Source: Fibrobacter sp. (lineage in GTDB: Bacteria; Fibrobacterota; Fibrobacteria; Fibrobacterales; Fibrobacteraceae). Taken from it: a stretch of 55,759 nt of DNA. Positions 1-55,759 of the stretch are shown in pieces (positions within the stretch are counted from its first letter, which is position 1; every line of letters starts with the position of its first letter). A program made the position numbers and the translations under genes. The notes under the pieces are model-generated. The model worked only from the letters and a program-made list of their open reading frames with translations. It searched no databases and was not told where the DNA came from. The stretch is from NCBI GenBank assembly GCA_024399065.1, contig JAKSIB010000023.1:1-55759 (forward strand), written 5' to 3'.

Positions 1-13
1 AAGGCTTTTACGG

Positions 14-38
14 AACTACCGGCCTAGCCGGTAGTTTT
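14..38 (+). terminator. Terminator of a gene upstream of the window
   Basis: A perfect 10-bp stem (14-23 with 27-36) has a 3-nt loop and runs into a short T tract. It probably ends a plus-strand gene that lies before the window. Confidence 0.6.
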
Positions 39-50
39 CAGTTATACAAA

Positions 51-77
51 AAAACGCCTCTTAAAAAGAGGCGTTTT
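51..77. terminator. Bidirectional terminator, serves the M16 peptidase gene
   Basis: A 12-bp stem (51-62 with 66-77) has a 3-nt loop and A/T tracts on both sides, so it can act on both strands. It lies 36 nt past the stop of the minus-strand peptidase gene. Confidence 0.75.
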
Positions 78-113
78 CTTTTTTCAATGGCGTTACGTCG
101 TGCGGCGTTCCTA

Positions 114-1613
114 CTACTTCTTTTCTTTAGCAGCAGTCGGATCCTTCAGCAAGAATCCTGCAACGCTTTGGTCGCGGACAAAAGTCTTCTGGGAAACCGC
201 CTGAACATCGGAAACCTTCACCTTGTCCAGCTGATCTGCCCACTGCAAGAAAATCTTGTAGTCACCGTACATTTCGTACCAGGCAAGCATGGTAGCTACG
301 TTTTCCATATCCGTAAGGCTACGGATCAGGCCAGCATAGGCGCGGTTCTTCACTTTCTGGAATTCACGTTCGCTAATGGTTTCTGTCTTCAGTTTTTCAA
401 GTTCTTCCCAAACGATTTTTTCAACCTTTTCCACATCGGCATTGGGGCGCATATTGACGCGAACTGCGAATTCAGAAATATACTTGTTGGGACTATTACT
501 TGCGCTTGCTCCTACAGCAAGTTTTTCTTCTTCCACAAGGCGCTTATAGAGTCGTCCGGTACGGCCATTCAAAACACCCTCGGCAATATCAAGAGCATAC
601 AAAGTAGAGTCACCCACTTCAGGAGTCTTGAAAACCAAGGTAAACAGGTTTGGAGCATCTGGGCGCTTTACAGTCAAGCGCTTTTCGCCAGCCTGTTCCG
701 GATCGCGAACGGTGATGGGAGAAAAAGCTTCGCCAGTAGGAATTTTAGCGAAATACTTCTTCACCATTTCCATGGTGGCCGTAGTATCCAAGTCACCTGC
801 CAAAACGAGAATGGCATTGCGGGGCTTATAGTACTTGCGATAATGCTCATCGGCCATTTCGCGAGTCAAGTTTGCAATATCGCTGGGCCAGCCGATGGTG
901 GGCACACGATACGGGAAAGCCTCGTAAATCAAGGAATTCAAAGTCTCGTAATAACGGCCCGTAGGCTTGTCGTCATAACGCATGCGGCGTTCTTCTCGAA
1001 CCACGTCTCGTTCAGAATAAAATTCGCGAAGTACGGCATTCTGCATACGGTCGGCTTCCAACCACATGAACAATTCAATCTTGTTCTTGGGAAGAGTAAC
1101 GATGTATGCCGTCATCAAGTCAGTGGTGAAAGCGTTGAGGCCGGTACCGCCAGCAGCCTGGTAGGCACTCCACAATTCGTCCTTCACAAAAATCTTACGG
1201 TGTTCATTCAGGACAGAATCGTGTTCTGCAGTCAACTTGCGTACGGTAGCGGTGTCGCCAGCAATTTTTGCCGGACGAATCAATGCCTGCAAGCTATCCT
1301 GGGTCGCCATGAACTTTGCATCGGCAATGCTATCGGTAATGCCAACTTTTTTGGTTCCCTTGAACAGTTCGTGTTCCAACATGTGGGCAAGACCAGACTT
1401 ACCCGGAACTTCATGAACAGAGCCTGTCACATAGAACAAGCGGCAGCTTACCGTAGGAGCTTGGGTATTGGGATGCAAAAGCACAGTGAGGCCATTATCC
1501 AAAACTTCCTTATGAACCTTCAAATTCACTTCAGCAAAAGCGGAAGTTGCAAAGGCAGAAAGCACAACGCCAGCCATTAGGGCTCGGGCAAAGATTTTAT
1601 TCGAAAACTTCAT
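114..1613 (-). CDS. Secreted M16 family (insulinase/pitrilysin-like) zinc peptidase
   Basis: This is a 499-residue protein with an N-terminal signal peptide (about residues 1-28, ending in SAFA). The inverted zinc motif HMLEH, the HxxEH hallmark of M16 metallopeptidases, follows in the first domain, and the zinc glutamate region lies downstream. The length fits a one-unit M16B-type protein with an M16 N domain and an M16 C domain. Such proteins often act in pairs in the periplasm, but no partner is next to it here. I prefer ATG at 1613 over the GTG at 1619, because the signal peptide then begins cleanly with MKFSNK. No Shine-Dalgarno is visible. A TACATTGT box ends 4 nt before the ATG, so the mRNA may be leaderless. 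The substrate is unknown. Confidence 0.85.
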   Translation of the reverse strand: MKFSNKIFARALMAGVVLSAFATSAFAEVNLKVHKEVLDNGLTVLLHPNTQAPTVSCRLFYVTGSVHEVPGKSGLAHMLEHELFKGTKKVGITDSIADAKFMATQDSLQALIRPAKIAGDTATVRKLTAEHDSVLNEHRKIFVKDELWSAYQAAGGTGLNAFTTDLMTAYIVTLPKNKIELFMWLEADRMQNAVLREFYSERDVVREERRMRYDDKPTGRYYETLNSLIYEAFPYRVPTIGWPSDIANLTREMADEHYRKYYKPRNAILVLAGDLDTTATMEMVKKYFAKIPTGEAFSPITVRDPEQAGEKRLTVKRPDAPNLFTLVFKTPEVGDSTLYALDIAEGVLNGRTGRLYKRLVEEEKLAVGASASNSPNKYISEFAVRVNMRPNADVEKVEKIVWEELEKLKTETISEREFQKVKNRAYAGLIRSLTDMENVATMLAWYEMYGDYKIFLQWADQLDKVKVSDVQAVSQKTFVRDQSVAGFLLKDPTAAKEKK

Positions 1614-1631
1614 ATTCACAATGTAGCAAAA

Positions 1632-1661
1632 GCGGGACGTTCAATTTATGAACAGTCCCGC
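1632..1661 (-). terminator. Terminator of the transporter/reductase pair
   Basis: A GCGGGAC/GTCCCGC stem (1632-1638 with 1655-1661) with inner pairing is followed on the minus strand by TTTTG. It lies 24 nt past the aldo/keto reductase stop. Confidence 0.6.
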
Positions 1662-1685
1662 AAATAATTCCGAATCGCACTAAAA

Positions 1686-2519
1686 TTAAATCTCAGGCAA
1701 GTTCAGCAATTCCGTCATGTCGTCGGCGCTGATTTCAAAATCAAGATCCATATTTTGACGAATATATTCCGCATGGGTTGATTTCGGAAGTGTAATCAAG
1801 TTCAACTGCAGGCAGAAACGGTTTGCTAACTGAGGCACTGACACACCGTACTTCTTTGCCATTTCAACAACAGCGGGGACATTAGCAAGGCGCCCCGTTG
1901 CATTGGGCGAATAAGCTTCTACACGAATTCCATTGGAATGGCAAAATTCAATCAATTCCATAGGAACATGACCGATATGCACACGAATCTGGTTCACCAC
2001 AGGCATGACATTTGCGTTATCCTGAATGTTCTTGATATCGTCAATGCTGAAATTGGAAACGCCGAGGCAACGAATTTTGCCCCAGTCGTAGGCAGCTTCC
2101 ATCGCCTTCCAAACTTCAAGATTTTCTGCGAAGTAACTGGGAGCATTGGGATCCTTCATTTCGATCCAAGGCTTTGGCCAGTGAATCAGCATCATATCGA
2201 TATGGGGCGTATCCAGTCGTTTGAAACTATCTTGAATGCTCTGTTCAGCGCCCTTGTAGCTCTTGACTTCGGCAGGAATTTTCGTTGTTACAAACAAACT
2301 CTCTCTATGGATTCCGGCTTTTTCGAGGCCAGCCTTAATGCCGGCACCCACGCCTTCTTCGTTTCCATAGACAGCAGCAGTATCGATATGGCGGTAGCCC
2401 ATTTCAATTGCAGCAGAAACCGCTTCGGGAGCGACTTCGTTGGGAGTTTGCCATGTTCCCAGAGCAATCTTGGGAATACGGACCTTATTGCTGAGTTTGT
2501 ATGTTTCTTCGATAATCAT
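1686..2519 (-). CDS. Aldo/keto reductase
   Basis: The 277-residue protein is a cytosolic NADPH-dependent oxidoreductase with a TIM-barrel fold. The family tetrad is visible: Asp in GYRHIDTA, Tyr in AAVYGNEEGVG, Lys in TTKIP and His in LIHWP. The length is typical of the bacterial AKR5-like group (2,5-diketo-gluconate reductase type). It is the second gene of a minus-strand pair, starting 3 nt after the cation transporter stop, so the two are very likely co-transcribed. The physiological substrate cannot be read from the sequence; small aldehydes or keto-sugars are usual for the family. Confidence 0.88.
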   Translation of the reverse strand: MIIEETYKLSNKVRIPKIALGTWQTPNEVAPEAVSAAIEMGYRHIDTAAVYGNEEGVGAGIKAGLEKAGIHRESLFVTTKIPAEVKSYKGAEQSIQDSFKRLDTPHIDMMLIHWPKPWIEMKDPNAPSYFAENLEVWKAMEAAYDWGKIRCLGVSNFSIDDIKNIQDNANVMPVVNQIRVHIGHVPMELIEFCHSNGIRVEAYSPNATGRLANVPAVVEMAKKYGVSVPQLANRFCLQLNLITLPKSTHAEYIRQNMDLDFEISADDMTELLNLPEI

Positions 2520-2522
2520 ATT

Positions 2523-3431
2523 TTATTTCACCTTGGCAGGGTCATAGGGGTCCACATGGACCATGGCATCTACTACATTCTCGCCCGCTTCCAGAATACG
2601 GCGTTCCACTTCTTCGGACAAGTCGTGAGCGGCAAGGAGAGTCATGTCGGCTGCGACCACAATGTGCAAGTCCACATGAAGGTCACTACCAACAAAGCGA
2701 GTGCGGAAACCATGAATGCTAATTACCCCGGGAGTGGCTTCTGCAATTTCACGAAGCTTACGGGCAACTTCTTCGGAAGCTCCTTCGTCAGCCACTTGAT
2801 GAATTCCCGGCCAAGCAATTTCATAACCGGAATGAAGAATGAAGCAAGCTACGATTACGGCACCCACAGAGTCTGCAAACCAGAGGTCCGGCAGAACAAT
2901 TCCAATGACAACTGCAATCAAAACAGGGATGGAACTATAGGCGTCACTACGATGGTGCCAAGCATTGGCCACCAGCGCCTGGCTGCGGATCTTTCGGCCT
3001 TCCCGAGCTGTGTAGCGGAAAAGGCCTTCCTTGATGGCGATAGAAAGCGCCGCCATCACCGCAGCAATCCATTCCGGACGTGTAGCAGCCTCTTCACCTG
3101 CGAGCAGCGCCTGGATGGCATTGTAGCCGAGTCCAACACCTACCACACAAACGGCGATTCCAATTCCCACGGAAATTAGAGTTTCAAAACGGCGATGGCC
3201 ATAAGGATGATTTGCATCTGGAGGGCAGTTCCACAACTTGGAACCGGCGATAACAGCAATATCCGTCAAAAAATCGGAAGCACTATGGATAGCGTCGGCA
3301 ATCAAAGCCTGAGAACCACCAAAGAAACCGGCAAAAAACTTGCCCACAGACAAGGCAACGTTCCAAATGAGCCCCACCCAGGTAACATGGCGGACTTCGG
3401 AACTATCATCTTGCTTGGCGATTCGAGTCAT
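2523..3431 (-). CDS. Cation diffusion facilitator (CDF) metal efflux transporter
   Basis: The 302-residue membrane protein should export divalent metal ions (Zn, Fe, Co, Mn or Cd) in exchange for protons. It has an N-terminal region with about six transmembrane helices. The metal-site signature is ADAIHSASDF in TM2, followed by the HPYGHRRFE loop and a second Asp site in TM5 (FADSVGA). A C-terminal cytoplasmic ferredoxin-like domain with several histidines (DLHVDLHIVV, MVHVDP) follows. It is the first gene of a pair with the downstream reductase. There is no Shine-Dalgarno: a TAGATTTA box at 3437-3444 ends exactly 5 nt before the ATG, suggesting a leaderless mRNA. The metal specificity is not resolved. 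Confidence 0.9.
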   Translation of the reverse strand: MTRIAKQDDSSEVRHVTWVGLIWNVALSVGKFFAGFFGGSQALIADAIHSASDFLTDIAVIAGSKLWNCPPDANHPYGHRRFETLISVGIGIAVCVVGVGLGYNAIQALLAGEEAATRPEWIAAVMAALSIAIKEGLFRYTAREGRKIRSQALVANAWHHRSDAYSSIPVLIAVVIGIVLPDLWFADSVGAVIVACFILHSGYEIAWPGIHQVADEGASEEVARKLREIAEATPGVISIHGFRTRFVGSDLHVDLHIVVAADMTLLAAHDLSEEVERRILEAGENVVDAMVHVDPYDPAKVK

Positions 3432-3444
3432 AGCCGTAAATCTA
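3432..3444 (-). promoter_or_regulatory. TAnnTTTA box 5 nt before the CDF start (leaderless promoter)
   Basis: On the minus strand TAGATTTA is followed by CGGCT and then ATG. It is one of five genes here with the same box-to-ATG distance; see the findings. Confidence 0.55.
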
Positions 3445-3566
3445 CATAATCCACAAGGGTCTTGTAAGGGGCAAATAAATTTTTCATTTTATATGCAACC
3501 AAGAGCCCATTATATGCATCAAAACAAACGTAATTTGACCCAAACATTCTATTTTTGGCCTGTCTT

Positions 3567-4904
3567 ATGAAGAAATTCTTGAAAATTCTGCTTGTTTTCG
3601 CCATTTTAGGCGCCGCAGCGTTCGCTGTAAAGTTCTTTATTTTTGACAAGAATGGCCAACCTAAGGAAGTTACCCTAGTTACAGCTGCCGTGGTTCAGGG
3701 CGATATTTCCACCACCATTTCCGCCACAGGCTCCCTGGAACCCGTCGACCAGGTGGAAATCGGCACCCAGGTTTCAGGCGACATCAGCAAAATCTACGTC
3801 GATTTCAATTCCAAGGTCAAAAAGGGCCAAGTCATAGCCGAGCTGGACAAATCCAAACTGAAGGCAACCCTGGACCAGGTTCAAATCGCCTACAAATCCG
3901 CTGAAAACGACTATAATTTCAAGAAATCCACCTACGAACGCGTCAAGAAGTTGGCTGAATCCCATAGCGCCAGCGCCGTAGAACTGGAAACCGCCGAATA
4001 CAACATGAACGCCGCCAAGCTTTCCATGGACCGCAGCAAGAACGAGGTATCCCAGGCAAAGCTGAATCTGAGTTACGCAACCATCAAGAGTCCCATTAAC
4101 GGCGTTGTGCTGAAACGCGCTGTCGATGTTGGCCAGACGGTGGCAGCCTCCATGAGCACCCCCACCTTGTTCATCATCGCCAAGGACCTTTCCCAAATGA
4201 AGGTCATGGCTTCCGTAGACGAAGCAGACATCGGCCAGGTCAAGGCCGACCAGAAAGTTGAATTCACCGTGGACGCCTACCCCAACGACAAGTTCAGTGG
4301 CAAGGTCCAGGAAGTTCGCTTGAACCCCACCACCACTTCCAACGTGGTGACCTACACCGTGGTGATTACTGCAGACAACCCGGACCAGAAGCTGCTTCCG
4401 GGTATGACAGCAACCTGCACCATCGTTACCAAGGAAGTTACCGACGCCATTACCGTTCCCGTGAAAGCATTGAAGTTCACCCCCGACGAAAATACTCCCA
4501 TGGCAGACCCCAGAAGCATGCCTCGCCCCGAAAGTTTTGGTCCTCCGCCGGGATTCAAGGAAGGTGAAATGCCTCCTCCGCCTCCTGACATGGGCGCAGG
4601 CGGCCCTCCTCCGGGAGGTCCGGGCTTTGGCGGCCCCGGCAGTTTTGGCGGCAAGGGTCCGAAGAAGGGACGCCCGCCTAAGCTGAAAGGCGATCATGTC
4701 TGGATCGATGTGGGCGGAAAGGTCGCACCCCGCCGCGTGAAAATCGGCATCAACGACGGCGTCAACGTTGAAATTATCGAAGGTCTCAGCATCGGTGAAA
4801 CCGTGGTCGTAGGCCAGACAACTCCCGAAGCGAAAAAGGCCGAAAAGGGCGAAGCCAGCAGCCCCTTCATGCCGGGCCCTCCGGGAAAGAAAAAGAAACG
4901 CTAA
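3567..4904 (+). CDS. RND/MacA-type periplasmic adaptor (HlyD family) with a Gly/Pro-rich insert
   Basis: This 445-residue membrane fusion protein would link an inner-membrane exporter to an outer-membrane channel. It has an N-terminal membrane anchor (residues 1-23), a barrel-sandwich/lipoyl half starting near TISATGSLEPVDQVEIGTQVSG, a coiled-coil hairpin rich in Lys/Glu, the second lipoyl half (SPINGVVLKRAVDVGQ) and beta-barrel domains. Between the barrel and the C-terminal domain lies an unusual stretch of about 75 residues, rich in Pro and Gly (about 309-380). It is probably disordered. No MacB ATPase or RND pump follows; the gene ends in a terminator, so it is an orphan adaptor. I chose ATG at 3567 over TTG at 3555 because it starts right at the lysine-rich anchor. 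A TATTTTTG box lies 9 nt upstream. Confidence 0.85.
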   Translation: MKKFLKILLVFAILGAAAFAVKFFIFDKNGQPKEVTLVTAAVVQGDISTTISATGSLEPVDQVEIGTQVSGDISKIYVDFNSKVKKGQVIAELDKSKLKATLDQVQIAYKSAENDYNFKKSTYERVKKLAESHSASAVELETAEYNMNAAKLSMDRSKNEVSQAKLNLSYATIKSPINGVVLKRAVDVGQTVAASMSTPTLFIIAKDLSQMKVMASVDEADIGQVKADQKVEFTVDAYPNDKFSGKVQEVRLNPTTTSNVVTYTVVITADNPDQKLLPGMTATCTIVTKEVTDAITVPVKALKFTPDENTPMADPRSMPRPESFGPPPGFKEGEMPPPPPDMGAGGPPPGGPGFGGPGSFGGKGPKKGRPPKLKGDHVWIDVGGKVAPRRVKIGINDGVNVEIIEGLSIGETVVVGQTTPEAKKAEKGEASSPFMPGPPGKKKKR

Positions 4905-4953
4905 AGCCGCATCAAAGGCTGATTCAGGGAAATCCCAGGATTTATAGTTAACG

Positions 4954-4979
4954 CACCCGCATTCGCGGGTGTTTTTTTT
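4954..4979 (+). terminator. Terminator of the adaptor gene
   Basis: A 7-bp G+C-rich stem (CACCCGC/GCGGGTG) with loop ATTC is followed by eight T residues. Confidence 0.85.
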
Positions 4980-5060
4980 CTAAAAAGGAATAAACATATC
5001 CTTTTTTGTTTTTCTCAAAACATCTCGATCGACGCAGTATTCTGCCGAGAAAACAGATAA

Positions 5061-5152
5061 TTTTTACACATAATTTAAACGTTTTTACACAATTTAAAGC
5101 TATTTAATAAATTTTTACAAGGAATTTTTACACACTGTACTTATATTTTGCC
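5061..5152 (+). promoter_or_regulatory. Upstream region of the esterase with four TTTTTACA repeats and a TATATTTTG box
   Basis: TTTTTACA occurs at 5061, 5082, 5112 and 5125 in an A+T-rich stretch, just before a TATATTTTG promoter-like box at 5142-5150. The repeats could bind a regulator. A small hairpin (GTTGCTT/AAGCAAC, 5169-5187) lies in the presumed 5' UTR. The rest of 4980-5060 shows nothing recognisable. Confidence 0.4.
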
Positions 5153-5216
5153 CAGGTGTTTGAATGATGTTGCTTGCAAAAAGCAACAAAAACAAAAAAA
5201 GTCAAACGGAGGTAGT

Positions 5217-6677
5217 ATGACTTTGAAATCAATTTTCGGCGGCATCCTTGCTACAGCAGTGATCGCATCCGCATGGACCATCGACGGCGTTGTCACAAAC
5301 GCAAGTGGCAAGCCCCTGGCAAACGTGGACATCAATTCCTTTAACTACGCAGGAATTTCCACAAAAACCGACACCCAAGGCAAGTTTATGCTCAGCAATG
5401 GCGACGATATGTCTATCGCTGGCGTTGCCGCCCAGGGCAAACTCTCCGTCAAGAGAGACGGTTTTATGCTGAACATCGCAAATCCCAGCGGAAACTCCTT
5501 TAAGGTTTCCCTCATGGACGCTCTTGGAAAGGTTCAGATGCAGAAGGAATTCAATTCCTCCACCGCATCCATCGACTTGAAGAAAGTTGCCGACCAGAAA
5601 TTGATGATTTTGAAGATTTCCAGCAACAGCGCTAACGAAAACTACATCCTCTCCCGCGGCGCCCTGATGAAGGCCGGCGATCCTATGGCAACTTTGATGT
5701 TCGCTTTGGATGGTTACCAGCAGACCGTTTACACCATGTCGGCTGAAGTTGAAACTGGCGTAAGCATTGTCATGAAAAAGGCAAGCGCCCTTCCCCCTTC
5801 CAGTTCCAGTACCATACCAGTCGTCGTCTCAAGTTCTTCCACAACGCCGATTGCAAGCAGTTCCAGCAAGGTTGAAGAATTCGTCAGCTGCGTAGGCAAA
5901 ACTTACCAGGCAGGTGACCACAAGATGTCCGTGAATGTCGACGGCAAGGCTCGTACCTACATTATGCACGTGCCCAGTTCCTACAAGGGCGACAAGGCTG
6001 TGCCTCTGGTTGTAGACTACCACCCCATCGGAGGTTCCGGCCAGGGTCAGCTCAGCGGCACCACCTATAAGAGCTTGACCGACCAGGAAGGCGTTATTTC
6101 CCTGTATCCGGACGGCACCGGCGGAAAGTCCATGATGGGCGCCGGTTGGAATGTCGGTCCTTGCTGCTCCAACGATGACGACGTGAAGTTCTCTCGTGAA
6201 ATGATCAAGGCTGTGGAAGAAAAGGTCTGCATCGACACCAAGCGCGTTTATGCAACCGGCTTCTCCATGGGCGGCGGCATGAGCAACCACGTTGCCTGCT
6301 ACATGTCCGACATCTACGCAGCTGTGGCCCCCGCAGCAATGGACTTGAACAAGACCAACAGCGCAACCTGTAATCCGGAACGTCCCATTTCCATCATCAT
6401 GTTCCGCGGCACCAACGACAACGTCTGCCGTTACCAGGGTGGCGACAGCGGCTTTAACGACGGTTTGAACTTCCTGGGCGCTGAAGGCAACTTCAAGTTC
6501 TGGGCAGAAAAGAACGGTTGCACCGGTTCTCCCACCACCAACTCCAACGGTTGCCAGGAATACTCTAACTGCCAAGGCGGCACCAAGGTTGTGCTCTGCA
6601 CCAAGCAGGGTGGCGGCCACGAACAGGGCGATGGCAAGGTCGGTTGGCCGTTCCTGAAGTCTTTCACCATGCCGTAA
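5217..6677 (+). CDS. Secreted CE1-type esterase (feruloyl/acetylxylan esterase-like) with N-terminal beta-sandwich domains
   Basis: The 486-residue protein should cleave ester-linked groups from xylan outside the cell. It has a signal peptide (1-20), a carboxypeptidase-regulatory-like beta domain (from about 21), a sorting-tail-like segment (about 72-150), a Ser/Pro linker (about 190-220) and an alpha/beta hydrolase domain (about 224-486). The catalytic triad candidates are Ser350 in GFSMGGG, Asp401 in RGTNDNV and His468 in GGGHEQG. The ATG at 5217 has an excellent Shine-Dalgarno (GGAGG, 7 nt upstream). The longer ORF start at 5148 would put a basic 23-residue stretch before the signal peptide and is rejected. 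It is a single gene with its own terminator. Whether it acts on ferulate, acetate or other esters is not clear. Confidence 0.85.
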   Translation: MTLKSIFGGILATAVIASAWTIDGVVTNASGKPLANVDINSFNYAGISTKTDTQGKFMLSNGDDMSIAGVAAQGKLSVKRDGFMLNIANPSGNSFKVSLMDALGKVQMQKEFNSSTASIDLKKVADQKLMILKISSNSANENYILSRGALMKAGDPMATLMFALDGYQQTVYTMSAEVETGVSIVMKKASALPPSSSSTIPVVVSSSSTTPIASSSSKVEEFVSCVGKTYQAGDHKMSVNVDGKARTYIMHVPSSYKGDKAVPLVVDYHPIGGSGQGQLSGTTYKSLTDQEGVISLYPDGTGGKSMMGAGWNVGPCCSNDDDVKFSREMIKAVEEKVCIDTKRVYATGFSMGGGMSNHVACYMSDIYAAVAPAAMDLNKTNSATCNPERPISIIMFRGTNDNVCRYQGGDSGFNDGLNFLGAEGNFKFWAEKNGCTGSPTTNSNGCQEYSNCQGGTKVVLCTKQGGGHEQGDGKVGWPFLKSFTMP

Positions 6678-6733
6678 TCAGGAAAAACGACACTACTCCA
6701 TTCCCCGTTTTGTTTGGTTTAAAAAGGGGAAAG

Positions 6734-6764
6734 AAGACCTCCGCGAACGCGGGGGTCTTTTTTT
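6734..6764 (+). terminator. Terminator of the esterase gene
   Basis: A stem of about 10 bp, including a G-T pair, encloses AAC and is followed by seven T residues. Confidence 0.8.
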
Positions 6765-6789
6765 GAATTGCAGACAAATGTTTTGGGTG

Positions 6790-6827
6790 AAAAAAAAGAA
6801 CCGAGACCTGGAAGGGACTCGGCTCTT
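6790..6827 (-). terminator. Terminator of the aldolase-like gene
   Basis: A 10-bp stem with one mismatch (6796-6805 with 6818-6827) is followed on the minus strand by TTCTTTTTTT. Confidence 0.6.
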
Positions 6828-6829
6828 AA

Positions 6830-6914
6830 TCGTAGCGCTAATCATGGCGCTAGTTATTTCATAACTAGCGCTCGATTCTTCGGCTCACCTATGCAGAAAT
6901 GCGAGCATTTCTGC
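6830..6914. repeat. Cluster of perfect palindromes between convergent genes
   Basis: An 11-bp perfect stem with loop TTC spans 6847-6871. GCAGAAATGC and its complement, separated by GA, span 6893-6914. The hexamer AGCGCT recurs around the first hairpin. None of these is followed by a clear T tract. Confidence 0.65.
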
Positions 6915-6928
6915 GCAGGATTCGCCTC

Positions 6929-7870
6929 TTAATCATTCATCATATGATTATAGAACTTGCGGTAGTCATCCTTTTCTTCGGTCTTGCGGACGGCGATAGC
7001 GTCCTGCGGATGACGGTTGAGCATACCGGTGATCATCTGAGGAATGATGTAGCCCCATTCGTACTTGGCCTGGAGCGGAAGGAACAATTCCTGGTAAGCG
7101 TCGAGGACCGGGCGGATATCGTACTTCGGATTCTTGAGGAAGCCGAGGAGGAGTTCGGTGGTGCAGTTGCCAGCACCACGGCCCATACCGGAGACAGAAC
7201 CGTCGAGGAAGTCAACGTGGTTGATGATAGCCTGGATGGTGTTGGAGAAAGCCAGCTGCTGGTTGTTGTGGCCATGGAAACCGAAACGTTTGTTCTTTAC
7301 GATGCCCTTGTAACGGTTGATTTCCTTATCGATGTCTTCCTGGTAGAAGGCGCCGAAGGAGTCCACGAGGTAAAGCACATCGGCCTTGCATTCTTCGTTG
7401 ACCTGGTGCAGGGCTTCATCCAGTTCCGGACCGCGGTCACGGCTAACAGCCATGATGTTCAAAGTGGTTTCGTAGCCCATTTCGTTGAAGGCATTCACCA
7501 TTTCGATACCCTTGTCGATGTTCTTCACGTAAGAAGCAACGCGGAACATCTGGTACGGGCTTTCGGAAGCAGGCTTCACAGCGTCCATGTTCACGCGGCC
7601 CACGTCAGCCATCACAGCCATCTTCATGTTGGATTCGATACCGTCCTTCACCTTCCACAGGAGATCGTCTTCACAGAACTTCCACGGACCGTATTCCTTG
7701 GGGTCGAAAAGTTCCGGAGAGTTCTTGTAACCCATTTCCATATAGTCAACGCCAGCGGCGGAGAGGAGGGTGTAAAGACGACGGACGAATTCCAGGGAGA
7801 AGTCGTGCTTGTTGACGAGACCACCGTCACGGATGGTGCAGTCGAGAACCTTAATGCTTTCGTAGTACAT
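6929..7870 (-). CDS. DRE-TIM aldolase / HMG-CoA lyase-like protein
   Basis: The 313-residue TIM-barrel enzyme belongs to the DRE-TIM metallolyase superfamily (HMG-CoA lyase, homocitrate synthase, 4-hydroxy-2-oxovalerate aldolase). The N-terminal VLDCTIRDGG matches the D-R motif that binds the metal and positions the substrate. FHGHNNQQLAFSN matches the HxH metal site. GSVSGMGRGAGN matches the conserved glycine-rich loop. It lacks the C-terminal regulatory domain of isopropylmalate or homocitrate synthase and the acyl-CoA signature, so the reaction is open; an aldol cleavage or condensation of a 2-oxo acid is likely. It stands alone between terminators. The 5' leader of about 105 nt contains a heptad repeat array that ends 4 nt before the ATG, and no good Shine-Dalgarno. 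Confidence 0.75.
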   Translation of the reverse strand: MYYESIKVLDCTIRDGGLVNKHDFSLEFVRRLYTLLSAAGVDYMEMGYKNSPELFDPKEYGPWKFCEDDLLWKVKDGIESNMKMAVMADVGRVNMDAVKPASESPYQMFRVASYVKNIDKGIEMVNAFNEMGYETTLNIMAVSRDRGPELDEALHQVNEECKADVLYLVDSFGAFYQEDIDKEINRYKGIVKNKRFGFHGHNNQQLAFSNTIQAIINHVDFLDGSVSGMGRGAGNCTTELLLGFLKNPKYDIRPVLDAYQELFLPLQAKYEWGYIIPQMITGMLNRHPQDAIAVRKTEEKDDYRKFYNHMMND

Positions 7871-7874
7871 ATGC

Positions 7875-7909
7875 TTCGCAGTTATGAATTATGAGTTACG
7901 AATTACGAG
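7875..7909. repeat. Degenerate heptad repeat array 1 (aldolase leader)
   Basis: Five consecutive 7-nt units lie immediately upstream of the aldolase-like ATG, for example TTACGAA and TTACGAG; on the coding strand they read as NTCRTAA. Three further junctions in the window carry arrays of the same period. Confidence 0.7.
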
Positions 7910-7979
7910 TTTTTCCAAAAACGTAACCTTTTTTCACAACATCCTTTTAGTTAGGGTTTAGGTTTTTGTTTTATGGGGG

Positions 7980-8010
7980 CAAAGGTAGATTAAACATTGA
8001 CGCAAGTCAA
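7980..8010 (-). promoter_or_regulatory. Probable promoter of the aldolase-like gene (TTG-N20-TACCTTTG)
   Basis: On the minus strand TACCTTTG (7987-7980) matches the TAnnTTTG box of FCB bacteria. TTG lies 20 nt further upstream at 8010-8008, inside the palindrome TTGACGCAAGTCAA (7997-8010), which could be an operator. Confidence 0.5.
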
Positions 8011-8311
8011 GAGTATAGAGAGTTACCAATGAAAATTTATTCACATTCAACGCATTTATCGCGTTGTTTATAAAAATTTTCCCTATTTATCGTTGATATT
8101 CAACCTGTTACAAAGCGCAGGGACGATTTTTGCAGCATAAACAATAAACCGCAAGAAGCCTTTTTAGCAATACATCCTCATGTCACGTAAATATTTTAAC
8201 GCAAATATTGCGTATATAAAGCCAATTCATTTCCGCACACCCGTTCGCCTTGCGAACCACTTCTAACGTCATTTTTCTCGCTTTTCACCGAGGGTTATTT
8301 AAATTTATGGC
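8011..8311 (+). promoter_or_regulatory. Intergenic region upstream of the GH9 gene
   Basis: This A+T-rich part of the 441-nt gap contains the palindrome CGCAAATATTGCG (8200-8212), followed by TATATAAA. TAAATTTA (8300-8307) lies only 4 nt before the GH9 ATG. No ORF or RNA gene is evident. Confidence 0.35.
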
Positions 8312-10408
8312 ATGAGAACAAAGATTTTTTCATTAAGCACTTTTACCGCCCTGGCAACTTTTGGTTTAGCCCATGCAGCCACCTTTTTCCACAACCAGGT
8401 TGGCTACGACGCCACTCAACCCAAATCCGTAGTAGTCAAGGCTGCTGCAGGCCTTGACGGAGCCGCATTTACCGTAGAATCAGACGGATCCGCAGTCTAC
8501 TCCGGCAAATTGAGCAAGGGTACAAATCCCGATAACTGGATCAGCGGAAGCGATGTATTCTACACCGCAGATTTTTCCGAAGTGACAACCCCCGGAACAT
8601 ACACCATCAAGCTTTCCGACGGTTCCTCCCTGGAAAAAGTCGTCGTAGCCGAAAACGCTTTGGCGGCAAACACCTTGAAATCCGTGATGGACTATTTCTA
8701 CAAGGACCGCGCCGACAAGGATCCCATCATCGGTTGGGACAAGAAGGTTTCCGTCTACGGCAGCAGCGGCGTTACCCGCGACGTTCACGGCGGCTGGTAT
8801 GACGCAAGCGGTGACGTGAGTAAATATTTCAGCCATCTGTCCTACGCCAACTACTTGAATCCTCAACAGATTCCATTGACCGTCTGGGCCCTAGCTTTTG
8901 CTGCAGAAAAGATGCCCAGCACCTTGACTGCAAACCCCTCCACAGTTACCGCCATTGACGAAGCTATTTACGGCGCAGACTTCCTGGTTCGCATGCAGGA
9001 CGAAGATGGGTTCTTCTACATGACGGTATTCGACAACTGGGGAGCAGGAAGCCGCTATCTTTGCGCATTCAGCGGAAGCGACGGCGTCAAGAGTGCAGAC
9101 TACAAGACCGCATTTCGTGAAGGCGGCGGCATGGCCATTGCCGCTCTCGCTCGCGCATCGACTCTGAAGAAGAACGGCGACTACACCAGCGAACAATACT
9201 TGGCTGCCGCAATCAAGGGTTTTGATCATTTGCAGGCAAAGCAATCCATTGACGGCAACTGCGAATACTGCGATGACGGCAAGGAAAACATCATTGACGA
9301 TTACACCGCCTTGCTTGCCGCAACGGAATTGTACAAGGCTACCAACGAAAGCAAATACCTCTACGAAGCAGAATCAAGGGCAGACCAACTGATTAGCCGA
9401 CTCAGCGAAGAAGGTTATTTCTGGAGCGACGACGCAAAGACTCGCCCCTTCTGGCACGCTAGCGACGCAGGGCTCCCCCTAGTCGCTCTCGTCAATTTCG
9501 CAGAAGTAGAAGACAAGGAAGGAAGGAACGATTGTCCCGATTGCATGGGTTGCTCTTGTCGCAACATCATGCTTGATTACGCAGTAAATGCCATAAAAAA
9601 ACATTTGAAATGGCTCGTTTCTGTTACCAACGAGATTGACAATCCTTTTGGTTACGCACGACAAACTGCAAAGACTCAAGGTGCAATCAAGAATACTTTC
9701 TTTATTCCTCACGACAACGAAAGCAACTACTGGTGGCAGGGCGAAGACGCCCGTATCGCAAGCCTTTCCGCAGCAGCAATCTACGCCCAGAAACTCCTTG
9801 GGGAATTAGCTGACAGTGAAATAAAAAATGACGTTGAAAAATACGCCACCGACCAGCTAGACTGGATTCTCGGAAAGAACCCCTATGGCGTTTGCATGAT
9901 GTACGGCAAGGGAAACAAGAATCCTGCGATTTACGACGGAACATCTAATTACGACGCTACCCTGGAAGGGGGCATCGCCAACGGCATTAGCGGCCTCAAG
10001 GAAGACGGCAGCGGCATTGTCTGGGATGACGTGGCTGCCATCGGAAAATCCGAAGAACCTTGGAACAACTGGCGTTGGATTGAACAGTGGCTTCCCCACA
10101 GCACCTGGTATTTAATGGCTCTCGCTGCACGTTACGACGAAATCACCGTTGGCCAGAAAGCTCCTGTAAGCGCCATTCCGAATTCTAGCGCAATAACAAA
10201 ATTTGATGTTAAGCTCCATGGCAGAATCCTGAACGTGACATTGCAGAATACAAACTCCGCAACGGTACAATTAATGGACTTGAATGGACGAAAGATTATG
10301 AGCCAGGCAATTTCCGGAAAACAGGCCGCTATGGATCTTTCTGCATTGAAGAGTGGTGTGTACATGGTGAAGTCTGATGGTCTGACCAAGAAGATCGCCG
10401 TGAAGTAA
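8312..10408 (+). CDS. Secreted GH9 endoglucanase with CelD_N Ig-like domain and sorting-type tail
   Basis: The 698-residue protein should cut beta-1,4-glucan in cellulose. It has a signal peptide (about 1-22), an N-terminal Ig-like CelD_N domain (about 23-115, beginning FFHNQVGYDATQPKSVVV) and a GH9 (alpha/alpha)6 domain (about 120-615). The catalytic-base motif is GGWYDASGD. The conserved C-terminal signature regions include WILGKNPYG and WRWIEQWLPHS. A small Cys-rich loop (CPDCMGCSC) lies in the middle. The last roughly 70 residues form a beta domain (VQLMDLNGRKIMSQ to SGVYMVKSDG) like the type A sorting tails of T9SS cargo. Start: the ATG is preceded by TAAATTTA 4 nt upstream and no Shine-Dalgarno, so it may be leaderless. 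It is a single gene followed by a strong terminator. Confidence 0.92.
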   Translation: MRTKIFSLSTFTALATFGLAHAATFFHNQVGYDATQPKSVVVKAAAGLDGAAFTVESDGSAVYSGKLSKGTNPDNWISGSDVFYTADFSEVTTPGTYTIKLSDGSSLEKVVVAENALAANTLKSVMDYFYKDRADKDPIIGWDKKVSVYGSSGVTRDVHGGWYDASGDVSKYFSHLSYANYLNPQQIPLTVWALAFAAEKMPSTLTANPSTVTAIDEAIYGADFLVRMQDEDGFFYMTVFDNWGAGSRYLCAFSGSDGVKSADYKTAFREGGGMAIAALARASTLKKNGDYTSEQYLAAAIKGFDHLQAKQSIDGNCEYCDDGKENIIDDYTALLAATELYKATNESKYLYEAESRADQLISRLSEEGYFWSDDAKTRPFWHASDAGLPLVALVNFAEVEDKEGRNDCPDCMGCSCRNIMLDYAVNAIKKHLKWLVSVTNEIDNPFGYARQTAKTQGAIKNTFFIPHDNESNYWWQGEDARIASLSAAAIYAQKLLGELADSEIKNDVEKYATDQLDWILGKNPYGVCMMYGKGNKNPAIYDGTSNYDATLEGGIANGISGLKEDGSGIVWDDVAAIGKSEEPWNNWRWIEQWLPHSTWYLMALAARYDEITVGQKAPVSAIPNSSAITKFDVKLHGRILNVTLQNTNSATVQLMDLNGRKIMSQAISGKQAAMDLSALKSGVYMVKSDGLTKKIAVK

Positions 10409-10444
10409 AAAACGCCCGATTCAATCGCCGGAAGAAAATTTCAC

Positions 10445-10475
10445 AAAAAAAGACCGCCCCGAAGGCGGCCTTTTT
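10445..10475. terminator. Bidirectional terminator between the GH9 and transporter genes
   Basis: A GACCGCC/GGCGGCC-type stem around a CGAA tetraloop has A and T tracts on both sides, serving both convergent genes. Confidence 0.85.
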
Positions 10476-10476
10476 C

Positions 10477-10515
10477 GTCATGGATTCTATCGGGCCTCCG
10501 GCCCTCCAGAATGAC
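10477..10515. repeat. REP-like palindromic element
   Basis: This is an imperfect palindrome of about 39 nt: GTCAT and ATTCT arms surround GGGCC-TCC-GGCCC and close with AGAAT-GAC. It sits between convergent genes just past the terminator, a usual place for REP elements. Confidence 0.5.
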
Positions 10516-10526
10516 GCTAGTCAAAG

Positions 10527-11408
10527 TTAACCTTTGGAAAGAGTCAGCAGAACTGCACCGGCAAGGATAATGAAGGTGGCCAAAAGCAACTTGATTCGTT
10601 CCTTGGCGGTCTTGTACTCACCAAATACAACCACACCCCAGCAGAGGTTCACCAGCAAATTTAGCTGAGTGAGAGGGTAACCGACAGCATATCCCAGGGC
10701 ACCACCTGCAGCAATGGGAGCGATTGCCCAGAAGCAGCCGTGCATGCCGAACACCCAAAGGGCGCCGGTACCCACGCAAATAACGCTGGGGACCAGAGGG
10801 TAGCCAAAGGACTTCTTGCGCTTCAGCGTAAGGATTCCCACAAGAACCTGGCTCCCCACAAAGATGCCGATGGACGCCGGGCACATGAATTCCAAGTCCG
10901 TAAGTTGAAGGCCATTGGCTGTGGCAATCTTAAAGGGAATGAGGTAGGTACCAAAGACAAAGCCGCCCAGGAAAGAGCGCCAGTTTTTAAATACGGAACC
11001 GCCGGTAGACGGAGTCAAGCGGGACAAGCCCACCAGGAAGCAGATAATCGCCGGGATGGAAAACTTGAAATCGGAGGTTTCCCCAAAGAGCAAAACCCCC
11101 GTCAGGAATGACGATAGAATGCTCACGCCCATGGCACGAACGCCAGCGCCAGCCAGGTCTGCCTCGGCCTGTACCGCCCAGAAACTGAAGGCGCCACCTG
11201 CCACCCACAGGACACCGCAGAGCAGTCCGATGGGATTCAGGTTGAAGGTTCCCGTCACAAAGGCGATCACCAGAGAGCAAAGAAGCGCACCCGTGGTCAT
11301 CATGGAAAGGAAGGACCAGGAAGAATAGGAGGACCACTTTTTCAGGGGCACCATGTAGGAGCCGAAAATGACGATGGCGAGCAAGGCGCCGATATAGCTA
11401 TTTCCCAA
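10527..11408 (-). CDS. GRP/RhaT-type sugar (glucose/ribose) uptake permease
   Basis: The protein is an integral inner-membrane permease of the drug/metabolite superfamily with about ten transmembrane helices and almost no soluble domain. Segments such as IFGSYMVPLKKW and GGFVFGTYLIPF look like the two repeated halves of the GRP (glucose/ribose porter) family, which imports sugars with protons. The longest frame begins with ATG at 11501, giving 324 residues. This would add an atypical polar 31-residue N-terminus overlapping mnmE by 104 nt. A TTG at 11408 with GCGGGG upstream gives 293 residues, the family's normal length, and overlaps the mnmE stop by 11 nt, so I chose it. It is probably translationally coupled to mnmE. 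The sugar is unknown. Confidence 0.75.
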   Translation of the reverse strand: MGNSYIGALLAIVIFGSYMVPLKKWSSYSSWSFLSMMTTGALLCSLVIAFVTGTFNLNPIGLLCGVLWVAGGAFSFWAVQAEADLAGAGVRAMGVSILSSFLTGVLLFGETSDFKFSIPAIICFLVGLSRLTPSTGGSVFKNWRSFLGGFVFGTYLIPFKIATANGLQLTDLEFMCPASIGIFVGSQVLVGILTLKRKKSFGYPLVPSVICVGTGALWVFGMHGCFWAIAPIAAGGALGYAVGYPLTQLNLLVNLCWGVVVFGEYKTAKERIKLLLATFIILAGAVLLTLSKG

Positions 11409-12777
11409 TGCAGAACCCCGCAAAGATGGATTGTAAAACGTCTTCGGATGAGATTTCGCCGGTGATGCTCTGGAGGGCGCGGCGAACGACTTGCATTTCA
11501 AAGGCCAGCAGTTCTACTGCGGGATTGGAGCGCAGCTGCGCAAGGACGCGGTCAATTCCTGCGAGGGCATCCTCAAGGCAGGCTTTTTCACGTTCGCTCG
11601 TAATCCACAAGTCTTCCTGATTTTCAAGATCCTTAAAGAGGCGCTCGTTCATAGCGGCGGTCAGAACGTCCAGGCCAAAGCCTGTCTTGGAGGAGACACG
11701 CATCACGTTCTCGCCAGAGGGGCCGTCTACCAAATCCTGCTTTGTGTAAAGGACGAAATCAGCCTTAATAGAATTCAGGTCAGAACAGCCCTGGATTGCC
11801 ACGTCGCCTTGCTCCTCGCAATGACACAGGACATCATTCTGCGGATCCACCAGCAGAATTTTCAGGTCAGCTTCTTCGAGAATCTGGCGGCTCTTTTCCA
11901 TACTCAAGGCATCCAAAGCGTCGGCAGCCTTCTGAGCCAAGCCTGCCGTATCCACCAGGCGGATTTCTCCACCCTTCAAGAAAAGACGGACTTCCACGAA
12001 GTCGCGGGTAGTACCGGCAATGTCACTGACGAGAATGCGGTCTTCGCCAAGCAGGGCATTTACCAAGCTGGACTTGCCCGCATTAGGGGCGCCGTATAAA
12101 ACCACCAGAGGCAAGCGGCCTACTTCAGCCTTACCGCGGAAGCTATTCAAAATGTCCTGCACCGACTGACGGATTTTCACAAAACGGGTTTCCCAGCCAG
12201 CGTAATCCGGATCCGCTTCTTCTTCGGCAAAATCCACGTCCAGTTCAAGGCGGGCAGAAATATCCTTCACCTGTTCAGTTAGCGCAGCCACTTTTTTGGA
12301 AAGAGCGCCACCCAGCAAACGGCGAGCGTTTTTAAGTTCTGAGGCATTGGCACTGTGGATAACGTCAGCCACAGATTCAGCCTGAACCAGGTCCATTTTT
12401 CCGTTCAAGAAAGCACGGCGGGTATATTCACCCGGTTCTGCCAAACGGACACCTTCAACTTCGCGAATAGCCTGCAAAAGGTTGCGGACAATCAGCGGAT
12501 TTCCGTGGGGATAAAGTTCCAGGGTATCTTCGCCGGTATAGGAATTGGGACCTTCAAAAAAGAGATAAAGCAAGGAATCGATATCGCAAGCATTTCCCAA
12601 CTTGGCCATTCTCGGAGTCAAGTTTTCACGGGCCTTTTCTCCAAAGAGGTAAGCTACCACGTCTCGGACCTTGGAACCGCTGACACGGATTGCAGCCACG
12701 GCACTGACCCCGGCAGGAGTCATGGGAGCCACAATAGTCTGGTTCTCAAAAGGGATTTCTTTAGCCTTGCATTCCAT
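11398..12777 (-). CDS. mnmE: tRNA uridine-5-carboxymethylaminomethyl(34) synthesis GTPase MnmE, with a repeat-derived insert
   Basis: MnmE, with MnmG, modifies the wobble uridine of certain tRNAs. The 459-residue protein has the TrmE N-terminal tetrahydrofolate-binding domain (about 1-120), a helical domain, an inserted G domain and the C-terminal FCIGK motif with the catalytic Cys. G motifs are G1 GAPNAGKS (229-236), G2 around GTTRDF (255-260), G3 DTAGL (276-280) and G4 TKQD (345-348). Between G3 and G4, residues 318-330 contain CHCEEQGDVAIQ. This is the translation of a dispersed intergenic repeat, so the repeat has been captured in frame. Start: ATG with TATCTTTA ending 5 nt upstream, as in four other genes. 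The sugar permease follows and overlaps. Confidence 0.95.
   Translation of the reverse strand: MECKAKEIPFENQTIVAPMTPAGVSAVAAIRVSGSKVRDVVAYLFGEKARENLTPRMAKLGNACDIDSLLYLFFEGPNSYTGEDTLELYPHGNPLIVRNLLQAIREVEGVRLAEPGEYTRRAFLNGKMDLVQAESVADVIHSANASELKNARRLLGGALSKKVAALTEQVKDISARLELDVDFAEEEADPDYAGWETRFVKIRQSVQDILNSFRGKAEVGRLPLVVLYGAPNAGKSSLVNALLGEDRILVSDIAGTTRDFVEVRLFLKGGEIRLVDTAGLAQKAADALDALSMEKSRQILEEADLKILLVDPQNDVLCHCEEQGDVAIQGCSDLNSIKADFVLYTKQDLVDGPSGENVMRVSSKTGFGLDVLTAAMNERLFKDLENQEDLWITSEREKACLEDALAGIDRVLAQLRSNPAVELLAFEMQVVRRALQSITGEISSEDVLQSIFAGFCIGK
11788..11826. repeat. REP-like repeat copy inside mnmE
   Basis: On the minus strand TGTCATTGCGAGGAGC and the following bases match the copies at 26146-26176 and 45722-45755. 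It is in frame and encodes 13 residues of the MnmE G domain. Confidence 0.75.
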
Positions 12778-12790
12778 AACAATAAAGATA
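12778..12790 (-). promoter_or_regulatory. TATCTTTA box 5 nt before the mnmE start
   Basis: TATCTTTA (12790-12783 on the minus strand) is followed by five bases and ATG. No Shine-Dalgarno is present. Confidence 0.6.
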
Positions 12791-12824
12791 GAAAATCCAT
12801 TTTTTCTTTTTTTTAATCTTTAAC

Positions 12825-12837
12825 TATCTTTAGGCCT
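12825..12837 (+). promoter_or_regulatory. TATCTTTA box 5 nt before the galM start
   Basis: It has the identical octamer and spacing to the divergent mnmE promoter; TATCTTTA is followed by GGCCT and ATG. The two promoters lie back to back within 60 nt. Confidence 0.6.
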
Positions 12838-13827
12838 ATGAGTACTTTCAAGCTTATTACACGCCCCCTGGGCACCGTTCAATGTTATGTTCTGCAGCGC
12901 GACGACGGCGCTGAATTCGAAATTCTCAGCGGCTTCGGCGGTGGACTTAACGCATGGCGCGTTCCCGCAAGCAAGAAGAACGGCGAACTTCTGGACCTGC
13001 TCTTTGGCTACCGCGACGGTTCCACCCTGCACCAGATTGCTCCCGACACCAACGCCGGTTGCAGACTCAGCCCCTTCCCGGGTCGTACCGCTTACGCAAA
13101 GTTCACCTGGAACGGCGAAACCTACCAGCTGGTGAATAACGTGAGCTGGGCTCCCCACGCCCTCCACGGCTTCTTGACCAATAAGGAATGGCAATTCGAA
13201 AGCTTTGAAAGTGACAGCGAAAAGGCTGTAGCCATGTTCAGCTGTGACTGGCCGGGCGCCTTCGCAGGTTTCCCCTTCCCCTACCGCGCCACAAACAAAG
13301 TAACATTCACCGGTGAAACCGTTACCATTGAAGCATCTGTCAAGAACGTTGGCAACAAAAGCCTCCCCTATTCCGAAGGATGGCACCCCTACTTTATGCT
13401 GGGCGAAAAAATCGACGGCCTCACCATGGAACTGCCCAAGAGCGACCTGGCACTCCTCGACAGCGCCGACTTGCCCACAGGCAACTTCAAGGACGACACA
13501 CGCTTCGTAGGCGGCCGTATAATTGGCGACGAATTCATCAACGACTGTTTCTGTCTGGGCGACGAATTCTCCAAGGCAGCCCTGTCAGACGAAAAGATCG
13601 CCACCGTCTCCTTGAAGGGTAACTTCGGCACCCTGGACATTTGGCAGCGCACCGGCAACGAGCAGTACAACGCCATCCAGATTTACACGCCCCCTGACCG
13701 CATGAGCATAGCCATCGAGCCCATGACTTCGGAACCGGACGCCCTGAACCACCATCGTGGCCTCATCGTGATTCCCCCTGGCGAAACCAGAACGTTCAAG
13801 TTCGGATTCAAGGTAGAGACGAAGTAA
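12838..13827 (+). CDS. galM: Aldose 1-epimerase (galactose mutarotase-like)
   Basis: The 329-residue cytosolic enzyme interconverts alpha and beta anomers of sugars. The galactose-mutarotase beta-sandwich signatures are present: RLSPFPGRTAYAKF near the N-terminus, the first active His in PHALHGF, the second in EGWHPYF and the catalytic Glu in AIEPMTSEPDA. There is no signal peptide. It lies directly upstream of the four mannanase-type genes but has its own terminator. A link to mannose or galactose released from galactomannan is plausible but not shown. The substrate may equally be glucose. Confidence 0.88.
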   Translation: MSTFKLITRPLGTVQCYVLQRDDGAEFEILSGFGGGLNAWRVPASKKNGELLDLLFGYRDGSTLHQIAPDTNAGCRLSPFPGRTAYAKFTWNGETYQLVNNVSWAPHALHGFLTNKEWQFESFESDSEKAVAMFSCDWPGAFAGFPFPYRATNKVTFTGETVTIEASVKNVGNKSLPYSEGWHPYFMLGEKIDGLTMELPKSDLALLDSADLPTGNFKDDTRFVGGRIIGDEFINDCFCLGDEFSKAALSDEKIATVSLKGNFGTLDIWQRTGNEQYNAIQIYTPPDRMSIAIEPMTSEPDALNHHRGLIVIPPGETRTFKFGFKVETK

Positions 13828-13857
13828 TTAAAATTTTCAACACCTTTGCAAAAAAAA

Positions 13858-13888
13858 TGGCGATTTTCGAAAGAAATCGCCACTTTTC
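13858..13888 (+). terminator. Terminator of galM
   Basis: TGGCGATTT pairs with AAATCGCCA across a 7-nt loop and is followed by a T-rich tract. Confidence 0.75.
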
Positions 13889-13900
13889 TTTTTCTACACA

Positions 13901-13941
13901 CGTTGAGTTTTTTTCAACGTTATTACAACCCGGACTATAAT
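13901..13941 (+). promoter_or_regulatory. Candidate promoter of the first mannanase gene
   Basis: The palindrome CGTTGA-N7-TCAACG (13901-13919) lies 16 nt before TATAAT (13936-13941). No clear -35 element is present at 17 nt. Confidence 0.35.
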
Positions 13942-14008
13942 AAACCAAGCTAAAAGACTTCAACGAGTATAATTTAAATGCAGTAAATTTCATTTTTATG
14001 GAGTGTTT

Positions 14009-15949
14009 ATGAATCTCAAGACTCTCTTGGCCTTCGGCCTTGCAACTGCAGCAGCCTCCCAGGCCGCAATCAGCTATGCTCCGGTTAACCCCAATGCAAC
14101 CGATGCCGCCAAAAAGCTTTACAACTTTCTGGCAACGAACTTCGGCAACCACACTATTTCCGGCGTCCAGACCGGCGATGTGGACTCCGATAAGGTAAAG
14201 TCCATGTTCGACGTCCAGGCAGTCTATGACGCAGCAGGCAAGTATCCTGCGCTGGTGGGTTTTGACTTCCTGTTCGCCAACGGCATAAAGGCCAGCGATT
14301 CCTGGTACCAGAGCTACACGCAGACAGCTATCGACGCAGCCGCAGACCTTTGGGCAAACGGCGGCATTCCCGCTTTCTCCTGGCACTGGAAGGATCCTAG
14401 CCACACTATTGACGCCTTCTATACCAAGGCAGGCAACCCCAAGGAATTCACCAACTTTGATTACACCAAGGGCTTCAAGGCCGGCACCACCGAATGGGAC
14501 GAAACATCCGAAACCTATAAACAGATTGTAGAAGATATCGACGAAATCGCAGTCTACTTCAAGCAGCTCCAGGAAAAGGGTGTTGCCGCAATATTCCGCC
14601 CGCTCCACGAATCCGGCGGAGCATTCTTCTGGTGGAGTGCAGTTACCAATGCTAGCGACATGCACAAGGGTGCTGAATACGCAGCCCTCTACCGCCTAGT
14701 CTACGATCGCATGGTCAAGGTTAATGGAGTCAACAACCTCATCTGGGTTTGGAACGCCCAGACCGACATCTTTGACGACGCAACCTGGAATCCGGGCGCA
14801 GAATACTATGACGTTTTCTCCGTAGATATCTACAACCCCGCTTACGACTACCAGAGCAATTCCGCCGCCTTCAAGAAGATGCAGCAGATCAACGGCGACA
14901 AGATCCTGGCTCTCTCTGAAAACGGTCCTATTCCCGATGCATCCCTGATGTACAAGGATGGTGCTGTCTGGAGCTGGAACATGCCTTGGTACGAATCCTG
15001 GGATGGTAAGTACGTCAGCAAGACCAAGAACACCGTCTGGGAAGCAAACCTGAAATCTCCTTGCGTTTACGCCCTCGAAGATATGCCCGGCTGGGACAAT
15101 TACACCATCAGTAACGCTCCGGCTGCGGCATGTGAAGTTGGCTACGCCCTTGCCGACCTGGATACCGCTGTGGACCACACCATTACCTTCCCTGCAGATA
15201 CTGCAACCAACGGCTACCTCATGGTCACTGCAAACGCAAGTGCCGCAGATACAGCCAAGGGCAATATCGTGATCAAGTCCGGTAAAATCGACCTTTCTAC
15301 AGCAAAGGTCGTTACCCTGGAAGTGGACAACTCCAATAATGACGCTGGCGTATGGTTCACCATCGCATTCCTGACCGGCGCTCCGGATTGGGCATGGGCT
15401 CAGCCCGATGGCTGCTGGATCAATGGCGGCGAAGTCACCACTTGCGAAATTGACCTGAGCACCACCGCTAAGGACCAGGAAATCCTTGAAGGCGACGATT
15501 ACACCAACTTCATGAAGAACATCAGCAAGTTCTACATTGAATTCTTCGGCGCTGCATGGTCTGGAACGTTGTTCTTTGACGATGTAAAGACTGACGCAGG
15601 CGTGGTAATCAACGACTTCAACAAAGTTGCAAAGATTACCGTCGAAGAAGGCAGCTTCGTAAAGGCACAAATCATTGGCACCGGCAACTCCGCTGCTATT
15701 CCACAGGTCGCAACAAATGCATCTGCAAAGCTCAGCGTCTCCGGCAATAGCATCATGTTCAACGCTGCAAAGCCCGGCATGACAAGCGTCGAAGTATTCG
15801 GCATGAACGGCAAGCGTGTTGCAACCCTCTTCCGCGGCATGCTCACTGCAGGTACCCACGCCTTCGACATGTCTGAACTTTCCAAGGGTCAGTACATCAT
15901 CCGCGTGAAGGGCGCAGGTTTCACTGCAACTCAGCCGATTCGCCGCTAA
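14009..15949 (+). CDS. Secreted GH26 beta-mannanase with carbohydrate-binding-like domain and sorting-type tail
   Basis: The 646-residue enzyme should hydrolyse beta-1,4-mannan. It has a signal peptide (about 1-19) and a GH26 domain (about 25-370). The acid/base Glu201 follows His200 in RPLHESGG, and the nucleophile Glu304 is in ALSENG; the aromatic motifs FSWHWKDP and FFWW are also present. A beta-sandwich domain (about 385-540) resembles a carbohydrate-binding module and carries a Trp-rich face (WAWAQPDGCW). The C-terminal domain of about 80 residues (from AKLSVSG) is a type A sorting-like tail. ATG at 14009 has GGAG 6 nt upstream; GTG at 14003 is less likely. It is the first of four adjacent mannanase-type genes and has its own terminator. 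Confidence 0.92.
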   Translation: MNLKTLLAFGLATAAASQAAISYAPVNPNATDAAKKLYNFLATNFGNHTISGVQTGDVDSDKVKSMFDVQAVYDAAGKYPALVGFDFLFANGIKASDSWYQSYTQTAIDAAADLWANGGIPAFSWHWKDPSHTIDAFYTKAGNPKEFTNFDYTKGFKAGTTEWDETSETYKQIVEDIDEIAVYFKQLQEKGVAAIFRPLHESGGAFFWWSAVTNASDMHKGAEYAALYRLVYDRMVKVNGVNNLIWVWNAQTDIFDDATWNPGAEYYDVFSVDIYNPAYDYQSNSAAFKKMQQINGDKILALSENGPIPDASLMYKDGAVWSWNMPWYESWDGKYVSKTKNTVWEANLKSPCVYALEDMPGWDNYTISNAPAAACEVGYALADLDTAVDHTITFPADTATNGYLMVTANASAADTAKGNIVIKSGKIDLSTAKVVTLEVDNSNNDAGVWFTIAFLTGAPDWAWAQPDGCWINGGEVTTCEIDLSTTAKDQEILEGDDYTNFMKNISKFYIEFFGAAWSGTLFFDDVKTDAGVVINDFNKVAKITVEEGSFVKAQIIGTGNSAAIPQVATNASAKLSVSGNSIMFNAAKPGMTSVEVFGMNGKRVATLFRGMLTAGTHAFDMSELSKGQYIIRVKGAGFTATQPIRR

Positions 15950-15968
15950 AAAACACAAAAATTCGGGT

Positions 15969-16028
15969 ACACTAAGGTAGATTTAGTGTTTGGGAAGAAA
16001 CGTCGTGAGAAATCACGGCGTTTTTTTT
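15969..16028 (+). terminator. Double stem-loop and terminator after the first mannanase gene
   Basis: ACACTAA/TTAGTGT (15969-15989) precedes a 10-bp G+C-containing stem (15999-16008 with 16013-16022) with loop GAAA and eight T residues. The second stem is the terminator. Confidence 0.8.
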
Positions 16029-16121
16029 GATTTGGCTCACAAATATGTTTACGAATACCTTTCAAAATCGCCGTTTTCATGACGAGTATATAGATTTAAG
16101 GCCGTAAAAAAGGAGACTTCA

Positions 16122-18011
16122 ATGAATAAATTCGCCAAAACAGCCCTTATCGCAGCTCTTGCCGGTTCCGCTTCTGCAGCATTCGCCGCTCCCGGCCTTA
16201 CCGTAAGCGGCACAGACCTTATGTACAAGGGCCAGAAAATTTTCTTCTCCGGCACCAACCTGGCTTGGGCCGATTACAATTCCGACGTTGGAGATTCTCC
16301 CCTCGATGAAAATGCCTGGCGTAAAGCCGTGGAAGGCACTCGCGCAGCAGGCGGCAATGCAATCCGTTGGTGGCTCTTCAATAACATGAGTCAGAGCCCG
16401 GAAATTGACCAGACCACCCACTTGGTCAGCGGCCTCAAGGCAAGCACCATCTCCAACATGAAAAAGGCATTGGACATCGCCGAAGAATACGGTGTCATGG
16501 TTTCCATGTGCTTGTTCAGCCACAACTTGATGGAGCCCAACCAGTGGGGCATCTACGACAATGATAAGTTAGATTTCACCGCCAACCAGAACCTTTTCGA
16601 AGATGACGGCACCAAGGCTTTCATTGACAACGTATTGATTCCTGTGGTAAAAGGCATTGGCAACCACAATGCCCTCATGACCTGGGAAGTGTTCAACGAA
16701 CCCGAAGGCATGACCAGCGAATGCAGTGGTTGGACTGCCAAGAAGATGGCTCTGTCCAAGATCCAGAAGTTCACCAACAAGGTGGCCGCAGCAATCCACA
16801 CAACCAACCCGGAATTGTTGGTTTCCACCGGCAGCGTGAACATTCAGTATCAGAAGTACTGGAACGATGCAGCCCTCATCGCAGAAGGCGGCGAAGCTAA
16901 CGGTACCCTGGACTTTTTCCAGACCCACTACTACCCCTATTATCAGGGAGACGCTGTTTCTCCGTTCGTAAATACTGCAGCCCAGATGCAGACCAAGTAC
17001 AGCTACGACGCAAAGCCCATGATTATCGGTGAATTCCCGGCAAGCGGCTGGAGTGGCGACACCTATACAACCTCCATGGCTGCAAAGACCCAGATTTCTG
17101 CAGTCGAAGCTTACCAGAAGGCTTACGAAGGCGGTTACGCAGGCGCTTTGGCATGGCAGTACATTGGCGATAAGACCGAAGCAAATTTTGGTGGTTACAG
17201 CTATACCATCGACCCCGCTCTTGACGCCATGACAAAACTTGCAGCAACTGCAGAAGCATCCATCAAAATCAAGGATGTGGAAATCGTAGCTGGCGGTGGT
17301 GATGGCAAGATGGCAGTCACCTATGGCGATGACAACGCCCAGATCGAATACCAGAACAAGGGCGGTTGGGACCTTTCCGGTGCCACCACCTTTACTTGGA
17401 CTGCAAAGAACAACGGTGAAGACGACGCAGATTTGTACTTGATCCTGAAGCTCACCGATGCCTGGACATGGACCGAAACAAAGCCCCAGAGCTGCCAAGT
17501 CCCTGCCGGCCAGAAGGTCACATGCTCCTTTGACATTTCTGAACTTACGGACCGTAACAAAACCTTGGCCATCGTGATTGCAAACTACGCTGCAGGCTAC
17601 ACCGGCACCGTCGTATTTGATGACATTGCCGCAGGAGACAAGGTACTATTCAACTTCAACGAAGACAAGTACGATGCCTTCGGACGTGGTTTCGGTAACA
17701 CCGAGGAACAGATTCCTGAAATTAAGATTGTGTACAACGAAGACTACACTATGGCACTCAAGGCTGCGCCCGTCGCCAAGTCCGCCAAGATGTCCGTTGT
17801 CGGCAGCCGCGTTATGCTTTCCACAACCGCAACCGGCGAAACTAGCGTTGACGTTTTCGGTATGAACGGCAAGCGCATTGCAACCCTCTATCACGGAACT
17901 TTGAAGGCAGGCACCCACGCCTTTGACATGTCTGAACTTTCCAAGGGTCAGTACATCATCCGCGTCAAGGGAGCAGGTATTATCGCCACCCAGCCCGTTG
18001 TTATCAAGTAA
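16122..18011 (+). CDS. Secreted GH5 endo-beta-mannanase/glucanase with binding-type domain and sorting-type tail
   Basis: The 629-residue protein has a signal peptide (about 1-22) and a GH5 TIM-barrel (about 25-370). The acid/base Glu193 is in WEVFNEPEG, the nucleophile Glu304 in IIGEFPASG, and the His/Tyr motif QTHYYPYY is also present. A beta-sandwich region (about 380-545) resembles the binding domain of the preceding GH26. The tail of about 65 residues is almost the same as the GH26 tail. Membership among mannanases is inferred from its three GH26 neighbours; GH5 also contains cellulases and xylanases, so the substrate is uncertain. ATG has a strong Shine-Dalgarno (AAGGAG, 7 nt upstream), and TAGATTTA at 16091 may be the promoter box. 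Confidence 0.88.
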   Translation: MNKFAKTALIAALAGSASAAFAAPGLTVSGTDLMYKGQKIFFSGTNLAWADYNSDVGDSPLDENAWRKAVEGTRAAGGNAIRWWLFNNMSQSPEIDQTTHLVSGLKASTISNMKKALDIAEEYGVMVSMCLFSHNLMEPNQWGIYDNDKLDFTANQNLFEDDGTKAFIDNVLIPVVKGIGNHNALMTWEVFNEPEGMTSECSGWTAKKMALSKIQKFTNKVAAAIHTTNPELLVSTGSVNIQYQKYWNDAALIAEGGEANGTLDFFQTHYYPYYQGDAVSPFVNTAAQMQTKYSYDAKPMIIGEFPASGWSGDTYTTSMAAKTQISAVEAYQKAYEGGYAGALAWQYIGDKTEANFGGYSYTIDPALDAMTKLAATAEASIKIKDVEIVAGGGDGKMAVTYGDDNAQIEYQNKGGWDLSGATTFTWTAKNNGEDDADLYLILKLTDAWTWTETKPQSCQVPAGQKVTCSFDISELTDRNKTLAIVIANYAAGYTGTVVFDDIAAGDKVLFNFNEDKYDAFGRGFGNTEEQIPEIKIVYNEDYTMALKAAPVAKSAKMSVVGSRVMLSTTATGETSVDVFGMNGKRIATLYHGTLKAGTHAFDMSELSKGQYIIRVKGAGIIATQPVVIK

Positions 18012-18051
18012 TAATCCGTAGTCCAAACAAGCCTACGAAACTAACCAAAAG

Positions 18052-18079
18052 CGCCACGAGTAATCGCGGCGTTTTTTTT
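18052..18079 (+). terminator. Terminator of the GH5 gene
   Basis: An 8-bp stem with one mismatch (CGCCACGA with TCGCGGCG) has loop GTAA and is followed by eight T residues. Confidence 0.75.
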
Positions 18080-18219
18080 ACATTTTGAGCATTCTCGTTG
18101 CGAACTATTCAACCTTTTTAACACAAAAAACTTTCATTTATTTCGGTCGAACCGAGCCGTATATATATTTCTATTTGGATTTATGTGTTCTTAGGAACAT
18201 GTGTTTTACAGGGGTCTAA

Positions 18220-19893
18220 ATGTTTGTATTCAACTCAAGCTCGTCGATTTTGGGCATTACCACAGGGCTACTCGCGATTTCTGCAATTTCCGCACAAGCT
18301 GCGCCCATCCGTTTGGAAGCTGAAGACGCAGTCCTTGCCGACGACCACAAGGTGGAAGTGGTTTCCAACGCCACCGTTTCGGGCGGTTCCTACGTCGCCA
18401 TGAAGGAAGGCAACCTGGAATTCAAGATAACCGTTCCTGAAACAGGCTACTATACCCTCTGGGCAAACTACATGCTGCCCACCGACGGCACCGACAAGAT
18501 TCAGAACCTGACCATCAACGGAGTTTCCGCAGGGCAGATATCCTTTGGCATGAATGACGAATTCAGCACCATCAAGGGAGCCGGAAAAATCAAACTGACC
18601 AAGGGCGAAAACACCATCGGTATCGTTCATTCCTGGGGCTGGGTAAACCTGGACTACATTGAACTTACCGAATACGAAGCCACCCCGTTCTCCATCCCCG
18701 CAACACCGGTGACTCCGGAACCCACCGAAAGCGCCCAGAAACTCTACAACTTTCTGGCAGACAATTTTGGCAAGAAGGTCATTAGCGGAGTCATGACGGA
18801 ACGTCCCTTCGAAAACAACGGTCAATATACTCCCCAGACTTACGAAACCCAGACAGAGCTGAAGTACATTGCAGACGCCAGCGGCAAGAATGTGGTGCTG
18901 GTGGGTTTCGACTTTATTCACGCCAGCGGCAGCGGCTCCGACGGCATGTGGCACCAGGGCTACACCCACGCCACATTGGAAATGGCCAAGTACGTTTGGA
19001 AGCAGGGAGGCATTCCACAATTCAACTGGCACTGGAAAGACCCCATGTGGGAAGTGGAAGCCTTTTATACGGAATCCAGCGGCAATACTCCCTATACCGA
19101 ATTCAGCATCGGCAAGGCATACGACATCGCCGGCAAAAAATGGAAGACAGAAAGTGCAGAATACAAGGCCATTGTCCGCGACCTGGAAATGATTGCCGAC
19201 AGCCTCTTGACCTTGCAGGAAGCAGGGGTTGCCGCACTCTGGCGCCCTCTCCACGAAGCTAGCGGAAAGTGGTTCTGGTGGGGCACTGATGGTGCCGAAG
19301 CCTGCGTCGCCTTGTACCGTTTGATGTTCGACATCTTCGTCAATCAGAAAGGACTCCACAACTTGATTTGGGTTTGGACCACCGATGAAGCCAAGGACGC
19401 CATTGATTGGTATCCTGGGGATGAATACGTCGATGTGGTTGGCAGAGACTATTACTACTACCCTCGCGAAGCAAACCACTCAAGCCTTGTGGGCAGTTTC
19501 GAAACCGTGAAGGATATTTACGGTGGCAAGAAGATCATCGCCCTTAGCGAAAACGGTTCTGTACCTTTCCCCGACGAAATGAAGGCTGATGGTGCAAACT
19601 GGAGTTGGTTCATGCCTTGGTACGGTGACTACACCATGGCAGGCTGGGCAAACGATAACACAGAAGAAACCTGGAAGACCGTCATGAACAACGACTATGT
19701 CATCACCCTGGAAGATATGCCCGGTTGGGACAAGTATGAAATGGTGGAAATAAAGACTCAGGCTATTAAGGTTGATAACCTGAACCGTACAGGTTCCTTC
19801 CAAAAATTCAAGAATGGCAAGACTTTTGACTTGAACGGAAAGAGAATCAAGGACAAGTCTTCCAGACTGCATAAAGTCATTGTAACCAAGTAA
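18220..19893 (+). CDS. Secreted GH26 beta-mannanase with N-terminal CBM35-like domain
   Basis: The 557-residue protein has a signal peptide (about 1-28) and a CBM35/CBM6-type beta-sandwich (about 29-152). That module begins IRLEAEDAVLADD and ends WVNLDYIELTEY, the usual edges of this Ca-dependent module. A Pro/Thr linker leads to GH26 (about 168-515) with acid/base Glu346 in RPLHEASG and nucleophile Glu444 in ALSENG. The C-terminus is only about 40 residues (FDLNGKRIKDKSSRLHK), which looks like a shortened or decayed sorting tail. ATG has a modest Shine-Dalgarno (AGGGG). The next GH26 gene starts 26 nt after its stop, so these two form an operon. Confidence 0.9.
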   Translation: MFVFNSSSSILGITTGLLAISAISAQAAPIRLEAEDAVLADDHKVEVVSNATVSGGSYVAMKEGNLEFKITVPETGYYTLWANYMLPTDGTDKIQNLTINGVSAGQISFGMNDEFSTIKGAGKIKLTKGENTIGIVHSWGWVNLDYIELTEYEATPFSIPATPVTPEPTESAQKLYNFLADNFGKKVISGVMTERPFENNGQYTPQTYETQTELKYIADASGKNVVLVGFDFIHASGSGSDGMWHQGYTHATLEMAKYVWKQGGIPQFNWHWKDPMWEVEAFYTESSGNTPYTEFSIGKAYDIAGKKWKTESAEYKAIVRDLEMIADSLLTLQEAGVAALWRPLHEASGKWFWWGTDGAEACVALYRLMFDIFVNQKGLHNLIWVWTTDEAKDAIDWYPGDEYVDVVGRDYYYYPREANHSSLVGSFETVKDIYGGKKIIALSENGSVPFPDEMKADGANWSWFMPWYGDYTMAGWANDNTEETWKTVMNNDYVITLEDMPGWDKYEMVEIKTQAIKVDNLNRTGSFQKFKNGKTFDLNGKRIKDKSSRLHKVIVTK

Positions 19894-19919
19894 TTCTAAA
19901 AAGTGTGTATGGAGTAGGT

Positions 19920-21830
19920 ATGAATTACAAAAAAATCATCGCATTCGCCTTGGCAGGTTTAGCAGCCAGCGCCAACGCAACCAAGTACGAAGCAGAAGAC
20001 CAAGCTGGCGTAGATGCTGCAGCAATCCTTAGCGGCGCAGAATTTTCTGGAGGCAAATACGTAAAGCCGGGCTCTGATGCCATGACCTTTACCGTGTCGG
20101 TAGATGAAACCGCCATGTACGACATCGAAACCAAAGTGCTCATCAAGCAGTACGACTGGACAACTTCCAAAATCTTGGTAAACGGCGTAGAAGTAGGTTC
20201 TATGCTAACAACGCCCCGTAACTGCGACTCCGCATACGTGGTAACCGCTTCTGCAAAGATGAAGGCAGGTAAGAATACGGTGACCGTAGGTAACGGCGCC
20301 ATTGGCGTAGACTACATTTCTGTAAACAAGCATCCGGATCCGGAATTCAAGATCAGCGCACTGCCTGTAACACCGGGCGCCACCGAAAGCGCCATGAAGG
20401 TAAAGACTTTCCTTCGTGATAATTTCATGAAGAAGACCATCAGTGGCATGATGATTAGCGACCAGAATTTCAATTACGACTACGGCAACATGAAAATCAT
20501 TCCGCCGGGCGGCTGCACCCCTCAGGATTCCTGCAAATTCTTGAATGGCGAAGATACCTGGAAGGGTCAGACTGACATCGCCGAATTCTACAAGCGTTCC
20601 GGCCACTACCCTGCTATTGGCGGTTTTGACATGCTGTTTGCCGCCGGCGGCCACCATGAAGAAGGATGGTTCCGAGGCTATACTGAAAACAATTTGGTCA
20701 TGACTGAAGACCTGTGGAAAATGGGCGGCATTCCCACTTATACCTGGCACTGGAAGGTTGGGCAGGACACTGTATTCTACACCCAGATGCAGGGTTTCAA
20801 GAATGCAGGCTGTACCGAAGACGTTGCTGGAACCGCAGAAAACAACACCTGTTTCAACTACACCAAGGCATTCAAGACAGAATCCGTATGTACGGACATG
20901 GACTCCACCAAAAACGAATGTAAAGCATCCAAGACAGTATGTCTTGACGCCGACCCAACTTCCAAGGTTTACAAGGACATCGTCGCCGATGTAGATATTG
21001 TTTCCGGCTACTTCAAGCAACTTGAAGAAAAGGACATCGCCGTAGTATGGCGTCCGCTCCACGAAGCAAGCGGTGGCTGGTTCTGGTGGGGAGTTGCATC
21101 TCCCGAATGCTACGTTCAGCTTTGGCGCCTTGTATTCGACCGCATGGTCAATGTGAACAAGAATAAGAACCTGATTTGGGTTTGGAACATCAATACCGAC
21201 CCCAAGTTCGGTTACGATTACTCCGCCCTCAACGGCGCCTGGTATCCTGGTGACGAATACGTGGACATTGTAGCCGTAGACATTTACGACCCGCTGAACA
21301 ACCACAATTCCGCAGCCAATTACTGGAACAAGATTATTGAGGAAGTAGGCACCAACAAGATGATTGCCCTCAGCGAAAACGGAGCCATTCCCGACATCGA
21401 CAGCATTGCCGAAGACAAGTCCTATTGGAGCTACTGGATGACTTGGAGCCAAACCTGGAGCGGAAACTTCCTGGAAAAGACTCCTACTGACATGTGGAAA
21501 CGAAACCTGGACGACGAACGCATCATCGCTCTGGACGACATGCCAGGCTGGGACAAGTACGAATCCATCATCCCGCGTAAAACACGCAAGGCTACAAATA
21601 AATTAACCGCAGCAATTTCCAACAACAATTTGACACTCATTTTGCCTGTTTCCGGTTACGGATCCATTGATATTTTCGACCTCCAAGGCAACAATATTAC
21701 AAGCCTTATAAAGGGGAGAATTTCTGCCGGCACAATGCAATTCAATTTGGATAAACTAGCCCGAGGCAACTACATTGTTCGAGCCAAGGTAAATTCCAAC
21801 AATATGCAGCAAATTGTTCAAATTAGGTAA
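19920..21830 (+). CDS. Secreted GH26 beta-mannanase with CBM35-like domain, Cys-rich insert and sorting-type tail
   Basis: The 636-residue protein has a signal peptide (about 1-20), a CBM35-like domain (about 21-136, from TKYEAEDQAG to GVDYISVNK) and GH26 (about 150-550). The acid/base Glu382 is in RPLHEASGG and the nucleophile Glu486 in ALSENG. Compared with its two neighbours the GH26 domain carries extra Cys-containing loops, at about 198-206 and 297-341, likely disulfide-bonded. The C-terminal 80 residues (SIDIFDLQGNNI to GNYIVRAKV) form a sorting-type beta domain. ATG at 19920 has GGAG upstream. It is the second gene of the GH26 pair, closed by a terminator. Confidence 0.9.
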   Translation: MNYKKIIAFALAGLAASANATKYEAEDQAGVDAAAILSGAEFSGGKYVKPGSDAMTFTVSVDETAMYDIETKVLIKQYDWTTSKILVNGVEVGSMLTTPRNCDSAYVVTASAKMKAGKNTVTVGNGAIGVDYISVNKHPDPEFKISALPVTPGATESAMKVKTFLRDNFMKKTISGMMISDQNFNYDYGNMKIIPPGGCTPQDSCKFLNGEDTWKGQTDIAEFYKRSGHYPAIGGFDMLFAAGGHHEEGWFRGYTENNLVMTEDLWKMGGIPTYTWHWKVGQDTVFYTQMQGFKNAGCTEDVAGTAENNTCFNYTKAFKTESVCTDMDSTKNECKASKTVCLDADPTSKVYKDIVADVDIVSGYFKQLEEKDIAVVWRPLHEASGGWFWWGVASPECYVQLWRLVFDRMVNVNKNKNLIWVWNINTDPKFGYDYSALNGAWYPGDEYVDIVAVDIYDPLNNHNSAANYWNKIIEEVGTNKMIALSENGAIPDIDSIAEDKSYWSYWMTWSQTWSGNFLEKTPTDMWKRNLDDERIIALDDMPGWDKYESIIPRKTRKATNKLTAAISNNNLTLILPVSGYGSIDIFDLQGNNITSLIKGRISAGTMQFNLDKLARGNYIVRAKVNSNNMQQIVQIR

Positions 21831-21857
21831 GGTAAACAGCCCTTTACAAAACCATTG

Positions 21858-21882
21858 AAACGCAGGTCTAAGCCTGCGTTTT
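21858..21882 (+). terminator. Terminator of the GH26 pair, abutting the GH57 promoter
   Basis: AAACGCAGG pairs with CCTGCGTTT across a 6-nt loop. The T tract runs straight into the TATATTTTG box of the next gene. Confidence 0.75.
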
Positions 21883-21883
21883 C

Positions 21884-21895
21884 TATATTTTGGCC
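21884..21895 (+). promoter_or_regulatory. TATATTTTG box 3 nt before the GH57 start
   Basis: A TATATTTTG box followed by GCC and ATG leaves no room for a Shine-Dalgarno, so the mRNA is probably leaderless. Confidence 0.5.
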
Positions 21896-24313
21896 ATGAG
21901 CGAAAAGCACCCCCTTTATTTTACTATTCACGGCCATTTCTATCAGCCGCCCCGCGAAAATCCCTGGACCGGTGTTATTGAAAACCAGCCCAGCGCACGC
22001 CCCAACCACGACTGGAACGATCGTATCGCCAGCCAGTGCTATAGTCCCAATTCCGCTAGCCGAATTCTTTCCCCTAACGGCCGCATTGTGGACATCGTCA
22101 ACAACTATGACTTTATGAGCTTCAATATGGGTCCCACCCTCATGGGTTGGATTCGTACCAACGCTCCCGCCACCTACAAGCGCATCCAGGAAGCAGACAA
22201 GCGCAGCATGGAACGTTTGAATGGTCACGGCAACGCCATTGCACAGGTCTACAACCACATCATCATGCCGCTGGCATCTGCAGAAGACAAGAAGACTCAG
22301 ATCCACTGGGGCATTGAAGACTTCAAGAGCCATTTCGGCCGTATGCCGGAAGCCATGTGGTTGGCAGAAACCGCCATCAACTTCGAAACCGTAGTTGAAC
22401 TCATCAAGGCCGGCATCAAGTACACCATCCTCTCCCCCACTCAGGCAGATTCCTTCCGCAAGTTTGGCGACGTAGAATGGACCGGTTGCAGCAATACCGA
22501 CATCGATACCACCCGCCCCTACCGCATCTATCCCCGCGACAAGGAAGGCAACCTGGTATGCGACGGTTACCTGGATGTATTCTTCTACAACCCCTGGCTT
22601 TCTTCCGCTGTAGGCTTTGAACATTTGCTCCGCGATGCAGGCACTTTCGGCCGCCGCATCAAGGACGCCTGGGACGAAAACCGTGAAGACCCGCAGTTGG
22701 TCAGCATCGGTACCGATGGTGAATCCTACGGTCACCACGAACCCTTTGGCGATATGTGCGCCGCATGGCTCTACAACCACTACGCACCGGAAAACAACAT
22801 GGTTCCCGTGAACTACGGTTGGTTCCTGGAACAGTTCCCGCCTGAACACGAAGTTCTCCTGAAGAACTTCTACAGCGAAGGCTGTGCATGGAGCTGCGCT
22901 CACGGTGTTGGCCGTTGGTATCGTGACTGCGGTTGCTCCACCGGTGGTGGCCCCGATTGGAACCAGAAGTGGCGTGGTCCTCTCCGCGACGCATTCAACC
23001 ATTTGAAGAAGTTGGCCGACGACGTATTCGTCCGCGAATTTGCAAAGATTTCCAACGTGGATCCCTGGGATGCCCGTAACAACTACGTGCAGGCATTAGT
23101 GGTTCCCGAAGACAAGAGCCGCCTCAAGGCATTCCTGGATGCGACCGTCAAGGATCCGAAGAACGAAACCCAGTGCGCCCGCGCCGTCCGTCTTTTGGAA
23201 ATCCAGAAGTTCTGCATGTTCAGCTTCACTAGCTGCGGTTGGTTCTTCAACGATATCGAAGGTCTGGAACCGGTGCAGAATATGCGCTACGCTCTCCGCG
23301 CCATGGAACTCTTGGATCCGTTCCTGCCCCGTGACCACCACATTCGCAACCAGGTGCTGAGCATCCTCGCCCGCGCCACCAGTAACGAACACAAGTGGAA
23401 CGGTGCCGAAGTCTTTACCCGCTACGCCGAAGAACAGGTCCCGGTTGTTGTGAAGCAGATGGCAGAACGAGCCGCCATCTTCCACATGGGTCTTGAGGAC
23501 AGCTACGAAAACAAGGACGAACGCATGGTGGCTTCCAAGATTGCAAGCCGCCGCCGTCAGACCTTGGTCCGTGCAGAATACAACGACAAACTGATCGGCG
23601 AATCCCGCATTGCAACCGCCTTGGTCATTACCGACCCCATGGGCCGCGTCAACATTGTGGTTGCCGATGGCGAAAACGAACAGAACGGTTTGAAGTTCGT
23701 TGAAAATCCCAGCATGACAACTGAAGAACTTCAGAGCGAATACCCCACCGCCTACGTGGTCCGCATGAAGGACTTGATGAGCGACTCTCTCAAGCGCATC
23801 AACCAGCTGTCGACCCGCAAGGACTTGACCGCCATTACGGAATCCTTCTGCGACATCGCTGCAAAGCTGAACCTTTCCATCGACAGCCTGGCCGACCCCG
23901 ACCATACCCTGCCCGACACCTTGCGCAAGATCCTCTCCCTGGAAATCAATTCCAAGATCCATCATCTTGCATTGCAGTTCATGGAAAAGAACGACCAGAA
24001 TCTTTTCAACGAAATTCGCACTCTCGTTGACGAAGCTATCTCCCTGGAAACCACCTTCAGCTTCGGCGGTACCGGCAGAATGTTCTTCGCAAAGCTTTCC
24101 GAACTCATCGACGAAGTTTCCGTCAAGTTCAACAAGGCTTCCGTGGAACACATCACTGGTCTCATCACCGTGGCCGACTGGCTCCAGCTGGGCATCGACA
24201 AGACCAGCCTTGAAAACAAGGTATTCCCCTTCTACAAGGAATACATCAAGGATCCGGATGGCAAGATGGCCGGCCTCAAGCCCATGTTCAGCTGGTTGAA
24301 CTTCGAGGTTTAG
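21896..24313 (+). CDS. GH57 family glycoside hydrolase with DUF3536 C-terminal region
   Basis: The 805-residue protein has no signal peptide, so it should act in the cytoplasm on alpha-glucan such as glycogen. The GH57 (beta/alpha)7 barrel starts at once with LYFTIHGHFYQPPRENPW. MPEAMWLAETAIN holds the predicted nucleophile Glu, and SIGTDGESYGHHEPFGD holds the acid/base Asp. The long helical C-terminal half (from about 400) matches the DUF3536 architecture. ATG at 21896 is preferred; the TTG six bases earlier lies inside the promoter box. hpt starts 1 nt after its stop, so the two are probably co-transcribed. Amylase, branching or 4-alpha-glucanotransferase activity cannot be told apart by eye. 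Confidence 0.88.
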   Translation: MSEKHPLYFTIHGHFYQPPRENPWTGVIENQPSARPNHDWNDRIASQCYSPNSASRILSPNGRIVDIVNNYDFMSFNMGPTLMGWIRTNAPATYKRIQEADKRSMERLNGHGNAIAQVYNHIIMPLASAEDKKTQIHWGIEDFKSHFGRMPEAMWLAETAINFETVVELIKAGIKYTILSPTQADSFRKFGDVEWTGCSNTDIDTTRPYRIYPRDKEGNLVCDGYLDVFFYNPWLSSAVGFEHLLRDAGTFGRRIKDAWDENREDPQLVSIGTDGESYGHHEPFGDMCAAWLYNHYAPENNMVPVNYGWFLEQFPPEHEVLLKNFYSEGCAWSCAHGVGRWYRDCGCSTGGGPDWNQKWRGPLRDAFNHLKKLADDVFVREFAKISNVDPWDARNNYVQALVVPEDKSRLKAFLDATVKDPKNETQCARAVRLLEIQKFCMFSFTSCGWFFNDIEGLEPVQNMRYALRAMELLDPFLPRDHHIRNQVLSILARATSNEHKWNGAEVFTRYAEEQVPVVVKQMAERAAIFHMGLEDSYENKDERMVASKIASRRRQTLVRAEYNDKLIGESRIATALVITDPMGRVNIVVADGENEQNGLKFVENPSMTTEELQSEYPTAYVVRMKDLMSDSLKRINQLSTRKDLTAITESFCDIAAKLNLSIDSLADPDHTLPDTLRKILSLEINSKIHHLALQFMEKNDQNLFNEIRTLVDEAISLETTFSFGGTGRMFFAKLSELIDEVSVKFNKASVEHITGLITVADWLQLGIDKTSLENKVFPFYKEYIKDPDGKMAGLKPMFSWLNFEV

Positions 24314-24314
24314 C

Positions 24315-24839
24315 ATGTACAAGATGTCCGAAAAGCCGATGATTACGGCAGAACAGATTCAAAAACGCGTAAGCGAACTGGCAACAGAAATTGCCAAGTC
24401 CTTTGAATTCGACGTAATCCTTTCGGCTTTGACGGGCGCCTACATGTTCACCTCCGACCTTAGCAGGGCTTTGGCCAACACCAAGCACCGCATCGCTTTC
24501 ATCAAGGCATCCAGTTACGGTTCTGGAATGGAATCCTGCGGAAAGTTGAAAGTCAGCGGCATGGAACACCTTGACCTTAAGGGCAAGAAAGTTCTTTTGG
24601 TGGACGACATTTTGGATACAGGAAACACCATGTGTACTTTGGTTTCCATGCTGAAGGAATCTGGAGTTTTCGACGTTCGCACTTGTGTTCTGATGAACAA
24701 GGAAGAACGTCGCACCGTTGATTTCCACGCCGACTTTGTGGGCTTTGAAATCAAAAACGAATTTGTGGTTGGTTACGGCCTAGACTTTAACGAAGACTAC
24801 CGCACCCTCCCAGAAGTTTGGACTTTAATTGAAGCATAG
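24315..24839 (+). CDS. hpt: Hypoxanthine phosphoribosyltransferase
   Basis: This 174-residue cytosolic purine-salvage enzyme joins hypoxanthine or guanine to PRPP. The PRPP-binding loop VLLVDDILDTGNTM is clear, and the flexible-loop SYG region (KASSYGSGMES) and the C-terminal FVVGYGLDFNEDYRTLP motif match HPRT. The chosen ATG has GAGG 6 nt upstream. The internal ATG at 24324 would remove only three residues. It heads, or is part of, a dense run GH57-hpt-membrane protein-cysE. Confidence 0.92.
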   Translation: MYKMSEKPMITAEQIQKRVSELATEIAKSFEFDVILSALTGAYMFTSDLSRALANTKHRIAFIKASSYGSGMESCGKLKVSGMEHLDLKGKKVLLVDDILDTGNTMCTLVSMLKESGVFDVRTCVLMNKEERRTVDFHADFVGFEIKNEFVVGYGLDFNEDYRTLPEVWTLIEA

Positions 24840-24851
24840 AGTTGAGGAATT

Positions 24852-25349
24852 ATGGCAAATAATGATTTTGATGACGTCAGGCTTCACGCCACACAAACCA
24901 TCGATGCTGTAGGCAGAAGCTATAGCAAGATCAGCCGTGGCAAGCGTTTTATTATCAACCTCGTTGTTTGCATGCTGTTCTTTGTTGGCGGCTTTATCAC
25001 TTGCAGCGTTATGAACAACGTTCCCAGCGAAGGCACCATCGAACGCGTCGCCGCCCAGCCCGACTTGCCCAACAAATGCAAGTACCGTTACGATCGCGCC
25101 ATGGAATACGCCATTATGCACGAATGCGTTTTCGCCAAGGGCACTCCCCGTAACGACGCTCAGCTGATCCAGCGAATCAACTACTGTACCTGCGCCCTCG
25201 AAGGCGTGCAGAAGAAGAAGCCCTACCAGAAGATGTTCGAAAACAACCTGGTGGATTTCACCTTCAAAATCCGCGAAGAAAACCTTTGCCAGGAAAACAA
25301 AGTTATTCCTACCCTCGAAAACGAAGAACCGGTTAAAGACAACAAATGA
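24852..25349 (+). CDS. Single-pass membrane protein of unknown function
   Basis: I do not recognise this 165-residue protein. A polar N-terminus (about 1-30) is followed by one transmembrane helix (about 33-55, INLVVCMLFFVGGFITCSV). The rest is an extracytoplasmic domain with five cysteines (CKYRYD, HECVFAK, INYCTCALEG, ENLCQEN) that could form disulfides. ATG has GAGG 7 nt upstream. Its stop overlaps the cysE start by 4 nt (ATGA), so it is translationally coupled to cysE. Confidence 0.75.
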   Translation: MANNDFDDVRLHATQTIDAVGRSYSKISRGKRFIINLVVCMLFFVGGFITCSVMNNVPSEGTIERVAAQPDLPNKCKYRYDRAMEYAIMHECVFAKGTPRNDAQLIQRINYCTCALEGVQKKKPYQKMFENNLVDFTFKIREENLCQENKVIPTLENEEPVKDNK

Positions 25350-26131
25350 CTTTAGAAGAACTTGAAAAGAGCATCCGCGAAGAAGCAGAAAAACTGTTGC
25401 AGCAGGAACCGCTGTCGGTTTTGATGATAAAGGAACAAGTTACTTCGAGAAAGAATTTCTCGGAAATGCTTTCTGTTACTTTGTCCTGTCAGCTGGCCGG
25501 TGAAGTCATCGACCGCGCAGAACTGGAAAGGATGTTCAACGCCATCTACGCCAAGTATCCGGAACTTGTGATGAGTGCTTGCAAGGACCTTCACGCCACC
25601 GTCATGCGCGACCCAGCTTGTACAAGTTACCTGGAGCCCATGTTGTTCTTCAAGGGTTTCCAAGGCTTGCAGGCTTACCGCGTGGCCCACGTTCTTTGGG
25701 AAGAAAACCGTTCCTTCCCCGCCAAGATGCTTCAGAGCATTATCAGCCGCAAGTTCGGCATGGACATTCACCCGGCAGCAAAAATCGGCTACGGTCTTTT
25801 GATTGACCACGCCACCAACATCGTGATTGGTGAAACCGCAGTCATCGGCAACAACGTTTCCCTGCTTCACGGTGTCACCTTGGGCGGTACCGGTAACGAA
25901 GTGGGCGATCGCCACCCGAAGCTTGGCGCAGGCGTCATGGTGGGCGCACACGCACAGCTCCTAGGCAACATCCACATCGGCGACGGAGCCAAGATTGGCG
26001 CAGGCGCGGTTGTGGTCAGCGATGTTCCTGCACACACCACTTACGCAGGCGTGCCCGCAGTTCAGGTGGGTCGTCCCCACGACGAAATGCCCAGCTTCAA
26101 CATGCAGCAGGACTTCACCCGCGACGCGTAA
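25346..26131 (+). CDS. cysE: Serine O-acetyltransferase
   Basis: The enzyme acetylates serine with acetyl-CoA as the first step of cysteine synthesis. The 261-residue protein has the N-terminal helical SATase domain (about 1-140, with DPACTSYLEPMLFFKGFQGLQ) and a C-terminal left-handed beta-helix of hexapeptide repeats. The active-site His regions are LLIDHATNIVIGE and LLHGVTLGG, and GDRHPKLG is the conserved substrate loop. The C-terminal tail is long enough for cysteine feedback binding, although that is not shown. The ATG overlaps the upstream stop (ATGA). Confidence 0.93.
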   Translation: MTLEELEKSIREEAEKLLQQEPLSVLMIKEQVTSRKNFSEMLSVTLSCQLAGEVIDRAELERMFNAIYAKYPELVMSACKDLHATVMRDPACTSYLEPMLFFKGFQGLQAYRVAHVLWEENRSFPAKMLQSIISRKFGMDIHPAAKIGYGLLIDHATNIVIGETAVIGNNVSLLHGVTLGGTGNEVGDRHPKLGAGVMVGAHAQLLGNIHIGDGAKIGAGAVVVSDVPAHTTYAGVPAVQVGRPHDEMPSFNMQQDFTRDA

Positions 26132-26145
26132 GCAGCCACACGTTC

Positions 26146-26176
26146 TGTCATTGCGAGGAGCACAGCGACGAAGCAA
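26146..26176. repeat. REP-like repeat copy between cysE and nth
   Basis: TGTCATTGCGAGGAGC and following bases match the copy captured in mnmE and the one at 45722-45755. Confidence 0.65.
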
Positions 26177-26216
26177 ACGAAGCAGGCTCTACATAACGTT
26201 CAAAAGCAGAACTAAT

Positions 26217-26852
26217 ATGAAGAGAACTGAGAAAATCACATTCATCAACGAGAAGTTGGACGAGTTATTTCCCAACCCGCCCATTCCCTTGAACTTCAGC
26301 GATCCGTTTACCTTGCTTATTGCCGTAGCTCTCAGCGCCCAATGCACTGATGCCCGCGTAAACCTGGTTACTGCAGAACTTTTCAAAGTCGCCAACACCC
26401 CCGCCAAGATGGTGGCCCTGGGAGTAGACAAGATTGCAGAATACATCAAGACCTGCGGCCTCTACCAGAACAAGAGCAAGAACATTTACAAGCTCTCCCA
26501 GATTCTCGTAGAAAAGTACAACGGCAAGGTTCCCCAGACTTTCGAAGAATTGGAGGCCCTTCCTGGCGTCGGCCACAAGACCGCCAGCGTCATGATGATT
26601 CACGCCTTCAAAACACCGGCCTTTCCTGTGGATACCCACATCCACCGCCTGGCCGCCCGCTGGGGGCTTTCCAACGGTTCCACCGTGGAGCGCACTGAAG
26701 CAGACCTGAAGAAAATCTTTCCTCCCGAAGATTGGGAAAAGAAGCACCTACAAATTATTTTGTTTGGAAGAACTTACTGCAAGGCAACAGGCCACAAGGT
26801 GGACCAATGCCCCATCTGCAGCGTTGTAGGCTGCAAGCCATTCTCTAAATAA
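26217..26852 (+). CDS. nth: Endonuclease III
   Basis: This base-excision-repair DNA glycosylase/AP lyase removes oxidised pyrimidines. The 211-residue protein has the helix-hairpin-helix LPGVGHKTASV with its catalytic Lys, and the catalytic Asp in FPVDTHIHRLA. Four C-terminal cysteines fit a [4Fe-4S] cluster, but the spacing (C-x9-C-x2-C-x4-C) differs from the classical C-x6-C-x2-C-x5-C. The start is ATG at 26217, with no clear Shine-Dalgarno. The frame stays open upstream through the repeat into cysE, but the protein family starts here. Confidence 0.93.
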   Translation: MKRTEKITFINEKLDELFPNPPIPLNFSDPFTLLIAVALSAQCTDARVNLVTAELFKVANTPAKMVALGVDKIAEYIKTCGLYQNKSKNIYKLSQILVEKYNGKVPQTFEELEALPGVGHKTASVMMIHAFKTPAFPVDTHIHRLAARWGLSNGSTVERTEADLKKIFPPEDWEKKHLQIILFGRTYCKATGHKVDQCPICSVVGCKPFSK

Positions 26853-26872
26853 AAAATCGAGCACCAAATAAA

Positions 26873-26901
26873 AAAAAGCGAGCATCAACTGCCCGCTTTT
26901 T
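26873..26901. terminator. Bidirectional terminator between nth and the UDP-xylose synthase gene
   Basis: AAAAAGCG pairs with CGCTTTTT, with further inner pairing, and serves the two convergent genes. Confidence 0.65.
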
Positions 26902-26918
26902 AGTTTCACAAGACCTCA

Positions 26919-27851
26919 CTACTTCTTCAGCAATTCATCAAAGTAGCAGATAGTCTTTTCAAGACCCTTGCGCAGAGGAATGGTGGGTTCCCAACCGAGA
27001 GCGCTCTTTGCCAAGTCAATGTTGGGGCGACGCATCTTGGGATCGTCACCCGGCAGCGGCTGGTAAATAATCTTACTCTTGGAACCGGTAAGGTCAAGGA
27101 CTTCCTTGGCCAATTCCAGCATGGTGAATTCACCCGGATTGCCAATGTTCACAGGTCCAATAATCTTGTCCTGGTTCATCATGCGGACAAAGCCTTCGAT
27201 AAGATCGTCCACATAGCAGAAGCTGCGGGTCTGGGAACCGTCGCCATAAATGGTAATGTCCTGGCCCTGCAAAGCCTGCACGATAAAGTTGGAGACCACA
27301 CGGCCATCGTTAGGCAACATGCGGGGGCCATAGGTATTGAAAATACGGACGATGCGGATATCCACATTGTTCTGGCGGTGATAATCCATGAACAAGGTTT
27401 CTGCAACGCGCTTACCTTCGTCGTAGCAGCTGCGGATACCGATGGGGTTCACATTTCCCCAATAGTCTTCAGTTTGCGGATGCACGGCCGGGTCACCGTA
27501 GACTTCGCTGGTACTTGCCTGAAGAATACGGGCGTGAACACGCTTTGCCATGCCAAGCATATTGATAGCGCCCATGACGCTAGTCTTGATGGTCTTTACC
27601 GGATTGAACTGGTAATGCACCGGGCTTGCAGGGCATGCCAGGTTGAAAATGCGATCCACTTCCAAAAGGATGGGTTCCGTCACATCGTGGCGGATAAGTT
27701 CAAAGCACTTGTTATCGCGGAGGTGAGCCACGTTAGCCATACGGCCGGTGAAGTAGTTATCCAGGCAGATAACCTCATGGCCATCGTTCAGCAAACGTTC
27801 ACAGAGATGACTTCCTAAAAATCCTGCCCCACCAGTAACTAAACAGCGCAT
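26919..27851 (-). CDS. UDP-glucuronate decarboxylase (UDP-xylose synthase)
   Basis: The 310-residue extended short-chain dehydrogenase should turn UDP-glucuronate into UDP-xylose for glycan synthesis. The Rossmann motif [10 protein letters not shown] opens the protein. [13 protein letters not shown] is the typical UXS signature, as are STSEVYGDP, the Tyr-x3-Lys pair in SCYDEGKR and [10 protein letters not shown]. The length matches bacterial UXS without a membrane anchor. ATG has TTGGAG upstream, and TATATTAT further up may be its -10 box. The two sugar-phosphate transferases nearby could use the same nucleotide-sugar economy. Confidence 0.9.
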
Positions 27852-27917
27852 ATAAACTCCAAAAATTTACAGCTATAATATAACTTTTTCTTGGAGTTGT
27901 TTTTCGGAAACATTGGA

Positions 27918-28952
27918 CTAGTTGATTGTATTCACAATCTGGTTCTTGCCGTGATTTTTACCCCAATAGAGCATTTCATCCGCTTCACGAATATACTTTT
28001 CGTAGTCCGAGATATCATCACCTGTACGAATACCAATAGTCACTGTAACAGACAACTTCTGCCCCATACATTCCACATGCCTATTTTTCAGGCATGACCT
28101 AAGCCTTTCCATAATAAACACGGTTTCCTCGTTATCCATCAAGGGCAGGTAAAGGATGAATTCCTCACCACCCCAACGCACAGCAACCGCATTGGGAGGC
28201 AGGCATTCCTTAATGCACCAGCTCACAAGTTCCAAAATCTTGTCGCCAGTTTCATGTCCGAAGGAATCATTAAAGTTCTTGAAGTTGTCCACATCAATCA
28301 TCGCAACGGAGAAAACACTTTCCTTTTCCTCCTTGCTACGTTTCATGATTCCTTCAAAAAAGCGGCGGTTGTAAAGCCCGGTAAGCATATCGTGGTTACT
28401 GGTAAAAGTCAGCTTATCCCTCGTAGCCTTCAGCACCAGCAAGTACAAATTGGAGATATAGAACAGGGTGAACATGGTGATGACCAAGTTAATGATAGAC
28501 ACAACATTCTTCCATTCAAGAACAACATCCTTGTACTCCGGGAACCAAAAGAACTGTACAACATCGATATAGCCAATACCGATTGCAAAAATCACACCTA
28601 TAAACTGATAAACATGTTTATACTTATTATCAGTGGGCAAAAGGAAAAAGACAACAGCCACCATGCCGACAACATAATAGATGTAGTCAAAATTACCACC
28701 GGAAATACATTCGCTAATGAGGGAGAAGCCAACAATTTCAAAGTAGGCAAAGACAATCTGCAAGTCCTCGTTTTTTCTGAAAAACGTCAAAAAGATCACA
28801 TAGAGAAATGCACTCAGGCAGTTCAGAGAAACAAGCGGTTCGATTCCAATTTTTGCAAAGAAGACCACATTAAATACGTGCACCAGCAGGCACATCAACA
28901 AGAACACAAAGGTCTTGTGCAGAGAAAGCTTCTTCAAACTCTTTTCAAACAT
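27918..28952 (-). CDS. Membrane diguanylate cyclase (GGDEF)
   Basis: The 344-residue protein has an N-terminal part with about six transmembrane helices (1-175), a short linker and a GGDEF domain (about 180-344). The active-site loop is GGEEF (261-265), and DMLTGLYNRRFF and MIDVDNFKNFND mark the domain start, so c-di-GMP synthesis from GTP is likely. No RxxD inhibitory site precedes the loop (the residues there are AVAVRW), so product inhibition may be missing. ATG has AGGAG 9 nt upstream. The sensing signal is unknown; the membrane part resembles no family I can name. Confidence 0.88.
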   Translation of the reverse strand: MFEKSLKKLSLHKTFVFLLMCLLVHVFNVVFFAKIGIEPLVSLNCLSAFLYVIFLTFFRKNEDLQIVFAYFEIVGFSLISECISGGNFDYIYYVVGMVAVVFFLLPTDNKYKHVYQFIGVIFAIGIGYIDVVQFFWFPEYKDVVLEWKNVVSIINLVITMFTLFYISNLYLLVLKATRDKLTFTSNHDMLTGLYNRRFFEGIMKRSKEEKESVFSVAMIDVDNFKNFNDSFGHETGDKILELVSWCIKECLPPNAVAVRWGGEEFILYLPLMDNEETVFIMERLRSCLKNRHVECMGQKLSVTVTIGIRTGDDISDYEKYIREADEMLYWGKNHGKNQIVNTIN

Positions 28953-29020
28953 CCAAAAACTCCTACAGCGGGGTTTACTGTAAGAATATAATAAGTTTTT
29001 GAAACAAAGTAAAGAAAAAT

Positions 29021-29875
29021 TTATTCTTCTTCGGAATCTCGGCCAGATTCAGCCGATGCACCGGCACCATTCAAGGCTACCAGGCGGATACCGCGAAGGG
29101 TCAGGAAGGGGTCGTACTTGTCGATCAGGTTGGTACGGCGGGCAATGGTCTTGCCCCAACCACCGGTAGCATAAACCGGCATATCTTCGCAGCCCACTTC
29201 CTTCTTGATCTTTCCGATCAGAACTTCAAGCTGAGCCAGGAAGCCGTACAAGAGGCCAGCACGGATGGCGTCGTCTGTATTGTCGGCCACCACATTTTCC
29301 GGCCATTCAATAGTCACAGGGAGCAATCGGGCAGCCTTTTCGGTCAAGGCGTCCAAGCTTGCATTAATGCCTGGGATAATCACACCGCCAGCAAAGGCGC
29401 CATTCTTCATGACGTCGAAAGTGGTTGCGGTACCCATGTCCACGATGACGGCATTTTCAAAACCGGCATCACGCATGGCGATTACGTTGCAGAGTCGGTC
29501 AGCACCCGCCATGGACGGATTCTGGTAATCAATCTTGAGGCCCAGACAATTCTTGGAGTTCACCACCTGCACATGCTTCTTCAGCAAGGAATCCAAAGCC
29601 TTGATCCACGGGCGCTCCAAAGCAGGCACCACCGTAGAAAGACCTACATGGGTGATTTCTTCGGGACTGATCTTGGAGAAACCAAGGAGGCCGCCCACCT
29701 TGTTCATCACTTCGTCGGAAGTGGTTTCCTTGCGGGTAGTAAGGCGCCAGTAATCCACCACCTTGGTGCCCTTGAAGATACCAAGTACGGTGTGGGAGTT
29801 ACCTACGTCCACCACGCAGATTACCGGTTCCTTTTCGCGAGCCTTGCGCACAACCTTTTTCTTCTCTGGAGACAT
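29021..29875 (-). CDS. coaX: Type III pantothenate kinase
   Basis: The first step of coenzyme A synthesis is done here by the ASKHA-fold type III enzyme, which is not feedback-inhibited by CoA. The 284-residue protein shows the phosphate-1 motif CVVDVGNSHTVLG, the GADRLCNVIA motif with its Asp base and the phosphate-2 motif VDMGTATTFDV. The N-terminus has an extra basic stretch of about 18 residues and the C-terminus an acidic tail. It lies 40 nt after nadC in the same direction, and the spacer is almost wholly a heptad repeat array of AGG-starting units. One of these may be its ribosome site. Confidence 0.93.
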   Translation of the reverse strand: MSPEKKKVVRKAREKEPVICVVDVGNSHTVLGIFKGTKVVDYWRLTTRKETTSDEVMNKVGGLLGFSKISPEEITHVGLSTVVPALERPWIKALDSLLKKHVQVVNSKNCLGLKIDYQNPSMAGADRLCNVIAMRDAGFENAVIVDMGTATTFDVMKNGAFAGGVIIPGINASLDALTEKAARLLPVTIEWPENVVADNTDDAIRAGLLYGFLAQLEVLIGKIKKEVGCEDMPVYATGGWGKTIARRTNLIDKYDPFLTLRGIRLVALNGAGASAESGRDSEEE

Positions 29876-29882
29876 CTGAGCG

Positions 29883-29917
29883 ATTACCTCGTTCCTCGAA
29901 CCTGGAGCCTCGCGCCT
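29883..29917. repeat. Degenerate heptad repeat array 2 (nadC-coaX junction)
   Basis: Five 7-nt units each begin with AGG on the coding strand (for example AGGTTCG, AGGAACG). The array runs from the nadC stop codon to 7 nt before the coaX ATG. Confidence 0.75.
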
Positions 29918-30779
29918 AAATACGCATGGAGATGTCGAGAGCCTTCACGCTATGAGTGAGGGCGCCGACAGAAATGAAGTCCAGACCGAGAGTTGCGATT
30001 TCCTTGGCACGTTCCAGAGTCATATTGCCGGAACCTTCCACCAGGCACTTGTCACCGCTTTCCTTGATGATCTTGAGAGCTTCGCCCATCATTTCGTTGC
30101 TCATGTTGTCCAGCATGATAACGTCCACACCCTTGTTCAGGAGGGCGCGAAGCTGGTCGAAGTTTTCCACTTCCATTTCCACCATGAGGTTCTGGGTGTT
30201 GTTCTTCTTCACCACGGCGAGAGCTTCCAGTACGCCACCTGCTGCGGCAATGTGGTTGTCCTTCACCAGGACCATGTCGAAGAGGCCCATGCGATGGTTG
30301 GAACCGCCGCCTACGCGAACGGCATACTTCTGCAAAGTACGGAAACCGGGAACAGTCTTACGGGTATCGAGAACCTTGGTCTTGCCGCCCTTCAATGCTT
30401 CCTGGAAAGTGTGTGCAACAGTTGCCACGCCGGAGAGCTGCTGGATGAAGTTGAGCAAGGTACGTTCGCCAGTCAAAAGTTCGTGGGTGGTGCCGTCAAG
30501 TTCGGCAATCAGGTCACCCTTCTTCACCACGTCACCATCCTTCTTGTGGAGGGTCACGGTAGCGTTGGCCTTCATTTCCTTGAAGACCAGTTCGATAATC
30601 GGGAGGCCAGCCACAACGCCATCTTCCTTGGCAATGAGGCGAGCATGCTGCTTCTGGTCGGCGGGAATGGTCCACATGCTGGTCACGTCGCCAGTGCGAA
30701 CGTCTTCGGCCAAAGCCAGGCGGATCATGGTCAAAGCATCTTCTGTAGGAAATACCGGAGTAGAATTATCACCGTACAT
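29916..30779 (-). CDS. nadC: Nicotinate-nucleotide pyrophosphorylase (quinolinate phosphoribosyltransferase)
   Basis: The enzyme turns quinolinate and PRPP into nicotinate mononucleotide in de novo NAD synthesis. The 287-residue protein has ERTLLNFIQQLSGVAT, the substrate-binding DTRKTVPGFR and the RVGGGSNHRMGLFDMVLVKDNH block, all diagnostic. The barrel C-terminus is complete. ATG has AGGAG at the right distance. The stop codon overlaps heptad array 2, and coaX follows, so the pair makes two cofactor-synthesis steps. No nadA or nadB is next to it. Confidence 0.95.
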   Translation of the reverse strand: MYGDNSTPVFPTEDALTMIRLALAEDVRTGDVTSMWTIPADQKQHARLIAKEDGVVAGLPIIELVFKEMKANATVTLHKKDGDVVKKGDLIAELDGTTHELLTGERTLLNFIQQLSGVATVAHTFQEALKGGKTKVLDTRKTVPGFRTLQKYAVRVGGGSNHRMGLFDMVLVKDNHIAAAGGVLEALAVVKKNNTQNLMVEMEVENFDQLRALLNKGVDVIMLDNMSNEMMGEALKIIKESGDKCLVEGSGNMTLERAKEIATLGLDFISVGALTHSVKALDISMRI

Positions 30780-30813
30780 TTTTATCTCCTGCGCTTGTCG
30801 CGCGACGCTGCAG

Positions 30814-32265
30814 TTACTGCGCGCCCTTACCAGTTAAAACAACATAAACAGTACGAACGAGAATCTGGAAATCCAACAAGAGGCTCATGTTCTCGTAGTA
30901 ATACATATCGTACTTAAGCTTGATCTTCACGTCTTCGGTGCTGGTATCGTAATGATGGCACACCTGAGCCCAGCCCGTAAGGCCCGGCTTGATTTTAAGA
31001 CGGCTAATATAGAACGGAATTTCTTCACGAAGCTTTGCAATGAACACGGCACGTTCCGGGCGGGGGCCCACCATGCTCATGTCGCCCTTAAGCACGCACA
31101 AAATCTGGGGAAGTTCATCAATACGGGTCTTGCGGAGGAACTTACCCACCTTGGTAATACGGGGGTCGTCCTTGGTAGCCCACTGGGCGCCAAACTTTTC
31201 TGCATCGGTGCGCATGGTACGGAACTTGTAGACCATGAAGGGCTTGCCGTACAAACCAATACGTTCCTGGGAATAGAAGATTGGACCGTGGTCTTCCAGC
31301 TTGATAGCGATTGCAGCAAAGAGGCAAACCGGCAGGGAACAAATTCCAAGGAAAGCACCAAAGCAAATATCGACGATACGCTTGACGCGGACCTGCCAAG
31401 GCGGCATGGTGAAGGGGAAAAGTTCCTGAAGTTCAAAACCGTAAACAAGGTTGGCCTTGAACTGGCCGTGAATCACATCGTAAAGCTCGGGCACCAGGTA
31501 AATATGCAGAGGACGTTCGCAGAGCCAAACCAGCACACGCATGATTTCCTGGGGGGAGTTACTTTCGTGGGCTATGACCACGCCGGAAATCTTCAAGTTC
31601 TTCACCAGGTTCGGGAGGTCAGAGTACTTGCCCAGCACGGGGAAACCAGCGAACTCGTGATCGATCACCTGGAAACGTTCGTCCACAAAGCCAACCACAC
31701 GCTGACCGCGGGCGGGAGTCTTGGCCAAGGCCTCGGCAATCTTACGGCCTGATTCCGTTGCACCAAGAACGAGAATGTTGTTGGCACCATAACCCAGGCG
31801 CAAAAATCCACGGAGGCAACCATAGACCAACAGACGCAGACAAACTACCAAGCTAAGTGCAAAACCGCCATAGATGAAAATCCAGGGGAAGCGAGAACCG
31901 TAGAGGTAGCCACTGATCAAAGGTTCATTGGAGAACACCTTGTTCATGAACTCGGCACCGAACAAGCCGATAATAATCAGCACAATGCCAAGGGCGACCG
32001 CGCGGAGCACTCGCAGAATCTGGTGTGTTCGAGACTGAAGCAACCAGGACCTGTAGAGACCGGCGCAGGTAAACAGAACCAACCAGGCAACGTTCAACAC
32101 AAGACCCATGCGGTAGTAGTCCACGAAGGACTTGCTGGGGTCAAACTTGTCTACAATCCAACCACTGTGGAATTGAACCCAAAACGCCAAGCCAAAGCAA
32201 ATGGACAGGGCCACGAAGTCCGACAGGACTACGAGAACTCTTTCCAATGTGGTAGCTCGAATCAT
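30814..32265 (-). CDS. Polyprenyl glycosylphosphotransferase starting exopolysaccharide synthesis (WbaP/WcaJ type)
   Basis: This membrane enzyme would load the first sugar phosphate onto undecaprenyl phosphate. It has about four N-terminal transmembrane helices, a central CoA-binding-like Rossmann domain (LGATESGRKIAEAL) and one more membrane segment. The catalytic C-terminal bacterial sugar transferase domain contains KRIVDICFGAFLG, YKFRTMRTDAEK, RITKVGKFLRKTRIDELPQ and GDMSMVGPRPE. ATG at 32265 gives 483 residues; a GTG six bases earlier is possible. TATTGGTG, a weak version of the common box, ends 5 nt before this ATG. It could serve capsule or O-antigen synthesis. Confidence 0.9.
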   Translation of the reverse strand: MIRATTLERVLVVLSDFVALSICFGLAFWVQFHSGWIVDKFDPSKSFVDYYRMGLVLNVAWLVLFTCAGLYRSWLLQSRTHQILRVLRAVALGIVLIIIGLFGAEFMNKVFSNEPLISGYLYGSRFPWIFIYGGFALSLVVCLRLLVYGCLRGFLRLGYGANNILVLGATESGRKIAEALAKTPARGQRVVGFVDERFQVIDHEFAGFPVLGKYSDLPNLVKNLKISGVVIAHESNSPQEIMRVLVWLCERPLHIYLVPELYDVIHGQFKANLVYGFELQELFPFTMPPWQVRVKRIVDICFGAFLGICSLPVCLFAAIAIKLEDHGPIFYSQERIGLYGKPFMVYKFRTMRTDAEKFGAQWATKDDPRITKVGKFLRKTRIDELPQILCVLKGDMSMVGPRPERAVFIAKLREEIPFYISRLKIKPGLTGWAQVCHHYDTSTEDVKIKLKYDMYYYENMSLLLDFQILVRTVYVVLTGKGAQ

Positions 32266-32302
32266 AATCACACCAATACTGAGAAAAACAAAAAATCAGA
32301 AG

Positions 32303-32334
32303 GGGCCGGGCGCACCCAAAAGCGAGCCCGGCCC
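32303..32334 (-). terminator. Terminator of the homoserine dehydrogenase gene
   Basis: A 9-bp G+C stem (GGGCCGGGC/GCCCGGCCC) is followed on the minus strand by a T-rich run. Confidence 0.7.
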
Positions 32335-32341
32335 AATTTCC

Positions 32342-33631
32342 TTAAGCCAAGAAGCGGATGACCTGGCTCTTTTCCACGATTTCAGCGAGAGCGTCGATGG
32401 CGTCCACAGCCTTCTGAGCCTTGCTGTCCTGGGTATTTTCGGTAATAACAACCACGGAAACCTTACCCGGATCCTTGACGTTCTTCTGGATGATGGTTTC
32501 GATGGAGATGTTGTTATCAGCGAGGATCTTGGTGATCTTGGCGAGAACACCGCAAGCGTCGCGGGAAGTAAAGCGGAGGTAGTAGCGAGCGCTGGTTTCA
32601 GAAATGGGAACGAGCGTTGCAGAATTTTCCACGTTGAACCAGCCCATGGGGAGTGCCTTGCGGGAACCGCTGTCGGTGGAGCGGGCCAAGGATACGAGGT
32701 CGGCTACAACGGCGGAAGCGGTGGGGAGACGGCCAGCGCCTGCACCAGTCTGGAGGGTTTCGCCCAGGTTGTCGCACTGGAGGTAGACTGCGTTGAGAAC
32801 GCGGTTTACGCTGGAGAGCTGATGTTCCATGGGAACGAGGCACGGATGGACGCGGGCGTCCACACGGTCACCTTCGCGGCGGTAGATACCCAGGAGCTTA
32901 ACGCAGCAGCCAAGTTCCTTGGCGATTGCGATATCCTGGGCGGTAATCTTGGAAATACCGGTCACGTGAATCTTTTCGAAGTCTACGCGATGGCCGCTGC
33001 AGAGAGAAGCGAGGAGGGCGGTCTTGTGGGCGGAGTCGATACCTTCGATGTCGAAGGTGGGGTCAGCTTCGGCAAAGCCGAGGCGCTGAGCGTCCTTAAG
33101 AACTACGTCGAAGTCCAGGCCTTCTTCAGCCATGCGGGAAAGGATGTAGTTACAAGTACCGTTAATGATGCAGCTCAGGTTTTCAACAGTAGAACCGAGC
33201 AAGCCTTCCTGGAGGCTACGAATAATAGGAATGCCACCGCCAACAGCAGCTTCGAACAGCACATGCAAGCCTTTCTTTGCAGCCAGCGGGAAAATTTCGT
33301 GACCATACTTGGCCAGGAGAGCCTTGTTAGCGGTAACCACGTGCTTGCCGTTTTCGAGAGCAGCGAGGATCCACTTGCGGGGCATGTTGTAACCACCGGC
33401 AAGTTCCACCAGCACGTCGATATCGTTGGACGCGATCATTTCGTCGGCATTGGTAGAAGTCTTATAACCCTTAGCCTTGTAAGGAGCAACTTCTTCATCG
33501 GACTTGGCGCAAATGCAAGCCAATTCCATTTCCACACCGAGCTTTTCCTTATATTCTGCGATCTTCTGTTCGAGGATCTGAATAACACCGCCACCGACGG
33601 TACCTGTACCAATAAGACCAATACGCAACAT
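32342..33631 (-). CDS. hom: Homoserine dehydrogenase
   Basis: This NAD(P)-dependent enzyme reduces aspartate semialdehyde to homoserine for threonine and methionine synthesis. The 429-residue protein has the Rossmann motif GLIGTGTVGGGV, the catalytic domain with ANKALLAKYG, GGGIPIIRSL, NGTCNYIL and GFAEADPTFDIEG, and a C-terminal ACT regulatory domain (from about 348). The start is ATG at 33631 with GGAG upstream. The frame runs 25 codons further upstream, but that stretch is hydrophobic and not part of the family. It is transcribed alone, divergent from a sugar transferase gene. Confidence 0.95.
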   Translation of the reverse strand: MLRIGLIGTGTVGGGVIQILEQKIAEYKEKLGVEMELACICAKSDEEVAPYKAKGYKTSTNADEMIASNDIDVLVELAGGYNMPRKWILAALENGKHVVTANKALLAKYGHEIFPLAAKKGLHVLFEAAVGGGIPIIRSLQEGLLGSTVENLSCIINGTCNYILSRMAEEGLDFDVVLKDAQRLGFAEADPTFDIEGIDSAHKTALLASLCSGHRVDFEKIHVTGISKITAQDIAIAKELGCCVKLLGIYRREGDRVDARVHPCLVPMEHQLSSVNRVLNAVYLQCDNLGETLQTGAGAGRLPTASAVVADLVSLARSTDSGSRKALPMGWFNVENSATLVPISETSARYYLRFTSRDACGVLAKITKILADNNISIETIIQKNVKDPGKVSVVVITENTQDSKAQKAVDAIDALAEIVEKSQVIRFLA

Positions 33632-33749
33632 ATAGCGTCTCCATTTTAAAATTTTACGGCTAAAAAATAGAAAAATCCCCAAAAATGGCATTTCCCAAAT
33701 CGCCAACAGGCACTATAAATCACACTACAGACAACATCAAGAAAAGACA

Positions 33750-33785
33750 TTTGCAAGCAAATAAAAAGTTTATATATTTGAGCCC
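33750..33785 (+). promoter_or_regulatory. Full FCB-type promoter TTTG-N19-TATATTTG, 5 nt before an ATG
   Basis: TTTG (33750-33753), 19 bases and TATATTTG (33773-33780) match the -33/-7 consensus described for Bacteroidota. AGCCC separates the box from the start codon. Confidence 0.7.
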
Positions 33786-34958
33786 ATGGAACAGCAATCC
33801 GTAAATCCAGCCATTGGCTCCATCCTCGACGAGCAAAAGCTAAAGAACATCGTCTATCCGGCGAAGTTGTTCAGGGCACGTCTGAACGAGGAATTTCTCA
33901 GGGCCAACCGTAGCTGCAGGCCGTTCCTTTACATCAAGATTTACGCACATCAGTACGACTTTTTTGGATGGGGCAGCCCCAGTTCCACCGTGGAAAAGAC
34001 ATGGCGAATCAGTATTCTCACCATGTTCTCCCACCTGCGATTTATCGATGTTCTCGGGTTCCTTCCTGACAGCAACGGTATCGGCATAATCCTGCTGAAT
34101 TCCGACATGACAAAGCTTGAGGCAATCCGTAAGGAAATCCTGCACAAGCTGAACGACGCAGGCCTGATCCAGTCCCTCAGAATCAAGCCCCGCAAGCCCA
34201 TTTTCGAAGCCTACCTCTATATGGGTTCCCAGGAAAAGACTAACCTGGAAATGCAGGCCAAACTGGACGAATTCAACAGCACCAATGGCGCATTCTTTAC
34301 CCTGCAGCGTTTGAACCTGGACCAAATCTGGCAGCATCCCCACAAGATCCGCTACCGCCATATCATCAAGCGCATCGTGGACCTTACCTGCACCAGCGCC
34401 GCAATCGTGGTATGCTCTCCCCTCCTGTTGTTCTGCGCATTGGCCGTCAAGATCAGCGACCCAAAGGGTCCCATCATCTTTAAGCAGACCCGCGTAGGCA
34501 AGAACGGCAAGTTGTTCACCATGTACAAGTTCCGCAGCATGTACGCCGACGCCGAAGAACGCAAAAAGGCCCTTATGGCCCAGAACGAAACTGGCGGTAA
34601 GACTTTCAAGATGAAGAACGACCCCCGAATCTATCCCTTCGGCCGCGTCCTTCGCAAGTTCAGCCTGGATGAACTTCCCCAGTTCTTCAACATCATCAAG
34701 GGCGACATGTCCATCGTGGGTCCCCGTCCGCCTATTCCCTCCGAAGTGGCAGAATACGAGCCGTGGCACCGCATGCGTTTGTCTGTAACGCCGGGCCTCA
34801 CCTGCATTTGGCAGGTCAGCGGTCGCAGCAATATCAGTTTCGAAGGCCAGATGCGCTTGGATAACGACTACATCCGCCGCGACGGCAAGATCGGTGACGA
34901 CTTCAAGCTTATCTTGAAAACATTTAAAGTCGTGTTCAAGGGCGAAGGCGCTTACTAA
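33786..34958 (+). CDS. Sugar transferase with an unusual N-terminal cytoplasmic domain
   Basis: The 390-residue protein has a C-terminal bacterial sugar transferase domain (about 195-390). That domain has a membrane-entering helix (about 203-228) and the motifs YKFRSMYADAEERK, DPRIYPFGRVLRKFSLDELPQ, GDMSIVGPRPP and TPGLTCIWQVSGRS. It should attach a sugar phosphate to undecaprenyl phosphate. The first 190 residues are soluble and replace the usual membrane/CoA-binding part. The pattern RPFLYIKIYAH followed by GIGIILLNSDMTKLEAIRKEI looks like a nucleotide-cyclase/GGDEF-type fold without the active loop, so it may be regulatory. It starts as a probable leaderless mRNA. Confidence 0.85.
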   Translation: MEQQSVNPAIGSILDEQKLKNIVYPAKLFRARLNEEFLRANRSCRPFLYIKIYAHQYDFFGWGSPSSTVEKTWRISILTMFSHLRFIDVLGFLPDSNGIGIILLNSDMTKLEAIRKEILHKLNDAGLIQSLRIKPRKPIFEAYLYMGSQEKTNLEMQAKLDEFNSTNGAFFTLQRLNLDQIWQHPHKIRYRHIIKRIVDLTCTSAAIVVCSPLLLFCALAVKISDPKGPIIFKQTRVGKNGKLFTMYKFRSMYADAEERKKALMAQNETGGKTFKMKNDPRIYPFGRVLRKFSLDELPQFFNIIKGDMSIVGPRPPIPSEVAEYEPWHRMRLSVTPGLTCIWQVSGRSNISFEGQMRLDNDYIRRDGKIGDDFKLILKTFKVVFKGEGAY

Positions 34959-34966
34959 TACCGCTT

Positions 34967-34993
34967 GGCTCGTTCATTTGTAGGGAACGGGCC
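34967..34993 (+). terminator. Terminator of the sugar transferase gene
   Basis: GGCTCGTTC pairs with GAACGGGCC (one G-T pair) and is followed by a T-rich stretch. Confidence 0.6.
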
Positions 34994-35104
34994 TTTCATT
35001 TTCTTCTTATCTAAAACTCACGTTTTGACCTTTGGTCGCAAAATTTTTTAGATTGCGGTTTGGTCGTATGGGTATATCGAAATATATCCAATAAGGAGTT
35101 TTGG

Positions 35105-37249
35105 ATGAAGAAGATTATTATTCCCGCAGTCCTTGCCTCTGCGATGGTTGCCTCTGCAGCTACGGTAACAGTAAATCCGACAGCAACAAAGCAGTCCGTC
35201 ATCGGCTTCGGCGGCGGCAGCGTTTATTACCAGAACTGGATTGCCCACCTTCCCGCTGCAGACCAGCAAGAACTTTTCGATACAGCATTCGTTGGTTTGA
35301 ACCTTTCCATTTTGCGTATCGGCAACTGGCTCCAGGATGAATCCAAGGACCTTTCCGAAGACTTGGCCATCATCAAGGCAGGCAAGGAACGCCTTGGCGA
35401 CCACATGAAAATTGAAATGTCCAGCTGGTCCGCTCCCGGCAACTTGAAGCCCAGCGGCAGCGTCAACGGTTATGCAGGTTCCTCCAAGTCCGACAAATCC
35501 CTGAAGAAGGCCTCTGGCGACAAGTACGGTGCATACGCCTACACCGACTTTGCCAACTGGTGGAAGAAGAGCCTCCAGACCTATGCAGCAGCCGGCATCG
35601 TCCCGGACTACATCTCCCTGCAGAACGAACCCGACATGGAAGCTTCTTACGAAGAAACCTTGTTCGAACCCTCTGAAACCAGCGAAATCGCCGGTTACAA
35701 GCAGGCTCTTAACGCAGTCTACGACGCATTGAACGGCATGGCAAACCGCCCCGTGATTCTGGGCCCCGAACCTCTGGGCATCGGCTACAGCAATTTCCAG
35801 AAGTACACCGCCGAACTGGACCAAAGCAAGCTGGGTGGCTACGCCTACCATCTGTACCACGCAGGCGATGGCAACGACAACTCCGGCAACAACTACCTGA
35901 ATCCCGAAAACTTCCGCAAGCCCATGAGCGAAATCGCCACGAGCGTCAGCGCCAGCGGCAAGCCCATCATCATGACCGAATTCTGCCCCATGCTTGATGA
36001 CCCCCGCGAAGAAGACATGGTGGGCCTCGCCCACATCATGCAGGTCGGCTTTACCGACGGTCTCCTGAACGGCTACATCGCCTGGGAGCTTTTCTACGGA
36101 TACCACAGCCAGATGATCGGCGTCTGCCCCGGTGCAGGCTGGGACCTGACTGGTAGCGGCGAGTTCGTTTGCGAAGGCAAGGAAATCAAGATCTTCCCAG
36201 AATACCACGCCATGCGTCACTACTCCAAGTTCGTGAACCCGGGCTGGAAGGTGATTTCCACAACCACCGCAGAAGCTGACCTTAAGACTGTGGCTTTCCA
36301 GAACGAAACCGCAGACTCCATTTCCGTCATCATCATTAACACAGGCAAGTCCGAAGTCCAGTTAGACAACCCGGCCATTTCCGGTTTCAACGTCGATTTC
36401 GCCATCCAGTCCAAGGAAAACGGCGCCAAGAGCAAGAAGATCACCGCATCCTCCTGCACCGTACTTCCGGCACGTTCCATCACCACCCTCGTCTATAGAA
36501 AGGGCGTCGCCGCCCCCGCAGCAACCACCTGTAAGGATGAAACCACCGACGCAGGCTACGTAGAACCGGTTGAAGTTCCCATCGACGACATCGTTGTGAT
36601 CGACTACTCCAAGACCAACGACGTCACCACCTGGCAGGCCATGAGCGACGACCTCACCCCGGTCACCTACTCTAGCACCGCACTCGACGGTGTAAGCGGT
36701 TACGTAAGCGTTCCTCTGGCAGGTTGCGAACAGGCTGATTGCGGCTACAAGAGCCAGCTCCTGAACTTGAGCTCCGAAGGTGCCAAGGCTCTCAAGTCCT
36801 GTGAAAAGTTGGTCATCACCATGCGTAGCACCACCACAGACAACGCCTATGTGAACGTAGGCGCAGCAAACGGCGGCGACTGGATTGACTACGACTATGG
36901 TAAATTGGCAAGCGGAAGCAAGTGGAGCGAAACTTCAGTCCCGTTGGAAAAAGAAGGCGGCAACAAGTCCAACGCCCTCACCTTCAACAGCGACGCAAGC
37001 GGCATCTACATTGCAAAGATCGTGGGCACCGGCTGCACCACCAAGTCTACCGCAATCCAGCCTAGCCTCAAGTACGCTGCAAACGACAGCCACATGGCAG
37101 CAAAGCTCTTCGACCTGAACGGCAACCTCCTCTGGAGCGGCATCAAGAGCCAGGCCATGAACGACAAGGGCACCCTCCGCCTGAACGTTCGTCAGGGTAC
37201 CTACCTGCTGAAGACCAAGTCCAGCACCATCAAGGCTATCAAGAAGTAA
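35105..37249 (+). CDS. Secreted GH30 glycoside hydrolase (xylanase-like) with binding-type domain and sorting tail
   Basis: The 714-residue protein has a signal peptide (about 1-19) and a GH30 barrel with its attached beta-domain (about 20-480). The acid/base Glu175 is in SLQNEPDM and the nucleophile Glu292 in MTEFCPM. A later beta-sandwich (about 495-640, VVIDYSKTNDVTTWQAM to AKIVGTGC) is probably a carbohydrate-binding module. The last 60 residues (AKLFDLNGNLLWSG to GTYLLKTKSS) form a sorting-type tail. GH30 in fibrolytic bacteria is often a glucuronoxylanase, but beta-1,6-glucanase cannot be excluded. ATG has AAGGAG 6 nt upstream. The ORF extends 15 codons further, without a ribosome site. 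Confidence 0.9.
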   Translation: MKKIIIPAVLASAMVASAATVTVNPTATKQSVIGFGGGSVYYQNWIAHLPAADQQELFDTAFVGLNLSILRIGNWLQDESKDLSEDLAIIKAGKERLGDHMKIEMSSWSAPGNLKPSGSVNGYAGSSKSDKSLKKASGDKYGAYAYTDFANWWKKSLQTYAAAGIVPDYISLQNEPDMEASYEETLFEPSETSEIAGYKQALNAVYDALNGMANRPVILGPEPLGIGYSNFQKYTAELDQSKLGGYAYHLYHAGDGNDNSGNNYLNPENFRKPMSEIATSVSASGKPIIMTEFCPMLDDPREEDMVGLAHIMQVGFTDGLLNGYIAWELFYGYHSQMIGVCPGAGWDLTGSGEFVCEGKEIKIFPEYHAMRHYSKFVNPGWKVISTTTAEADLKTVAFQNETADSISVIIINTGKSEVQLDNPAISGFNVDFAIQSKENGAKSKKITASSCTVLPARSITTLVYRKGVAAPAATTCKDETTDAGYVEPVEVPIDDIVVIDYSKTNDVTTWQAMSDDLTPVTYSSTALDGVSGYVSVPLAGCEQADCGYKSQLLNLSSEGAKALKSCEKLVITMRSTTTDNAYVNVGAANGGDWIDYDYGKLASGSKWSETSVPLEKEGGNKSNALTFNSDASGIYIAKIVGTGCTTKSTAIQPSLKYAANDSHMAAKLFDLNGNLLWSGIKSQAMNDKGTLRLNVRQGTYLLKTKSSTIKAIKK

Positions 37250-37298
37250 ACCAAAAGCCGCCCTCCCGGCGGCACCTTCTTTCAAAACAGCAAATAAA

Positions 37299-37330
37299 AA
37301 AAAGGGCCGCTTTTAAAGCGGTCCTTTTTT
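37299..37330. terminator. Bidirectional terminator after the GH30 gene
   Basis: An AGGGCCGCTTT/AAAGCGGTCCT stem has A and T tracts on both sides. A smaller GCCGCC/GGCGGC hairpin lies at 37257-37273. Confidence 0.8.
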
Positions 37331-37378
37331 ATGATGGTTGTCGCGGCGTTGGAGGAATCCAAGCTCGCGTCCCAGTCA

Positions 37379-38017
37379 TTAACCTTCTTCCAAGGCTTCC
37401 TTGTATTCGTCGACGGTAGCGATGTATTCGTCGATCATGTCTTCCTTGGAATCCAGGTAGGCAAGAATCTGTTCCAGGTGTTCCTTCTGGAATACAGCCT
37501 TGAGCTGGCGGGAAGCGTGACCACGGTAGCCCCATTCCTTGAGGATTTCGTCGGTAACAACGAAGGAATCGTTCATGGAGACAAAGCGCATGGGACCATA
37601 GACAGCCCAGTTGTGTTCCATCTGCATGCATTCCGGTTCCTGGAGTTCCGGATTGGCCATGAAGCGCTGGATGTGGCGGGTACGGACGTCCTTGATCTTG
37701 TCGATGCGCATGTAACCCATGATGAGGTACTTGTTGCGCATTTCGGAATCGCTCAAACCTTCGTAGCGGGTACCGAACAAGATGTAGCGGCTCTTGGCCT
37801 TGAGGATGGCGTTCACTGCCTTCACATTGTAGCAGCTCATGAGACCATAGGTGCTGGTTTCATAGTTGGGTTCATAGAGGAAACCCTTGCCATTTTCGTT
37901 CAACTGATCGCGTACAGGCATTTCGGATTGATGGCTAGTTTCAACGTAAAGCAAGCTTCCGGCGGCGTTGCCGCGGTAGTCCTGCCAACCATCAAGATTA
38001 ATCTGAGTTTTTGGCAT
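37379..38017 (-). CDS. Conserved-looking protein of unknown function
   Basis: I do not recognise this 212-residue protein. It is soluble, with no signal peptide or membrane helix, and has an acidic helical C-terminus (KEDMIDEYIATVDEYKEAL). The middle, with SRYILFGTRYEGL and NKYLIMGYMRIDKI, alternates like a small beta-barrel (PUA- or EVE-like), but this is a guess. ATG at 38017 has GGAAAG upstream; a GTG at 38032 would add five residues. It is monocistronic, downstream of heptad array 3 and a hairpin. Codon use is like its neighbours. Confidence 0.65.
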   Translation of the reverse strand: MPKTQINLDGWQDYRGNAAGSLLYVETSHQSEMPVRDQLNENGKGFLYEPNYETSTYGLMSCYNVKAVNAILKAKSRYILFGTRYEGLSDSEMRNKYLIMGYMRIDKIKDVRTRHIQRFMANPELQEPECMQMEHNWAVYGPMRFVSMNDSFVVTDEILKEWGYRGHASRQLKAVFQKEHLEQILAYLDSKEDMIDEYIATVDEYKEALEEG

Positions 38018-38097
38018 TTTTACTTTCCACACAAATAAGTTAAACTTTGACAGCCCCGAACCACCGCCCGGAGTCGTCCCTAGATATAAATGTTACA

Positions 38098-38120
38098 AGC
38101 GGACCGCGTTACCGGTCCGT
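38098..38120. repeat. Stem-loop between murI and the hypothetical gene
   Basis: GCGGACCG and CGGTCCG form a G+C-rich stem around a 5- to 6-nt loop. No T tract follows, so terminator function for murI is doubtful. Confidence 0.45.
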
Positions 38121-38121
38121 C

Positions 38122-38156
38122 GTTTACCATTAAGCAATTTACAATTTACTTACTAA
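38122..38156. repeat. Degenerate heptad repeat array 3 (murI 3' end)
   Basis: Five 7-nt units run from the murI stop codon downstream. Two are identical (AATTTAC) and the others are variants. Confidence 0.7.
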
Positions 38157-38962
38157 AAAGTCAACGACTCTGCGGAAATATCACGCATTCCAAACAAAAA
38201 TGCGCCTTTTTCAAAGAATTTCGCCGTATCCGTGGTCAAAAAACTGGTCTTTCCATTTTTTGTAAGGCGTTCTTCCATCTCCGGATGACGGTTCAGGTAG
38301 TCCACCGTCTTGACGGCAACGATGTCACCCTGGAACACCAGGCGGACGTTTTCGGGCAGGGCCTTGCGGATGGCCCTTTCCAGAAGCGGGTAATGGGTAC
38401 AGGCCAAAAGGATGGTATCGATTTCAGGATCTTCCTTCAACAGGGAGTCCACTTCCTTTTGAACAAAGTAATCCGCGCCGGAGGATTCGGATTCCCCGTA
38501 CTCCACCAACGGCACCCACATGGGGCAGGCATGCTGCGTCACCTTGAGTTCCGGGTAGAAGTGGTTGATTTCAATCAGGTAGCTACCCGACGATACCGTG
38601 CCGGCGGTAGCAAAAATCCCGATGTGGCCGCTCTTGCTGAAAGAGCCGATTTCTTCGGCGGTGGGGCGGATGATACCCAGAACGCGACGGTCCGGATATT
38701 CAAAAGGCAGAACCTGCTGCTGAATACTGCGAAGGGCGCGGGCAGAAGCCGTATTGCAAGCGAGGATCACCAGGGGGCAGCCTCTTGCAAAAAGTTCACG
38801 GACGCACTGCAGCGTGTAGCGGTAAATGGTCTCGTAGCTTCGGGATCCGTAAGGGGCACGAGCGTTATCGCCCAGGTACAGGTAGTCGTACTGGGGCAGG
38901 GACTTCTGCAAGTCCCTCAGAATGGTCATGCCACCGAATCCGGAATCGAAGACGCCAATCAT
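38153..38962 (-). CDS. murI: Glutamate racemase
   Basis: The enzyme makes D-glutamate for peptidoglycan. The 269-residue protein contains the substrate-binding start GVFDSGFGGMT, the GDNARAPYG motif, and both catalytic Cys motifs, ACNTASA and LLACTHYPLL. It starts 3 nt after the stop of the helicase/acyltransferase ORF, so they are in one transcript. The stop codon is the first part of heptad array 3. Confidence 0.95.
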   Translation of the reverse strand: MIGVFDSGFGGMTILRDLQKSLPQYDYLYLGDNARAPYGSRSYETIYRYTLQCVRELFARGCPLVILACNTASARALRSIQQQVLPFEYPDRRVLGIIRPTAEEIGSFSKSGHIGIFATAGTVSSGSYLIEINHFYPELKVTQHACPMWVPLVEYGESESSGADYFVQKEVDSLLKEDPEIDTILLACTHYPLLERAIRKALPENVRLVFQGDIVAVKTVDYLNRHPEMEERLTKNGKTSFLTTDTAKFFEKGAFLFGMRDISAESLTF

Positions 38963-38965
38963 CGA

Positions 38966-41215
38966 CTATGCGCCTTCCTTTGCGGCTACCATTCTTTCAC
39001 GAACCAGGTGGGCCAAGTCATGCTTAGGATCCAGCTTCGGATTTTCAGCCATCAAGGCAGCCACATCCACCGGGTCCAAGATCTTCACGTTCACCTTGAG
39101 GGGCTTGGTATCCTTACGGGCTTCCCAGACAGCGGCGGAACCGGTAATCACCAGCGGCAACAGAATGCCATTGTTTTCGTAGGCGAAACGGAATGCACCG
39201 CTCTTGAAGGAGCCAATCTGGCCATTCTTGCTACGGGTACCTTCAGGGAAAATGAACACGCGGGGCGCAGTGCCACGTTCAGCGATAGCGGCACGGACAC
39301 CAGCGGCGGCACCACCCTTCTGACGGTCCACCAGAATGCAACCGATACGGTGCATCCAGAAATTCAGGAAGGGGATCTTGCCCAGGGACTTCTTGGCCAC
39401 AAAGCCGATGGTCTTCTGGATAGAAAGGAAAACGATGGGAATGTCGGCGAAGGAGCTATGGTTACCCACAACGAAAACCGGACGGTTCCAGTCCACCTTA
39501 CCCAACACAGCCTGATTTTCGATGGTCAAGTCCACGCGGAGCATCTTCATGCAGAAATCCGCAAAGAACTGGATGCGGTCATCCACCCAGGCGTCAAAGC
39601 CCTTTTTGCCGTGGATCAGCAGGCCGAAAGGCACGCGGAGCATCTGGAAGCACATGTAGCCAAGAACGATGAGGCCAACTTTAAGCTTGAAAAGAATCAG
39701 CGGCATATAATATTCCGAATAAGGTTTTTCTTTTGGGAGGAAACGGGACCGGCGGAACTGTCGCAAACTCCCTTTCCAATATCTCTGCTTGCAATATAGC
39801 AAAACCAGAAACGCCTCGGCCCGGGTGACCCCCACATAATACAGCCTTCGTTCCTCATCCAGCTGGCGCTTTCGCTGCTCGCGGGTTCCGGTACATTCCC
39901 CAGGCGTAAGCTTTTCCGCAAGCCCCGCGTAATAGACCACCGCGTACTGGAGGCCTTTCGAGGCGTGTACGGTTTCCACATGGACTCCATTTTCCACCAC
40001 GGCCTCTGCCGACTCGCCAGAGTCAAGCCCCACCTCCCCTATGCTATCGCCAAACACGGGTATGCCATAATCCCGAAGGGCCATTTCATAATAGAGGCGC
40101 TGGCGATTATAGCGGACCAGGATTGCAAAGTTTTTCCATTCCAAGTCGTACCCCAGGCGCAGTTCCTTAATGGAGGAAACCACCTTTACCATCTCCTCCA
40201 CAGGATTATCCGAGGTCCAGACTTCCGGCTTGCGGTTCTCCCGATAGAGCGGATTTCCTCCCGAGCCCTTCGAGTTCCCCGCCCGCAAGGTCTTTCGAAG
40301 ATGTACCGGCTTGTTGGTAAAGATCTTGTTGGCCAGATGAAGAACGTTGGGCACCGAACGGTAATTCCATTCCAGGCGAATTAACGTACTTTGTTTGAAA
40401 TCATCCCGAAAGCGATTGATGTTCCCGATGTCCGCCCCACGGAATCCATAGATGGCCTGGTCATCATCCCCCACTACGAACAACTGCTTTCTATCGCCTA
40501 AAAGATTCTTCACCAGACGATACTGCGTTGGATTGATGTCCTGGTATTCATCCACCAGAATTTCGTGCCACTGTTCCTGAAAAAAATTTCGCGCATCCTC
40601 AAACTTTTCCAGCAAGCGGATGGCCATATAAATCAGGTCCTCGAAAACAACTTGCCCCGATTCCAGAACCTCGTCGCGCAGCGATTCCAGCTTTGCATTC
40701 ACCGAAGATTTATAACCATCGGCAAAAAGATCCTCCCTGGAAATTTTCGTCTTCTTTAATTTCAGCTTGGTCAGCTTTTGCAAGAAATCCTTGCTTGCGC
40801 CATCTGTCGGCACAGGCATCTTCTTGAAACCAAGCAGTTCATAGGCATACACTTCCCGCGACGAACCATTGCGAAGCGGCTTATCCAGCCCCCCAACCGG
40901 GCAACAAGGAATTTTGCTCTTCAACATAAACAGCGCCAGCGAGTGAAACGTGCAAAGCCTTACCCCAGCATTAGGGAACAGCGCCTGAACGCGTTCACGC
41001 ATTTCCGCCGCAGCCTTCGCCGTAAAAGTCAGCGCCAATATTTTCTCGGGTTCCACCCCGCACAAAATCCTGTACTGGATTCGCTTTGTTAGAACCGAAG
41101 TTTTTCCAGAACCGGCTCCTGCCAAAATCAAAAGTTGATAGTCATTTTCGTGGTCATGCAATACAGCAGCCCTCTGGTCCGGATTCAATCCGGCCAAAAT
41201 GCTTTCGGCATCCAT
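38966..41215 (-). CDS. Fusion ORF: compact UvrD/Rep-type helicase joined to a PlsC-type acyltransferase
   Basis: One frame of 749 residues holds two unrelated enzymes. Residues 1 to about 490 are an SF1A helicase: Walker A GAGSGKT (33-39), motif II DEYQD (222-226), VGDDDQAIYGFRGAD, LEWNYRS, motif V VHASKGLQ and motif VI YYVGVTRA. Only about 24 residues separate the IV-like region from motif V, so subdomain 2B is missing. Residues 504-749 are a 1-acyl-glycerol-3-phosphate acyltransferase with NHSSFAD (585-591) and FPEGTRS (656-662), plus an N-terminal membrane helix. The junction, at Met504 (39706), has no stop codon. Either it is a true fusion, or the acyltransferase also starts from its own site there. 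murI follows 3 nt later. Confidence 0.85.
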   Translation of the reverse strand: MDAESILAGLNPDQRAAVLHDHENDYQLLILAGAGSGKTSVLTKRIQYRILCGVEPEKILALTFTAKAAAEMRERVQALFPNAGVRLCTFHSLALFMLKSKIPCCPVGGLDKPLRNGSSREVYAYELLGFKKMPVPTDGASKDFLQKLTKLKLKKTKISREDLFADGYKSSVNAKLESLRDEVLESGQVVFEDLIYMAIRLLEKFEDARNFFQEQWHEILVDEYQDINPTQYRLVKNLLGDRKQLFVVGDDDQAIYGFRGADIGNINRFRDDFKQSTLIRLEWNYRSVPNVLHLANKIFTNKPVHLRKTLRAGNSKGSGGNPLYRENRKPEVWTSDNPVEEMVKVVSSIKELRLGYDLEWKNFAILVRYNRQRLYYEMALRDYGIPVFGDSIGEVGLDSGESAEAVVENGVHVETVHASKGLQYAVVYYAGLAEKLTPGECTGTREQRKRQLDEERRLYYVGVTRAEAFLVLLYCKQRYWKGSLRQFRRSRFLPKEKPYSEYYMPLILFKLKVGLIVLGYMCFQMLRVPFGLLIHGKKGFDAWVDDRIQFFADFCMKMLRVDLTIENQAVLGKVDWNRPVFVVGNHSSFADIPIVFLSIQKTIGFVAKKSLGKIPFLNFWMHRIGCILVDRQKGGAAAGVRAAIAERGTAPRVFIFPEGTRSKNGQIGSFKSGAFRFAYENNGILLPLVITGSAAVWEARKDTKPLKVNVKILDPVDVAALMAENPKLDPKHDLAHLVRERMVAAKEGA

Positions 41216-41254
41216 AACGCCTCGTTTTTTAAATCTATCTAGAAAAGGAAGGAC

Positions 41255-42283
41255 TTACGCGTCCTTACCATTAGCGTCGCTTGCTTCGGCATTAGCCTTG
41301 CCGGAATCAGCCTTGGGGCCATCCAGCAAGAACACAAATGCTCCGAACAAACTAAGAACCAGGCTTACAAAGTAAGCCAACAGCTGGATCACTACAGATT
41401 CCAGGCTTGCAACGCCAGCCCTTGCGAACAAGGACTGAGCCAGCAATTCTCTGGGGCCGAAACCACCAATGGAAATGGGCAGGGCACTGATAATTGCAAC
41501 CAGCGGAATGTAGTAGAAATACCAGGATATAGAAAGGTCTACGCCTACGGCCATACCGCAGAAGTAGTGTACGAAAATTCTCAAGGCCTGCGTCACTGCA
41601 GAAAGGCAGCTAATGCAAATCCACAACTTCAAGGAACGGAACTTCTGGAAGCGGGAGAACATGTGAATCAGGCGGCCGCTAATTTTTTCCGGCAGGAACT
41701 TCGCCATCATGGTGCTGATAAAGTTTCCCAGGCGGCGGCTGAACAAGGAGGCAAACAAGCAGCAGAAAACCACAAAGATCCAGATGGAAGGCCACATGAA
41801 TGCGCGCTGGGCTTCGTCATGGACAAAGAACAGTACGCCCATGGCCAGGGCAAACAACGTAATAAAGAAAAGTCCGAACAAACGATCGAAGAAGGTGGCG
41901 GTAAATCCCGCACCCACGGAATCCTGACCACCCTGCATACGGATGTCGTAAATCTTCTTGGCGTCGCCACCCACATTGCCGGGCATGAAGTTGTTGAAGA
42001 ACAAGCCCACGTGGTAAAGTTTCAGCAAGTGGCCATAGGACAAATGAACGTCCTGCTTTTCCAGCAACAGTTTCCACTGCAGGCAAGCCGTGAAGTTGGA
42101 TGCCGCAAGGCAAAGCAACGCAATGACCAAAGGCAATACGCTCTTGCCTGAGAACAACTGGTACAAGTCATCGATGCTCCAGTCCGGAGCCATCACGATA
42201 TTTCTGTACACGAAGTAGGCGGGAACAATCGTTACCACCAACTTCAAGCAAAATACCAGGAACGACTTCAGTTGCTTATTCAT
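41255..42283 (-). CDS. Lysylphosphatidylglycerol synthase/UPF0104-type integral membrane protein
   Basis: The 342-residue protein has about eight transmembrane helices. FNNFMPGNVGGDAKKIYDI and ISALPISIGGFGPRELLAQ are hallmarks of the flippase-like domain of the LPG-synthase/UPF0104 family. It lacks the soluble aminoacyl transferase part of MprF, so it may move or assist lipid-linked substrates instead. The C-terminal 20 residues are charged and Ala-rich. The ATG at 42283 overlaps the end of the upstream glycosyltransferase by 8 nt, giving translational coupling and suggesting joint work on a glycolipid. The longer start at 42310 is rejected. Confidence 0.85.
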   Translation of the reverse strand: MNKQLKSFLVFCLKLVVTIVPAYFVYRNIVMAPDWSIDDLYQLFSGKSVLPLVIALLCLAASNFTACLQWKLLLEKQDVHLSYGHLLKLYHVGLFFNNFMPGNVGGDAKKIYDIRMQGGQDSVGAGFTATFFDRLFGLFFITLFALAMGVLFFVHDEAQRAFMWPSIWIFVVFCCLFASLFSRRLGNFISTMMAKFLPEKISGRLIHMFSRFQKFRSLKLWICISCLSAVTQALRIFVHYFCGMAVGVDLSISWYFYYIPLVAIISALPISIGGFGPRELLAQSLFARAGVASLESVVIQLLAYFVSLVLSLFGAFVFLLDGPKADSGKANAEASDANGKDA

Positions 42284-43436
42284 CAGCAACCTGTTCCACC
42301 TGATGTTCAATCAGGGCGTCCTGCAAAAGATTCAATGTCAGTTCAGCAGCAGTCTCCCAGCGGAACTCATCGGCATAGGACTTGGCCTCTTCTTCAAGGC
42401 GGGTGCGCAGGTCGTCGTCGCAATAGACGCGGTCCATTTCAAAGGCGCAGGCATCCTTGTCGCCAGCGGGGAACAGCAAACCTGTCTCGCCGTTACGCAC
42501 GCTGTCGCGAAGACCCGGAACATCGCAGGCGATTGTGGTCGTACCAAGCTTTGCGGCTTCCACCACAGTCAGTCCCCAGCCTTCCTTGTAGCTCGTCTGC
42601 AACAAGGCGGTGGCGTTCTTCAAAAGCGCCCGCTTACGTGCGGCAGACACAAAGCCCAGAAGTTCAACGCGGTCCGTAAGGCCTCGTTCTGCAAGCCATG
42701 CAGGAATCTTCTTGAGGAGCGGGCCGTCGCCAGCCACCACCAGCTTCACGTCCTGATGCTGCTTGGCAAATTCTGCAAAACCTTCCAGCGCAGTCCAGAT
42801 GCCCTTGTAACGGTGTACGCGGGACAGCCACAGGAAGTAAGGGCAGTCGATACCTTCGTCTTCCTCGGCAACTGCGGAGCCGGCAGCGTCGGAACCCTCT
42901 GCCACGCAATCGTCGGAGCCATTGTAGATCACGGCCACGCGGTCTTCCTCCACACCGATTTCGCAAAGTTCGCGCTTGGTGCTGGGGCTCACCACAACGA
43001 AGGGTTCCTTGCGGTAGAACAGCGGAATGATTCGTTCAAAGAACCATACCCCGAACGCCACCGGGAAAAACGCCTCGTGGAAAATGGAGCCACGCCACAA
43101 GTGATGCATCTGCACCAGAACAGGTTTCTTCTGCAAGTAGGGAGTAAACAGCGGGAGCTTGTTCAGGTCCTCCACCACTACATCAAAATCAAATTCGCGG
43201 TCTAGCTTGCGGATGTTCGCAGCAACAGTTAACTGGAAAAACAGATCGCCGCCCTTGCGGACAACCTGGATACCGTCCACCACTTCGCGAGGCTTTGCGC
43301 CAGGGAAACTGGTAGTGAACAGAACCACCTGATGGCCCATTTCGGCAATCAGGGAAAAGATTCGGTGTAGATGTTTTTCGGCACCGCCAGCGGCAGGGTG
43401 CAAACGATCTCGATAATTTACGACTAGGATTTTCAA
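42276..43436 (-). CDS. Glycosyltransferase family 4 (GT-B)
   Basis: The 386-residue enzyme transfers a sugar from a nucleotide donor. The N-terminal domain opens with ILVVNYRDRLHPAAGGAEKHLHRI, typical of GT4. The C-terminal domain has LWLSRVHRYKG, VVAGDGPLL and the donor-site SYKEGWGLTVVEAAKLGT (E-x7-E motif). An acidic Gly/Ser/Ala stretch of about 25 residues (NGSDDCVAEGSDAAG onward) between the two domains is longer than usual. The only sensible start is TTG at 43436, which lies within heptad array 4; the usual GT4 start MKILVVN supports it. It is coupled to the following membrane protein and preceded closely by the methyltransferase. Confidence 0.88.
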   Translation of the reverse strand: MKILVVNYRDRLHPAAGGAEKHLHRIFSLIAEMGHQVVLFTTSFPGAKPREVVDGIQVVRKGGDLFFQLTVAANIRKLDREFDFDVVVEDLNKLPLFTPYLQKKPVLVQMHHLWRGSIFHEAFFPVAFGVWFFERIIPLFYRKEPFVVVSPSTKRELCEIGVEEDRVAVIYNGSDDCVAEGSDAAGSAVAEEDEGIDCPYFLWLSRVHRYKGIWTALEGFAEFAKQHQDVKLVVAGDGPLLKKIPAWLAERGLTDRVELLGFVSAARKRALLKNATALLQTSYKEGWGLTVVEAAKLGTTTIACDVPGLRDSVRNGETGLLFPAGDKDACAFEMDRVYCDDDLRTRLEEEAKSYADEFRWETAAELTLNLLQDALIEHQVEQVADE

Positions 43437-43465
43437 GGTCTACGACTTAGGGCTTACGACCCAAG
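43417..43465. repeat. Degenerate heptad repeat array 4 (methyltransferase-GT4 junction)
   Basis: About seven 7-nt units with recurring TACGAC cores (GTCTACG, GCTTACG and variants) cover the end of the methyltransferase gene, its stop codon, the 10-nt spacer and the TTG start of the glycosyltransferase gene. Confidence 0.6.
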
Positions 43466-44226
43466 ACTCCAATGCAAAGCTGAGTGTAATGCATAACCGG
43501 ATGTGTAGCCAAGGAATCCAAGAGACGATCCTTCAGCTTCTGATAAGCCGTACCCTGAAGGGGATACTTCGGCAACTCGACACCCACCTTGAAACCCACT
43601 TCGCGAAGCATGCGATAGTAAAGGTTGGGGCGCATCCAGTCGCCGTATGCGTAAACGTTTTCGAAACCGGCATCGTTCATCAGCTTCTTGAGCTGAGGCA
43701 TGGTGAACTGCTTTTCCCAACCGGCGAACCACTTGTCCATAGCAATCAAGATATGCTTGATTACGGTGTACGGGTGAACGGTCTGGGGAACATCGCAAAG
43801 GCAATGACCACCATGCTTAAGGATGCGGTAGTTTTCCTTGATAAGGGGCAGGGAATCCTTGAAGTGTTCTGCAAGGCCCTGATGGAAAACCAGGTCGAAA
43901 GTACAGTCCGGGAAAGGAGCCTTGAAAGCATCACCACGAACCAGGTGGAGGTTTTCCTGCAGGTTTTCCTTTTCACGGAGGGAATTCACAATCTTCAGAC
44001 TATTATCAGCAAAATCCAGGACGTAGACATCAGCACCAAGGCGGGCAAGTTCGGCGCTGTCGCGGCCGGTACCAGCACCCACTTCGAGAATTTTCATGCC
44101 TTCAAGCTTGAAATTTTTCTTGATAGCTTCCAAAACCGACGGAGACGAAGGATAAACCTTGTCCATATCGTTCTTTTTCTGCCAAAACTTGTTCCAAACG
44201 GATTGATCGGGCTCTTTTATTGACAT
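43447..44226 (-). CDS. Class I SAM-dependent methyltransferase
   Basis: The 259-residue soluble enzyme has the SAM-binding glycine motif ILEVGAGTGRDSAEL, acidic motif II VYVLDFADNS and motif IV in FDLVFHQGLAEHF. The Methyltransf_11/23 type is likely; the substrate cannot be read. It is first in a minus-strand run (methyltransferase-GT4-membrane protein-helicase fusion-murI), so a glycolipid or surface-glycan target is possible. There is no Shine-Dalgarno: TATTTTTG ends exactly 5 nt before the ATG. The last codons are made from heptad repeat units. Confidence 0.85.
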   Translation of the reverse strand: MSIKEPDQSVWNKFWQKKNDMDKVYPSSPSVLEAIKKNFKLEGMKILEVGAGTGRDSAELARLGADVYVLDFADNSLKIVNSLREKENLQENLHLVRGDAFKAPFPDCTFDLVFHQGLAEHFKDSLPLIKENYRILKHGGHCLCDVPQTVHPYTVIKHILIAMDKWFAGWEKQFTMPQLKKLMNDAGFENVYAYGDWMRPNLYYRMLREVGFKVGVELPKYPLQGTAYQKLKDRLLDSLATHPVMHYTQLCIGVLGRKP

Positions 44227-44239
44227 AACGGCAAAAATA
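44227..44239 (-). promoter_or_regulatory. TATTTTTG box 5 nt before the methyltransferase start
   Basis: TATTTTTG is followed by CCGTT and ATG on the minus strand, with the same spacing as the CDF, mnmE, galM and sugar transferase genes. Confidence 0.6.
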
Positions 44240-44297
44240 TACGAAAAAAGAGGAACACATATTTAAGCACCAAATGATTACAGCTGTTCAAAAACAG

Positions 44298-44386
44298 TGA
44301 CCAAAAGTCATCAAAGAATTGTCACAATTAAATGACTATTTTATATTTTATGACAACAAAGTGTAGTTATTCATTGTTTTATGACA
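44298..44386 (+). promoter_or_regulatory. Repeated TGAC/GTCA motifs upstream of the sigma-54 promoter
   Basis: TGAC or GTCA cores occur at 44298, 44307, 44320, 44333, 44351 and 44382, including TGAC-N5-GTCA. They lie 75-165 nt before the -24 element, a usual distance for enhancer-binding protein sites. The rest of the 287-nt gap is A+T-rich without an ORF. Confidence 0.4.
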
Positions 44387-44460
44387 AAATAGGTATCGTA
44401 AATCACAAAAAATCGGCCAACCAGCACTTTAAACGCAAAACAATGCAAAATTTTACACTA

Positions 44461-44478
44461 TTGGCACGCAACTTGCTT
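44461..44478 (+). promoter_or_regulatory. Sigma-54 (RpoN) -24/-12 promoter
   Basis: TTGGCACGCAACTTGCTT matches the consensus TGGCACG-N4-TTGCW at every fixed position. The predicted start near 44488 leaves a 26-nt leader with AAAGGAG before the sigma gene. Confidence 0.75.
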
Positions 44479-44513
44479 TAAAAAAAGCGATATTAAAGGA
44501 GTAAGGTTCTAAA

Positions 44514-45326
44514 ATGCATATTGATTCTACTGATACTACTCTTAAGAGATACCTAGAAGACATTCGTCGTACTGCACCTCTCTCCCGTGAAGAAGAACAA
44601 ATTCTATTCCAGAAAGCCAAGGAAGGCGACAAAATCGCCCGTAAGAAGCTGATTTCCGCCAACATGCGTTTCGTGCTGAAGGTGGCAATCCAGTACCGCG
44701 GCTGCCCCATTCCCCTGCCGGACCTGGTTAGCGAAGGCGCAATGGGTCTCGTACGTGCTATCGAATCCTTTGAACACACCCGTGGTCTTAAGTTCATTTC
44801 CTACGGCGTTTGGTGGATCAAGGCTTATATTACCCGCGCAATCAACGAACAGGGTAACCTGATTCGTCTTCCTGCAAACCAGCACCTTCGCGTGCGTAAG
44901 GCTTTGCACGAACAGTCCCGCGGTAAGGAAATTAACGAAGAAATCCGTGAATTGATCCAGATCGGTCAGCGCGGCGTTTCCTTCGACAGCCCGCTTAAGG
45001 CAGACTCCAAGGCAACCTACGCCGAAGTCCTCCCCGATGGCGGCGCTTCCAACCCGGAAGCAGAATCCGAAATCCAGAGCGTCGAAGCTTTGGCTCGTGA
45101 ACTTATGGAACAGCTGCCCGAAAGAGAAGCCCGCGTTATCACCGGCATCTTCGGCATCAACCAGGAAGCTCCCCAGACTCTCCGCGAAGTGGGCGAATCC
45201 ATGAACATCTCCCACGAACGCGTACGTCAGCTCCGCGACCAGGCCCTCCGCCGTATCCGTAAGGTCAACAAGACCGAATACCTGAAGGAAAAGAAGGACG
45301 CCTTCCTCGCCGCAATTAACAAGTAA
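44514..45326 (+). CDS. RNA polymerase sigma factor of the sigma-70 family (RpoD/SigA-like, short form)
   Basis: The 270-residue protein holds region 1.2 (LKRYLEDIRRTAPLSREEE), region 2 with the core- and -10-binding helices (ANMRFVLKVAIQYRG to FISYGVWWIKAYITRAI), region 3 and region 4. The -35 helix-turn-helix is LREVGESMNISHERVRQLRDQALRRIR. Region 1.1 and the long non-conserved insert are absent, as in the short primary sigma of Bacteroidota, so it is a group 1 or 2 factor. It has its own sigma-54 promoter, a strong Shine-Dalgarno and a strong terminator. Whether it is the housekeeping factor or an alternative one is open; the RpoN-type promoter argues for a conditional role. Confidence 0.92.
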   Translation: MHIDSTDTTLKRYLEDIRRTAPLSREEEQILFQKAKEGDKIARKKLISANMRFVLKVAIQYRGCPIPLPDLVSEGAMGLVRAIESFEHTRGLKFISYGVWWIKAYITRAINEQGNLIRLPANQHLRVRKALHEQSRGKEINEEIRELIQIGQRGVSFDSPLKADSKATYAEVLPDGGASNPEAESEIQSVEALARELMEQLPEREARVITGIFGINQEAPQTLREVGESMNISHERVRQLRDQALRRIRKVNKTEYLKEKKDAFLAAINK

Positions 45327-45335
45327 TTTTCCCGC

Positions 45336-45358
45336 ATGTCATGCACTACGTGCCTGAC
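45336..45358. repeat. Hairpin in the sigma-gene 3' region
   Basis: GTCA-GCAC and GTGC-TGAC arms with one mismatch surround TAC. It lies before the terminator and could protect the mRNA end. Confidence 0.4.
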
Positions 45359-45384
45359 ACGCTGCGATTTGCTAAATTTCAATA

Positions 45385-45413
45385 GAAGACTCCCCAGGGA
45401 GTCTTCTTTTTTT
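45385..45413 (+). terminator. Terminator of the sigma factor gene
   Basis: A perfect 10-bp stem (GAAGACTCCC/GGGAGTCTTC) with a 2-nt loop is followed by seven T residues. Confidence 0.9.
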
Positions 45414-45457
45414 AGATTGTCATTTCTTGACGTTTCGCTCAATGTATTTTTTCATCC

Positions 45458-45652
45458 ATGAATGAAATCACGAAAACATACTACACATATATCCTATTCA
45501 ACAAAAGACAAGGATGTCTATACACAGGTGTTACGAACAATCTCGTCAAAAGAGTATTTGAGCACAAGTCAGGACTACACGAAGGCTTCACCAAGAAATA
45601 TGAAGTCAACAAACTTGGCTATTACGAAGGAATGATTTGTACGAAGAATTAA
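45458..45652 (+). pseudogene. Truncated GIY-YIG nuclease domain protein
   Basis: The 64-residue product matches the first two-thirds of a small UvrC-like GIY-YIG protein: YTYILFNKRQGCLYTGVTNNLVKRVFEHKSGLHEGFTKKY, with the Tyr-Ile and Tyr-Thr-Gly pair and the catalytic Arg. The usual end, with the metal-binding Glu and a Lys/Trp-rich helix, is missing; after YYEGM the frame runs into ICTKN and a stop. It is therefore likely a broken gene. It is bounded by the sigma-gene terminator and a further terminator, next to a repeat cluster. Confidence 0.7.
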
Positions 45653-45672
45653 AAAGAAATTGCTAATAAAGA

Positions 45673-45702
45673 AAAGTCCTCGCTATTGCGAGGACTTTCT
45701 TA
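45673..45702 (+). terminator. Terminator after the GIY-YIG remnant
   Basis: An 11-bp perfect stem (AAAGTCCTCGC/GCGAGGACTTT) has loop TATT. A strand-symmetric role is possible. Confidence 0.75.
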
Positions 45703-45721
45703 ATTCAGGTTAATACCGCTT

Positions 45722-45755
45722 CGATTGCTTCGTCGCTACGCGACTCGCAATGACA
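45722..45755. repeat. REP-like repeat copy next to the tandem repeats
   Basis: On the minus strand TGTCATTGCGAGTCGC and following bases belong to the same family as the copies in mnmE and after cysE. Confidence 0.7.
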
Positions 45756-45907
45756 AGCCAGCCGAGTGCAGCACGAACATTCATGTTCGTATTGCCGAGG
45801 CGCCGCAGTCAAGCGATTTATCGCAATGACAAGCTAGCCGAGTGCTGCACGAACATCCATGTTCGTATTGCCGAGGCGCCGCAGTCAAGCGATTTATCGC
45901 AATGACA
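45745..45907. repeat. Two tandem 76-bp repeats plus a partial third
   Basis: Copies at 45745-45820 and 45821-45896 differ at three positions; a third copy stops after 11 nt. Each contains the hairpin ACGAACAT-N2-ATGTTCGT and the phrase TCGCAATGAC. It fills most of the 264-nt gap before the large secreted-protein gene. Confidence 0.9.
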
Positions 45908-45916
45908 TATGCTGCA

Positions 45917-48900
45917 TTATTTTCTCTTGTGCTTTTTGCGGCGGACGCCCCACTTGTCGAGCACTTCTTCTTCGATCTTTTTCTTCTTGTAGCGGACGAT
46001 CATCTTGAACTGAACATTGTAAACGCCGTTACCGACGAAGCGACCCTTAGAATCCTTGAAGTTCCAGTTCACGAAGACCTTTCTATCAGTATCCAAGCAA
46101 CCCTTCTTGGAGTCGCCGAATCTGAAGTCGGTACAAGGGACAGAGATGATGGTATCGTTCACATACTGGCCAAGGTGATCAGTGAAGTTCACGATGAAGG
46201 AAATGTTCACGTCTTCCGGCTTCAAGGAGTCGAGAGCAGACGGATCGTAGGAACCATCGGCAGCGACCTGAGCGCGGTCAAGCAACTGCGGCACGAAGCG
46301 CTGGCCCAACTGAACCAGGTGACCCAAGGCGCCCTGCTTTTCCATGTCTTCCTTGGTGGTAGAACTGGGCATGTAGCGGAGGTTCACGGAGCTTACAGTC
46401 TTGAGAGCGTAACTGGTGTCAGCGTCTTCAATAACATCGTTGGCATCGTAGGAACCCATGTTGGTGGATTCAACCAAGTGATCCAGCAGACCGCCGATAA
46501 CCACAGGCTGAGTTCTTTCACCGGCAACGTTGCCACAAGTATCCTTGATGTTGTCCTTCTTACCATGCTTAATCAGGAGGGAGTCACCCGGAAGGATGGT
46601 GTTCTCAGAACCGTCAAGCACCAGCTTTACGGAGAAGCCATCGTTAATCCAATCCATTCCCACAGGTTCCAAGTCAATGGTATCCTTGCCGTGGATGAAG
46701 GCGAAGAAGTCGTCGCCCTTCAGCTTCTTCCAGTTAATGGGTTCGGAGAAGTTGACCACCAGGGTGTCGTTCTTCTTGCCATAGCTCAAGGTTGCACCAG
46801 AGACAACAGGAGCCATCTTGTCCACCTGCTTTGCGTTAGCTTCGCTGATGAAGGTTTCGCCAAAGATGGAGTAGTAGGTATGTGCGGTAGCCTGCGGCAA
46901 GTCGTCGCTAATGCTGGTCACACCAGTGGGCAGCTTGCTGAGGGTAGATGCCGGAATATCCCAGATAACGCGATTCGGATTCTTGGGATCCACATCCAGG
47001 CTATAGGGGTATGCCTGCAGGTAAGTCAGCTTACCGTTGTTGCTGTACCACGGCAAAGTGAGGTACAAGGTATTGTCGATATCTTCGGCAGTAAGGCTAC
47101 CGTCGAACACGGCAACGATCTTGTCAAGCTTGCCATCGTCATCGGAGTCCCAGTATTCCACATTCAGGATAGACGGGAAACGGTCAACCACATCCACCGG
47201 CACTTCGCGGAGGTATTCGTCGGAAGTCACGTACTGGAGGTTTCTGAAGGTCTTGTTTTCGAACAGGGAAACGCTATCCTTCCAGATACTATCCTTCAGG
47301 CTGCCTTCCAGCTTGTAGTCCTTGGCCACGAGTATCACGATGTCCTTGGTGGGCATATAGACCTTCTTGACCTGGTCAAGCTTCAGGGCGCAAAGGCTTG
47401 CGGCGGAGTCATAGGAATCCTTGCCACGGCAAACAGTTTCCTTGAACAGCACCAGCATTTCAGGCTCGGAGAGGTCTGCAGGAACAAGGTCCACATTGGG
47501 GTTGAACTGCAGGAACAGGGAGTCGAGACCGTTGGTGTCGCGGATGGCGTAAGCCTTCTTGATGATATAGCTACCAGCTTCAAGGAGAGCTGCTTCACGG
47601 ACATAGGTCATGGTCTTGGGAGAGCCATCTTCCTTAGTTCCTCTCACATACTTGTAAGTCACCAGAACCGTAGCGTCCTTCGGGAATTCACCTGCGAGAG
47701 GCAACTTGTCCAGATCGCCAACATGAACAAGGATTCGATCCCTGGACTTGTTCACAGACATGCTGTCCTTGTTGCAGACCAGCGTATCGCCGTTCACCAC
47801 CAGGCGAACCTGTTCCACGATGGCATTGGAATCCAGAGCCTCTTCGAGAAGGACTTCTGCGTAATCCAAGGTATTGTCACCATCGGAATCCTTGATGTAA
47901 CCCACGCGGAGGTTAGGAGTCGGATCCACGAAGTTGATGTTGTCGATAATGACCACATTGTTGTTACCGTAGATCTTGACGGAACCGCCCTGCACAGCTT
48001 CGTCGGCAGTCACGAGGATGGTGACGCTACCGTCGGTATTCTTGATAAAGGTGGTTTCGTGCTTGGAACCGTCGGTCGGGTCAACAATTTCAACATTGCT
48101 GGTACCCACCAGTTTCAAGGAGTCGATGGGGCCAAAGTATTCATTGACCTTATCAGGATCCAAGGTGATAGCCACGATATCGCCCACGGTTGCATGGTCG
48201 AAACCAGAATTGTAGTGGAAGTCCAACATGTCAGCAGGATCGGTGCTGGGCAGGTAGGAGTTGCCACCAATGACAATTACGTTAGGATCCGGGTTGCTGG
48301 GATCGGTAGGAACGAGAATGGTTGCATCGCCAACAATGGTATCACCCTTTTCGAAGGCGTCTGCAGACGGATAGGCGTCATAGCCGTCGTCATCGTCGTA
48401 ATCTTCATCGTCGGCACCGTAGTAGAGGTTCTGGGAGCTGGAGGAAGCACCTTCATCGTCGCCGTCGCCATCGTTACCCTTGGAGCTGGAAGACGGGCCT
48501 TCGTCATCGCCGTCACCGTCGTCGCCCTTGGAGCTACTGCTGTCATCGTCGGAGCCAGAGCTACCCGGATTTTCGCCAGAGGAGCTGCTGCCATTGGAGC
48601 CGGAGCTACCCGGGTTTTCACCGGAGGAGCTGCTGTTGGAACCGGAGCTGCCCGGATTTTCGCCGGAGGAGCTGCTGTTGGAGCCGGAGCTACCCGGATT
48701 TTCGCCGGAGGAGCTGCTGTTGGAACCGGAGCTGCCCGGATTTTCGCCGGAGGAACTGCTGTTGGAGTCGGAGCTACCCGGCTTGCCGCTGGAGCTGGAA
48801 GTCTTGTTGCTGCTGGAGCTGCTCTTGGGAGCGGAGCTGCTGGAAGACTTTTCGAATTCAACCAGGGAGGAGCTGCTTCCTGCTCGGCTGCTGGAAGAAA

Positions 48901-50242
48901 CTTCTTCGTCCTTACCCACGGTACCGCCGGTGCGGTCCACACCCACACCTACGAGAGGTGCCAAGTCGTCAAGGTAGGCATCAATCCACTGCACGTGCAC
49001 GAGCACGTTGTTATCGATACGCTTTTCTTCGTTACCGGCGAAGTCCACAAAAATCATGTGGCCGGTATTACTTGCAACGAACAAATGTCCAAGGCCATCG
49101 GTAGTACCCTGGTCAAGGCGCCAACCGCCCACACCGCTGGTCTTGTTCTGGCCATTGAAACCATCGTCGTTAAAGAAGTATTCACGGAGGTCGATGGAAG
49201 CCACCACCTTCGGGTTGAACTTCTTGTTAACGTCATAGGGGGCGATCTGCACAATCTTGGAGCCACCGAATACGAAAATCGTTCCGGAGTACTTATCGAA
49301 GGTACCGCCATGGGCGCCTTCAAGAGAGTCGATCAACACTACCTTGGTCAAACTCGTAATAACTGTTTCACCAATGGAGCCGCCAAGGGTGTCCCTGTTT
49401 TTTGCAGTAACAACTCGGGTCACGGTATCCTTGAAAGTACCGAAATAGGAATTGGCACGCTTTCTTTTTCTAGTAGCTGCGTCACAGCCACTGCCTTCAC
49501 AACCGCCACCATAGTAGTCGGAGCGGGTAAAGTAGGCCCTGCCATAGTCGTCCCAGATAAGGGTTGCCACAAGGGAGTCGTCGCCACGTCGATTGGGGTC
49601 CGGCTTAACCTTCACCTGATAACCGGTACTAGCAAAGCCGTCCTTATTGTTGGCCACACCCTTGCTGTCCACACCCATGTCGGTGGAGAAGCGGAAGAGC
49701 TTACCCGGAATACCGGCAGCCCAGAGCCACTTCTGTTCCGGAGCCCAGTCCATCATCAAGTGCCAGAAACCGCCCAGCTGAACCTTGGGGTAGGAAGTCT
49801 TCACAAGGCACTTCTGACCTTCTTCGGTAACCTTACGCACCATGTGGATACGTTCGCCCTGGCCGGCAATCAGCAAGTGCTTGCCATCCGGATGGTGAAC
49901 GATACCGTCGGCACCTTCGATGCCGCCCATGTTACCCATGGGCTTTCTGTCGCTGTTCTGATAGCAAAGAGTCTTACGGTCACCCGGCTTCATCAGCAGG
50001 TAACCAGCACCGTTATAGTTATAACTGATGCTCTTCACACGGTCGCCTTCCTTGTCGTATTCGTACTTGGTATAGTACAAGGTAGCCCTGGAAGGGTCCT
50101 GAGGCTCGATTTCGCCGACCTGCTGAATCCAAATACCGTTTGCCGGATTGGACGGTTCACCGTATTCTTCGGATGCAGCCATGGCGTGCATTGCAGCCAT
50201 AAGCAATGTGGAGATAGAAACAATTTTAGTTATCGTTTTCAT
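45917..50242 (-). CDS. Very large secreted protein with propeller-like N-terminus, Ser-rich repeats and Ca-binding loops
   Basis: This is a 1441-residue protein with a signal peptide (about 1-22). Residues about 23-430 contain repeated WAPEQKWLW/GHLFVASNTGH-type blades, probably a beta-propeller. Residues about 440-640 are a disordered Ser/Gly linker with five copies of a 14-residue unit containing SSSSGENPGSSG, then an Asp-rich stretch. The rest is beta-sandwich modules with Ca-loop motifs DSDGDNTLD and DSDDDGKLD and an SbsA-like Ig region (VVNFSEPI). The C-terminal module (WNFKDSKGRFVGNGVY) is FlgD-Ig-like and ends in a strongly basic tail. It follows the 921-residue paralogue by 31 nt, with GAGGG before its ATG. 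A surface adhesin or sheath component is possible; I do not know its function. Confidence 0.8.
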   Translation of the reverse strand: MKTITKIVSISTLLMAAMHAMAASEEYGEPSNPANGIWIQQVGEIEPQDPSRATLYYTKYEYDKEGDRVKSISYNYNGAGYLLMKPGDRKTLCYQNSDRKPMGNMGGIEGADGIVHHPDGKHLLIAGQGERIHMVRKVTEEGQKCLVKTSYPKVQLGGFWHLMMDWAPEQKWLWAAGIPGKLFRFSTDMGVDSKGVANNKDGFASTGYQVKVKPDPNRRGDDSLVATLIWDDYGRAYFTRSDYYGGGCEGSGCDAATRKRKRANSYFGTFKDTVTRVVTAKNRDTLGGSIGETVITSLTKVVLIDSLEGAHGGTFDKYSGTIFVFGGSKIVQIAPYDVNKKFNPKVVASIDLREYFFNDDGFNGQNKTSGVGGWRLDQGTTDGLGHLFVASNTGHMIFVDFAGNEEKRIDNNVLVHVQWIDAYLDDLAPLVGVGVDRTGGTVGKDEEVSSSSRAGSSSSLVEFEKSSSSSAPKSSSSSNKTSSSSGKPGSSDSNSSSSGENPGSSGSNSSSSGENPGSSGSNSSSSGENPGSSGSNSSSSGENPGSSGSNGSSSSGENPGSSGSDDDSSSSKGDDGDGDDEGPSSSSKGNDGDGDDEGASSSSQNLYYGADDEDYDDDDGYDAYPSADAFEKGDTIVGDATILVPTDPSNPDPNVIVIGGNSYLPSTDPADMLDFHYNSGFDHATVGDIVAITLDPDKVNEYFGPIDSLKLVGTSNVEIVDPTDGSKHETTFIKNTDGSVTILVTADEAVQGGSVKIYGNNNVVIIDNINFVDPTPNLRVGYIKDSDGDNTLDYAEVLLEEALDSNAIVEQVRLVVNGDTLVCNKDSMSVNKSRDRILVHVGDLDKLPLAGEFPKDATVLVTYKYVRGTKEDGSPKTMTYVREAALLEAGSYIIKKAYAIRDTNGLDSLFLQFNPNVDLVPADLSEPEMLVLFKETVCRGKDSYDSAASLCALKLDQVKKVYMPTKDIVILVAKDYKLEGSLKDSIWKDSVSLFENKTFRNLQYVTSDEYLREVPVDVVDRFPSILNVEYWDSDDDGKLDKIVAVFDGSLTAEDIDNTLYLTLPWYSNNGKLTYLQAYPYSLDVDPKNPNRVIWDIPASTLSKLPTGVTSISDDLPQATAHTYYSIFGETFISEANAKQVDKMAPVVSGATLSYGKKNDTLVVNFSEPINWKKLKGDDFFAFIHGKDTIDLEPVGMDWINDGFSVKLVLDGSENTILPGDSLLIKHGKKDNIKDTCGNVAGERTQPVVIGGLLDHLVESTNMGSYDANDVIEDADTSYALKTVSSVNLRYMPSSTTKEDMEKQGALGHLVQLGQRFVPQLLDRAQVAADGSYDPSALDSLKPEDVNISFIVNFTDHLGQYVNDTIISVPCTDFRFGDSKKGCLDTDRKVFVNWNFKDSKGRFVGNGVYNVQFKMIVRYKKKKIEEEVLDKWGVRRKKHKRK
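48558..48790 (-). repeat. 42-bp coding tandem repeats in the Ser-rich linker
   Basis: About five nearly identical 42-bp units encode SSSSGENPGSSGSN. One unit carries an extra Gly-Ser codon pair. They form the flexible linker of the 1441-residue protein. Confidence 0.85.
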
Positions 50243-50273
50243 CTTACTACCCTCTGAAAGTCTCTACGACAAG

Positions 50274-53036
50274 CTAGCGCTTGGACGCTGTAATGCCCCA
50301 TCTGTAGATTCTTTCAATCTTAAAATCCTTTTGTGCGCCGAACACCTTGACCTTGAACTTTGCCAGGTAAACACCTACGCCAACCTTGCGGCCATTGTCG
50401 GCACGCATATTCCAACGGACGTAGATCTTTTCCGGATTTTCAAGGCAGTTGCCGTCAAAGAAGTATTCATCGTCGCACATAATCGTTTCCGAGGCGCCAC
50501 CTACGTAGCCGCCAAGGTTCGTATAAACGTCAAGTTCATAAGTCAAGCCGATCTTGCTCATGTCAGGAACGGAAGCTCCGGAGGAGTCCTTCATGATGGT
50601 GGCGAAACCCACATCCAGGAGCACGCCCAGCGAAGTCATATCCTTCGGGTTGAACTTGCCCGTAAGAGTATCGCTGGTAAAGGCCTTGGCGCGGCCGCTA
50701 AGTTCCTCGGCCTTGTTCAAGTCGGCGAAGGAAGCGGTTTCGGTAATCACGCGGGGGTCACCCACAACCATCACGGCATGCTGAGCCAGGTTTTCCTTGG
50801 CGTAGTTGCCGAACTTGTCGCAGATGCCGGAAGTCACATTGTCGTAGCGCACGGAGTCTGCTGGATTCATGCGTTCGGTGAGCTTCACGCCAGTTTCCAT
50901 GTGGACCGTAAGTTTGCGGCCACCTTCGCTCCATTCAGCGCCTTCGAAAGGATAGTTCACCCATTCGCCATCAACCAGGAAGGTAAGGCAGTCTTCGTTC
51001 AGGTCGAAAGCCTTGTAGTCCACAGATTCGGTGAAGGTAATGGTGAACTTGTCGGATTCCATGTACTGGAAGGATTCCGGGCTGAGGAAAGTCTTGCTGA
51101 TAACCGGCGGCATGTAGTCGTTCATGCCGAGAGTATCGACTTCAGTTCTCTCTTCGCCAAGGAGCGTTACTTTATTTACAATCTCAACGTAACCATATTC
51201 CGGAGACTTCTGGTAACTGGGGTTGATTTCAGTCAGCATTTCCTTGACATCGTACTTCTTGAAGTTAATGGCGTAGCCCACAGAGAGGCTGTCGTCGGAA
51301 ATGACCAGGTCATCGGGATCAGGCTTGATGGCCAGGACCTTGCCCTTCTGGTCCAGCCAGAAGAAAGTGATTTCCATGTTCTGCAACTTCTCGCGAGTCA
51401 CGGGAGATTCGAAACCGAGGGAAACACTGTCCATGCGACCGTCGCCGTTCACATCGTGGAAACCGTTGTTGTCGTTGGCGTAGGCTCTGCCGTAGTTGCT
51501 TACAGGAACCTTCTGGTTGTTGGCGGCAGTGGGCACTCCGTCGTCGGCAGTCAGCACGCCGTCGGGGCACTTCTTGGAATCGCACTTGGTGTTGATCTTG
51601 ATGGAGTCGCCTTCTTCGATGACGCCAGCATCAACGATAAAGGTCCATTCGTTCTTGTTCTTCTTGATGGCTTCCACTTCGATAGCGGCCAGCTCACCAG
51701 AGGGAGACTGATGGAGCAAGCCCTGACCTTCGGTCCAGGATGCGTCTACAATCTTGTTGAAGCGAACGGACAAGGTGTCCTTTTCTGCGCCGGGCTTGCC
51801 CTTGAGGATGGTGGCGGACTGGATCACGGCACCGATACTGTCCTTGAGGTCGCTCTTGAGGGTGGTGCAGCGCTTACCGCCCAGGGAGGTGCAAACCACA
51901 GCCTTCACATAACCTTCTGCATCCTCAGGATCTTGTAACGAAGTTTTTACATCGGGTAGGACAAATTCAGGCTTGCCCTTGTTGTCGGGGACGCGGCCGT
52001 TGTAGCTCTTTTCCTTACCGTCGGTGGGCCAGCTGTAGTAGAAGGTGTCGGCGGAAACGGAGTTCATGTCGCCCTTCATCCAGATGCGGATGCTGTCGCC
52101 AACGCCGTCGCCATCGTGGTCGAAAATTGCGGCATCGCTCATGGAGGGCAGGTCGCGGTCGGTAAATTCAAGCGTACCCGGGAACTTTTCATCGACGATG
52201 AATTCCTTGTCGTCGTCGAAGGAATTGTCGAAGCTGCCCAGGGAGAAATGGTCGTCGCCATCGAAAGCCTTGGTGGCCACAATCAGGAAGGAAGCTTCGC
52301 CATCCACGAAGTCCACGCGCAGGTGGTCCGGATGAGAAGCGTCAGCCAGCAACGGATCGCCGGAAGTCTTCAGGAACTTGAGAGTCTTGGAATCACCCGG
52401 GGTGGTGAAATAGAAAGGCTTGGAAATGGAATCGATGCTTCCGCCCAGGGGACCCTTGGAGCTGTTGGCGTGGCCCACCCATTCAGGAATGAAGAGCTTC
52501 ACATCCACCTTGACGGTGTCGCCCACTTCCGGAGTAAACTTGGACTTGTCGGTGACTTCCTCACCCTTGATGAAATACTTGAGTTCCGGGGCGTAGAAGT
52601 TGTACACGTTGCTCACCACAGGGTCGGTGGAAGTGATCACACCGATGTGGACGTTTTCAATAGGATACTTGCCATTGACCATCACCCTGACGAGGCCGGA
52701 ATCGGCACTGGACTTGACCATAGCGCCATTCACGATTTCGGAGTTGTCGGCCACGGACTTGGTGATAAGGCCCTTGGAGCCTGCCTGGGGTGCGTAAATT
52801 CCGAATTCGGCACCGGGAACGGCGTTCTTCTTGTCGCGGGGATCCTTGCCCAGTTCAACAGTCCAGAGCACGGCCACACGGCTATTGTCGATGCGGTAGT
52901 ACAGGCAGCGGCTATCGGTTTCACCAGCCTTGTACGGCTTGCAATTCACAACGGGAGCATCTGCCAAAACACCCGTTGCCAGGAAAAGCAACGCGAGCAA
53001 AAGCAGAGAAACCATATGGGAATTACGCACACACAT
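50274..53036 (-). CDS. Large secreted protein with Ca-binding loops, paralogue of the downstream 1441-residue protein
   Basis: The 920-residue protein has a signal peptide (LLLLALLFLATGVLA). It is followed by repeated beta-sandwich modules. Two calcium-loop motifs, DHDGDGVGD and DVNGDGRMD, each open a strand-rich module; an SbsA-like Ig segment (ITFTESVDYKAF) comes later. The C-terminal region (VRWNMRADNGRKVGVGVY, then RIYRWGI) matches the same module of the next gene, so the two are paralogues. There is no Ser-rich linker. ATG at 53036 has a strong Shine-Dalgarno (GGAGG); the ATG at 53054 lies just upstream of this site. TACATTTA upstream is a probable promoter box. The cargo role is unknown; cell-surface location is likely. 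Confidence 0.8.
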   Translation of the reverse strand: MCVRNSHMVSLLLLALLFLATGVLADAPVVNCKPYKAGETDSRCLYYRIDNSRVAVLWTVELGKDPRDKKNAVPGAEFGIYAPQAGSKGLITKSVADNSEIVNGAMVKSSADSGLVRVMVNGKYPIENVHIGVITSTDPVVSNVYNFYAPELKYFIKGEEVTDKSKFTPEVGDTVKVDVKLFIPEWVGHANSSKGPLGGSIDSISKPFYFTTPGDSKTLKFLKTSGDPLLADASHPDHLRVDFVDGEASFLIVATKAFDGDDHFSLGSFDNSFDDDKEFIVDEKFPGTLEFTDRDLPSMSDAAIFDHDGDGVGDSIRIWMKGDMNSVSADTFYYSWPTDGKEKSYNGRVPDNKGKPEFVLPDVKTSLQDPEDAEGYVKAVVCTSLGGKRCTTLKSDLKDSIGAVIQSATILKGKPGAEKDTLSVRFNKIVDASWTEGQGLLHQSPSGELAAIEVEAIKKNKNEWTFIVDAGVIEEGDSIKINTKCDSKKCPDGVLTADDGVPTAANNQKVPVSNYGRAYANDNNGFHDVNGDGRMDSVSLGFESPVTREKLQNMEITFFWLDQKGKVLAIKPDPDDLVISDDSLSVGYAINFKKYDVKEMLTEINPSYQKSPEYGYVEIVNKVTLLGEERTEVDTLGMNDYMPPVISKTFLSPESFQYMESDKFTITFTESVDYKAFDLNEDCLTFLVDGEWVNYPFEGAEWSEGGRKLTVHMETGVKLTERMNPADSVRYDNVTSGICDKFGNYAKENLAQHAVMVVGDPRVITETASFADLNKAEELSGRAKAFTSDTLTGKFNPKDMTSLGVLLDVGFATIMKDSSGASVPDMSKIGLTYELDVYTNLGGYVGGASETIMCDDEYFFDGNCLENPEKIYVRWNMRADNGRKVGVGVYLAKFKVKVFGAQKDFKIERIYRWGITASKR

Positions 53037-53137
53037 CTTTAGCCTCCATATCATCTATAAATGTAATGTTTTTTTAAACATTCGGGAGAGCGCCACATTA
53101 ATCTGTGACTTAAATCTCGCGGTTTTGGAGGGTTTGC

Positions 53138-54352
53138 TTATTCCAAGTTGGAACAGGAATTCATCAGGTCGGTGACGATGTCGTCCATGAAAATCCAGCC
53201 GCGGCCGGCGAGGCGCAGGAAATCGCGGGGTTTGCAGGTGGCGTCGCCAGGAATGGCGCTAGGAACGTCGCCAGGAACGGCGCGCTGTTCGCGGAGGAGG
53301 TAGCCTTTGGCGAGCCACTTGGAGTAGCCGTTCTGCATCAGGCGATAACCGAGGGATTGGAGGCCGCAAAGGTCCAGGCCCCGGGCCTGGCGCATGGAAA
53401 GCCAGATGTATTCCGAAAGTATGTCGTCGGCGGTGAGGGCGTCTACGGTAAGGTCCAGAGGGTCGGCGCCAGCCTTTACGTAATCGCGCCAACGGGGGTA
53501 GATTTCTGGGGCGTAGAACCGCCTGGACCCTAGGAAACTATGGGCTCCGGGGCCGAAACCCGCATATTCCCCGCGGTCCCAGTAATTGCGGTTGTGGGCA
53601 CTTTCGAACCCAGGCTTCGCGAAGTTCGACACCTCGTAACGGCGGAACCCTTTGCCTTCCAGGATCGACACGCCGCCTGTGTACATTTCCTCGTAGAGGT
53701 CCTCGTCCACCTTGAGCAGGCCCTTGGAAACTTTCTGGCCAAGGACCGTGCGGGGGTTCACCGTAAGACCGTAGAAACTGATATGGTTCAGGGGGTAATC
53801 CGAAAGGCGTTCCACATCGGCATGGAACTGCGCCACCGTCTGGGTGGGCAGATCGAACATCAAGTCGCCGGAAACCTGAAGTCCGCCTTCGGCACTGATT
53901 TTCGTGAGGAGTTCCAGAGCCGAGAGGCCCTTCTCCACCGTATGGGCGCGGCCGATGGTTTTCAGCAAATCCGGGTCGAAAGTCTGGAGCCCCAGGCTAA
54001 TGCGGTTCACCCCGCAGGCCATGGCGTTGTAGACCGTTTCCTCGCTTACGGATTCTGGGTTGAATTCCATGGAAATTTCGCGAAGTTCGCCGATTCGCAC
54101 TCCCGTATCTCTAAGACAATCAAAGAGTTGCGTAACACAGGCCGGCGGGAGTATGGAGGGGGTGCCGCCTCCTAGATAGAGGGTCTCGGCGGTGGCCAAC
54201 AGCCCCGGATGCCGGCGGTCGAAGGCCCTGATTTCGTCGCAGAGCAAATCCGCATACTCCTGGAACAGCCTCTGGTGGGCCGGCAGCACCCTAAAGTCGC
54301 AGTAATCGCAGACCTTGGCGCAGAAGGGAATATGCAGATAGATGCCTAGCAT
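53138..54352 (-). CDS. hemW: Radical SAM heme chaperone HemW (coproporphyrinogen III oxidase-like)
   Basis: The 404-residue protein carries the radical SAM Cys motif FCAKVCDYCDF (C11, C15, C18), the LYLGGGTPS glycine motif, EFNPESV, the GVNRISLGLQTFD block and GDLMFDLPTQ, which together mark the HemN/HemW family. It lacks the N-terminal extension of true HemN. A loop near the C-terminus (about residues 359-370) contains VPGD-VPSA-IPGD, encoded by three 12-nt repeats, which looks like a local expansion. ATG starts the protein at its first conserved residues. It is separated from both neighbours, with no clear terminator. Confidence 0.92.
   Translation of the reverse strand: MLGIYLHIPFCAKVCDYCDFRVLPAHQRLFQEYADLLCDEIRAFDRRHPGLLATAETLYLGGGTPSILPPACVTQLFDCLRDTGVRIGELREISMEFNPESVSEETVYNAMACGVNRISLGLQTFDPDLLKTIGRAHTVEKGLSALELLTKISAEGGLQVSGDLMFDLPTQTVAQFHADVERLSDYPLNHISFYGLTVNPRTVLGQKVSKGLLKVDEDLYEEMYTGGVSILEGKGFRRYEVSNFAKPGFESAHNRNYWDRGEYAGFGPGAHSFLGSRRFYAPEIYPRWRDYVKAGADPLDLTVDALTADDILSEYIWLSMRQARGLDLCGLQSLGYRLMQNGYSKWLAKGYLLREQRAVPGDVPSAIPGDATCKPRDFLRLAGRGWIFMDDIVTDLMNSCSNLE
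53243..53278. repeat. Three 12-bp repeats inside hemW
   Basis: Three in-frame units of the type GTTCCTGGCGAC encode the four-residue steps VPGD, VPSA and IPGD. Confidence 0.75.
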
Positions 54353-54404
54353 TTTTTACACACAAAATCAAAAAGTTGTAGATTTTGAACTAAATTTAAA
54401 TTAT

Positions 54405-54416
54405 TATATAATGACC
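54405..54416 (+). promoter_or_regulatory. TATATAAT box directly before the small membrane protein
   Basis: TATATAAT (54405-54412) overlaps the first possible ATG, so transcription would start at or just before the second ATG at 54417. This supports the shorter start. Confidence 0.4.
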
Positions 54417-54596
54417 ATGGAAAACGAAGAAAAGATCACCTGGAAGAAAAAGCTGAAGAAGAAGCTGCCGCTTCTGATCTTTTTGACGCTGTCCACCATT
54501 ATCTTCTTTTTCGCCTCCACCCTGCTTCTGGATGATTCCTACAAGGACATCATTCTCATAGCCATGATCTGGGCCCTGCCCCTGTTTATCCACTAA
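54417..54596 (+). CDS. Small two-helix membrane protein
   Basis: This 59-residue protein of unknown function starts with MENEEKITWKKKLKKK, a charged cytoplasmic segment. Two hydrophobic helices follow (LPLLIFLTLSTIIFFFAS and IILIAMIWALPLFI). Its stop is 1 nt before the ATG of the membrane cyclase gene, so the two are translated together. An accessory or stabilising role for the cyclase is an inference from that coupling. ATG at 54411 is also possible (61 residues), but the promoter-like box covers it. Confidence 0.65.
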   Translation: MENEEKITWKKKLKKKLPLLIFLTLSTIIFFFASTLLLDDSYKDIILIAMIWALPLFIH

Positions 54597-54597
54597 T

Positions 54598-55686
54598 ATG
54601 GCTATCTCAAGACAAACAGAACGAAAGTTTAGAGGCATCTGCTACTATGTCGCCAGCTGGATGATTGCCTCCGTGGGCCTCGCCGCCCTGCAGAGCTATA
54701 GCATGACCGGCCACGTGGACCTGTTCTCCCTGTTGTTCATGCTGCAGTTCTCCCTGTTCATGGGATTCTCCCACGGCATCTACGACATCGTGATCCTGAA
54801 GGACGAAATGGACGGCCGCTCCGTATGGACCGCCATGTTCGTGCGCTCCATCTACTTTCTGTGCGCCATCAGCGCGAACCTGATCCTCTGCATTTTGCTG
54901 CTCCGCGTCAAGGAGGGCGAAGGCATCATGAACGAGGAAGGTTTCCAGAGTGTCTTCGACATCGTAAAGACTACCGGCTTCCAGGTGCAGCTGGCGGCGT
55001 TCTTCATCACCGGCTATATCATCACCTTTATCCGTTCCGTGCACAAGAAGTTCGGGCGCCGCGTTTTCTGGAACACCCTCATGGGCAAGACCCAGGAACC
55101 TGTTGAAGAGGACCTGGTGTTCATGTTCATCGACCTGCGTTCCTCCACCAGCATTTGCGAAGAGCTGGGCAACTACAAGTACAGCTGCTTCATCAAGGAC
55201 TACTACCGCCTGCTTTCCAACTGCTGCGAAGAAAACCACGGCGAAATCTACCAGTTTGCAGGCGACGGCGTGTTCATCACCTGGAAGACCAACGACTGCC
55301 AGAAGAAGGCCCGCCCGCTGGACTTGTTCTTCGACTTCAAGGAAGCCTTGTTCCACACCCGCCGCAAGTTCCTGCGCAAGTATGGCGTGGCCCCCGACTT
55401 CAAGGCCGCGGTGCATTGCGGCAAGGTGATTTCCACGGAGGTGGGCAACTTCGGTAGCGAAATGGCCTACCACGGCGACGTGCTGAACACCACCGCCCGA
55501 ATCCAGAGCCTCTGCTCCAAGCTGGGCCAGGAATTCCTGATCTCCGAGGAGCTTTTCGGCAAGTTCCCCCTGCCGCTGCCCCACGGATTTTTGTGCAGCA
55601 AGGCGGGTTCCTTCGAACTTCGCGGAAAAAAGAACGCAATTTTGATTTTTTCTTTGCAAACACCCTTGACAGACTACGATGATTAA
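54598..55686 (+). CDS. Membrane class III adenylate/guanylate cyclase
   Basis: The 362-residue protein has about five transmembrane helices (1-150) followed by a single class III cyclase catalytic domain (about 172-355). Both metal-binding aspartates are present (Asp179 in FMFIDLRSS, Asp223 in QFAGDGVFITW). The transition-state Asn and Arg are in YHGDVLNTTARIQS. cAMP synthesis is more usual for bacterial members, but the purine-specifying residues were not assigned. It forms a two-gene unit with the small membrane protein. The tRNA promoter overlaps its last 21 nt. Confidence 0.88.
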   Translation: MAISRQTERKFRGICYYVASWMIASVGLAALQSYSMTGHVDLFSLLFMLQFSLFMGFSHGIYDIVILKDEMDGRSVWTAMFVRSIYFLCAISANLILCILLLRVKEGEGIMNEEGFQSVFDIVKTTGFQVQLAAFFITGYIITFIRSVHKKFGRRVFWNTLMGKTQEPVEEDLVFMFIDLRSSTSICEELGNYKYSCFIKDYYRLLSNCCEENHGEIYQFAGDGVFITWKTNDCQKKARPLDLFFDFKEALFHTRRKFLRKYGVAPDFKAAVHCGKVISTEVGNFGSEMAYHGDVLNTTARIQSLCSKLGQEFLISEELFGKFPLPLPHGFLCSKAGSFELRGKKNAILIFSLQTPLTDYDD

Positions 55687-55694
55687 TCTATAAT
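55666..55694 (+). promoter_or_regulatory. Canonical sigma-70 promoter of the tRNA gene
   Basis: TTGACA (55666-55671), exactly 17 nt, then TATAAT (55689-55694), 11 nt before the tRNA 5' end. The -35 element lies inside the cyclase gene. Confidence 0.85.
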
Positions 55695-55705
55695 TGGGTC
55701 ACCTC

Positions 55706-55759
<54 letters not shown>

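Follow-up and report, generated by a model that had tools for sequence, protein, structure and literature searches.

One frame, probably two products: a helicase–PlsC fusion gene conserved across the Fibrobacteraceae

Why should a DNA helicase and a phospholipid acyltransferase share a reading frame, and does that frame make one protein, two, or both? The question is raised by a locus in the window, by which we mean the whole 55,759-nt stretch of DNA that was analysed, from Fibrobacter sp., a gut bacterium. The earlier note had described an uninterrupted frame with both enzymes. It is indeed there, and we add that it lies on the minus strand: 749 codons run stop-free from the ATG at 41215 to the stop codon at 38968-38966, and the plus strand across 38966-41215 contains stops. 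Pfam places UvrD-helicase at residues 10-274 (1.5e-64), UvrD_C up to residue 477 (4e-27) and Acyltransferase/PlsC at 577-690 (7e-22). The motifs quoted for the two halves, GAGSGKT, YYVGVTRA, NHSSFAD and FPEGTRS, are all found. The AlphaFold2 model of the fusion (32-sequence alignment, mean pLDDT 85.1) corresponds to PcrA over residues 1-497 and to full-length T. maritima PlsC over 501-749; thus two complete proteins stand end to end. The methionine reported at their junction is Met504, with its ATG at 39706-39704. The parts of the frame are as follows.

38966..41215, minus strand: helicase–PlsC fusion ORF, 749 aa; single frame conserved in the family
39734..41215, minus strand: SF1A (UvrD/PcrA/Rep-like) helicase part, codons 1-494, without 2B subdomain; Pfam, alignments, model
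39707..39733, minus strand: variable linker, codons 495-503; stop-free in frame in all 66 family sequences
38966..39706, minus strand: PlsC (1-acyl-glycerol-3-phosphate acyltransferase-like) part, 246 aa, codons 504-749 plus stop; Pfam, motifs, model

The helicase half has the Walker A motif, the DExx box and the remaining SF1A motifs, all of them conserved; GAGSGKT, VDEYQD, GDDDQAIYGFRGAD and VGVTRA are invariant among the sampled genus sequences. Its model matches PcrA 1pjr with Z 32.8 and 1uaa with Z 31.1. The helicase half shares the core motifs and the fold with UvrD, PcrA and Rep and would be predicted to translocate 3'-5' or unwind in an ATP-dependent manner. However, unlike these helicases, it is fused to PlsC and lacks the 2B subdomain. 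No counterpart of PcrA 378-543 or Rep 369-540 is present in the helicase part: the alignments pass directly from residue 377 to residue 544 of PcrA and from 368 to 541 of Rep, and at residues 392-405 the model shows only a low-confidence loop. We thus regard it as a 2B-less relative rather than PcrA, UvrD or Rep proper; NCBIfam equivalog cut-offs are not reached either. In Rep, deletion of 2B activates monomers (PMC13238157), and by analogy the Fibrobacter helicase may work as a monomer. In six Fibrobacter genomes (G006, G019, G020, G129, G132 and G147; loci L058, L059 and L060) the helicase of the fusion is longer by tens of residues, inserted in frame near residues 104-123.

The PlsC half scores 78.1 bits against PF01553, whose gathering cut-off is 23. 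N585, H586, D591 and F656-R661, that is, the HX4D and FPEGTR motifs, are invariant in the sampled genus sequences. In the predicted model, residues 501-749 align with 5kym_A 1-241 (Z 25.0, rmsd 2.7, 233 of 241 residues), and the fold of T. maritima PlsC is recovered including its N-terminal membrane helices. Like that enzyme, the Fibrobacter PlsC has HX4D (as NHSSFAD), FPEGTR and the full-length fold; unlike it, it carries a helicase at its N-terminus and has its start inside a longer ORF. The NCBIfam AGP_acyltrn score is 87.0, under the cut-off of 102.95. The enzyme may transfer an acyl group to lysophosphatidic acid. T. maritima PlsC is a membrane-bound enzyme. As the same genome encodes additional UvrD-type helicases and has at least two more acyltransferase-like ORFs, either activity may have a source besides the fusion.

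Is the joined frame real? The sequence comes from one draft assembly of 118 contigs, and an error in sequencing or assembly, or the recent loss of a stop codon in this genome alone, could produce such an ORF. The comparison of related genomes that the earlier note had proposed was made on 168 Fibrobacterota genomes: 80 of the genus, those of the other genera of the family, and 57 outside the family. The two domains share one fused frame in 80/80 Fibrobacter genomes, which excludes chance or assembly error, and in 28/28 assessable genomes of other Fibrobacteraceae genera, each checked individually, with identity down to ~48%. Two apparently non-fused cases (G163 and G156) are contigs that end inside the helicase and were left out as not assessable, and one family genome (G158) gave no strong match to the fusion. 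Close named relatives are Fibrobacter sp. from horse faeces (84-94% identity). Close relatives with two separate genes, named in the earlier note as evidence that would speak against a fusion, were not found inside the family Fibrobacteraceae. With the same frame in 108 family genomes, an error or an event confined to this genome is ruled out.

Outside the family the picture changes. In none of the 57 other Fibrobacterota genomes was the fused frame seen; the helicase stands alone there, with ~500-550 aa. In one genus of the same class (g5; G044-G049, L040-L045) helicase and plsC are separate neighbours in the same order and on the same strand, and the helicase stop and the plsC start share an overlap of ~4 nt (ATGA/GTGA), which is the arrangement of translational coupling. 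The Fibrobacter fusion joins the same two genes in that order and orientation, but as one frame instead of two overlapping ones. The g5 pair is likely the ancestral state, with an independent origin of this pair as another possibility. Loss of a stop codon between two genes, one of the origins considered earlier, thus fails as a recent event, since the fusion is family-wide and selected; it holds only as an ancient origin, to which the g5 overlap points. A 902-aa frame of the sister family f2 (L038) was considered as another fusion and rejected: the helicase start lies inside the frame, no Pfam domain precedes it and no plsC adjoins it. A literature search returned nothing on helicase–phospholipid acyltransferase fusions.

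Is the joined protein itself maintained? Between SRFL, the last conserved helicase residues, and the PlsC start lie 10-25 codons that vary in sequence and length and yet are always in frame; the indels among them are all frame-preserving. Across 66 family sequences, stop codons take up 0/759 in-frame linker codons, compared with 30/693 and 35/693 in the other two frames (65/1386 together). Fisher's test gives 3.7e-13, and 1.7e-10 on the 46 sequences with <90% identity; this thinning and the tree simulation that follows take relatedness into account, which the shuffles, Fisher tests and Mann-Whitney test otherwise ignore. When neutral evolution of the linker is simulated on the genus tree, the probability of seeing no stop is ~0 at the full 4-fold rate, 0.003 at half, 0.04 at a quarter and 0.2 at a tenth of it, and at the full rate ~14 of 37 tips are expected to carry a linker stop. 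Because the linker is so free to vary and still lacks in-frame stops, we suggest that the fused product is under selection; these counts are most simply read as selection against a linker stop and hence in favour of the joined protein. The locus might instead be two genes in effect, where the whole function rests with a separately expressed PlsC and the helicase lacks its stop by neutral accident. The conserved internal start signals described below and the separate genes of g5 would fit this. However, a neutral linker should have acquired stops in several lineages, and neither the simulated tips nor the strictly in-frame indels agree with neutrality. We consider this explanation very unlikely and retain selection for the joined protein.

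A second question is whether the PlsC half also begins on its own. Two further features bear on this.

39704..39706, minus strand: internal start codon (Met504), nested plsC start; start codon within one codon of this position in 66/66
39792..39806, minus strand: promoter-like GGTTTTGCTATATTG with an extended -10 (TG 39801-39800, TATATT 39798-39793); synonymous conservation, motif enrichment

Codon 504, or the codon after it, is ATG, GTG or TTG in all 66 family sequences. Eight of them lack ATG at column 504; five have GTG or TTG there, and three have a start codon one codon later. In the control, the other Met columns, just 7/44 non-ATG codons are GTG or TTG. Within the genus (35 ATG, 1 TTG, 1 GTG) the codon evidence is weak, as changes from ATG to Leu or Val codons reach TTG or GTG in one step; a genus-only test of Met504 was set aside for this reason in favour of the family data and the control columns.

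The initiation signals agree with a start at this codon. The Shine-Dalgarno duplex energy averages -5.1 kcal/mol at the nested start vs -2.2 kcal/mol at 593 other internal ATGs (p 2e-13), although by this mean the nested start ranks 32nd of 698 ORF positions and several others are equally strong. The signal is strong outside Fibrobacter, where the mean is -6.4 and 96% of sequences are at or below -4 (the ORF's own start: -5.4), and weak inside the genus, with a mean of -3.6. In the window the value is -3.5, and a weak Shine-Dalgarno-like GGAA lies in the linker at 39713-39716 (minus strand). Different residues encode the Shine-Dalgarno sequence in different genera, for example KG and PE. The most AT3-rich and rare-codon windows of the ORF cluster around codons 496-512, and the least-structured 42-nt RNA windows are found mostly at codons 503-513 (ranks 1-3 of 714). 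An internal start, the third alternative of the earlier note, is thus supported by both the conserved start codon and the initiation signals.

Genes within genes are known from bacterial in-frame N-terminal proteoform pairs such as infB, clpB, mrcB and cheA (PMC11005335). The Fibrobacter locus resembles them in having one frame with a second in-frame start and a predicted shorter C-terminal product. Unlike in those pairs, the shorter protein would itself be a complete enzyme from a different pathway and would probably have its own promoter, and the arrangement apparently arose when two coupled genes were joined.

The candidate for this promoter is GGTTTTGCTATATTG, located ~87 nt upstream of the internal ATG inside helicase codons. 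Synonymous conservation in the ORF peaks at codons 470-475 (TT-TTN-YTA-TAT-TG), where it is 5.5 SD over the mean and higher than at the ORF's own start. The TTTTNYTATATT element, with its TATATT, is kept in 64/66 family sequences; codon 474 is TAT and never TAC where it encodes Tyr, and the rare Leu codon YTA is retained at 473. TTT.YTATATT occurs 11 times in 380 kb of Fibrobacter genome, 9 of them in non-coding DNA, although only 7% is non-coding, and 8 of these 9 precede a start on the same strand, with a median distance of 33 nt. TGNTATATT is ~40-fold commoner upstream of genes than in coding sequence. An extended -10 promoter is the simplest reading that this motif enrichment suggests for TTTTNYTATATT. 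The element may alternatively act in the nucleic acid in some other way, for example in mRNA processing, in pausing or in the binding of a protein: at the candidate promoter no -35 box was recognised, and T.YTATATTG is not strongly enriched upstream of genes (3/10 non-coding). We find this less convincing than a promoter, though worth keeping in mind, as it accounts poorly for the concentration of TTT.YTATATT near starts and the upstream bias of TGNTATATT.

We note that in 380 kb of the Fibrobacter genome G003 (L087-L105) TATATT, not TATAAT, is enriched close upstream of genes (75/201 non-coding vs 21/137). This suggests that the Fibrobacter -10 box may differ from the E. coli consensus. A canonical TTGACA/TATAAT promoter was considered and dropped, since, unlike TATATT, it is not enriched upstream of Fibrobacter genes. 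A literature search on Fibrobacter promoters gave nothing relevant.

Taken together, the frame and the linker support the bifunctional protein, another of the alternatives put forward before, and it does not exclude the internal start; both together are the best reading. The gene would probably yield two products, a selected helicase–PlsC fusion and a free 246-aa PlsC made from internal signals. It seems unlikely to us that the locus is purely bifunctional, with the 749-aa fusion as its sole product and with a start codon, a Shine-Dalgarno sequence and a -10-like element that are relics or side effects of constraint on the protein. Under that view selection on frame and linker would be expected as well, a conserved MPxxxF[KR] motif includes Met504, and the Shine-Dalgarno signal is weak in Fibrobacter. 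However, relics would decay over such divergence, whereas the codon choices at 473 and 474 have been kept, the start codon persists as GTG or TTG or shifted by one codon, and the Shine-Dalgarno sequence is preserved through different amino acids.

For the two-product gene we propose the following course. The starting point would be ancient overlapping, translationally coupled genes for a 2B-less UvrD-like helicase and plsC. In the ancestor of the Fibrobacteraceae the two would have merged into one frame, which selection has since retained, and the expression signals of plsC would not have been lost but now lie within the fused ORF. The first product would be the 749-aa helicase–PlsC, with the PlsC half possibly also catalytically active. 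As PlsC is membrane-bound in T. maritima, the helicase is probably tethered to the membrane by analogy, and the N-terminal helices of PlsC should anchor it to the inner face of the cytoplasmic membrane. The second product would be the free PlsC starting at Met504, expressed from TTTTNYTATATT as an extended -10 promoter inside the ORF, by ribosomes that start internally on the long mRNA, or by both routes. Acyltransferase supply would thereby be decoupled from helicase supply. The production of both products, the promoter role of the element and both enzyme activities are predictions from sequence and model. More tentatively, the fusion may hold a 2B-less, constitutively active helicase at the membrane and link the synthesis of lipids with the processing of DNA or the chromosome; the free enzyme would then come from the nested plsC, which keeps a promoter and a start of its own.

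A helicase–phospholipid acyltransferase fusion would physically attach a DNA motor to an enzyme of membrane-lipid synthesis. The locus looks as if coupled genes merged their frames while the downstream promoter, ribosome-binding site and start stayed under selection inside the new ORF, which offers a testable case of a gene fusion gained with no loss of the independent product. If true, it is a naturally occurring gene of the "fusion plus released domain" kind. It also warns that annotation by ORFs may overlook a lipid-synthesis gene product throughout a bacterial family.

The immediate neighbours of the fusion are also on the minus strand.

38153..38962, minus strand: murI (glutamate racemase-like), 3 nt downstream of the fusion; Pfam, synteny
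41255..42310, minus strand: LPG_synthase_TM-family membrane protein, upstream of the fusion; Pfam, synteny

murI adjoins the fusion in every genus locus whose contig extends that far. The order methyltransferase/glycosyltransferase, LPG_synthase_TM, fusion, murI is conserved across the genus with small variations, which places the fusion among envelope genes. Outside the family, g5 shares just the helicase–plsC pair. A 217-aa protein at 37379-38032 (minus strand) has no Pfam match, yet its identity across Fibrobacter is 88-100%; the sigma factor aside, no neighbour of the locus is better conserved. Farther off in the window, open frames of ~1450 aa each face one another on opposite strands, at 45842-50257 (plus) and 45917-50242 (minus). 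The minus frame has Ser-rich SSSSGENPGSSGSN repeats and no Pfam match, and the plus frame is probably spurious.
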